NCBI GenBank assembly: GCA_016215115.1 | Contig: JACRLN010000024.1 | Span: forward strand, 1 to 35,336 | Direction: 5' to 3' | DNA length: 35,336 nucleotides | From: Nitrospirota bacterium | GTDB taxonomy: Bacteria > Nitrospirota > Thermodesulfovibrionia > UBA6902 | Shown here: in pieces, positions 1 to 35,336 of the stretch | How positions within the stretch are numbered: the stretch's first letter is position 1 | How the letters are laid out: each line of letters starts with the position of its first letter | Notes under the pieces: model-generated | Told to the model about the DNA's origin: nothing | The model's input: only the letters and a program-made list of their open reading frames with translations | Databases searched by the model: none | Position numbers and translations under genes: made by a program

Positions 1-36
1 ATCAAGGATAGTTTTTTAAAGATAGTTTTTCCCTGC

Positions 37-65
37 TTGAACAAATAATATTATAGTGGTAAAGT
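37..65 (+). promoter_or_regulatory. Candidate promoter for the AsmA-family gene
   Basis: A -35-like TTGAAC (37-42) and a -10-like TAAAGT (60-65) are separated by 17 bp. The AsmA start codon follows at 91, with an AGGAA ribosome site at 80-84. Both boxes match the sigma-70 consensus at only four of six positions. Confidence 0.35.
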
Positions 66-90
66 TTATTTATTTTTTCAGGAAAACATC

Positions 91-1869
91 ATGAAAAAGA
101 TATTTTTACTAATCATTGCAGCCATAACAATTATTGTTATTACTCTGATTTTTTTCATCAAAACCTATGTAACGCCCGAACGGATTAAGACATTCCTTAT
201 TCCATATGCTGAACAAACATTAAACCGTAAAATAAGTATTGGTGAGATAAAAATAAACCTGTTGAAAGGCATAGTTGTAAAAGATTTTGCAGTTAAGGAA
301 ACAGATGAAAAAACAGACTTTGTGAAATGCAGGGATTTTATCCTTAAATTTCAACTCCTGCCGCTTCTTTCCAGAAAGGTGGTTATTGATGAACTAAAGA
401 TTTTGTCTCCTGAAGTAAGAATTTCACGTAACAATAAAGGCAGGTTTAATTTTGAAGACATCGGGGAAAAAGAAAAGACCGGGAAGGTAAAAGAAGAAAA
501 ACAGCCGGCTGAAACACAGGTGCTTCCAATCTCTTTGCTTGTAAATAATATTTCAGCCAAAGACTCAAGCTTTTCCTTTACTGACTCAACAAAGGGATTA
601 CCTGATATTAAAGGTTCTTTTGCAATTTACGCGAGCATAAAAAGCGCAGATGGAGCAGAATTGTTTTCTGAGGGTAAAATAGATGCGAAATTTGATGAAA
701 TTGTTTTACAGACTTCAAAAAAGGAGATAAAAAATATCAAGGCCTCGCTTAACTATTCAACCCGAATAGACCTTGAATCAAAAAATATCCGTATAGATAA
801 AGCTGAGTTGAAAATTCAAAAAATATTACTATTAGTAACAGGAATGATTAAGAGTTTCGGGAAGGAACCTGAAATCGATATCACAGTTTCAGTGCCAAAG
901 ACAAAATCCGCTGATTTACAAAAATTAATAACCTCTTTTACTGATATGAAAGGCCTTGCGCTATCAGATAGTTTCTCGGCAGATTTACGACTCACGGGTA
1001 AACCCCAAAAACTTGATTCTTTAAAATCAAACGGGGAGATTAAAATGAAATCGCTTACATACAAGAGTATGACCGTTACTGATTTTTATACAAAATATAC
1101 GCTCAAAGACAGCAAATTTGAGATTGTAAAAATGACCGCTGCTGCAGGCAATGGCAAATTAGATGTAAACAGCGTTATTGATCTCTCAACGCCGGAATAT
1201 GTCTACAGTCTTTCAGGCAGCATTGATTCCCTTCATGTGGATGAGGTGGTAAATTCCTTTTTCCCGAAGGCAAAAGACACTGTCTTCGGACTCCTTTCCT
1301 TGAATCTTAAATTAAACGGGTCAGGGACATTGCCTGAAAATATCAAGAAAAATCTTGTTGCCGATGGAGATTTCAATATAAAAGACGGAAAAATAACTAA
1401 TGCCAAAATAGCCGATAATTTATCAGTGTTGCTTAAGACTGATGAATTGAAAACAATAAATATGAAACAGGCAAACGGGACAGTAAAAATAAGAAACAGC
1501 GCAGCACGCCTTGACAGTATGTTTTTATCTGATGATATTTCAATGAACCCGTCGGGCCATATCGGCCTTGATGAATCCCTTGACCTTGTATTTGACTTAA
1601 AACTTTCTCCCCGTCTATCTAAAAAGGCGCTGGGTTCGGGTGTTGCAAAATATATAAAGGACGAAGAAGGCTGGGGAATAATTCCCATGAAAGTTTCCGG
1701 TACCTTTTCAGATCCGTCATACAGCGTTGATGTTGCAAAGGCTGGCACGCGGGTGATTGAAAAAGGACTTATTGATAAGTTGTTCAAAAAAGATAAAGGA
1801 AGGAAAAGGGATAAAACACAGGAAGATAAAAAGCCTGTTGAGGATTTACTGAAGGGGATATTCAGGTAA
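91..1869 (+). CDS. AsmA family protein
   Basis: A 592-residue protein with one N-terminal membrane anchor (about residues 4-26) followed by a long region rich in beta-strand pattern, and a C-terminal AsmA-type segment ending in a lysine-rich tail with DLLKGIF. AsmA-family proteins are inner-membrane-anchored periplasmic proteins linked to outer-membrane assembly and, for larger relatives, lipid transport between membranes. This points to a Gram-negative envelope. The exact role here cannot be read from sequence. The ATG start has an AGGAA ribosome site 6 bp upstream. The gene stands alone and converges on the neighbouring hydrolase across a short palindrome. Confidence 0.8.
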   Translation: MKKIFLLIIAAITIIVITLIFFIKTYVTPERIKTFLIPYAEQTLNRKISIGEIKINLLKGIVVKDFAVKETDEKTDFVKCRDFILKFQLLPLLSRKVVIDELKILSPEVRISRNNKGRFNFEDIGEKEKTGKVKEEKQPAETQVLPISLLVNNISAKDSSFSFTDSTKGLPDIKGSFAIYASIKSADGAELFSEGKIDAKFDEIVLQTSKKEIKNIKASLNYSTRIDLESKNIRIDKAELKIQKILLLVTGMIKSFGKEPEIDITVSVPKTKSADLQKLITSFTDMKGLALSDSFSADLRLTGKPQKLDSLKSNGEIKMKSLTYKSMTVTDFYTKYTLKDSKFEIVKMTAAAGNGKLDVNSVIDLSTPEYVYSLSGSIDSLHVDEVVNSFFPKAKDTVFGLLSLNLKLNGSGTLPENIKKNLVADGDFNIKDGKITNAKIADNLSVLLKTDELKTINMKQANGTVKIRNSAARLDSMFLSDDISMNPSGHIGLDESLDLVFDLKLSPRLSKKALGSGVAKYIKDEEGWGIIPMKVSGTFSDPSYSVDVAKAGTRVIEKGLIDKLFKKDKGRKRDKTQEDKKPVEDLLKGIFR

Positions 1870-1871
1870 CA

Positions 1872-1896
1872 GGAGCGATTCATGAATCGCCCCTAC
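1872..1896. repeat. Palindromic 3'-end repeat, copy A (divergent)
   Basis: An inverted repeat centred on ATTCATGAAT with GC-rich outer arms (GGAGCG on the left, CGCCCCTAC on the right). It fills the 30-bp gap between two convergent genes. Two related copies lie at 9039 and 15664. It can form a hairpin for transcripts from either side but has no U-tract. Confidence 0.7.
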
Positions 1897-1899
1897 AAT

Positions 1900-2694
1900 T
1901 CACAGCCTGCCCACAAAAGAATCTATCTTCCCCAAAAATAACTCCTGTGACGTGAGAAATGCATCATTATGTCCGCCCTGCAGTTGAACAAATTCTTTTG
2001 GCTCAGGAGCTTCATCATATAGTCTTTTGCCCAGCTTGAATGGAACAATCTCGTCATCAGGACTGTGAAAAATCAATTTTGGTGACTTAATGTTTTTTAT
2101 TTTTTTCAAAGAATCAAATTCGCTCTTATAAAAGGATGAAGGGATGAAAGGTAAAACAGTTTTCCCTATATCTCTTGCTGATGTGAACCCTTCCTCGATT
2201 ATTATCCCTCCCAGCTCATGCCTGCTTGCCAGATCAACAGCAACAGCGCCGCCGAGAGATTCGCCGTATGCGATGATTTCCTGCGGTACAAAACCTTTTT
2301 TGTTCAGCAAATACGCATAGATAGCTTCTGCATCGTGATAGAGACCTTTTTCAGAGGGGCTGCCTTTGCTCTTTCCATACCCGCGATAGTCGAAGATAAG
2401 GACGTTCAGATTAAGAAAGTTAAACATATTTATCTTCTCAAGGCGGTGGCTGATATTCCCGCCGTTGCCATGACAGAATAATAACGTGGCCCGTGGTTTT
2501 CTTGCAGGGATGAACCAGCCGGAAATTTGAACGCCGTCTGTTGTTGTTACAACGATATCTTCATAATCGAGGTCTATATCTTTTGGAGTAGCTTCGACTT
2601 TTTTGAGAGGGAAGTAGAGACTTTTATATTCAAGGAACCTGATAAGGAGAAAGAGAATGATCAGTACAGCGGCAATTGAGAGAACAATTTTCAT
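1900..2694 (-). CDS. Membrane-anchored alpha/beta hydrolase (BEM46/YqkD-like)
   Basis: A 264-residue protein with an N-terminal hydrophobic segment (about residues 2-20), then an alpha/beta-hydrolase core. Visible are the oxyanion-side HGNGGN (75-80), the nucleophile elbow GESLGG with Ser146, the acid in DDEIVP (Asp214) and His242 in GGHND. The set matches serine hydrolases of the BEM46/YqkD type, whose substrate is generally unknown. No Shine-Dalgarno sequence is visible before the ATG. Instead, a 9-bp-period array begins 3 bp upstream. It lies downstream of hisG on the same strand and could be read from it. Confidence 0.85.
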   Translation of the reverse strand: MKIVLSIAAVLIILFLLIRFLEYKSLYFPLKKVEATPKDIDLDYEDIVVTTTDGVQISGWFIPARKPRATLLFCHGNGGNISHRLEKINMFNFLNLNVLIFDYRGYGKSKGSPSEKGLYHDAEAIYAYLLNKKGFVPQEIIAYGESLGGAVAVDLASRHELGGIIIEEGFTSARDIGKTVLPFIPSSFYKSEFDSLKKIKNIKSPKLIFHSPDDEIVPFKLGKRLYDEAPEPKEFVQLQGGHNDAFLTSQELFLGKIDSFVGRL

Positions 2695-2697
2695 AGA

Positions 2698-2745
2698 AAC
2701 AATTCAACCAATGAAACCAATAAAACTAATTGAACCAATCAAACC
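2698..2745. repeat. Short tandem array, 9-bp period
   Basis: Degenerate tandem units of the form AACCAATNA (units start at 2706, 2715, 2724, 2733, with a partial unit before). It occupies the whole gap between the hydrolase start and the hisG stop. It belongs to the same style of array as the 7-bp and 8-bp repeats elsewhere in this window. Confidence 0.7.
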
Positions 2746-2758
2746 TTCAGTTACTGGA

Positions 2759-3634
2759 CTACGGTATCACCTTATTTAACGGATACTCTATTATCCCGGA
2801 TGCTCCGACCGATTTGAGCTTTGGGATAATATCGCGCACAGTCCTCTCGTCAATCACAACCTCAAGCGCGTACCAGCCCTTGTCTGAAAGCTGTGATATC
2901 GTTGGAGAATGCATGGCAGAAAGGAGGGTCATCACCCTTTTCATGGATTTCTCAGGCACGTTCATTTTCAGACCCACCTTTTCTTCGGCAGCAAGAGCGC
3001 CTTTTAGAAGAAGAACAATATTTTCCATCTTCAGCTTTTTCCATTTATCCTTCCATGCCTTCTTGTTGGCAATGAATCTCGTGCTTGATACAAGTATGGT
3101 TTCAATTATTCTTAAATTGTTTGCCCGCAATGATGATCCTGTTTCTGTCAATTCTACAATTGCATCTGCAAGATGAGGAGGCTTCACCTCTGTCGCACCC
3201 CATGAAAAATCCACCTCCGCTTTGATGCCTCTGGATTTGAGATATTTCTTTGTAAAACCGACTAGCTCTGTTGCAATGCGTTTGCCGTTTAAATCCCTGA
3301 TGCTTTTTATTTTTGAATCGTTGGGAACAGCGATAACCCATTTCACAGGTCTCAGGCCGCCCTTTGCATAATTCAGTTCAGCAACTTCCTGCACATCAGC
3401 GCCCTGTTCAAGGATCCAGTCCTTTCCTGTAAGTCCTGCATCAAGGACGCCATCATCTACATAACGCGCCATCTCCTGCGCCCGTATGAGCAGCGCTTCT
3501 ATCTCTGCATCATCGAACACAGGATAGTATGAGCGTGAGTCCACGGAAATATTGTATCCGGCCTTTTTAAACAGCTTCAGTGTTGATTCCTGCAGGCTTC
3601 CCTTCGGAAGGCCGAGCCGTAAAACATTTTTCAT
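2759..3634 (-). CDS. hisG: ATP phosphoribosyltransferase, long form
   Basis: Catalyses the first step of histidine synthesis, joining ATP and PRPP. The 291-residue length is that of the long form, which carries its own C-terminal regulatory domain (about residues 215-291) and does not need HisZ. Seen in the sequence: N-terminal [15 protein letters not shown] around residue 70, and the PRPP-binding [11 protein letters not shown] stretch. The long form is normally feedback-inhibited by histidine. An AAGAGG ribosome site precedes the ATG. It stands alone, more than 5 kb from hisD. Confidence 0.95.
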
Positions 3635-3669
3635 TATATTAAACCTCTTAAGACTATTTTGTGTTTTCT

Positions 3670-3698
3670 ATAATACAAGGGGCAGAAAAAATATTCAA
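3670..3698 (-). promoter_or_regulatory. Promoter for hisG
   Basis: On the minus strand, TTGAAT (3693-3698) and TATTAT (3670-3675) are spaced 17 bp apart, about 35 bp upstream of the hisG start and its AAGAGG ribosome site. The spacing and both boxes fit a sigma-70-type promoter. It is divergent from the malic enzyme promoter. Confidence 0.55.
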
Positions 3699-3704
3699 AC
3701 CGGC

Positions 3705-3733
3705 TTGCTGACCCGCTTTATCTTTGATAGGAT
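3705..3733 (+). promoter_or_regulatory. Candidate promoter for the malic enzyme gene
   Basis: TTGCTG (3705-3710) and TAGGAT (3728-3733) with a 17-bp spacer, ending 26 bp before the chosen ATG. The boxes match the consensus only partly. An upstream TTG (3724) in the same frame lies within this promoter, which argues for the later ATG at 3760. Confidence 0.4.
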
Positions 3734-3759
3734 ATTTATACAAAGTCGAGATAAGAACA

Positions 3760-5166
3760 ATGACTATCATCCCGAGCCCAAGTTACAGTATAACGATCCG
3801 GGTGGAAATTGAAAACCGGATCGGCAAGTTTTCCCTGATAGCAAATGCTATCAGTCTTTCCGGAGGTGATCTGGGTGCAATCGATATTGTCCGTGTAGAG
3901 AAGGGGAAGGTAGTCCGGGATATCACGGTCAATGCACGCGATGAAAGACATGAAAAAGAGCTCGTAGCCTCCATAAGAGACATTGACGGCGTTAAAGTGC
4001 TCCGGGTAATGGACAGGACCTTTTCTGCACATGAAGGGGGGAAAATAGAGATCCACAACAAAGTTCCGATTAAGGACAGGGAGGACCTGTCCAAAGTTTA
4101 TACTCCCGGTGTGGCGAGGATCTGCAATGATATCAGGGAGAATAAGGAACATGCATACCGCTACACAATAAAAGGTAATTCTGTAGCGATACTCACTGAC
4201 GGAACCGCGGTGCTCGGCCTCGGTGATATAGGACCTGAGGCTGCAATGCCGGTCATGGAAGGCAAGGCGATGATCTTTAAAGAGTTTGCAGGGATTGATG
4301 CCTTTCCCATCGCCCTCAGGACTAAAGATCCGGAAGAGATTATAAATACCGTAAAAAATATTTCTCCTGCCTTTGGAGGCATAAACCTTGAAGATATATC
4401 CGCACCCCGCTGCTTTGAAATAGAGACGAGACTGAGAAGAGAACTCGACATACCGGTCATTCATGACGACCAGCACGGAACCGCAGTTGTGGTGCTGGCA
4501 GCCCTTATTAATGCAGCGAGACTTCTGAAGAGAGACATCAGGAAGTTCAGGGTGGTTATAGCTGGCGCAGGCGCGGCTGGTTCGGCAACTGCCAGGATGC
4601 TTTTATATTTTGGAATAAAAGACATAATTGTCTGCGATAGAAACGGGGCTGTGTATAAAGGCAGAAGGCAGGATATGAATCCATACAAAAGGATGCTCGC
4701 AAAAATAACCAATCCCCGGAAATTCAGGGGGAGCATATCTGATGCGATGAAGGGGGCGGATGTCTTCATAGGTCTTTCAGTCCCCAATATAATAACACCG
4801 GATGATATCAGAAAGATGTCAAAGGAACCGGTTGTATTTGCACTTGCAAATCCAGACCCTGAGATAGCGCCTGAAGAAGCCCTTCCCGTTGTAAGAGTGC
4901 TTGCAACCGGCAGATCCGATTATCCCAACCAGATAAATAACATGCTCAGTTTTCCGGGGATATTCCGCGGACTGCTGGATGCCAGGGCGAAAGGGGTTAA
5001 TGAAGAGGTGAAGTTAGCGGCGGCTACCGCCATTGCCCATATCCTGAAGGATGATGAGCTGCATGAAGATTATATCATTCCCAGCGGATTTGACAGGAGG
5101 GTGGTTGCCGCCGTGGCCCATGCGGTGGCTGAGGCAGCGAAGAGAACAGGACTTGCGGGAAGATAA
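3760..5166 (+). CDS. NAD(P)-dependent malic enzyme with N-terminal ACT domain
   Basis: Oxidative decarboxylation of malate to pyruvate. From the ATG at 3760 the protein is 468 residues. An in-frame TTG at 3724 would add 12, but it overlaps the likely promoter. Residues about 8-80 form an ACT domain, a small ligand-binding fold that suggests allosteric control. The catalytic part follows, with YTPGVA, TDGTAVLGLGDIGP, the metal-site region VIHDDQHGTA and the Rossmann motif GAGAAGSA. The architecture is a known short bacterial form. Whether it uses NAD or NADP cannot be decided from these motifs. Confidence 0.9.
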   Translation: MTIIPSPSYSITIRVEIENRIGKFSLIANAISLSGGDLGAIDIVRVEKGKVVRDITVNARDERHEKELVASIRDIDGVKVLRVMDRTFSAHEGGKIEIHNKVPIKDREDLSKVYTPGVARICNDIRENKEHAYRYTIKGNSVAILTDGTAVLGLGDIGPEAAMPVMEGKAMIFKEFAGIDAFPIALRTKDPEEIINTVKNISPAFGGINLEDISAPRCFEIETRLRRELDIPVIHDDQHGTAVVVLAALINAARLLKRDIRKFRVVIAGAGAAGSATARMLLYFGIKDIIVCDRNGAVYKGRRQDMNPYKRMLAKITNPRKFRGSISDAMKGADVFIGLSVPNIITPDDIRKMSKEPVVFALANPDPEIAPEEALPVVRVLATGRSDYPNQINNMLSFPGIFRGLLDARAKGVNEEVKLAAATAIAHILKDDELHEDYIIPSGFDRRVVAAVAHAVAEAAKRTGLAGR

Positions 5167-5194
5167 GGCGTGTATTATGAATCCCGGGGCCTTG

Positions 5195-5470
5195 CTATTG
5201 CACCTTAAGAAGGTTGTCTGATAACCGCTTATTCCGGTAATAGAGTAAAATGTCAATAAAAACCATAAGACCATTGACGGCATATAAAATAATTACGAAG
5301 TCGTAATTATAAATAATTTTGTGCATGATACCTGCTGCATACCCTGCAAGGACTATATATAAAAAGACGACGCTCTTGCCGCTGTTCGTCCTGGACCTGT
5401 ATGACTTGTAAATGGAAAAAGGCCAGGCAAAACCAAAACATAACAACATGGCGATTTCAAATATGCTCAT
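5195..5470 (-). CDS. Small PQ-loop/SemiSWEET-like membrane protein
   Basis: A 91-residue protein with about three hydrophobic segments and a WPFSIYKSYRSRTNSGKS stretch. The last resembles the proline-containing loop (P, basic residues, then serine) of PQ-loop and SemiSWEET proteins, which work as dimers in small-molecule transport. The start at 5470 was chosen because GAGGTG lies at good spacing upstream. A GTG at 5482 in the same frame overlaps that ribosome site. The family assignment is by pattern only and the substrate is unknown. It converges on the malic enzyme gene. Confidence 0.6.
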   Translation of the reverse strand: MSIFEIAMLLCFGFAWPFSIYKSYRSRTNSGKSVVFLYIVLAGYAAGIMHKIIYNYDFVIILYAVNGLMVFIDILLYYRNKRLSDNLLKVQ

Positions 5471-5507
5471 TGATTTACTCACCTCTAAGCAATCTTGAAC
5501 GGGTCTT

Positions 5508-5607
5508 TATCCCCCTCTTTGGAAAAGAGGGGTTAGGGGAGATTTTTTCAATTGAAGCATATTTTAGAAAATCCCCCTTCATCCCCCTTTTACAAAGGGG
5601 GAAATAT
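5508..5607. repeat. Two-hairpin intergenic repeat
   Basis: Two GC-rich hairpins (CCCCTCTT/AAGAGGGG at about 5512-5532 and CCCCCTTT/AAAGGGGG at about 5584-5602) lie about 50 bp apart. The outer parts also pair (GGGGAGATTTT with AAAATCCCCC). A similar arrangement is at 32952-33045, and a fragment appears inside the glycosyltransferase gene near 28518. It separates two divergent genes. Confidence 0.65.
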
Positions 5608-5680
5608 CTTCACACAATTCTATGAAGAGTTCATTATTTTACACGTTTGTAATAAAAACGTTAATTTGCTATTTTTGAAT

Positions 5681-6349
5681 ATGATCAAAAAATGGAATGA
5701 TATTTATAACCGAGCATGGTTCCCGCGCGTTCTCCCTTTTGCGGTTTTTATGGCATTTGTCATGATGGAATCAATATTCACATCTGACGTCTATCTGATT
5801 TATATCGCAAAAAGCATTGTTGTTGGCCTTATATTACTTCATTTCAGAAGCAAATATTCAGAAATAAATCTAACAGCATCGTTTAAGGATATCTGCATTG
5901 CTGTTGTTTTAGGGGTCTTTGTATTTATCTTATGGATAAATATGACGTGGGACTTTGCAATCATAGGCTCGCCCAGGTCTAATAATCCTTATAAATTGCT
6001 CAGCAAGGAAGCTTTTTTTATCGCCATATTTTTCCGTATTTACGGATCGGCAATTGTGGTTCCCGTAATGGAAGAAATTTTCTGGAGGTCCTTTGTAATC
6101 AGATGGATTGATAACCATAATTTTACATCGGTTCCCATAGGTACTTTCAGCATTACTTCCTTTATCACTACTGTTCTGCTTTTCGGCTCGGAACACAGTT
6201 TATGGCTGGCAGGCATCATTGCAGGAATTCTTTATAATCTGCTTCTTTACTACAGAAAAAGTATTTTTCTTTGCATTATTTCGCATGCTGTTACAAATTT
6301 TATTCTTGGGATATATGTGCTTTATTCGGGAAGATGGCTGTTCTGGTAG
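5681..6349 (+). CDS. CAAX prenyl protease-related protein (CPBP family, exosortase-associated type)
   Basis: A 222-residue polytopic membrane protein from the ATG at 5681. The frame is open back to 5552, but that part only translates the repeat. Conserved CPBP-type motifs are visible: EEIFWRSFVIRW (Glu-Glu and Arg of motif 1), the His in SEHSLWLAG (motif 2) and HAVTNFILG (motif 3). The final GRWLFW and the preceding VVPVMEE fit the subfamily TIGR03008, which co-occurs with exosortase/PEP-CTERM systems. The inferred role is an intramembrane metalloprotease in protein sorting or surface maturation. No exosortase gene is present in this window. Confidence 0.75.
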   Translation: MIKKWNDIYNRAWFPRVLPFAVFMAFVMMESIFTSDVYLIYIAKSIVVGLILLHFRSKYSEINLTASFKDICIAVVLGVFVFILWINMTWDFAIIGSPRSNNPYKLLSKEAFFIAIFFRIYGSAIVVPVMEEIFWRSFVIRWIDNHNFTSVPIGTFSITSFITTVLLFGSEHSLWLAGIIAGILYNLLLYYRKSIFLCIISHAVTNFILGIYVLYSGRWLFW

Positions 6350-6378
6350 AGCGTTCCCCGCTTTCCATCCTGAGCACT

Positions 6379-7434
6379 TTAATTTTTTATTAACGTATCT
6401 TTAATTATTTTATTGTCTTCCAATTTTTGTAAATCAAATACTCTTTCTTGAGCTATAGGATGAGAGGAGAATACAGATTCTTCAGGATAACTATGCACAT
6501 TTTTTGTGATACGCATCAAAATGTGCTGATAGGGTTTTGTACTCCATCCTTTTTGAATCAGATAAAGGCCAGCTGTTTGATCTGCTTCTCTTTCGAATTC
6601 CCTAGAATAACCGGATCTCGCAAGCAATGTAGGCAAAGTTGCTCCAATTGATGTTATTGAAGTTACATCACCAAAAAGTGAAGATATAAGTAAAAAAATC
6701 CCTGAATTCTGAAAAACACTCCTTAAGCCATGCCTGTATTTAACATGTGCAACTTCGTGTGCCATTATTCCGATCAGTTCTTTATTATCTTGTGATATTT
6801 CGACCAGTTCGTCTGTTATTAATATAAGCCCCGAAGGCAGTGCAAAGGCATTGGGTCCGATTAAAGGACTTTTTCGGAATTCCAGACGGTAATAAGAGCC
6901 AGGGTCGATTTCTTCATGAAGCACGAAAAAGATATCTTTCAGCTCATTTTTAACTTTGTCATCGAGCACCGAAGTTTTCAGGTATTTGTAATCCAGAATT
7001 TCCAAAGTTGATCTGCTCAATTCATCCGTTAGATGGTGGGGCAATGAAAAGGCAATTTTTTTTGAAGCCAAAGGAATCGCATATTTTGATAATATGAGTA
7101 CAAATATAACAAGTCCAATCAGGCATATGCCGACCATCTTCCAGCGACTTTCGAGACAATTTACAAAGTTCATCAGACTTTTACCGCCGTGATTTTTCCA
7201 CAATGTCTCGACGGCAGCAAGATCCACTGTCTCACACTGCGCTCCGTTAGGAAACCTGATGGTCCGGCTGGTTTTGCCGAGAGGCGGAGAAATCTCACAC
7301 TCTCTCAGGGGAACACTTAAAAGAGGTAAACCGTCTTCACTCTGAATGTAAATTGTTGCACCTTGTAAATTGATATATACGGGAAGACCACAGGATCGCT
7401 TTCCGTCAAAATAGGAAGCCTTAAACATGATCAT
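6379..7434 (-). CDS. M48 family metallopeptidase
   Basis: A 351-residue zinc peptidase. It has a soluble N-terminal domain (about residues 1-95), one membrane segment (about 102-120), then an M48 domain with HEVAH at 226-230 and a downstream EFEREAD that would give the third zinc ligand. M48 relatives include HtpX, BepA and Oma1, used in envelope protein quality control. Its start overlaps the stop of the upstream DUF898 gene as ATGA, so the two are probably translated together. Start could be the first ATG (7434) or the one two codons later. Confidence 0.85.
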   Translation of the reverse strand: MIMFKASYFDGKRSCGLPVYINLQGATIYIQSEDGLPLLSVPLRECEISPPLGKTSRTIRFPNGAQCETVDLAAVETLWKNHGGKSLMNFVNCLESRWKMVGICLIGLVIFVLILSKYAIPLASKKIAFSLPHHLTDELSRSTLEILDYKYLKTSVLDDKVKNELKDIFFVLHEEIDPGSYYRLEFRKSPLIGPNAFALPSGLILITDELVEISQDNKELIGIMAHEVAHVKYRHGLRSVFQNSGIFLLISSLFGDVTSITSIGATLPTLLARSGYSREFEREADQTAGLYLIQKGWSTKPYQHILMRITKNVHSYPEESVFSSHPIAQERVFDLQKLEDNKIIKDTLIKN

Positions 7435-8621
7435 AGCCCTATATCAAAGTCAAAGGCTTCCGTGGCGGACACGCCATATGCACTGACATCAGACTCGATA
7501 AATGCCTTGAAATCATCCAGTTCTTTCTCAGACATTATAGTAATGTTATTTAATATGTACCGGGTTTTCCTGATCTTTGCCCAGGGAATCAAAAGGCCGA
7601 TAGACAGAATGATTGCAAGTATATTTGTAATCCGGATAAAGAACAATGTACCGGCCTTTAAGGTGCTCCGGAAGCGTAAACTGCCAAGGTTTGAATGTTC
7701 CCAGCAATAGTTCGTTATCCGTGCATAAATGAACTGCTGGAAGTAGGTTACCACAACTATCATTAAAGCATAGGCGATTATTACGTTTTTCATAATAAAA
7801 CTCTTATTTGAGACGTCAGCTGATGTAAGGCCTGATTTGATAAGTACCGTAAAAAAAATAAAACCTAATATGAGTATCGAAATTATAAAAATAACAAAGG
7901 CAGACAGATAGATCTTGTAAAAACGTTTCGCTTTTCCATTAAATGAATTGGCTGTTGCTCCAAATGCGAAATTATTAAAGAAATACTCTTTCTTTTTAAA
8001 TGCCCAGTAAGGGATTATGAGCCCCAGAGTAAATAGTATCAAAATCGGATAAAAAATATATATTCTGTAGCTTTCCTTCATGTTACCAAGAAAACGGAAT
8101 CTGATATTACGATAGGCGGAATTATGCGCGATGAATTTTAGTGATTTAAAAATCAGAAAGGGAAGAATTAGGTAAAATAAACCGACCACGATAGCGCTGT
8201 ACATCGGCTTGTAGAAATACGTCAGAAAATAAATTATAGCTCCGGACGCTACTATCAGATTGCCTTTTAATATCGCAACAGGATTTGCCGTATATTCGAA
8301 GGGCTGATCGTCAAGCAAAGTATTTTTATAAATGTACTGGCGGTTTCGCACTTTTGCCCAGGCTGCATAAATACCCAACGTAATGATTGTTAAAAAAGTA
8401 TTGACAATCCATATCTTAAAATATTCGTTTGCAGAGCCGGTAAACCTGGGATAGTAAAGGCGTGACTCTTCAGACTGCATTTGAATATCATCTGTTCCGT
8501 TTTCTTTCTTATAAACCTCCGTCTCCAGGCTGCTCCCACAGCCAGGACATATGTGAGAAATACCTTTTAAATCGACTTTACTCGTGGATAAGCCACAGTT
8601 CTTGCAGATTAAATTATCCAT
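7431..8621 (-). CDS. DUF898 (YjgN-like) membrane protein with N-terminal zinc ribbon
   Basis: A 396-residue polytopic membrane protein. The first 30 residues hold a zinc-ribbon pattern (C6, C9, C25, C28). The rest has two DUF898-type halves, each with a YFKIWIVNTFLTIITLG-like helix followed by PWAK/AWAKVR and an RY(I)..N motif. The function of YjgN/DUF898 proteins is unknown. Pairing with an M48 peptidase suggests a shared membrane role. GGAAGG, contributed by the adjacent 8-bp array, is the only ribosome-site-like sequence upstream. Confidence 0.8.
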   Translation of the reverse strand: MDNLICKNCGLSTSKVDLKGISHICPGCGSSLETEVYKKENGTDDIQMQSEESRLYYPRFTGSANEYFKIWIVNTFLTIITLGIYAAWAKVRNRQYIYKNTLLDDQPFEYTANPVAILKGNLIVASGAIIYFLTYFYKPMYSAIVVGLFYLILPFLIFKSLKFIAHNSAYRNIRFRFLGNMKESYRIYIFYPILILFTLGLIIPYWAFKKKEYFFNNFAFGATANSFNGKAKRFYKIYLSAFVIFIISILILGFIFFTVLIKSGLTSADVSNKSFIMKNVIIAYALMIVVVTYFQQFIYARITNYCWEHSNLGSLRFRSTLKAGTLFFIRITNILAIILSIGLLIPWAKIRKTRYILNNITIMSEKELDDFKAFIESDVSAYGVSATEAFDFDIGL

Positions 8622-8630
8622 TTAGTTATG

Positions 8631-8678
8631 CCTTCCTTTCTTACTTCCGCGCTTTTGCACTTTTTCATTCTTGACATT
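8631..8678. repeat. Short tandem array, 8-bp period
   Basis: Consecutive 8-bp units sharing a CTT or TT end (CCTTCCTT, TCTTACTT, CCGCGCTT, TTGCACTT, then decaying units). Related 8-bp arrays, sharing the CCGCGCTT/GCACTT flavour, lie at 14785-14862 and 25176-25231. The DUF898 start codon is 10 bp away. Confidence 0.65.
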
Positions 8679-9038
8679 TGGAGGCCTTATAAAGTGTTAG
8701 GCTTTTCAATTAATCGTTATTTTTTCATTCAGTCATTTATTTACAATTACCATCTTTTTTTGCCCAATATAAGCGCTGCAGTCCCCTGTAACACTTTTGC
8801 TCTTCTATGTCACACGTCAATATTTACCCAAAACTTGTTGATTAAGTCGGTTTGCTAAAAAGCCCGCTCCAAAGTAGGAATTGCCACGCTGTACAAAGAA
8901 CTTGTGAATTAATAAGAGCGTGCTTTAAGTTTACAGTAGGGTAAGAGGGAATGGCAAGAAAAAAATGGGGGTAATTTGTTATCAGAAGGGGACATCATGA
9001 CGGTCAATTAAAATTTCATGGTTGTGCAGAAGCCCGAA

Positions 9039-9061
9039 AGAGCAATTCATGAATTGCCCCT
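9039..9061. repeat. Palindromic 3'-end repeat, copy B
   Basis: An inverted repeat centred on CAATTCATGAATTG with a GCCCCT right arm, ending 10 bp past the hisD stop codon on its downstream side. Same family as 1872 and 15664. Confidence 0.7.
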
Positions 9062-9070
9062 CAATCAGGC

Positions 9071-10354
9071 TTAGAGCTTCCCTCGTCTCACCCTCACCGT
9101 ATTTCCATGCGCCTCAAGCCCTTCAACATCAGCCAGGGTTTTAACTGTACCGGCAAGTCTGTCGAATCCAATTTTCGTGGCGTTAATCAGGCTGGTGCGT
9201 TTAATGAAGTCATACACACCGAGCGGCGACGAGAAGCGCGCTGTTCCGCCTGTCGGGAGCGTGTGATTCGGCCCTGCAGCATAATCGCCGAGAGGTTCCG
9301 GCGTCCATGGACCGAGGAAAATAGCGCCTGCGTTTTTAATTTCCGGCAATAAACGCGATGGATTTTGGGTCATTATTTCAAGATGCTCGGGTGCAATCCT
9401 GTTCGCAAAGTCCGCCGCATTCTGAAGATTTCCGGTAATGATTATAGCGCCGTACCTCCGGAGAGATTTTTTTGCTATATCTTTTCTCTTAAGGTTTTTT
9501 AATTGTCTTGCAAGTTCAATATGCACTTTCTCTGCAAGATCTTCAAAATCGGTAATTAATATTGATGATGCCATTTCATCATGCTCTGCCTGGCTGAGCA
9601 GGTCTGAAGCGATAAAGGAAGGATCGGCTGTTTTATCGGCAATTATCAGTATCTCGCTGGGACCGGCAACCATGTCGATCCCAACATCTCCAAATACCAT
9701 CCTTTTTGCAACTGCCACAAAGATGTTGCCCGGACCTGCAATCTTATCAACTTTTCTTATTGTCTCAGTGCCATAAGCAAGCGCTGCCACTGCCTGCGCT
9801 CCTCCGATTCGATATACCTCTTTTACATTGAGTAATTTTATTGCAGCAGCAACATGGGGATTAATTTTCCCTTGAGGAGTTGGAACGCACATTGCGATCT
9901 CTTTTACGCCTGCAACCTGTGCCGGGATCACATTCATTAAAACAGTAGATGGATACGACGCCTTGCCTCCGGGAACGTACACGCCAACTCGATTTATAGG
10001 TCTTATTATTTGTCCGACCGTGATGCCGTTTTCTGAAAAGCCCCATGATTTCTCTTTCTGGCGCTCATGGAATTTTTTAATCCTTTGGGCTGCGTATCTC
10101 AGAGCCTTTAAAAATTCTTTTTCCGCTTCTTTGGCAGATGTGTCAATCTCTTTTTGACTGACAGCAAGTCCTTTCAGTTTTATTGAATCAAATTCTTCCG
10201 TATATCTTTTCACTGCCCTGTCACCCTGTCTTTTGACATCCGAAATAATCTTCCTGACTGTTCTTTGGATATCGTCTTCAACGATTGAGGCAGAAGCCCT
10301 CTTCTTCAGCAAATCTATAAAAGACTGCACGCCGTTATCTCTTATTATCCTCAT
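9071..10354 (-). CDS. hisD: Histidinol dehydrogenase
   Basis: Two-step NAD-dependent oxidation of L-histidinol to histidine, the last step of the pathway. The length of 427 residues is normal. Recognisable: [19 protein letters not shown], the zinc-ligand regions [10 protein letters not shown] (Gln, His), [16 protein letters not shown] (Asp) and EAHGNTV (His), and APEHLE. The start overlaps the murA stop as ATGA, so translation is probably coupled to murA. hisG is not next to it but 5.4 kb away. Confidence 0.96.
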
Positions 10355-11601
10355 TTGACTCTCCTGATCTTTGCCCCAAGCATTCTCAATTTCTCCTCTA
10401 TTTTTTCATATCCCCTGTCAAGATGATAAACCCTGTCAATAACGGTCGTTCCGTGTGCTGCAAGGCCTGCGACAACAAGCGATGCGCTGGCCCGCAGGTC
10501 TGTTGCCATAACAGGCGCGCCTGTAAGCGATTCAACGCCTTTCACCGTTGCAGTCGATCCTTCAACCTTTATATCAGCGCCCATCCTTTTCAGTTCTGCA
10601 ACATGCATAAACCTGTTTTCAAATATACTCTCTGTAATAAGGCTTGTACCGTCAGCTATTGCCATCAGGGCCATGAACTGCGCCTGCATGTCAGTTGGAA
10701 AACCGGGATGAGGCATAGTCTTTATGTCAATGGATGACAGTCTTTCCGGTCCTTTAACAATTAGCTTATCGTTCTTCTGCACAACCCTTACTCCGGCTTC
10801 CTTTATTTTATTTATAACCGCTTCCAGATGCTCCGGTCTGCCTCCTTTAATCTTTACATCTCCCCGGGTAATGGCAGCAGCAGCTATAAATGTCGCCGTC
10901 TCTATTCTGTCAGGTATAACCGTGTAATCAAGAGGCCGAAGTTTGTTAACTCCATTAATTTTGATACTACTCGTGCCTGCACCCTGAATATCCGCCCCCA
11001 TGGAAATTAAAGCATTGGCCAGATCGACAACCTCCGGTTCACGGGCCGCATTTTCAAGAATAGTTGTTCCGTCTGCAAGCGCTGCAGCCATCATAAGGTT
11101 TTCTGTACCTGTCACAGTCGGAATATCGAAGTAAATAGTTGCTCCCTTTAGCCGTTTTGCACTCGCTTCAATGTATCCCTCTGACAACGTTATTTTGGCC
11201 CCCATTTTTTCAAGCCCCATGATGTGAAGATTTATGGGTCTCGCACCTATTGCACAGCCGCCGGGCAGAGACACCTTGGCCCTGCCGGTCCTTGCAAGCA
11301 GAGGACCGAGAACCAGCACAGATGCGCGCATGGTTTTAACAAAATCATAAGGGGCCTCAATAGATGTTATCTTTTTTGTCTGGAGTAGAATCTGGTTGTC
11401 TTCAAGGTGAAATCCAAAGCCAAGATGTGCAAGCAGTTTGCCCATAGTCATTACATCACGAAGATTCGGGACATTCCTGATAATATTTTCTCCGGAACTC
11501 AAGATTGCAGCAGTCATGAGCGGCAGGACAGCGTTTTTTGCACCGCTGATTGTCACCTCGCCGCTTAATTTTACACCACCGATAATCTCTATTTTGTCCA
11601 T
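10351..11601 (-). CDS. murA: UDP-N-acetylglucosamine 1-carboxyvinyltransferase
   Basis: First committed step of peptidoglycan synthesis: transfer of enolpyruvate from PEP to UDP-GlcNAc. A 416-residue protein with the inside-out alpha/beta-barrel pattern. Lys22-Asn23 and the active-site loop [13 protein letters not shown] with Cys116 are present, and a Cys at this position is the usual fosfomycin-sensitive form. It lies between prmC and hisD on the same strand. The gap to prmC carries a 7-bp array. Confidence 0.96.
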
Positions 11602-11690
11602 TTTATTGTTGTGCTCTCTAAAATTTTAAACTTCACTATAAGCAAGTCGATAGAAAAGGCTGGTGAAGAATTTCTATACGACACCTTAAA

Positions 11691-11725
11691 AGCTGATAGC
11701 TGACAGCTTATAGCTTAGAGCTAAT
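11691..11725. repeat. Short tandem array, 7-bp period (AGCTGAT type)
   Basis: Five consecutive units of the form AGCTNAN (AGCTGAT, AGCTGAC, AGCTTAT, AGCTTAG, AGCTAAT). It occupies the middle of the gap between the prmC stop and the murA start. Confidence 0.75.
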
Positions 11726-11773
11726 TTCTCTGAGACAGCCTTTTCGCTCAATACATAGAATATCTGACTAAGA

Positions 11774-12700
11774 TTATACTAAATTATGCGCAGATATTAT
11801 TCTTTCTATCCCTGCATAATCCTTTTGAACAACTATATCTTTATATCCCGAACATTCAAACATCTGAGCCACTGTATCAGCCTGACTTATTCCGATTTCA
11901 AGCATAAGTATACCGCTATCTTTAAGAAACTGACGTGCAATCGGTATTATCGCCCTGTAAAAATCAAGTCCGTCTGTGCCACCGTCGAGAGCGTTTAGCG
12001 GTTCCCAGTCTTTGATTTCAGGCTGGAGATTTCTAATGTCGTCAGATTTTATGTAAGGCGGATTGGAGATGATAAGGTCGAAAGAAAAGAGTTTTGAGTT
12101 AAGGGTTAAGAGTTTGGTAAAAGGTTCAAAAAGATTCCCTTGTAAAAATGTAACATTGTTTATTCCGTTCAAATCAGCATTCCGTCTTGCATATCTGAGC
12201 ACAATTTCTGAGATATCGCTGCCATAAACATGTGCATCGGGGTATTCCTGTGCAAGCGAAAGGGCCAGGCAACCACTGCCGGTGCATAAATCCAAAATTC
12301 TCTGTGAGGAATTTAGTTTTGAGTTTTGTGTTTTAAGTTTTGAGTTTTCCTGACTGCTGACTGCTGACCGCTGACCGCTGACCGCTTTTATTGCATATTC
12401 CGCCATCAACTCCGTCTCGGGACGGGGAATTAAGACACCCTTGCCAACTTGCAATTTCAATCCCAGAAAATCTACATGCCCGAGTATGTACTGTAACGGT
12501 TCACGGCTGGTTCGTCTGCTGACGACACTTTCAAGCAACGACATCTGTTTATCGGTAAGTTCAGGGTCGTCCCTGTAAATGTCGATTACGTTCATATTAA
12601 GAGCATTTCGCAGAATTATTTCGGCTTCTTTGTCTGTAAATTCGATGCCTGCAGTGCTGAGGAGTTTTGAGATGGCTTGCAGTTTATATTTGACTTTCAT
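11774..12700 (-). CDS. prmC: Release factor glutamine N5-methyltransferase with array-encoded insertions
   Basis: Methylates the GGQ glutamine of release factors, here probably Gln234 of the adjacent prfA product. 308 residues: an N-terminal helical domain, RPETE at 93-97, the SAM-binding LDLCTGSGC at 136-144 and the catalytic NPPY at 213-216. Two stretches look foreign. Residues about 107-133 and 197-205 are translations of 7-bp tandem arrays and read as heptad peptides (NSKLKTQ then NSKLNSS). They fall between the two domains and in the loop before NPPY. The core motifs remain intact. No ribosome site is visible before the ATG, and an array starts 10 bp upstream. Confidence 0.92.
   Translation of the reverse strand: MKVKYKLQAISKLLSTAGIEFTDKEAEIILRNALNMNVIDIYRDDPELTDKQMSLLESVVSRRTSREPLQYILGHVDFLGLKLQVGKGVLIPRPETELMAEYAIKAVSGQRSAVSSQENSKLKTQNSKLNSSQRILDLCTGSGCLALSLAQEYPDAHVYGSDISEIVLRYARRNADLNGINNVTFLQGNLFEPFTKLLTLNSKLFSFDLIISNPPYIKSDDIRNLQPEIKDWEPLNALDGGTDGLDFYRAIIPIARQFLKDSGILMLEIGISQADTVAQMFECSGYKDIVVQKDYAGIERIISAHNLV
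12089..12116. repeat. Short tandem array inside prmC, 7-bp period (GAGTTTT type)
   Basis: Four 7-bp units (GAGTTTT, GAGTTAA, GGGTTAA, GAGTTTG) lie within the prmC coding region and encode roughly LLTLNSKLF just before the NPPY loop. Confidence 0.7.
12314..12385. repeat. Double short tandem array inside prmC, 7-bp period
   Basis: Five units of the GAGTTTT type (12314-12348) followed after 2 bp by five of the TGACTGC/TGACCGC type (12351-12385). Both keep a 7-bp period and are read through without a stop in the prmC frame. Confidence 0.8.
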
Positions 12701-12710
12701 GATTTTGAAA

Positions 12711-12776
12711 AGCTGTCAGCGTTCAGCTATCAGCGTTCAGCTTTTTTGAATCTTCTGCTGATAGCTGACTGCTGTC
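12711..12776. repeat. Short tandem arrays between prfA and prmC, 7-bp period
   Basis: Five units AGCTGTC/AGCGTTC (12711-12745), then TGCTGAT, AGCTGAC, TGCTGTC (12756-12776). They fill almost the whole 77-bp gap from the prfA stop to the prmC start, leaving no visible ribosome site for prmC. Confidence 0.75.
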
Positions 12777-12777
12777 T

Positions 12778-13845
12778 TTAAATCTCCTTCAACTTCTCTG
12801 CCTGGTAATGGGTAGTCAGTGCATCAATAATTTCATCGAGGTTGCCTTCGAGAATTATTGAGAGCTTATGGAGTGTGAGACCTACTCTGTGGTCGGTTAC
12901 ACGGTTCTGCGGGAAATTGTAAGTGCGTATCCTTTCACTTCTGTCGCCTGTGCCGACCTGTGACTTCCGTTCCTTTGCTATCTCTCTTTCCTGCCTTTCT
13001 ATTTCAAGCTCATATAATCTTGAGCGCATGACTTTCATTGCCTTTTCTCTGTTCTTAATCTGGGAGCGGCTGTCCTGGCACGATACTGTCATTCCTGTTG
13101 GAACATGCACGATCCTTACAGCAGAATAAGTCGTATTTACTCCCTGCCCTCCGGGACCTGATGCACAGAATGTATCAACCCTCAGATCTTTTTCTTCCAC
13201 CTTAATGTCAACTTCCTCGGCTTCAGGCAGCACGGCTACAGTGGAAGCAGAGGTATGAATCCTCCCGGAGGTTTCAGTCGCCGGCACTCGCTGAACCCGG
13301 TGAGTCCCGCTTTCGTATTTCATCCTGCTGTAAGCGCCCTTTCCCTGAATAGAAGCAATGACTTCTTTGATGCCGCCGATGCCGATCGAACTCATGTCCA
13401 TTATCTCGACCTTCCATCTTTTACTCTCAGCGTACTTGGTGTACATCCTGAAAAGGTCAGCGGCAAAAAGCGCAGCCTCATCGCCGCCTGTGCCTGCCCT
13501 GATCTCAAGAATGATATTTTTTTCGTCGCGAGGGTCTTTGGGTACCAGCATGAGTTTGATCTCATCTTCGATACGAGGCTTTTTCTCTTTCAATTCTTCA
13601 AGCTCCGCCTCGGCAAGTTCCTTTAAACCGTCGTCTCCTCCGGCGTTTATTATCTCCTCTGCCTCGCTAATGCCGGACAATACCTTTTTGTACTCATGTA
13701 TCTTTTGCACAATGTCTTCAAGCTCCGACCGTTCCTTTGAATACTTCTGGCTCTTTGAATAATCTGAAAAAATCTCCGGATCGGACAGTAATTTTATCAG
13801 GTCGTTGTATTTGTTTTCGATTTGTTCAAGTTTATCCAACAACAT
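12778..13845 (-). CDS. prfA: Peptide chain release factor 1
   Basis: Ends translation at UAA and UAG codons. 355 residues, a normal length. The stop-codon-reading PAT motif (188-190, in [17 protein letters not shown]) identifies RF1 rather than RF2. The peptidyl-transferase GGQ motif is at 232-234 and is followed by GVN. Gln234 is the expected target of PrmC, encoded next door. The start overlaps the end of the DUF1385 gene by 14 bp, with AAGGAAA as ribosome site inside that gene, so coupling is likely. Confidence 0.97.
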
Positions 13846-14716
13846 TGATTTCCTTCTCTCCTGTTTCCAAAACTTCTTTCAGCGCCCTGACAGCGACCTC
13901 AATCTGGTCGTGCGACGGTTTGCCTGTGGTTAATTTCTGAAGCCACAGCCCCGGCGCTGCCGCAAAACGGACCAGAGGATTCTTCATCCTCTTTGATGAA
14001 AACTTTATAAATTCATATGAAACTCCCGCAATAAGCGGCATAAGGATTATTCTCGATAAAAACTTCTCCATGAAATGCCATTCCTTTGGAATCATTGAGA
14101 AGATCAGGATGCTCATCATCATGACAATGAGCAAAAAACTCGTGCCGCAGCGCGGATGCAGAGTGCTGTATTTATCTGCATTTTCCGGTGTTAGCTCCTC
14201 GCCCGCCTCATATGCGTGGACCGCCTTATGCTCTGCTCCGTGATACTGAAAGACCCTCTTTATGTCCTTGCTCATATTTATGGACAAAATATAGATGAGA
14301 AAAACCAGCACCCTGATAATTCCATCAGCGAAATTAAATATGAGGGAGCTGTTATTTATGGACAAAAACAATAACCCTAACAGTTTTGTCGCATAGAGAG
14401 GGAATAACAGGAATAACCCGATACCTATCACAAACGCAACAAACACGGTGAAGAATAATGATACTGAAGAAGGCTTTTCCTCATCATGTCCGGATGCTTC
14501 AGCAGAGTACAGAAGCGCCCTGATGCCGATGGAAAGGGATTGAATCAGCGCCACAACTCCCCGCAGCAACGGCAATTTCAAAGGCCTGGGCAATTGCCTG
14601 ACGCCTTCTTTTTTTATTACGATCTCTTTTTCCGGATTTCTGACAGCAACCGTCCACACATTTCCCGCCCTCATCATTACACCTTCAATTACAGCCTGTC
14701 CACCTATGTCTTTCAT
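13832..14716 (-). CDS. DUF1385 family membrane protein (YqhQ-like)
   Basis: 294 residues. The N-terminus, [13 protein letters not shown], is the family signature. It is followed by four to five membrane segments and the conserved [13 protein letters not shown]...[10 protein letters not shown] block, whose His, Glu and Cys residues suggest metal binding. No function is established that I can name. Genes of this family commonly sit beside rpmE and prfA, as here. AAGGAG lies 3 bp before the ATG. This is probably the first gene of the DUF1385-prfA-prmC-murA-hisD unit. Confidence 0.88.
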
Positions 14717-14751
14717 GTTCTCCTTCTCTTGATCATATGTTTACGCAAATG

Positions 14752-14757
14752 ATTATA
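14752..14757 (-). promoter_or_regulatory. Candidate -10 box upstream of DUF1385
   Basis: A consensus TATAAT on the minus strand, 36 bp upstream of the start codon. No good -35 is found at 16-18 bp, where the sequence is close to the edge of an 8-bp array. Listed as tentative. Confidence 0.3.
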
Positions 14758-14784
14758 TTTTTCCGAAAACGCTCACCGGCTGAT

Positions 14785-14862
14785 AAGTACGGAAGTTTTT
14801 TAAGCGCGGAAGCCCGGAAGTAATGGACTTTCGTACTTCCGCGCTTACGAACTTATGCGCTT
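14785..14862. repeat. Short tandem arrays, 8-bp period, in inverted halves
   Basis: Left half has units AAGTACGG, AAGTTTTT, AAGCGCGG, AAGCCCGG. Right half has TCGTACTT, CCGCGCTT, ACGAACTT, ATGCGCTT. The halves are roughly inverted relative to one another (GCGCGGAAG against CTTCCGCGC), so the region can fold into a large hairpin between rpmE and DUF1385. Confidence 0.65.
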
Positions 14863-14882
14863 TTCAAAGCATCCATCATCGG

Positions 14883-14935
14883 CTGAAAACAAAAAAAGAA
14901 ACCCGCTTTTTAAGGATAAATCAGAAAGCGGGTTT
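14883..14935 (-). terminator. Rho-independent terminator after rpmE
   Basis: An 11-bp perfect stem (AAACCCGCTTT at 14899-14909 paired with AAAGCGGGTTT at 14925-14935) with a 15-nt loop. On the minus strand it is followed directly by a T-rich run. It lies 15 bp beyond the rpmE stop and separates rpmE from the DUF1385 unit. Confidence 0.9.
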
Positions 14936-14949
14936 CCCTTTTAGTTACG

Positions 14950-15150
14950 CTACTTCTTTGCGTATTTCTTTTTAAACTTCTCGACCCTTCCTTCGGCATC
15001 AACGAGCTTCTGTTTGCCTGTAAAAAAGGGATGGCATTTCGAACAGATATCAACGTGTATTGAGCTCTGTGTAGATCTTGTCGTAAAAGACCCCCCACAC
15101 GCACAAACAGCTTTTACCTCTTTAATTTCCGGATGAATTCCCTGTTTCAT
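14950..15150 (-). CDS. rpmE: 50S ribosomal protein L31, zinc-binding type
   Basis: A 66-residue ribosomal protein. The CxC (CACGG) and CxxC (CSKCHPFF) pairs make it the zinc-containing type rather than the zinc-free paralogue used under zinc limitation. The ATG at 15150 was chosen because GGAGG lies 5 bp upstream. An in-frame TTG at 15162 lies before that ribosome site. It has its own promoter and terminator. Confidence 0.95.
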
Positions 15151-15167
15151 GATAACCTCCAACCAAA

Positions 15168-15197
15168 ATTATAACAGAGAAAACAATTTTTTTTCAA
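15168..15197 (-). promoter_or_regulatory. Promoter for rpmE
   Basis: On the minus strand TTGAAA (15192-15197) and consensus TATAAT (15168-15173) with an 18-bp spacer. The predicted start is near 15161, giving a leader of only about 11 nt that begins at the GGAGG ribosome site. Confidence 0.65.
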
Positions 15198-15215
15198 CAG
15201 GCTGGCTATCATTGC

Positions 15216-15422
15216 TTACCAAATTAAAGAAATCAAAGAATCGATATCGGTCTGAATACGGTTAAACTTGCACCATATAACATCACACTCCTCTGAACGA
15301 TAGCAGTAACCGTCCTTCACAACCACATGGATATTTATCTCAGTCCTTTCACGATAAGGACAGGGGATGTGGAGCTTTCCCGTTTCAACAGCGAACTGTT
15401 TCTTCATAAACGGGTCTTTCAT
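15216..15422 (-). CDS. Small cysteine-containing protein of unknown function
   Basis: A 68-residue frame (63 if the second ATG at 15407 is used) with four cysteines: one in HIPCPY, one in GYCYR, and two in EECDVIWC. The spacing could suit a metal site, but this is a guess. I do not recognise the family. It lies just upstream of rpmE on the same strand, and the rpmE promoter lies within 20 bp of its stop. No clear ribosome site is seen before the first ATG. Confidence 0.5.
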   Translation of the reverse strand: MKDPFMKKQFAVETGKLHIPCPYRERTEINIHVVVKDGYCYRSEECDVIWCKFNRIQTDIDSLISLIW

Positions 15423-15467
15423 AATTTTATTTTATTCTTATTTGTATGTCTTTGCAAAGTGGTTATT

Positions 15468-15640
15468 TAGTGTTTGTCCATAAATTGCCATTTTTATTTT
15501 TGTCATGCCCGAAGCCTGCCCTCGAATGTCGTAATCGGGGGTCTTTAATCGGGCATCCAGAACTTATTAAAAAGACTGGATTCCCGCTAAAAAGACTGCG
15601 GGAATGACGCTTCAGTGTTTGACTTTATGGACAGACTCTA
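15468..15640. mobile_element. MITE-like element, copy 1
   Basis: About 173 bp bounded by terminal inverted repeats: TAGTGTTTGTCCATAAA on the left, and TTTATGGACAGACTCTA on the right. No coding capacity. The heptamer TATTTAG occurs at 15464-15470 and 15639-15645 and may be a target duplication; if so the element proper is 15471-15638. Inside are two hairpin modules (TGCCCGA...TCGGGCA and ATTCCCGC...GCGGGAAT). A nearly identical copy in the same orientation is at 18126. Confidence 0.75.
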
Positions 15641-15663
15641 TTTAGAGCCTGTTTATAAACCCG

Positions 15664-15691
15664 GTAGGGGCAATTCATGAATTGCCCCTAC
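15664..15691. repeat. Palindromic 3'-end repeat, copy C (perfect 28 bp)
   Basis: A perfect 28-bp palindrome with GTAGGGGC outer arms around AATTCATGAATT. The dnaG stop codon TAG (15688-15690, minus strand) lies inside it, so the repeat supplies the end of dnaG. Confidence 0.85.
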
Positions 15692-17370
15692 CTCTTCAGA
15701 ATACGTTGCTGTTCCGCCTGAAGCTCTTTTAAAAGGTTAAAATCTTTTTTTGCCTCCGCTTCTCTGATTTTATTCTGAAGTTCCTGCAATAATATCTTTC
15801 TTTTATTGCCCCTCATCCTGTTAAGGCAATCCTCGAGGGCCTTTTCCGGATTTTCAGAATCCTTTTTCAACGAAATCTCCGTGAGAAAATCTTTTTCCTC
15901 TCCTTCACACTGCGACAGCAGTTCATTAAAATCCGCTGCCCCTGCCTTAATTTTCTTAAATACCGACCTTGTCAGCGCGTGTTTGAAATCATCTTCAGAA
16001 AGAGTATCCGTAATTTCACCAACCCTATCAGACAATTGAAGGAGCAGTTCTATGAGAGATACTTCTTCCGAAGGCTTTGTCTTTGATTGAGGTTTTGGCG
16101 GGGCTGCTTGACCCCCTTTAGCAGATAAATTTCTTATTTTTTTAAATTCCTCTCTAATATATATTTCGTTAATCATCAGTTTTTCAGAGAGCATTTTCAC
16201 ATAATGTCCCTGCAAAACCTTGTCAGGAGCTTTTGAGATGGTTTCAAGCGCCTCATGCGCTATTAAACGTTTATCCCCTTTCTGCTGCATAAAAAAGTCG
16301 ACGATTGATAATGGATTATCAAGCAACTGCTGAAATGCCTCTCCACCGTTCTTTCTCAGAAAGCTGTCAGGGTCTTCCTTGTCGGGAAAAGAAAGTATCT
16401 TAACATTGAGACCGCTTTCAAGAAGTATGTTGGCAGCGTTTTTTACCGCCTTCCTTCCCGCCTCATCACTATCGAAAACAAGGATTACATCTTCAACAAA
16501 TCTTTTTATCAATTTCCCGTGCTCTTGTGTAAAGGCCGTACCTAAAGGCGCAACAGAATTTGAGAAACCATACATGTGCGCGGTAATAACATCAAGATAT
16601 CCCTCCATGAATAATGCATACCCGGTCTCTTTTATAGAATCTTTTGCCCGGTGAAGCCCGTAAAGCACCTTCCGCTTGTTAAAAATAATTGTCTCCGGTG
16701 AATTCAGATACTTGGGTTCGTCCCCGTTTATAGCCCTTCCGCCAAAGGCTATCACATCTCCTTTCAGGTCATAGATGGGAAACATTATGCGGTCCCTGAA
16801 TGTATCATAAACGCCTTTAGTGCCCTGCGTGACAAGCCCGGCTTTCTTAATCACGTCAGCCTTATATCCCTTGCCTGTAAGGTAATTCAGCAACGCATCC
16901 CATGTCTTAGGGGCATATCCCAGAGAAAAGAGTTTCTGCGCCTTAATATCTATTCCGCGTTTATTGAAATACTGTTTCGCCTTTTCACTCCTGGTAAGCT
17001 GCTGCTGAAAAAAAGTTACGGCGTCTTTATGTATGTTGAGCAAAATTTCTTTTTCTCCGGTTTTGACTGCGTCCTTTTGAGAAGCCTTCAGGATAACGCC
17101 CGCTTTCTGGGCGAGAATATTGACGGCCTCAGGGAAAGAAACATTTTCATATTTGACAAGAAACGAGAAGATGTCTCCCCCGCTGCTGCACCCGAAACAG
17201 TGGTATATCTGTTTTGCCGGACTGACAGTAAATGAGGGTGTTTTTTCAGTATGGAACGGGCAGAGTCCTTTCCAGTTCTGGCCTGCATGTTTCAGATGGA
17301 CATATTCAGATATGAAATCAACGATATCAAGCCTGCTTTTTATCTCTTCGAGGACACTGTCGGAAGGCAT
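15688..17370 (-). CDS. dnaG: DNA primase
   Basis: Makes RNA primers at the replication fork. 560 residues. The N-terminal zinc finger has C37, H40, C58 and C61. The TOPRIM core is visible as MEGYLD and VFDSDEAGRKA. The C-terminal third (from about residue 430) would be the helicase-binding part. In many bacteria dnaG follows rpsU and yqeY and precedes rpoD. Here rpsU-yqeY lie upstream but are separated by a NIF3-like gene, a MITE and gene relics, and no rpoD follows. No ribosome site is visible, and a 7-bp array lies 9 bp upstream. Confidence 0.96.
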   Translation of the reverse strand: MPSDSVLEEIKSRLDIVDFISEYVHLKHAGQNWKGLCPFHTEKTPSFTVSPAKQIYHCFGCSSGGDIFSFLVKYENVSFPEAVNILAQKAGVILKASQKDAVKTGEKEILLNIHKDAVTFFQQQLTRSEKAKQYFNKRGIDIKAQKLFSLGYAPKTWDALLNYLTGKGYKADVIKKAGLVTQGTKGVYDTFRDRIMFPIYDLKGDVIAFGGRAINGDEPKYLNSPETIIFNKRKVLYGLHRAKDSIKETGYALFMEGYLDVITAHMYGFSNSVAPLGTAFTQEHGKLIKRFVEDVILVFDSDEAGRKAVKNAANILLESGLNVKILSFPDKEDPDSFLRKNGGEAFQQLLDNPLSIVDFFMQQKGDKRLIAHEALETISKAPDKVLQGHYVKMLSEKLMINEIYIREEFKKIRNLSAKGGQAAPPKPQSKTKPSEEVSLIELLLQLSDRVGEITDTLSEDDFKHALTRSVFKKIKAGAADFNELLSQCEGEEKDFLTEISLKKDSENPEKALEDCLNRMRGNKRKILLQELQNKIREAEAKKDFNLLKELQAEQQRILKR

Positions 17371-17379
17371 GGTTTAATG

Positions 17380-17409
17380 ATACAAGATGCAGGATGAAGG
17401 ATACAAGAG
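17380..17409. repeat. Short tandem array upstream of dnaG, 7-bp period
   Basis: Four units (ATACAAG, ATGCAGG, ATGAAGG, ATACAAG) plus two bases, sitting 9 bp before the dnaG start codon in the position of its leader. Confidence 0.7.
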
Positions 17410-17452
17410 CTTTGCAGAAAGTACTATTTACTGTCATACATTGCCATGCCTT

Positions 17453-17873
17453 TCATTTCTTCACCACTTCCCAGTATCCGCCCTTGTCCGGGCCGATGCG
17501 TTTAAGGATACCCTTTTTTCTAAGTCTGGTTATGTGGTATTTTACTCCGTCTTCTGTTATCCCTATAGCTGCTGCCAGATCTTTTTGTGTGATATCTGAT
17601 CTTCTGGTAATAGCTTCTATGATTTTCTGGGTAGTTTCTACGACCTTTTCTACGACCTTCTTGCCCTCATAGTAGCTCTTCCGCTTGAATGTAGTGATAA
17701 ACTTGGTTCCTATTTCACTGAACCCGGCATCCGGCTCTTTTGATATGATAAGTTTGATTCCCCGTCCCCACTTCTCGATAAAATGAACGCGGTGAAACAT
17801 ATCGGCGAGCAACTCGTTTCTTCTCAGAGGTGCTTTTCTTCAATTCCAATGTTTCGGATTCAATAAGTTTCAT
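17453..17873 (-). pseudogene. Relic of an AlbA_2-domain transcriptional regulator (COG2865 type)
   Basis: Two pieces of one gene survive. From the ATG at 17873, MKLIESETLELKKSTSE is the typical beginning of the Schlafen-like AlbA_2 domain. A few codons on, and shifted by one base, comes RNELLADMFHRVHFIEKWGRGI, the end of the ATPase-like domain, followed by a winged helix (DLAAAIGITEDGVKYHITRLR) and a natural C-terminus. Intact relatives are around 450-500 residues, so roughly 300 codons are missing. The simplest reading is an internal deletion at about 17825-17835 that also broke the frame. The C-terminal piece alone is open from 17812. Confidence 0.8.
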
Positions 17874-18025
17874 ATTCCAATTATGCCGGTTCTATCATGA
17901 ATTCCCGACATTCGCGAAACAGGTTGTTTCGCAATTTGAACAGGCGAACTTGTTTGATTGTAAAACAGATGCCATTGGCGTATGAGTTCAAGATTCCTCC
18001 TGGAAATGTCTTGCGTTATCACCAT
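17870..18025 (-). pseudogene. Fragment resembling the DUF1016 (YhcG) N-terminal domain
   Basis: A 51-codon frame from the ATG at 18025. Its DISRRNLELIRQWHLFYNQ resembles the FSRRNL..MRQFY core of DUF1016 proteins, which are PDDEXK-type nucleases of about 350 residues, followed by IAKQPVSRM. Both ends of the family domain are missing, so this is a remnant rather than a gene. The stop TGA overlaps the ATG of the AlbA_2 relic, as in a translationally coupled pair. A candidate promoter lies upstream. The family assignment is from memory of the motif and is moderate at best. Confidence 0.45.
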
Positions 18026-18044
18026 GGTCCCCACTCAAAAAGGT

Positions 18045-18074
18045 TTTATAATGATAATACGCTATGCCTGTTAA
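18045..18074 (-). promoter_or_regulatory. Candidate promoter of the decayed gene pair
   Basis: On the minus strand TTAACA (18069-18074) and TATAAA (18045-18050) with an 18-bp spacer, about 20 bp before the ATG of the DUF1016-like fragment. Confidence 0.4.
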
Positions 18075-18125
18075 AGACAAGAACTATTTATTCCTGTCAA
18101 GTAATTGTGCAAAGCGCAGCTATTT

Positions 18126-18299
18126 TGGTGTTTGTCCATAAATTACCATGTTTCATTTTTGTCATGCCCGAAGCCTGCCCTCGAATGTCGTAATCGGGGG
18201 TCTTTAATCGGGCATCCAGAACTTATTTAAAAGACTGGATTCCCGCTCAAGAGACTGCGGGAATGACGCTTCAGTATTTGACTTTATGGACAGACACTA
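18126..18299. mobile_element. MITE-like element, copy 2
   Basis: About 174 bp, nearly identical to copy 1 (15468) and in the same orientation. The right inverted repeat is TTTATGGACAGACACTA and the left GGTGTTTGTCCATAAA. Flanks TATTTTG on the left and TACTTAG on the right are only loosely alike, so no clear target duplication. No coding capacity. Confidence 0.75.
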
Positions 18300-18348
18300 C
18301 TTAGGGAGGACAGAAGCCGGAATGACAGAATGGCAGGTTATAAGTTTT

Positions 18349-19305
18349 TTAATTTCTGCTGAATCTTCTAAAGCCTGAGCAGGGGATTATCTTCACTTTC
18401 CCCTTCTTCTCAACATCATCGAGTATCAGATTCATTCCAAGATTGTCGCTTGAGATGTGCCCGGCAATCACGACATTCATATGGCGTTTGTCCGCTTCTT
18501 TCCGGTGTTCTTCGCTGAGGTGCATTCCAACAATTGTATTTACACCAGAATTTGCAATGCTCTCAAATATATCTTTTGCCCCTTCGGTTCCGCCAGTCAT
18601 ATCAACAAAAATTTTGCCGGCACTTCTGTCTTTGGAACCGAGGAGAATCTTCGGACCAGTGTTATTTTTTGCTGCCTCGCGATATTCTGGAATCTCTTTC
18701 AGGATTTTAACAACATCATCAAGTGTATCAGGTTTTTTCTTATCAAAGGTTTTCTGAAGATGGTCTACAACCATGTTGTCCGCCGGTGTATGTACACACA
18801 TAAACGGGATATTAAGCAACTTCGCAACATCCACTGCGCGAGTATGGTTGGCAGGTGAGAGTTTTCTTTCAACTTCCTTGATCCTGCCTTCAAGCAGCCC
18901 CTCTGCAATGTTTATAGGAACCCCGAATTTACTCAATATGCCTGCCTGCATGTACATGACTTCGTAAAAATTGGCAAAGGCCTTCCCTGACGGATGATGT
19001 GAAATAATCAGGTCAATTTTTGTCCCTTTTGACGACAGCCTGTCAGCCAGAAGGATTTCCGCCATTTCCATATCAATGCCGACAAGCGCGGTCTTTATTT
19101 CCTCACCGCCTGTCCCGTGGAGTATCCTTGTATCAGCATATGGATTAGTAAGAGTTTCGGTATCAAAAAATTCCTTTTCATCCCCTTTAATTTCCTTGTA
19201 TGCTTTTTTCTGTTTTTCGAGAGACTTCAGGACTGCTTTTTTACCTCGCGGGTCCGCCTCCATTCCCTTGGAAATAAAAGCTTCGTAAATCTTTTTAAGC
19301 TGCAT
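18349..19305 (-). CDS. NIF3-like dinuclear metal protein
   Basis: A 318-residue protein with features of the NIF3/YbgI superfamily: SHHPSG around residue 102, an HTPADN motif, MHLSEEH and AGHISSDNLG near the end, providing the His and Asp/Glu residues that hold two metal ions in that fold. The N-terminal 70 residues are helical and not typical of short NIF3 proteins. Function in this family is not settled. The start overlaps the end of yqeY by 11 bp, placing it in the rpsU-yqeY unit. Confidence 0.75.
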   Translation of the reverse strand: MQLKKIYEAFISKGMEADPRGKKAVLKSLEKQKKAYKEIKGDEKEFFDTETLTNPYADTRILHGTGGEEIKTALVGIDMEMAEILLADRLSSKGTKIDLIISHHPSGKAFANFYEVMYMQAGILSKFGVPINIAEGLLEGRIKEVERKLSPANHTRAVDVAKLLNIPFMCVHTPADNMVVDHLQKTFDKKKPDTLDDVVKILKEIPEYREAAKNNTGPKILLGSKDRSAGKIFVDMTGGTEGAKDIFESIANSGVNTIVGMHLSEEHRKEADKRHMNVVIAGHISSDNLGMNLILDDVEKKGKVKIIPCSGFRRFSRN

Positions 19306-19753
19306 TTGTCGTTTCCAGCATTTCTTTTACAAGATTATTGACAAGCTTACCGTCAGCCAGTCCTTTTGTTTTTGACATTACGGCTTTCATTACCTTCCCC
19401 AGGTCCTTTGTCCCTGCTGCGCCTGTTTCATTAATAGCGTCTTTAATTATGATCCTTATTTCGTCTTCTGTAATCTGCTGAGGGAGATAGCTCTGGATAA
19501 TAGCAAGTTCTTTTTTTTCTTTTTCAACGAGATCTGTCCTGCCGGCTTTTGAAAATTGTTCTATTGATTCATGTGCACGTTTAACATAAGACCTGAGAAT
19601 GCCGGATATCTCGTCATCCAAAAGGGGGGCTCTTTTTTCGATCTCCCTGTTTTTTACGGCGGCCTTGACCATCCGCAATATGGAAACCCTGTCTTTATCC
19701 CCGGACTTCAGAGCCTTTTTATAATCATCAGATATTCTCTCAGACAGATGCAC
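19295..19753 (-). CDS. yqeY: GatB/YqeY domain protein
   Basis: 152 residues. Helical YqeY fold with ALKSGDKDRVSILRMVKAAVKN at the start and the GatB tail-like segment DLGKVMKAVMSKTKGLADGKLVN at the end. Related to the tRNA-binding tail of amidotransferase subunit GatB; its own role is not well established. It starts with GTG one base after the rpsU stop, so it depends on rpsU translation. Confidence 0.9.
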   Translation of the reverse strand: MHLSERISDDYKKALKSGDKDRVSILRMVKAAVKNREIEKRAPLLDDEISGILRSYVKRAHESIEQFSKAGRTDLVEKEKKELAIIQSYLPQQITEDEIRIIIKDAINETGAAGTKDLGKVMKAVMSKTKGLADGKLVNNLVKEMLETTNAA

Positions 19754-19754
19754 T

Positions 19755-19955
19755 CTACCTCGCAGACGGCGTCCTGAATTTTTTTACAGCCTTTTTCCTT
19801 GCAGCAATTGACTTCTTTTTTCTTTTTACACTGGGCTTATCGTAATGCTCTCTTTTCTTTATCTCGGAGAGGATGCCTTCCCTTTCGCACTGTTTCTTGA
19901 ACTTGCGCAGGGCATTCTCAAAAGAATCATTGTCACCAATTTTAATATATGGCAT
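19755..19955 (-). CDS. rpsU: 30S ribosomal protein S21
   Basis: 66 residues, small and very basic. The [26 protein letters not shown] type sequence is diagnostic. GGGAGGTGA precedes the ATG. First gene of rpsU-yqeY-NIF3-like. Confidence 0.95.
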
Positions 19956-19988
19956 TCAGTTCACCTCCCTTTTGATAAGATTAAGAAT

Positions 19989-20018
19989 AATATACATTTT
20001 ATCAATGAGTTAAAGCAA
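19989..20018 (-). promoter_or_regulatory. Candidate promoter for rpsU
   Basis: On the minus strand TTGCTT (20013-20018) and TATATT (19989-19994) spaced 18 bp, about 34 bp before the rpsU ATG. Confidence 0.4.
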
Positions 20019-20040
20019 GGGTTACACTTTGCGGAAGGAT

Positions 20041-20391
20041 TTACTTTACCATCCTGTTCTTTTCGTCGAGTTTAATAATCAAAGGAGAAAAATCCCTTAT
20101 ATCTTCCTCCGGATAATACCCGTAAGAAAAAATTATTATGACATCGCCCACAGTGCCTTTTCTTGCAGTGGGGCCATTAAGGCAAATTATTCCGGAATTT
20201 TTCTTGCCGGGAATTACGTAAGTCTCAAACCTCTCGCCGTTATTGAGATTGCTGATCATGACCTGCTCATAAGGTTTTATCTCTGCGGCTGTAAGCAGGG
20301 CCTCGTCTATTGTCAGACTACCTTCATAAGCAATATTGGAATCTGTAACAGTAGCCCTGTGTATTTTCGCCCTCAGCATGCATCTTAACAT
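20041..20391 (-). CDS. panD: Aspartate 1-decarboxylase
   Basis: Makes beta-alanine for pantothenate and CoA. The pyruvoyl cofactor is made by self-cleavage between Gly24 and Ser25 (YEGSLTID), both present. Lys9 (AKIHRATVT) and the LNGPTARKG loop are conserved. 116 residues is within the normal range. GGGGG lies 4 bp before the first ATG. No other pantothenate genes are nearby. Confidence 0.95.
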   Translation of the reverse strand: MLRCMLRAKIHRATVTDSNIAYEGSLTIDEALLTAAEIKPYEQVMISNLNNGERFETYVIPGKKNSGIICLNGPTARKGTVGDVIIIFSYGYYPEEDIRDFSPLIIKLDEKNRMVK

Positions 20392-20419
20392 AAGGCCCCC
20401 TGCAATAGAGTAAAGTTAT

Positions 20420-20472
20420 TAAGTTTTGAATTTTGAGTTTTAAATTTTGAGTTGGGAGTTAGGAGTTCGGAG
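20420..20472. repeat. Short tandem array, 7-bp period (GAGTTTT type)
   Basis: Seven units from AAGTTTT, GAATTTT, GAGTTTT through GAGTTGG, GAGTTAG, GAGTTCG, lying between gatC and panD. A weaker 8-bp-period stretch (AAGTTAAT, AAATTGAG, AAGTCAAG) follows to about 20513. Confidence 0.75.
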
Positions 20473-20537
20473 CAAGTCCGGAAGTTAATAAATTGAGAAG
20501 TCAAGAAATTTAGATTCTCTATCTTCTTGTTTTTTTT

Positions 20538-20571
20538 CTGAATTCTGAATTCTGACTTCTGACTTCTTTTT
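20538..20571. repeat. Short tandem array, 7-bp period (TTCTGAA type)
   Basis: Units TTCTGAA, TTCTGAA, TTCTGAC, TTCTGAC ending within a few bases of the gatC stop codon. Confidence 0.75.
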
Positions 20572-20572
20572 G

Positions 20573-20845
20573 TCATTCTATGATCTTTGGTACCCTGTAA
20601 AAACTGCCGTCTTTGTCCGGCGCATTCAGCATGGCCTTATCTTGAGGGATGGAAACGCTTAACTTATCTTCCCTGAGGATATTTTTCATGGAGAGTATGT
20701 GAGCTGTAGGTTCAACATCGGTTGTGTCCAGCTCATTTAATTGGTCTATATACTCAATAATGCTGCCAACCTGTCTGGAAAAAAGTTCTTTCTCACTTTC
20801 AGTAAGTTTCAGTCTTGCAAGCAAGGCAACATGTTCAATATCCAT
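20573..20845 (-). CDS. gatC: Aspartyl/glutamyl-tRNA amidotransferase subunit C
   Basis: 90 residues. Pattern VALLARLKLTESE near the start and DVEPTAH in the middle are typical. Part of GatCAB, which corrects misacylated Glu-tRNA(Gln) and Asp-tRNA(Asn). Its ATG shares one base with the stop of uvrD/pcrA (TAATG), so it is coupled to the helicase gene. gatA and gatB are not in the window. Confidence 0.93.
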   Translation of the reverse strand: MDIEHVALLARLKLTESEKELFSRQVGSIIEYIDQLNELDTTDVEPTAHILSMKNILREDKLSVSIPQDKAMLNAPDKDGSFYRVPKIIE

Positions 20846-22953
20846 TAAATCTTCTCTAAATTGGCGAATTTCAGGGAAAGCCTTTTTATACCAACAGACG
20901 GGAAGTTTACCATAACCTTTACATCGTCTGTCTCTCCATAACTATCCCTTACTACACCTATCCCCCATTTAGGATGTCTAACTCTTGCTCCTGTTGCAAA
21001 GGGTGAAGCCTTTAAAAAATTTGGAGACATTTTCACAATAGAAGAAGAAACTGCGTCTGCCCTCGGCCTTTTTTCAATACAATGATAGCATCCCACAGGT
21101 ATTTCAGAGAGAAATCTTGAAGGTTGCTGTTCCTGTACAGAGGTGTACAGTCTTCTTTTTTTGGCTCCTGTAAGAACAAGCATATCCTGTGCCCTTGTTA
21201 CACCAACATAAAAAAGTCTTCTTTCCTCGGCAAGCTCTTCAGGATCATTTATAGCGTGAAAATGCGGCACAAGCCCATCTTCAAACCCTGAAATAAATAC
21301 AACAGGAAATTCAAGACCTTTGGCGTTATGAAGGGTCATGAGTGAAACGGCGTCATTAGTATGAGGTTCATCTAAACTGCTGTAAAGTGAAGATATGTCA
21401 ATAAAACTACCGAGGTCCTTATCTTCTGCAAAATTTATAAGTTCTGAAATATTGTCTGCTTTTTCTTCCCCTATCCACTTTAAGTATCCAGTTTTCTTGC
21501 AAATAAGTTTTATCAGTTCAGGCAAGACAACATCCTTATGAGCAATTAATTCATCAATAACATGTATAAAACTGCTGATCTTATCCTTTAGAGACGCTGT
21601 ATATGCATTGCTCTTAATAATATATTTCATAGTACTGTAAAGACTCTCTTCTCTTTTGCGGGATTCGTTCTCTACCCTTGTAATAGTTGCAACTCCGATC
21701 TGTCTTGGAGGACAGTTAACAATTCTCTTCAGGCTTACAGAGTCATCAGGATTTGAAATAACTTTCAAATAGGAAACAATATCTTTTATCTCTTTTCTAT
21801 GGTAGAAACTGATCCCTCCAACGATCCGATATGGCTGTCCATTTTCTCTTAAAGCTTCTTCCAGGGCCCTTGACTGCTGGTTTACCCTGTAAAGGACAGC
21901 AATGTCTTTACAGGAATATTTGCCTTTAAGGTACAGTTCTTTTATTAAGCGTGATATGTACCGGGCCTCTTCAAGTTCATTGCTTGCAATACAATAATAG
22001 ACCTTCTCCCCTTCTCCTCGTTCAGTCCAGAGCTTTTTGGGCATCCTTGCCGGGTTTTGCGCTATGACGCTCCCTGCAATATTCAGTATATTCCGGGTGG
22101 ACCTGTAATTTTGTTCAAGCCTTATAACCTTTGCTTTTGAAAAATCCTTTTTAAAGGTATGAATATTTTTTACTTCTGCGCCCCTGAACTTATAAATGCT
22201 CTGGTCGTCATCTCCTACAACACAGATATTTTTATGTTTTGAGGCAAAAAGCTTTGCAAGCCTGTACTGGGAATGATTAGTATCCTGAAACTCATCAATC
22301 ATGATGTGTAAGAATTCATTTTGATATTTCTTCAAAACAGCCGGTTGTTTCTCAAAAAGTTTAACACAGTACATTATCAGATCATCAAAATCAAGGGCGT
22401 TATTTTTCCTGAGCTCATCCTTATATCTGACATAAACTCTTGCAAATTTTTCATCAAAACCATAGCTGTCTTCATTTGCAAGCAGTTCTTCGGGATCAAT
22501 AAGAGAAGCCTTAAGTGAAGATATCTTTGATAAAATGCCTTTATAAAGGGCTTCATGGACCTTAAATTCTTTTAAAATTGAACGGATGATGTTACCGGAA
22601 TCTTCATTGTCGTAAATGCAGAAATCTTTACGTAACCCAAGATGGTCTATTTCCTTTCTCAATATACGGGCTGATAAAGAATGGAAAGTGCCAAGCCATA
22701 AACCTTTGCTGGACTTCTTTGTAAGATGCTCGACCCTTTCCCTCATTTCTTCTGCTGCCTTATTGGTAAAAGTCATTGCAAGAATCGACATATTAGGGAC
22801 CTTGTGTGCAGTATTGAGATAAGCAAACCGGTGCGTGATAACCTTTGTCTTACCGCTTCCCGCCCCTGCAAGGACCAGGATAGGCCCGTTGATGTGCAGA
22901 ACAGCTTCTTTTTGTTGAACGTTAAGATCATTTAACAAAGCGTGCTTCATCAT
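20845..22953 (-). CDS. pcrA: UvrD/PcrA-type DNA helicase
   Basis: A 702-residue superfamily 1A 3'-5' helicase used in DNA repair and replication fork upkeep. Walker A GAGSGKT near residue 33, the DEFQDTNHSQY motif, GDDDQSIYKFRGA and VTRAQDMLVL are all visible. The end has the HPKWGIGVVRDSYG region of the PcrA/UvrD C-terminal RNA-polymerase-binding domain. I use pcrA for the group; uvrD would be equally fair. The ATG pair is preceded by GGGGGT. Confidence 0.92.
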   Translation of the reverse strand: MMKHALLNDLNVQQKEAVLHINGPILVLAGAGSGKTKVITHRFAYLNTAHKVPNMSILAMTFTNKAAEEMRERVEHLTKKSSKGLWLGTFHSLSARILRKEIDHLGLRKDFCIYDNEDSGNIIRSILKEFKVHEALYKGILSKISSLKASLIDPEELLANEDSYGFDEKFARVYVRYKDELRKNNALDFDDLIMYCVKLFEKQPAVLKKYQNEFLHIMIDEFQDTNHSQYRLAKLFASKHKNICVVGDDDQSIYKFRGAEVKNIHTFKKDFSKAKVIRLEQNYRSTRNILNIAGSVIAQNPARMPKKLWTERGEGEKVYYCIASNELEEARYISRLIKELYLKGKYSCKDIAVLYRVNQQSRALEEALRENGQPYRIVGGISFYHRKEIKDIVSYLKVISNPDDSVSLKRIVNCPPRQIGVATITRVENESRKREESLYSTMKYIIKSNAYTASLKDKISSFIHVIDELIAHKDVVLPELIKLICKKTGYLKWIGEEKADNISELINFAEDKDLGSFIDISSLYSSLDEPHTNDAVSLMTLHNAKGLEFPVVFISGFEDGLVPHFHAINDPEELAEERRLFYVGVTRAQDMLVLTGAKKRRLYTSVQEQQPSRFLSEIPVGCYHCIEKRPRADAVSSSIVKMSPNFLKASPFATGARVRHPKWGIGVVRDSYGETDDVKVMVNFPSVGIKRLSLKFANLEKI

Positions 22954-23022
22954 TCGACCCCCAAAGGTAAAATTCTTGATAAAAAACTAAAGGAAGTTAC
23001 ACCTACCAATTTAGTAAAAATT

Positions 23023-23031
23023 ATTATATCA
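23023..23031 (-). promoter_or_regulatory. Extended -10 promoter for the helicase gene
   Basis: TGATATAAT on the minus strand, a consensus -10 with the TGN extension, about 70 bp before the helicase ATG. No good -35 box, as is usual for this promoter type. Confidence 0.5.
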
Positions 23032-23133
23032 GATGTCATAGAAAATTGTTATCTATTTATGAGGGCATTGGTAAAATTAATATAATGTTGTCAGTTATTA
23101 AAAAACCATAAGTAAGAGCACATTACTTATTTA

Positions 23134-23203
23134 GTCATTCCCGCAGTCCTTAAGCGGGAATCCAGTATTTTTTCCCCTGGATTCCTGCTTTCGCAGGAAT
23201 GAC
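23134..23203. repeat. REP-like double hairpin (GTCATTCCCGC type)
   Basis: GTCATTCCCGC...GCGGGAATCCAG followed by CTGGATTCCTGC...GCAGGAATGAC, each able to fold, with overall dyad symmetry. Located beyond the glmS stop. The same modules recur at 26650 and inside both MITE copies. Confidence 0.75.
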
Positions 23204-23252
23204 TGCTTATAAGGTTTTACCAATGAACTCATTAGCAATTTTTAAACGCTGT

Positions 23253-25085
23253 TTACTCAACTGTTACGCTTTTTGCGAGATTCCTTGGTTGATCAACATC
23301 ACATTTTCTCAGCACAGCCATATGATATGCCAGCAAATGGAGCGGGATGGAAAAAATAATTGGGGTAAGGTAGTAGTTTGTCTTTGGCAAGGATAAAATA
23401 TGTGATGCACGTGAAAGCACTTTTGTATTTCCTTCTGTTGCAACTGCTATCAGCTTTCCGCCCCTGCTTTTTACTTCTTCCATATTTGAAAGTATTTTTT
23501 CCAGAACATTGTCATCGGGCGCCAGTGCAAGCACAGGCATATTATTATCAATAAGAGCTATGGGCCCGTGCTTCATCTCTCCCGCCGGATATCCTTCGGC
23601 ATGAATGTATGAAATCTCTTTTAATTTCAGGGCCCCTTCAAGGGCTATCGGGTAATTTATTCCTCTGCCGAGATAAAGAAAATCTCTAACACGATAAAAC
23701 TGCTTTGCTATTTTCAGAACAGCGTTGTTCAACCGGAGGGACTGCTCTACCTTTTCAGGAAGATAGAGAAGTTCATTAAACAACTCTCTTATTTCGTGAG
23801 CCCCGAGTTTCCCTTTTGACTTTGCAAGTGCAATTGAGAAGAGGTAAAGTCCTGTGAGCTGGGTAGTAAAGGCCTTTGTAGAGGCAACCCCAATCTCAGG
23901 GCCTGAGTGTGTAAAAAACACACTGTCAGCATCTCTTGAAGATGTGCTGCCGACAACATTGCAAATACTGAGAACCTTTGCGCCAAGTTTCTGTGATTCC
24001 CTCTGGGCTGCAAGGGTATCTGCTGTTTCACCCGACTGCGTAATAACAATAACAAGACTGCCCCTGGGAATAAGCGGCTTCCTGTATCTGAATTCAGATG
24101 CAATATCAACTTCACAGGGCACTCTTGCCATTTCCTCAATCATATATTTTCCCACAAGCGCGGAATGCCAGGATGTACCGCAGGCCACAAGGAATATCTT
24201 GTTCAGTTTCTTCAGATCACTTTCCTTCATGGAAAACTCTTCAAGGTTTACTTCGGCTTTTTCGAGTGAGAATCTGCCCCGGATTGTATCTGCAATGGCT
24301 CTTGGCTGCTCGTGTATCTCCTTGAGCATGAAATGCCTGTAACCGCCTTTCTCCGCCATAGCAGGGCTCCAGGTAATCTTTGTAATTTCTTTTGTTACCG
24401 GCTTCCTGTTACTTATTTTGGAAATTGAAACCCCTTTATGTGTAATTGATGCCATTTCACCGTTATCAAGAATTATCACATCCTTTGTATATTTAAGGAA
24501 TGCCGGTATGTCTGATGCTATAAAAAATTCTCCCTTGCCAATCCCTATAACAAGAGGGCTGTCTTTTTTTACAGCCAATATTTTCTGCGGTTCTTTTTCA
24601 TTTATAATCCCGACTGCATAGGCTCCTTCCACGTGTTTTAAAGCTTCCCGCGTTGCATCCTCGAAATTAAGTCCATTTTGTGAATAGCTGTGGATAAGAT
24701 GACAGATTACCTCTGTATCAGTTTCCGAAGTAAAAACATGTCCTTTTTTCTTCAGTTCTTCTTTCAGTTCAAAGTAGTTCTCAATAATTCCGTTATGCAC
24801 TAAAACTATTCCGCCGGCTCTGTGAGGATGTGCATTTTCTTCAGAGGGCTTTCCATGCGTGGCCCACCTTGTATGCCCCAACCCCGCAATGCTCTTAAGT
24901 TTTTCTCCCTTTATGGAAGCCTCTAAATCTTTTATCTTCCCGGCACAGCGCCTGACTCCTATCCTGTTATCCTGAAAAAATGCTATACCGGCAGAATCAT
25001 ATCCTCTGTATTCCAACCGTTTTAGTCCATTAATAAGGATTGGGATAGCGTTTTGTTTTCCTATGTAACCAATTATTCCACACAT
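23253..25085 (-). CDS. glmS: Glutamine-fructose-6-phosphate aminotransferase (isomerizing)
   Basis: Makes glucosamine 6-phosphate, the entry to UDP-GlcNAc for cell wall and LPS. 610 residues, the standard length. The N-terminal glutaminase has the catalytic Cys2 (MCGIIGYIG) and LEYRGYDSAG, followed by two SIS domains (VACGTSWHS, TQSGETADT) and the closing DQPRNLAKSVTVE. It follows glmU on the same strand, so two steps of the pathway lie together. A 7-bp array sits 5 bp upstream of the ATG and no ribosome site is seen. Confidence 0.97.
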   Translation of the reverse strand: MCGIIGYIGKQNAIPILINGLKRLEYRGYDSAGIAFFQDNRIGVRRCAGKIKDLEASIKGEKLKSIAGLGHTRWATHGKPSEENAHPHRAGGIVLVHNGIIENYFELKEELKKKGHVFTSETDTEVICHLIHSYSQNGLNFEDATREALKHVEGAYAVGIINEKEPQKILAVKKDSPLVIGIGKGEFFIASDIPAFLKYTKDVIILDNGEMASITHKGVSISKISNRKPVTKEITKITWSPAMAEKGGYRHFMLKEIHEQPRAIADTIRGRFSLEKAEVNLEEFSMKESDLKKLNKIFLVACGTSWHSALVGKYMIEEMARVPCEVDIASEFRYRKPLIPRGSLVIVITQSGETADTLAAQRESQKLGAKVLSICNVVGSTSSRDADSVFFTHSGPEIGVASTKAFTTQLTGLYLFSIALAKSKGKLGAHEIRELFNELLYLPEKVEQSLRLNNAVLKIAKQFYRVRDFLYLGRGINYPIALEGALKLKEISYIHAEGYPAGEMKHGPIALIDNNMPVLALAPDDNVLEKILSNMEEVKSRGGKLIAVATEGNTKVLSRASHILSLPKTNYYLTPIIFSIPLHLLAYHMAVLRKCDVDQPRNLAKSVTVE

Positions 25086-25090
25086 AAAAA

Positions 25091-25122
25091 AGTAATCAGT
25101 AATCAGTAGTCAGTAGTCAGTA
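25091..25122. repeat. Short tandem array upstream of glmS, 7-bp period (AGTAATC type)
   Basis: Units AGTAATC, AGTAATC, AGTAGTC, AGTAGTC and a partial unit, starting 5 bp before the glmS start. A less regular related stretch on the other strand (AGTAAGT, AGCAGAT, AGTAGCT) lies at about 25149-25169. Confidence 0.75.
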
Positions 25123-25175
25123 GAAAAAGAAACAAGTCTTTTCTCCTAAGCTACTATCTGCTACTTACTTTCTTT

Positions 25176-25231
25176 TCCTCCTTTCACTTCCGCACTATTG
25201 CACTTCTGCTCTTCTGTACTTTTCTCTTTCT
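25176..25231. repeat. Short tandem array, 8-bp period, overlapping the glmU 3' end
   Basis: Units TCCTCCTT, TCACTTCC, GCACTATT, GCACTTCT, GCTCTTCT, GTACTTTT, CTCTTTCT. The glmU stop (25184-25186) and its last 15 codons fall inside it. Confidence 0.7.
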
Positions 25232-26581
25232 TTCCGCCCAGCCTTTCAGGTTTTGCTGTTTGGTCCGGCTTATTGCAAGAGACCCTGCCGGGACATTTTT
25301 AGTGATTGTAGCGCCGGCGGCTACGTAGGCCCCTTTTCCAATTTTAACAGGGGCGACAAGCTGGGAATCGCTTCCTATAAAAACGTCCGATTCAATTATA
25401 GTATTAAATTTGTTTTCTCCATCATAGTTGCATGTAATAGTGCCTGCGCCTATATTTACGTTCCTGCCAACAACGGCATCACCGAGATATGTCAAATGAG
25501 ATGCCTTTGTGCCATCGCCAATGCTGGATTTTTTTGTTTCTACAAAGTTCCCTATTTTAACATTACGGCCGATTGTGCTGTGAGGTCTGAGATGTGCAAA
25601 CGGCCCTATTACAGTTCCGCCTCCGATCCTGCTCTCTTCTATTACGGTATTATCTTTTATGATAACTCCGACTCCCAGAATACTATTATTTATTCTGGTA
25701 CCTGGATATACAATGCAGTTATTGCCAATTTTTGAACTTCCTTCAAGATATGTATTTGGATAAATAATTGTGTCCTTGCCGATAGATACTAACGGATGTA
25801 CAAATGACGTATCAGGGTCGATGAACGTAACCCCTTTCCCCATCCACTTTGCGATTATTCTCTTTCTTAACATATCTGATATTTTAAATAATTCCTCCCT
25901 GGTATTCACCCCCCGGATTTCTTCCGGCGGACCATTATAAGCCTCAAGCTTTTTCCCGGCTTTGGCAACAATATCTACTATATCAGTCAGATAATATTCT
26001 CCTGAAAAACTGTTCTTCCTGATTTTATTGAGATACCCCAGCACTTCAGTTTCCATTATATAAACACCGCCATTTAATTCATTGAATCTCTTTTTTTCAA
26101 TCGGGGTTGCATGCTTATCTTCCACAATCCTGACGACACTGCCATTTTCATTGCGCACTATCCTTCCGTAACCTGATATTGAATTATCCACGAAGGAAAG
26201 AAAAGACAGCATATTTTGATCGGACTTGTGTTTATTAAGAAGCATTTTCAAGGTCCCTGTTGTGATGAGGGGACAATCTCCGTTAAGGACAAGGACCGAG
26301 CCCTTTTTTAATTCTTTCCTGGCGATTGCAAGTGCATCCCCTGTGCCGAGGAGTTTTTTCTGGATAACAAAAGATAGATGGTCTTCAGCCTTCATCCGTT
26401 TTTTAACTGCCTCTGCGCCGTTGCCAATAATAACAACCGTCTTTTGAGGTTTCAATGTTTTTACGGCATCTACTGCATACTGCAGCATCGGTCTTCCTGA
26501 AACCTCGTGAAGAACTTTAGGGACAAGGGAATTCATCCTCTTGCCACGGCCTGCAGCGAGAATAACTACATTTAGATTCAT
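25184..26581 (-). CDS. glmU: Bifunctional UDP-GlcNAc pyrophosphorylase / glucosamine-1-phosphate acetyltransferase
   Basis: Makes UDP-GlcNAc. 465 residues. The N-terminal uridylyltransferase has LAAGRGKRM and NGDCPL. The C-terminal left-handed beta-helix has many hexapeptide repeats and the catalytic region HLRPHSTIG...GNFVETKKSS and NYDGENK. Its basic tail (KVQKSRSAIVRK) is encoded by an 8-bp array and may be dispensable. No ribosome site precedes the ATG, and a promoter-like pair sits so close that the message may be leaderless. Confidence 0.96.
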   Translation of the reverse strand: MNLNVVILAAGRGKRMNSLVPKVLHEVSGRPMLQYAVDAVKTLKPQKTVVIIGNGAEAVKKRMKAEDHLSFVIQKKLLGTGDALAIARKELKKGSVLVLNGDCPLITTGTLKMLLNKHKSDQNMLSFLSFVDNSISGYGRIVRNENGSVVRIVEDKHATPIEKKRFNELNGGVYIMETEVLGYLNKIRKNSFSGEYYLTDIVDIVAKAGKKLEAYNGPPEEIRGVNTREELFKISDMLRKRIIAKWMGKGVTFIDPDTSFVHPLVSIGKDTIIYPNTYLEGSSKIGNNCIVYPGTRINNSILGVGVIIKDNTVIEESRIGGGTVIGPFAHLRPHSTIGRNVKIGNFVETKKSSIGDGTKASHLTYLGDAVVGRNVNIGAGTITCNYDGENKFNTIIESDVFIGSDSQLVAPVKIGKGAYVAAGATITKNVPAGSLAISRTKQQNLKGWAERKRKVQKSRSAIVRK

Positions 26582-26586
26582 TTAAT

Positions 26587-26615
26587 ATGATAATATTTTC
26601 AGTGTTTGTTTGCAA
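26587..26615 (-). promoter_or_regulatory. Candidate promoter for glmU, giving a leaderless start
   Basis: On the minus strand TTGCAA (26610-26615) and TATCAT (26587-26592) with a 17-bp spacer. The -10 ends 5 bp before the ATG, so transcription would begin at or about the A of the start codon. Confidence 0.4.
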
Positions 26616-26649
26616 TTACTAAGTAGTTCATAAGAAAGAATACATAAGC

Positions 26650-26721
26650 GTCATTCCCGCAGTCTGTTGAGCGGAAATCCAGAAAGGCACGGGATGCCCG
26701 CTTACTACCTGCGGGCATGAC
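26650..26721. repeat. REP-like double hairpin (GTCATTCCCGC type)
   Basis: Begins GTCATTCCCGC and ends GCGGGCATGAC, with two foldable halves. It lies beyond the radical SAM gene stop and upstream of glmU. Same family as 23134. Confidence 0.7.
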
Positions 26722-26748
26722 AAACGTGTCTTTATACTAATGAACTGA

Positions 26749-27834
26749 TTAGTATAATTGCATATATTCCCTCAACAGCGCAGGATACATGAAAGGATTG
26801 AATAAAATATTTGTCATAAAATAACATTCGTGTGTACAGTAACAATTTCTATCCTGTATTGAATGCAGGATTTTCTGTGCCTCATCGTTTCTTAATATTC
26901 TCATTAAATCATAATTATTGTCCCTCACATTACCCATTTTCCCGGTAAAGGATTCACATGGGAATACATCTCCTGCCTCAGTGAGAACAAGGTTCAATCT
27001 TCCAGCATAGCAGGGAATTAACTGCTTTTTCCGTTCCAGTGTTTCATAAATCAGACTGCGCTGCAATATATCCTGCGCTGCTTTTAATTTCGCCCCCTTG
27101 AAACGATAGATGCTTGATGACTTTCTCTTTAAGTTGGAGGACAGCTTATTAATGGTTTTGAGATATTTTCCGGCTTCAATATTTTTAAGTTCTATTTCTG
27201 AAACATTCCCTCTTATGAGAGACACCGTATGAGTCTTAATGCCTCTGAGCCCGCTGACAAACTTAATGAGTTCATCCATATGGTCCTGATTTGCGGAAGT
27301 GAAAACAGTATTAATGCCGAGTTCAAAATTAGGATATGCTTCGAGCAATTCTTTCAGGGAACTGTAAGTTTGCATGGTTTTTTGAAAGCTTCCTTTCATT
27401 CCCCTGATCGAATCATGCAGATATTCCATTCCTTCCAGTGAAAGCTTAATAACTATTGTGCTCCTTTTACAGTGTTGCAGAATCGCCTCAATCTTTTCAT
27501 TGATTACATCAGTGAGAAGTCCATTTGTAGGGAAGAGGATTATGGCCGGTTTGTTTCTTTCATAAAATATTTTTGCTATTTCAACAATGTCGTTCCTCAG
27601 AAATATTTCGCCACCTGAGAATGCAAGCCATAGTAGTTTTCCCATTGAGAAAGATATTCTTTCGATCTCATCAAGTGATAGTTCAGGCAAACTTTTCTTT
27701 AAAGACTTTCTATCAGAGAGGTAAAAGCAGAAAGGACATCTCAGATTACACCTTCTGGTAAGAAAAAAGGTAAGTTGAATTGGATTGCGTTTCCAGAATA
27801 CTGATCCTATATGACGGAAAGGGGAGTAAGACAT
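26749..27834 (-). CDS. Radical SAM protein with SPASM-like C-terminus
   Basis: 361 residues. The 4Fe-4S cysteines C29, C33 and C36 sit in TRRCNLRCPFCFY, and the SAM-binding FSGGEIFLR follows. The end has cysteines in PCYAGR, FPCESF and NCYCTHECYF, which suit a SPASM-type auxiliary cluster domain. Such proteins modify peptides or small molecules; the substrate here is unknown. It lies 3 bp after the glycosyltransferase gene on the same strand, so the two probably work in one pathway. No small precursor peptide gene is seen beside it. Confidence 0.85.
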   Translation of the reverse strand: MSYSPFRHIGSVFWKRNPIQLTFFLTRRCNLRCPFCFYLSDRKSLKKSLPELSLDEIERISFSMGKLLWLAFSGGEIFLRNDIVEIAKIFYERNKPAIILFPTNGLLTDVINEKIEAILQHCKRSTIVIKLSLEGMEYLHDSIRGMKGSFQKTMQTYSSLKELLEAYPNFELGINTVFTSANQDHMDELIKFVSGLRGIKTHTVSLIRGNVSEIELKNIEAGKYLKTINKLSSNLKRKSSSIYRFKGAKLKAAQDILQRSLIYETLERKKQLIPCYAGRLNLVLTEAGDVFPCESFTGKMGNVRDNNYDLMRILRNDEAQKILHSIQDRNCYCTHECYFMTNILFNPFMYPALLREYMQLY

Positions 27835-27837
27835 ATG

Positions 27838-28863
27838 TTATGACCTTTTTAACATGAAGGTTATTATTCCTGCAAGCGTCCCAAATCCAACGGGAAGAGG
27901 ATAAAGTAATGTGTAAAATAAAAATGCCTGCACGCCAAACAGGATTCCTTTTGTCTCATAGAATGTCTTTAACAAGCGTCGGTTTACAACTGTATTCAGT
28001 ATAAAAAGAAACTGCAAGAAATATAAAAATACCGGTTGTTGAAAAATAATCCACAGGATTACACTTATCAGACTTAAAAAATAAAAAACAACATTGGTTT
28101 TCAATTCTGTTGACGCAGAACCTGAGTCGGCTAATAAATCTTTATTCTTGAGCGAATACATAACCCAATACTTCGTTTTTTTAAAAGCGTTGTGCATTGA
28201 TTTTAAAAAAGTAAAATTAAATATATGCTGAACCTGTATCTCGGGATTTACTGTAAGTTTAAACCCTGTTCTTCTCAAACGATGAGTAAATTCGACGTCT
28301 TCGATAATCGGCAAAAAAACTTCGGGAAAACCTTCGCTCTTATTAAATGCCTCTGCGCTGATAATCATTGCATGAGCAGCGATATAATCAGGGGTAGCTG
28401 TCCTGGTTTCAGAGTAATTTACAAATACTGACTGAAAGATACTGAAAAAACTCTTATCATAAGGTATCCTCGTATAGGTCCCGCCTGTAACAATCTTAGA
28501 AGATTTTTGCTCTAAAAACCCCCCTTTATCCCCCTGTATATCTTCCTGAGCCATGAGCGTTCGGTTTACAATCGAAAGCGTATCTTTCTGCAGGAGACAG
28601 TCAGCGTCAATAAAGAAGATATATTCACCCCTGCTTTCTTGTGCGCCGGTATTCCTCGCCTTTGAAGCCCCTGCATGATTTTCAAGGCAAACCAATCTGC
28701 ACGGAAACTGTTTAATAATTTCTACGGAATTGTCTTTTGACTTATCATCAACAACGATGACCTCAAAATTTTTATATTGTGAGGCAAAGGCAGCCTCAAG
28801 ACATTTCCCTATCGTTGCTGCATTATTGCAATTCGGGATAACAACAGATATATGTTTTTCCAT
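27838..28863 (-). CDS. Family 2 glycosyltransferase with membrane tail
   Basis: 341 residues. GT-A fold with VVIPNCNNAATIGKCL at the start, VDDKSKDNS, the metal-binding DAD in FFIDADCLL (about 86-88) and EDVEFTHRLRR as the acceptor-side motif. Two to four hydrophobic segments follow in the last 100 residues. Residues about 106-119 (EDIQGDKGGFLEQK) are coded by a fragment like the two-hairpin repeat and look like an in-frame insertion. A TATAAT lies only 11 bp before the ATG and no ribosome site is seen. Likely role: transfer of sugar to a membrane or surface polymer. Confidence 0.85.
   Translation of the reverse strand: MEKHISVVIPNCNNAATIGKCLEAAFASQYKNFEVIVVDDKSKDNSVEIIKQFPCRLVCLENHAGASKARNTGAQESRGEYIFFIDADCLLQKDTLSIVNRTLMAQEDIQGDKGGFLEQKSSKIVTGGTYTRIPYDKSFFSIFQSVFVNYSETRTATPDYIAAHAMIISAEAFNKSEGFPEVFLPIIEDVEFTHRLRRTGFKLTVNPEIQVQHIFNFTFLKSMHNAFKKTKYWVMYSLKNKDLLADSGSASTELKTNVVFYFLSLISVILWIIFQQPVFLYFLQFLFILNTVVNRRLLKTFYETKGILFGVQAFLFYTLLYPLPVGFGTLAGIITFMLKRS
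28518..28550. repeat. Repeat fragment inside the glycosyltransferase gene
   Basis: C-runs CCCCCC and CCCCC spaced by TTTAT, preceded by TCTAAAAA, closely match the right arm of the two-hairpin repeat at about 5564-5590. It is read in frame. Confidence 0.55.
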
Positions 28864-28917
28864 TTCAATTGTATATTATAATATATACAAAGCCATGATG
28901 ACGACCGGCATACAAAA

Positions 28918-28947
28918 TTGACAAATTATTTTATATCATTCTAAGAT
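28918..28947 (+). promoter_or_regulatory. Promoter for tig-clpP-clpX
   Basis: Consensus TTGACA (28918-28923) and TAAGAT (28942-28947) with an 18-bp spacer. The start codon follows 32 bp later with GAGAGG as ribosome site. Confidence 0.6.
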
Positions 28948-28979
28948 TATACAAATCCATATAATTTCGAGAGGTACCC

Positions 28980-30248
28980 ATGCTACAGGAAGTTGAATCA
29001 ATATCGCCAACAACAAGAAGGCTTAAAATCAATATCCCTTCAGATGTTATCAAATCTGAGACTGACAATGCCTACAATAAAATAAGGGCCACTACAAAAA
29101 TAGCGGGTTTCAGGCCCGGCAAGGCACCTCAGGCTATTCTTGAAAAAAAGTTCGGCAAAAACGTTGAGGCAGAGGTTATTGAAAAGATTGTCCCTGAATA
29201 CTATTTCAAAGCTATCCAGGAAGCAAAATTAGAACCCGTCAACTATCCGAATATTGAGAACAAGCTGGAACTGGTGTCGGGACAGCCGCTTTCGTTTACT
29301 TTGACAATCGAAGTTAAACCGGAGATAGAGGACCTTAAATATGAAGGTATTGTATTAAAGGAAAAAACTATTATAGTAGAAGATGATGAAATAGAAAAAA
29401 CTATTAAATTAATGCAGGAAAGCAAGGCATTATATTCGGTTACTGAAGAGGCTTTAAAAGAAGATGATATGGCAATTATCAATACTGACGCTTATGTTGG
29501 TGATAAATTACACGAAGAACTGTCTTACAAGGATTATCCTTTACTTTTAAGTCCCGAGGCCATGCCTAAAGAGTTTATTGATGCACTGCTTGGGAAGAAA
29601 AAAGGAGAAGCCGCCGAAGTAAAAATAAACTTCGAAGATGATCATCCGAATAAAACCCTGGCGGGAAAAGAGATTTTATTTAAAGTGCACATAACAGAAG
29701 CCAAGAAAAAAAATATCCCGCCGTTAGATGATGAGTTTGCAAAGGAATCTAACTGCAGCAACCTTGAGGAACTGAAAAACAAAATACGGGATAATCTTGT
29801 CAATATGAAAAAAAGCCAGACGAATTTAGAATACAAGAAAGAAATTCTAAACGATCTTATCAAAAGACACAGCTTTGATGTTCCTGATTCCATGGTACAG
29901 GGAGAAATTGAGTCCATTATTTATAAAGCAAAACAGGATGCCGAACGGAAAAACGAAGCCATAAAGTCTGACGAAGAATTAAGAAGAGACTTTGAGGCAA
30001 CAGCAAAGGACAACGTCAAAAGCGTGATCCTCCTGGAAGCCATTGGTAAAAAGGAAAAAATTGAAGCAACTGAAGATGATGTTAAAAAAGCAATTGCTGA
30101 GACAGCGATCCGGAATAACCTTAAGCCAGAAGAGGTCACAAAGCTTTATGCAGCGAGAGAAGGTTCAATGGATGCGCTCAGGAGCCGGTTGTTTGCTGAT
30201 AAAGTTTTGGAGTTTATATTGGAGAAGGCAACGATTCAAAGCTCATAG
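28980..30248 (+). CDS. tig: Trigger factor
   Basis: Ribosome-bound chaperone for new proteins. 422 residues. The ribosome-docking signature GFRPGKAP is at 43-50. The central FKBP-like domain (about 150-240) has diverged, so prolyl isomerase activity is uncertain. The C-terminal helical arms follow. GAGAGG precedes the ATG by 5 bp. The last two serines and the TAG stop lie in a 7-bp tandem array. First gene of tig-clpP-clpX. Confidence 0.96.
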   Translation: MLQEVESISPTTRRLKINIPSDVIKSETDNAYNKIRATTKIAGFRPGKAPQAILEKKFGKNVEAEVIEKIVPEYYFKAIQEAKLEPVNYPNIENKLELVSGQPLSFTLTIEVKPEIEDLKYEGIVLKEKTIIVEDDEIEKTIKLMQESKALYSVTEEALKEDDMAIINTDAYVGDKLHEELSYKDYPLLLSPEAMPKEFIDALLGKKKGEAAEVKINFEDDHPNKTLAGKEILFKVHITEAKKKNIPPLDDEFAKESNCSNLEELKNKIRDNLVNMKKSQTNLEYKKEILNDLIKRHSFDVPDSMVQGEIESIIYKAKQDAERKNEAIKSDEELRRDFEATAKDNVKSVILLEAIGKKEKIEATEDDVKKAIAETAIRNNLKPEEVTKLYAAREGSMDALRSRLFADKVLEFILEKATIQSS

Positions 30249-30267
30249 CTGACAGCTAAGAGCCAAA
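30240..30267. repeat. Short tandem array at the tig stop, 7-bp period
   Basis: Units AGCTCAT, AGCTGAC, AGCTAAG, AGCCAAA. The first contains the TAG that ends tig (30246-30248 spans its edge), and the last runs into the AAGGAG ribosome site of clpP. Confidence 0.7.
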
Positions 30268-30277
30268 AGGAGATGAT

Positions 30278-30871
30278 ATGAGTTTAATACCTATAGTAAT
30301 TGAACAGACCGGAAGGACAGAGAGAGCCTACGATATATATTCCAGGCTGTTGAAAGACAGGATTGTATTTATCGGCAGCGCAATAGATGATATTGTGTCA
30401 AATACAGTTATTGCACAGTTACTTTTTCTCCAGACCGAAGACCATGAAAAAGATATCAACATATATATAAATTCTCCCGGAGGCATTGTTTCTTCAGGTC
30501 TCGCTATTTATGACACGATGCAATATATCAAACCTGATATTGCAACTTACTGTATTGGACAGGCGGCAAGCATGGGAGCTCTCCTGCTTACTGCCGGGAC
30601 AAAGGGGAAAAGATTTGTCCTCCCGAATTCCCGCATAATGATTCACCAGCCCATGGGAGGGTTTCATGGTCAGGCAACAGACGTGGAGATCCATGCAAGG
30701 GAAATCCTGAAGATGAAAGATACTCTGAACAAAATTCTTGCCAAACATACCGGTCAGCCCTTTGAAAAAATACAGGTCGATACCGAAAGAGATTTCTTCA
30801 TGTCTGCGCAGGAGGCAAAAGAGTACGGTATTGTTGACGAGGTTATAGAAACGCTGAAAAAGCAGGGGTAA
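30278..30871 (+). CDS. clpP: ATP-dependent Clp protease proteolytic subunit
   Basis: 197 residues. The serine protease triad is Ser98 ([11 protein letters not shown]), His123 (RIMIHQP) and Asp172 (ERDFFMS). Forms the barrel that degrades proteins fed by ClpX. AAGGAG lies 5 bp before the ATG. It sits between tig and clpX, the usual order. Confidence 0.97.
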
Positions 30872-30876
30872 TTCAC

Positions 30877-32121
30877 ATGAATGATAAAAAAACAAACAGT
30901 AATAATATAATCCTGAAATGTTCTTTCTGCGGAAAAAGCCAGAAAGAAGTAAGAAAACTTATAGCAGGGCCGACAGTTTATATATGCAACGAATGCGTAA
31001 ACCTCTGTAATGACATAATGGCTGAGGACCTTGATACATCCTTTGATATCAATATCACTCAAAAACTTCCAACACCCAAAGAAATAAAAAGTTTTCTTGA
31101 TGAATACGTGATAGAACAGAACCGGGCCAAAAAGATCCTTTCGGTCGCAGTACACAACCATTACAAACGAATATACAGTCCCAAACAATCCGATATTGAA
31201 TTACAAAAAAGCAATATTCTTCTTATAGGATCTACAGGCACTGGCAAAACCATCCTGGCCCAGACGCTCGCAAGATTCCTTGATGTGCCTTTTACCATAG
31301 CTGATGCTACCACCCTTACAGAAGCAGGATATGTTGGCGAGGACGTGGAAAATATCATCCTCAAGCTCATACAGGCAGCTGATTATGATGTGGAAAAAGC
31401 TCAGAGGGGAATCGTATATATTGACGAGATTGACAAGATAAGCCGGAAGACAGAAAATGTTTCAATAACAAGAGATGTATCAGGAGAAGGAGTTCAGCAG
31501 GCGCTTCTGAAAATTATAGAAGGGACCATAGCAAATGTTCCGCCCCAGGGTGGAAGAAAACATCCCCAGCAGGAATTTATCCAGGTAAATACGTCTAATA
31601 TTTTATTTATTTGCGGCGGCGCATTTGTGGGCCTTGAAAAAACAATAGAGGAGCGCAGCGGCAAGAAAGTGGTCGGCTTCGGCTCTGAACCAAAAAATAT
31701 ACATGGAAAGAAGATAGACGATATCCTGAAGTTGGTACAACCTCAGGATCTAATCAAATACGGACTTATCCCGGAATTCGTGGGAAGACTCCCTGTCATA
31801 GCGACACTGGAGGAACTGAGTGAAACTGCGCTTGTCAAAATTCTTACAGAACCAAAGAATGCAATTATCAAACAATATCAGAAGCTGCTTTCTTTTGATA
31901 ACGTTAAACTGAAATTCACCGACACCGCATTGACGGCTATTGCCAAAGAAGCCATCAGACGCAAAACAGGCGCAAGGGGACTGAGGGCCATTCTCGAAGA
32001 TGTAATGCTTGACATAATGTATGAAATGCCGTCACAAAGCAGCGTAAAAGAATGCCTGATAACCGAGGAAGTGTTAACCAAGAGGGAAAAACCGCTCTTT
32101 ATTTACGAAGAGTCCGCGTAA
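30877..32121 (+). CDS. clpX: ATP-dependent Clp protease ATP-binding subunit ClpX
   Basis: 414-residue AAA+ unfoldase. The N-terminal zinc-binding domain has C15, C18, C37 and C40. Walker A is GSTGTGKT (118-125), pore loop GYVG (151-154), Walker B IDEID, and an RKH-like loop GGRKHP is present. The ClpP-docking loop reads VGF (KKVVGFGSE) in place of the common IGF, a conservative change. It starts 5 bp after clpP. Its stop abuts the stop of dciA with no base between. Confidence 0.97.
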
Positions 32122-32553
32122 TTACATCTTCCCCTTCATCAAACCATGCACAATCAATGTCCTGAATTTCTCCTTCAGTTCATCGTCCTTGAGATTTTTA
32201 AGTGTATTTTCGATATACCTTAAATCATCTTCGGTCAAATTAACTTCTTCAGCTTTCTTTTTTTCATGTGCTGTTTCCGGTAGCCTTCCGAGTTTAAACC
32301 GTATCTCGCTGACATTAAAATGCTCAAGTTTTCCAGTAATTTCTTCTTTGAAAAAACTCAGATGGTGCATCCATTGGGGTGTATCAACGATAAGAGTAAG
32401 AATTTTATTTTTAATAGTATCAGGGTATGTATGTACTGCTATGGTATGTCCGACAAGTTTTTCCCATTGACTCCTGATGCCATTCAGTACCACCCCGCCT
32501 TCCAGGCCATGATCTCTGACAAATGTCTTGAGGATGTTTTGAAGAGACTGCAT
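32122..32553 (-). CDS. dciA: DUF721/DciA family protein
   Basis: 143 residues. The WEKLVGHTIAVHTYPDTIKNKILTLIVDTPQWMHHL region is the DUF721 core. DciA proteins help load the replicative helicase in bacteria that lack DnaC. The family match is clear, the role is inferred. The 60-residue tail is charged and helical. No ribosome site is visible; upstream is an inverted-repeat element that begins 8 bp from the ATG. Confidence 0.8.
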   Translation of the reverse strand: MQSLQNILKTFVRDHGLEGGVVLNGIRSQWEKLVGHTIAVHTYPDTIKNKILTLIVDTPQWMHHLSFFKEEITGKLEHFNVSEIRFKLGRLPETAHEKKKAEEVNLTEDDLRYIENTLKNLKDDELKEKFRTLIVHGLMKGKM

Positions 32554-32561
32554 TTAAAGTT

Positions 32562-32740
32562 AACCACAGGGAACACAGAGGTAACTTTTGTTAAAAGAAA
32601 GGATTAAATCCTCTGCTTTTCTCTGTGTAATCTTTCTATTCAGAAGTAAATCTTAACACTTTTAAAAATTTATATTGCAGAAACACAGAGCGTTAAATAA
32701 AATTCCTAAATTTTAAATTATCTCTGTGCCCTCTGTGGTT
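32562..32740. repeat. Inverted-repeat element (CCACAG...CTGTGG arms)
   Basis: About 179 bp bounded by 23-bp arms, AACCACAGGGAACACAGAGG on the left and CTCTGTGCCCTCTGTGGTT on the right, with about 5 mismatches. No coding capacity. It fills the whole gap between the rpmB stop (2 bp away) and the dciA start (8 bp away). Confidence 0.7.
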
Positions 32741-32741
32741 C

Positions 32742-32930
32742 TCAAACTACCTTTTTAACATTCCCGGAGCGAATACATCTGGTACAGACATACGATCTTC
32801 TTATGCCATTTGCTGTTTGCATCTTTATCTTTTGCAGGTTCGGCATAAATACCCGTTTTGTCCGGTTATTGGCATGACTGACATTATTACCGGATACCTT
32901 CTTCTTACCACAAACTGAACAAACTGCCAT
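32742..32930 (-). CDS. rpmB: 50S ribosomal protein L28, zinc-binding type
   Basis: 62 residues. CSVCGKK (C4, C7) and CTRC (C49, C52) give the zinc-binding form. [20 protein letters not shown] is diagnostic. GGAGG precedes the ATG by about 11 bp. Divergent from infB. Confidence 0.95.
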
Positions 32931-32951
32931 TGATAAATTACCTCCTGTTAT

Positions 32952-33045
32952 ACCCTCTCCTCTTGCGGGAGAGGGTTAGGGAGAGGGGTATTTTAGAAGG
33001 ATTCTTCACCCTCCCCTTAATCCCCTCCCGTCAAGGGAGGGGAGA
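32952..33045. repeat. Two-hairpin intergenic repeat
   Basis: Hairpins CCCTCTCC/GGAGAGGG (about 32953-32975) and CCCCTCCC/GGGAGGGG (about 33022-33042) with a short link. Same plan as 5508-5607 but different arm sequence. It lies between divergent rpmB and infB. Confidence 0.65.
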
Positions 33046-33190
33046 TATAAATATACTGCGGTCTTCTTAACGCTACTCATAAGCAACTGCAATTGCTTTA
33101 AAAAGAGAAGTTATGATAACATTAAATCAAATAAACTTACAACCCGATTTAACCCAAGGGATTTTAAGACTGAAAAAAATAAATTTGCGT

Positions 33191-33218
33191 TTTACAGGTT
33201 GATAACTATCAATATTAT
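33191..33218 (+). promoter_or_regulatory. Candidate infB promoter with embedded dyad
   Basis: TTTACA (33191-33196) and TATTAT (33213-33218) with a 16-bp spacer. The spacer holds the inverted repeat TTGATA-AC-TATCAA, which could be an operator. The -10 is only 10 bp from the ATG, giving a very short leader. A second option is TTGCTT at about 33094 with TAACAT 18 bp downstream. Confidence 0.3.
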
Positions 33219-33228
33219 TAAGGAAAAA

Positions 33229-35336
33229 ATGACTGGAATGAGAATATATGAGCTGTCAAAAAAAATAAACGTAAGCAACAAGGAGATTATTGCCAAGCTT
33301 GCAGGAATAGGGATACAAGTAAAATCCCATATGTCGAATATTGATGATGATGTTGCTGAAAAGCTGATGAATATATTTGTAAAAATAGAAAAACCGAAGG
33401 CTGAGGGAAAACCTTTTCCTCCTAAAAAAGAACCTCTGGCAGCTAAAACGGTTGCTCTGAAAGAAACTCAAAAAACGGTTAAGCCTGCAGAAAGACCAGC
33501 GGGAGAAAAGGTAAAAGAAGCTGCAGTAAAAGAACTTCAGCCTGAAAAAACAATTAAACCCGTTACAGGAGAGAAAACAAAAGAAGTTAAACAACACGCT
33601 GAGAATGAGCCTGCTGTGTTCCCCAAAAGTATAGAAACTCCTTCAATAGAAGAAGATGAGATAATTGTTCCTGACAGATTTAAAAAAGAAATAGAACGCG
33701 GGAATATGGCAAAATTCAAGGCCAAACCCGGTATGCAGAGGGCCTTTGATTCTATAAGAAGAGTTGATGTCACAAAAAAAGCTCTGGATTTTAAACCTCA
33801 TTTTAAGAAACACGACAGAAAACCATTTGCCCAGAAAATTGAAACAGTTCCTGCCCCGACTACACAGCCGAGGAAACGCGTTCTTAAATTCCAGGAAGGT
33901 TCCACTGTAAAGGAATTTGCGGAACTTATAGGGCAGAAGATCAATGAAGTTATAAAGAAATTCATGGAACTTGGTTACATGACAACCATTAATCAGCCCC
34001 TGGATGCTGATGCAGCTCAGATTGTAGCGGAGGCATTTGGTTTAAAGCTTGAACTGACGAATGTTGAAAGTGAAGAATCTCTTCTTGAAGAAGCAGAGGT
34101 TGACGAATCTGTCCTCAGTCACCGCCCGCCGATTGTTACCATTATGGGTCATGTCGACCACGGGAAAACAACACTGCTCGATGCAATAAGACAGACAAAG
34201 GTTACCGAGACAGAAGCAGGAGGAATAACGCAGCATATCGGTGCATATAAAGTAAAACTGAAAGACAAGGAAATAACTTTCCTTGATACCCCTGGTCATG
34301 AGGCATTCACTATGATGAGGGCGAGAGGCGCAAAAGTAACCGATATCGTCGTTCTTGTGGTTGCAGCTGATGACAGTGTTATGCCTCAGACTATTGAAGC
34401 GATTGACCATGCCAAGGCTGCAAACGTGCCTATTGTTGCAGCAATAAATAAAATAGATAAACCAGAGGCAAATATTACAAGAGTTAAAAATGAACTGGCC
34501 CAGCATGGGGTGGTTTCTGAAGAATGGGGCGGACAGAATATATTTGTTGAAGTCTCTGCAAAGAAGAAAATCGGAATCGAAAAACTGCTCGAAATGATTT
34601 TGCTTCAGGCAGAGGTAATGGAACTGAAAGCAAATTACAACAGACTTGCAAAGGGGACCATTGTTGAAGCAAAACTTGACAAAGGCAGGGGACCGATAGG
34701 TACGGTTCTGGTCAATACAGGAGTGCTGAAAGTTGGAGACTCATTTCTTGTAGGGACTGTTGCCGGCAGGGTAAGGGCTCTTATTGACGATACCGGTAAA
34801 AAAATTGAAAAGGCCGGGCCTTCGACGCCTGTGGAAGTTATAGGATTCCCGGATGTCCCGCAGGCAGGCGATATCTTTATTGTCATGGAAGACGAAAGAA
34901 AAGCAAGACAGATAGCGATGAACAGGCTCCAGAAACAGAGAACCGCTACTGCTGCACAAATGAAGAAACTAACGCTGGACCAACTTTATGAAAAAGTAAA
35001 ACAGGGTGAAGTACGGGAGCTTAACGTAATTTTAAAAGCAGATGTTCAGGGTTCTGCAGAAGCAGTTAAAGATGCCCTTTCCAATATTTCACATCCAGAG
35101 GTTAAAGTGAACGTGATCCACTCAAGCACAGGCGGTATAAACGAATCAGATGTCATGCTCGCTACTGCATCAAATGCAATTATCATAGGATTTAACATAC
35201 GTCCTGACGCAAAGGCGTCTGCCCTTATAGAAAAAGAAGGCGTTGACGTCAGGCTCTATAATGTGATTTACGAAGCGATTGAAGATGTTAAAAAGGCACT
35301 TGAAGGACTCCTTGCACCTACCATCACTGAAAAAGT
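33229..35336 (+). CDS. infB: Translation initiation factor IF-2 (3' end beyond window)
   Basis: GTPase that brings initiator tRNA to the ribosome. 702 codons are present and the frame is open at the right edge. An N-terminal IF2N domain ([13 protein letters not shown]...) is followed by a Lys/Glu/Pro-rich linker and a second IF2N-like domain ([21 protein letters not shown]). The G domain has GHVDHGKT (307-314), DTPGHEAF and NKID. Domains II and III follow, with [10 protein letters not shown] near the end. AGGA lies 5 bp before the ATG at 33229. An in-frame ATG at 33238 is possible too. No nusA precedes it here. Confidence 0.96.

Follow-up and report, generated by a model that had tools for sequence, protein, structure and literature searches.

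In-frame insertion of dispersed repeats into genes is known from the Rickettsia palindromic elements (RPE), which occur in unrelated metabolic genes and are compatible with protein structure (PMC10969869). Elements made of heptanucleotides are known from Geobacter metallireducens; the accessible part of the paper (PMC2700814) gives GGACCGG in four units (49 copies) and MTYCTGA in five, notes them inside genes and describes them as putative regulatory elements, and in that part we found no mention of in-frame insertion into conserved enzymes, of recurrence at the same sites across species or of genome-specific turnover. The TAACTGA direct repeats of Beggiatoaceae and cyanobacteria have a stop-free orientation that can be read as a heptapeptide, and 24 sets lie in or overlap ORFs (PMC4679880). 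Cyanobacterial STRR and the GGGGAYT/GGGAATC heptamers of Nostoc and Xanthomonas form dispersed arrays as well, of which 32% are intragenic in Anabaena (PMC4692102).

Here, we describe heptamer arrays within prmC of an uncultured Nitrospirota bacterium and its relatives. The window is the whole analyzed stretch of 35,336 nucleotides (contig JACRLN010000024.1). Like RPE, the arrays are inserted in frame inside conserved protein-coding genes. Unlike RPE, which are palindromes of ~150 bp with a conserved peptide, they are heptamer arrays of changing sequence, and three inserts lacked a palindrome with a stable stem (fold z +0.7 to +1.2); an RNA hairpin as the function of these three inserts was rejected on the same values, obtained with mononucleotide shuffles. 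TAACTGA repeats consist of one heptamer and are mostly intergenic, upstream of start codons, with in-gene cases mainly at protein ends, whereas the arrays described here comprise many heptamers and lie in internal loops of core enzymes. STRR and the GGGGAYT/GGGAATC heptamers differ in being G-rich, quadruplex-forming and mostly intergenic. Judged by eye, the MTYCTGA element of G. metallireducens (accessible part of PMC2700814) resembles our TTCTGAC family. Hence, in-frame repeat insertion (RPE; PMC10969869) and in-gene heptanucleotide elements (G. metallireducens; accessible part of PMC2700814) are already known, and heptamer insertion that recurs at shared sites of core enzymes, with genome-specific content, is apparently new: in a literature search that left subscription journals largely uncovered, we found no description of it, and for in-frame heptamer insertion in Nitrospirota housekeeping genes nothing closer than the works cited here.

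RESULTS

The prmC product reached 271.2 bits with TIGR03534, which is above the curated cut-off of 199.1 and at the equivalog level of NCBIfam, and it has a DLCTGSG-type SAM motif and the NPPY motif. In a superposition of its AlphaFold2 model (mean pLDDT of 88.5, most of the core >90, and <50 at residues 115 to 130 only) on E. coli PrmC (2b3t_A), 275 of the 276 E. coli residues were aligned (1.6 Å, Z 33.9) and the extra residues of our protein were left unmatched; therefore, the latter are purely additional.

An earlier note on this DNA had described two in-frame heptamer patches in prmC, at residues 107 to 133 and 197 to 205. Both are real and in frame, but the first consists of two different, abutting arrays and spans residues about 104 to 130, and the second spans residues 194 to 205 (Table 1). 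At site 1, the coding strand has (CGGTCAG)n and, immediately after it, (ACTCAAA)n, and the continuous reading is KAVSGQRSAVSSQENSKLKTQNSKLNSS; TRF returned (CTGACCG)×5.3 at 12350-12386 for array A and (AGTTTTG)×4.9 at 12315-12348 for array B. The resulting peptide, AVSGQRSAVSSQ followed by NSKLKTQNSKL, lies in the linker that connects the N-terminal domain to the SAM domain and brings ~21 extra residues: residues 107 to 132 stand opposite residues 106 to 110 of E. coli PrmC, i.e., 26 residues face ~5 in the solved structures of the E. coli and Thermotoga maritima enzymes. Site 2 directly precedes FDLIISNPPY and its NPPY strand. Its array is weak when taken alone (best lag-7 match of 15/21, not reported by TRF at a score of 40), but its lag-7 score exceeded all 200 shuffles, and the same site reaches up to 21/21 in relatives. 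The units of the prmC arrays are imperfect, with at most three to four identical ones in succession.

The placement of the patches between the two domains and before NPPY, with both motifs intact, is confirmed by the translation and the alignment. So is the arithmetic: three heptamers equal seven codons, and since 7 is coprime to 3, any frame of one strand gives the same cyclic heptapeptide, as MacGregor remarked in equivalent form for TAACTGA (PMC4679880). The insertions had also been expected on surface loops. In the model, residues 115 to 130 are of low confidence and unmatched on E. coli PrmC, and array A is predicted as an extension of a helix.

Table 1. Positions of prmC, its motifs and heptamer arrays (positions lacking a prefix refer to the window; for N-terminal arrays, the position given is that of the exported protein)
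Feature	Position	Strand	Basis and remarks
prmC, release-factor N5-glutamine methyltransferase, 308 aa	11774..12700	-	ORF; TIGR03534, 7.9e-81; superposition on E. coli PrmC
Catalytic NPPY motif, intact	12053..12064	-	Translation; columns invariant in PrmC alignment
Site 2, degenerate heptamer array of ~4 units, read as KLLTLNSKLFS	12087..12120	-	Lag-7 match 15/21; length step of +7 aa
SAM-binding motif DLCTGSG, intact	12272..12292	-	Translation; columns invariant or nearly so in PrmC alignment
ACTAAATTCCTCAC, junction remnant toward a third array (C, GTCACTC type), common to mnmA and mqnE inserts	12300..12314	-	Six-gene alignment
Site 1, array B, (ACTCAAA)n on coding strand, read as NSKLKTQNSKLN	12311..12349	-	TRF; residues 115-130 with pLDDT <50
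Site 1, array A, (CGGTCAG)n on coding strand, read as AVSGQRSAVSSQ	12350..12391	-	TRF; lag-7 match 20/21; lengthens pre-linker helix (model helix 94-118 runs into the array)
Intergenic array, AGCTGAT type, downstream of prmC	11687..11725		Sequence
Intergenic array, AGCTATCAGCGTTC type, between prfA and prmC, bounded by AAAAGCTG...CAGCTTTTTT	12711..12744		TRF, sequence; family differs from those of prmC
N-terminal array, LolA	L034:633-1406		
N-terminal array, TolB	L031:16651-17946		
N-terminal array, YbgF	L031:18583-19629		
N-terminal array, ApbE	L035:16454-17692		
N-terminal array	L040:4198-5097		
N-terminal array, LptE-like	L155:19187-19720 (G004)		

As a single-copy marker, PrmC was compared in 37 homologues from the genus, family, order and class, which are not independent samples. 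With a criterion of at least 15 of 21 lag-7 matches, period-7 DNA was present at site 1 in 26 of the 37, at site 2 in 10 and in the remainder of the gene in none; the control lags of 4 to 6 and 8 to 10 gave 0 to 2. The site-1 linker varies from 18 to 52 codons and has a different sequence in each homologue, and the arrays differ by species (SGQRSAV/NSKLKTQ here, VRSQKSEVRSEE in G007, KSYELRV in G043, RTQNAEYRTQNSELRTQ in G013 and SCQLSVV in G027). At site 2, 61 residues separate the flanking motifs in 12 homologues without the period-7 signal, and 68 separate them in 11, all but one of which (10) have the signal, a step of exactly 7 residues, 21 bp or three heptamers. In some relatives, sites 1 and 2 are filled by unrelated repeats (NPPKSPFSKGG, PPLVRGGEGG, HPELVSGS...MLKRVQHD). 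Other dispersed repeats at the two sites, among the homologues L004, L020, L015, L087 and L028, include HPELVSGSKNKEMLKRVQHDSH and SHPSPLVGEGKGEGE, and G002 has the palindrome GGGGCGATTCATGAATCGCCCC. The earlier note had taken conservation of the inserted residues in homologues as the observation that would speak against an insertion, and no such conservation was seen. Its expectation that the inserts are absent from relatives holds only for the residues, since most relatives also carry arrays at the two sites; the segments are extra compared to the E. coli and T. maritima enzymes, but reflect recurrent occupancy of a site rather than a single private insertion.

The same pattern was found in two further enzymes. 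GuaA is 85 to 89% identical over most of the genus, and at one position before VVWMSHGD, arrays of different content are present in 9 of 10 members of this genus and also in several others; the majority of the remaining species have few residues there, and the array is absent from G001, G010, G013, G040 and others. On a tree built without the insert, at least six gains or losses are needed, four of them forced by well-supported branches. HemC has heptamer arrays of differing content at two sites. Length differences in multiples of seven residues were not enriched at prmC site 1 or in guaA, and a slight excess was found in hemC. In 43 of 45 decided cases, the long inserts of prmC, guaA and hemC change from purine-rich to pyrimidine-rich along the coding strand, a gradient for which selection on the protein, with a helix-like beginning and a strand-like end, may be responsible. 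We discarded the idea that an inverted purine/pyrimidine arrangement holds generally; intergenic composites were too few and the purine classifier was poor.

For the genome statistics, we used stretches totalling 779 kb together with whole-genome searches. The 779 kb contain 82 lag-7 arrays, compared to 0 in first-order Markov shuffles and 0 to 2 at the control lags of 5, 6, 10 and 11. Exact 7-bp units in several dispersed copies per genome place them among heptanucleotide tandem elements. Repeats of period 8 and 9 numbered 30 and 11 in the same DNA, and some of these may be overlaps of degenerate heptamer arrays. Array density was similar in several genus members and G040 and lower in G052, and the samples of G058, G019 and G010 contained no heptamer arrays. 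Counting as genic what lies within an ORF of at least 150 aa, 43 of the 82 arrays are genic, so that they are not mainly intergenic as STRR and TAACTGA-type elements are. Family models were checked for about thirty proteins: NCBIfam identified MnmA, MqnC, MqnE, PurL, PurF, GuaA, PriA, cobyrinate synthase, HemC, citramalate synthase (CimA), MetG and AroC as bearers, all of which exceed the curated cut-off of one or more family models, and Pfam added ArgS, a menaquinone enzyme of the MqnA/D kind and a nitrogenase-type oxidoreductase. Judging from these intact families, PrmC and the other host proteins are probably functional. A PurL of 1,390 aa (L039:6149-10318) has four separate arrays, at residues about 97, 169, 832 and 1108, and still scores 1,668 bits with TIGR01735.

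Genic and intergenic DNA differ in the families they hold. The AAAACTC family has 10 in-gene arrays and no intergenic ones (Fisher P = 0.001). Of the 30 genome matches that score best against the prmC arrays, 28 fall within ORFs of at least 150 aa. The intergenic arrays (the two listed in Table 1, window 30236-30263 and L131:17295-17374) belong mostly to other families, often AGCTNNN; arrays of this type are bounded by AAAAGCTG...CAGCTTTT and look terminator-like. Further intergenic heptamer arrays lie at window positions 20419-20476, 20527-20572 and 25084-25128, and the first two, ~50 bp apart, resemble two in-gene families.

Six unrelated genes (prmC, mnmA, mqnE, mqnC, guaA and hemC) contain one composite with the same A-B order and junction: n units of TCAGCGG or TCAGAAG, a short junction and five AAAACTC-type units, the B block being free of indels. 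In prmC, mnmA and mqnE, the next junction, ACTAAATTC, is common as well, and the array copies of prmC and mnmA are 93% identical over 73 bp. A search of other species of the genus for the exact A-B junction gave no instance beyond this genome. The content of the arrays is tied more closely to the genome than to the gene: for the prmC, guaA and hemC sites, heptamer sharing between different genes of one genome was 0.185 within the genus and 0.160 overall, compared to 0.107 and 0.047 for the same site in other species, and the observed clustering by genome was reached in 0 of 2,000 label permutations. Arrays at the same site in different species are more similar (0.107) than those at unrelated sites (0.066), and therefore part of the arrays was apparently inherited and then rewritten; part of the recurrence may thus represent ancestral arrays with drifted sequence.

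DISCUSSION

Our data support the earlier reading of prmC as largely right, with prmC being one case of a genome-wide phenomenon. Probably, the patches in prmC arose when dispersed heptamer-array repeats were inserted in frame into permissive loops, and the arrays are turned over in each genome. The common gene-resident units AAAACTC, CGGTCAG and AGTCAGA are stop-free in gene orientation, and their reverse complements contain stops. Because the unit length of 7 is coprime to 3, such an array is stop-free in every frame of this orientation, and therefore it is tolerated in any phase, if its total length preserves the frame. Purifying selection would spare arrays in permissive loops or linkers; in prmC, the interdomain linker and the loop preceding the NPPY strand would be such places. 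The same sites are filled repeatedly across species, and turnover of content would make the arrays of one genome alike. The copies would be near-neutral, and copying between loci presumably occurs by templated copying or gene conversion.

It is rather doubtful that linker DNA has instead grown in place, by polymerase slippage with a preference for 7 nucleotides, the loci not copying from one another. An excess of heptamer SSRs is seen in many bacteria, for which polymerase footprint slippage has been proposed (PMC4692102), and the gain of exactly three units at site 2 and the often degenerate array edges are consistent with it. However, six unrelated genes have the same two-part composite, with identical A-B order and five units in the B block, and three of these genes share another junction; furthermore, arrays cluster by genome across genes, and multiples of seven residues are not enriched at site 1 or in guaA. 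The loss or gain of a single 7-bp unit does change the frame, and heptanucleotide arrays drive the phase variation of Haemophilus hmw1A (accessible part of PMC8262952), so that prmC is imaginable as a phase-variable contingency locus in which one unit toggles release-factor methylation. We regard this as very improbable: the units are imperfect with short identical runs, all full-length PrmC matches in relatives are listed as single, stop-free open frames, the hosts are metabolic and tRNA-charging genes rather than surface genes, and lengths at site 1 and in guaA do not differ between species in 7-residue steps.

Could the inserts be conserved functional protein segments, e.g., release-factor contacts, that are repetitive in appearance only? 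The filling of the same two sites in most relatives, the purine-to-pyrimidine gradient and the helix lengthened by array A would fit this idea, but it has little chance of being correct, as the residues are not conserved, some relatives have unrelated repeats or nothing at the sites and residues 115 to 130 are disordered in the model. The genomes compared were treated as drafts and are mostly metagenome assembled, which might suggest repeats misassembled into the genes of metagenome bins. Such an artefact is barely conceivable, since arrays occur in separately named assemblies from different studies, always in frame and at the same sites of prmC, guaA and hemC, and also in the 3.17-Mb chromosome record CP070632 (L101).

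Insertion of dispersed arrays into permissive loops can be extended to a more tentative proposal, for which the odds appear to us somewhat unfavorable. The arrays might be a repeat class that lives and spreads mainly inside genes, with A-B-C composites moving between housekeeping genes, replacing one another at permissive loops and being recruited as signal peptides or prepilin leaders, and with intergenic DNA holding other families. The near-confinement of the prmC array families to genes is not predicted by random insertion plus selection. Either genic arrays pass from gene to gene, or intergenic ones are rewritten faster or selected otherwise, e.g., for transcription termination.

If extrapolated, the counts amount to ~150 in-gene arrays per 2.8-Mb genome. 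The arrays would be a route for repeat DNA of a non-coding type to become protein in essential enzymes at the genome scale, and, as far as sequences can tell, dispersed repeat DNA may keep supplying enzymes of this Nitrospirota bacterium and its relatives with disposable peptide segments. Homologous sites over dozens of species represent a natural insertion-tolerance experiment, which marks tolerant loops of PrmC, GuaA, HemC and other enzymes that accept 7 to 40 extra residues. The old question of why bacterial repeats often have 7-bp units, and how they spread, becomes testable by strain comparison; all frames yield an identical peptide when the unit length is not a multiple of 3, and this may explain part of the preference.

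Arrays are also found at N-termini (Table 1), where they are more hydrophobic than internal arrays (Mann-Whitney P = 0.0009). In exported proteins, they read as hydrophobic cores of signal peptides, e.g., LCLLVTCHLSLVTIVHAA and LTAFCLLLTAYCLLSLSGC. In three type IV pilin-like proteins (L124:6287-7006, L128:19366-19998 and L132:11276-11956), the leader peptides directly before GFTL[IV]E likewise consist of heptamer arrays.
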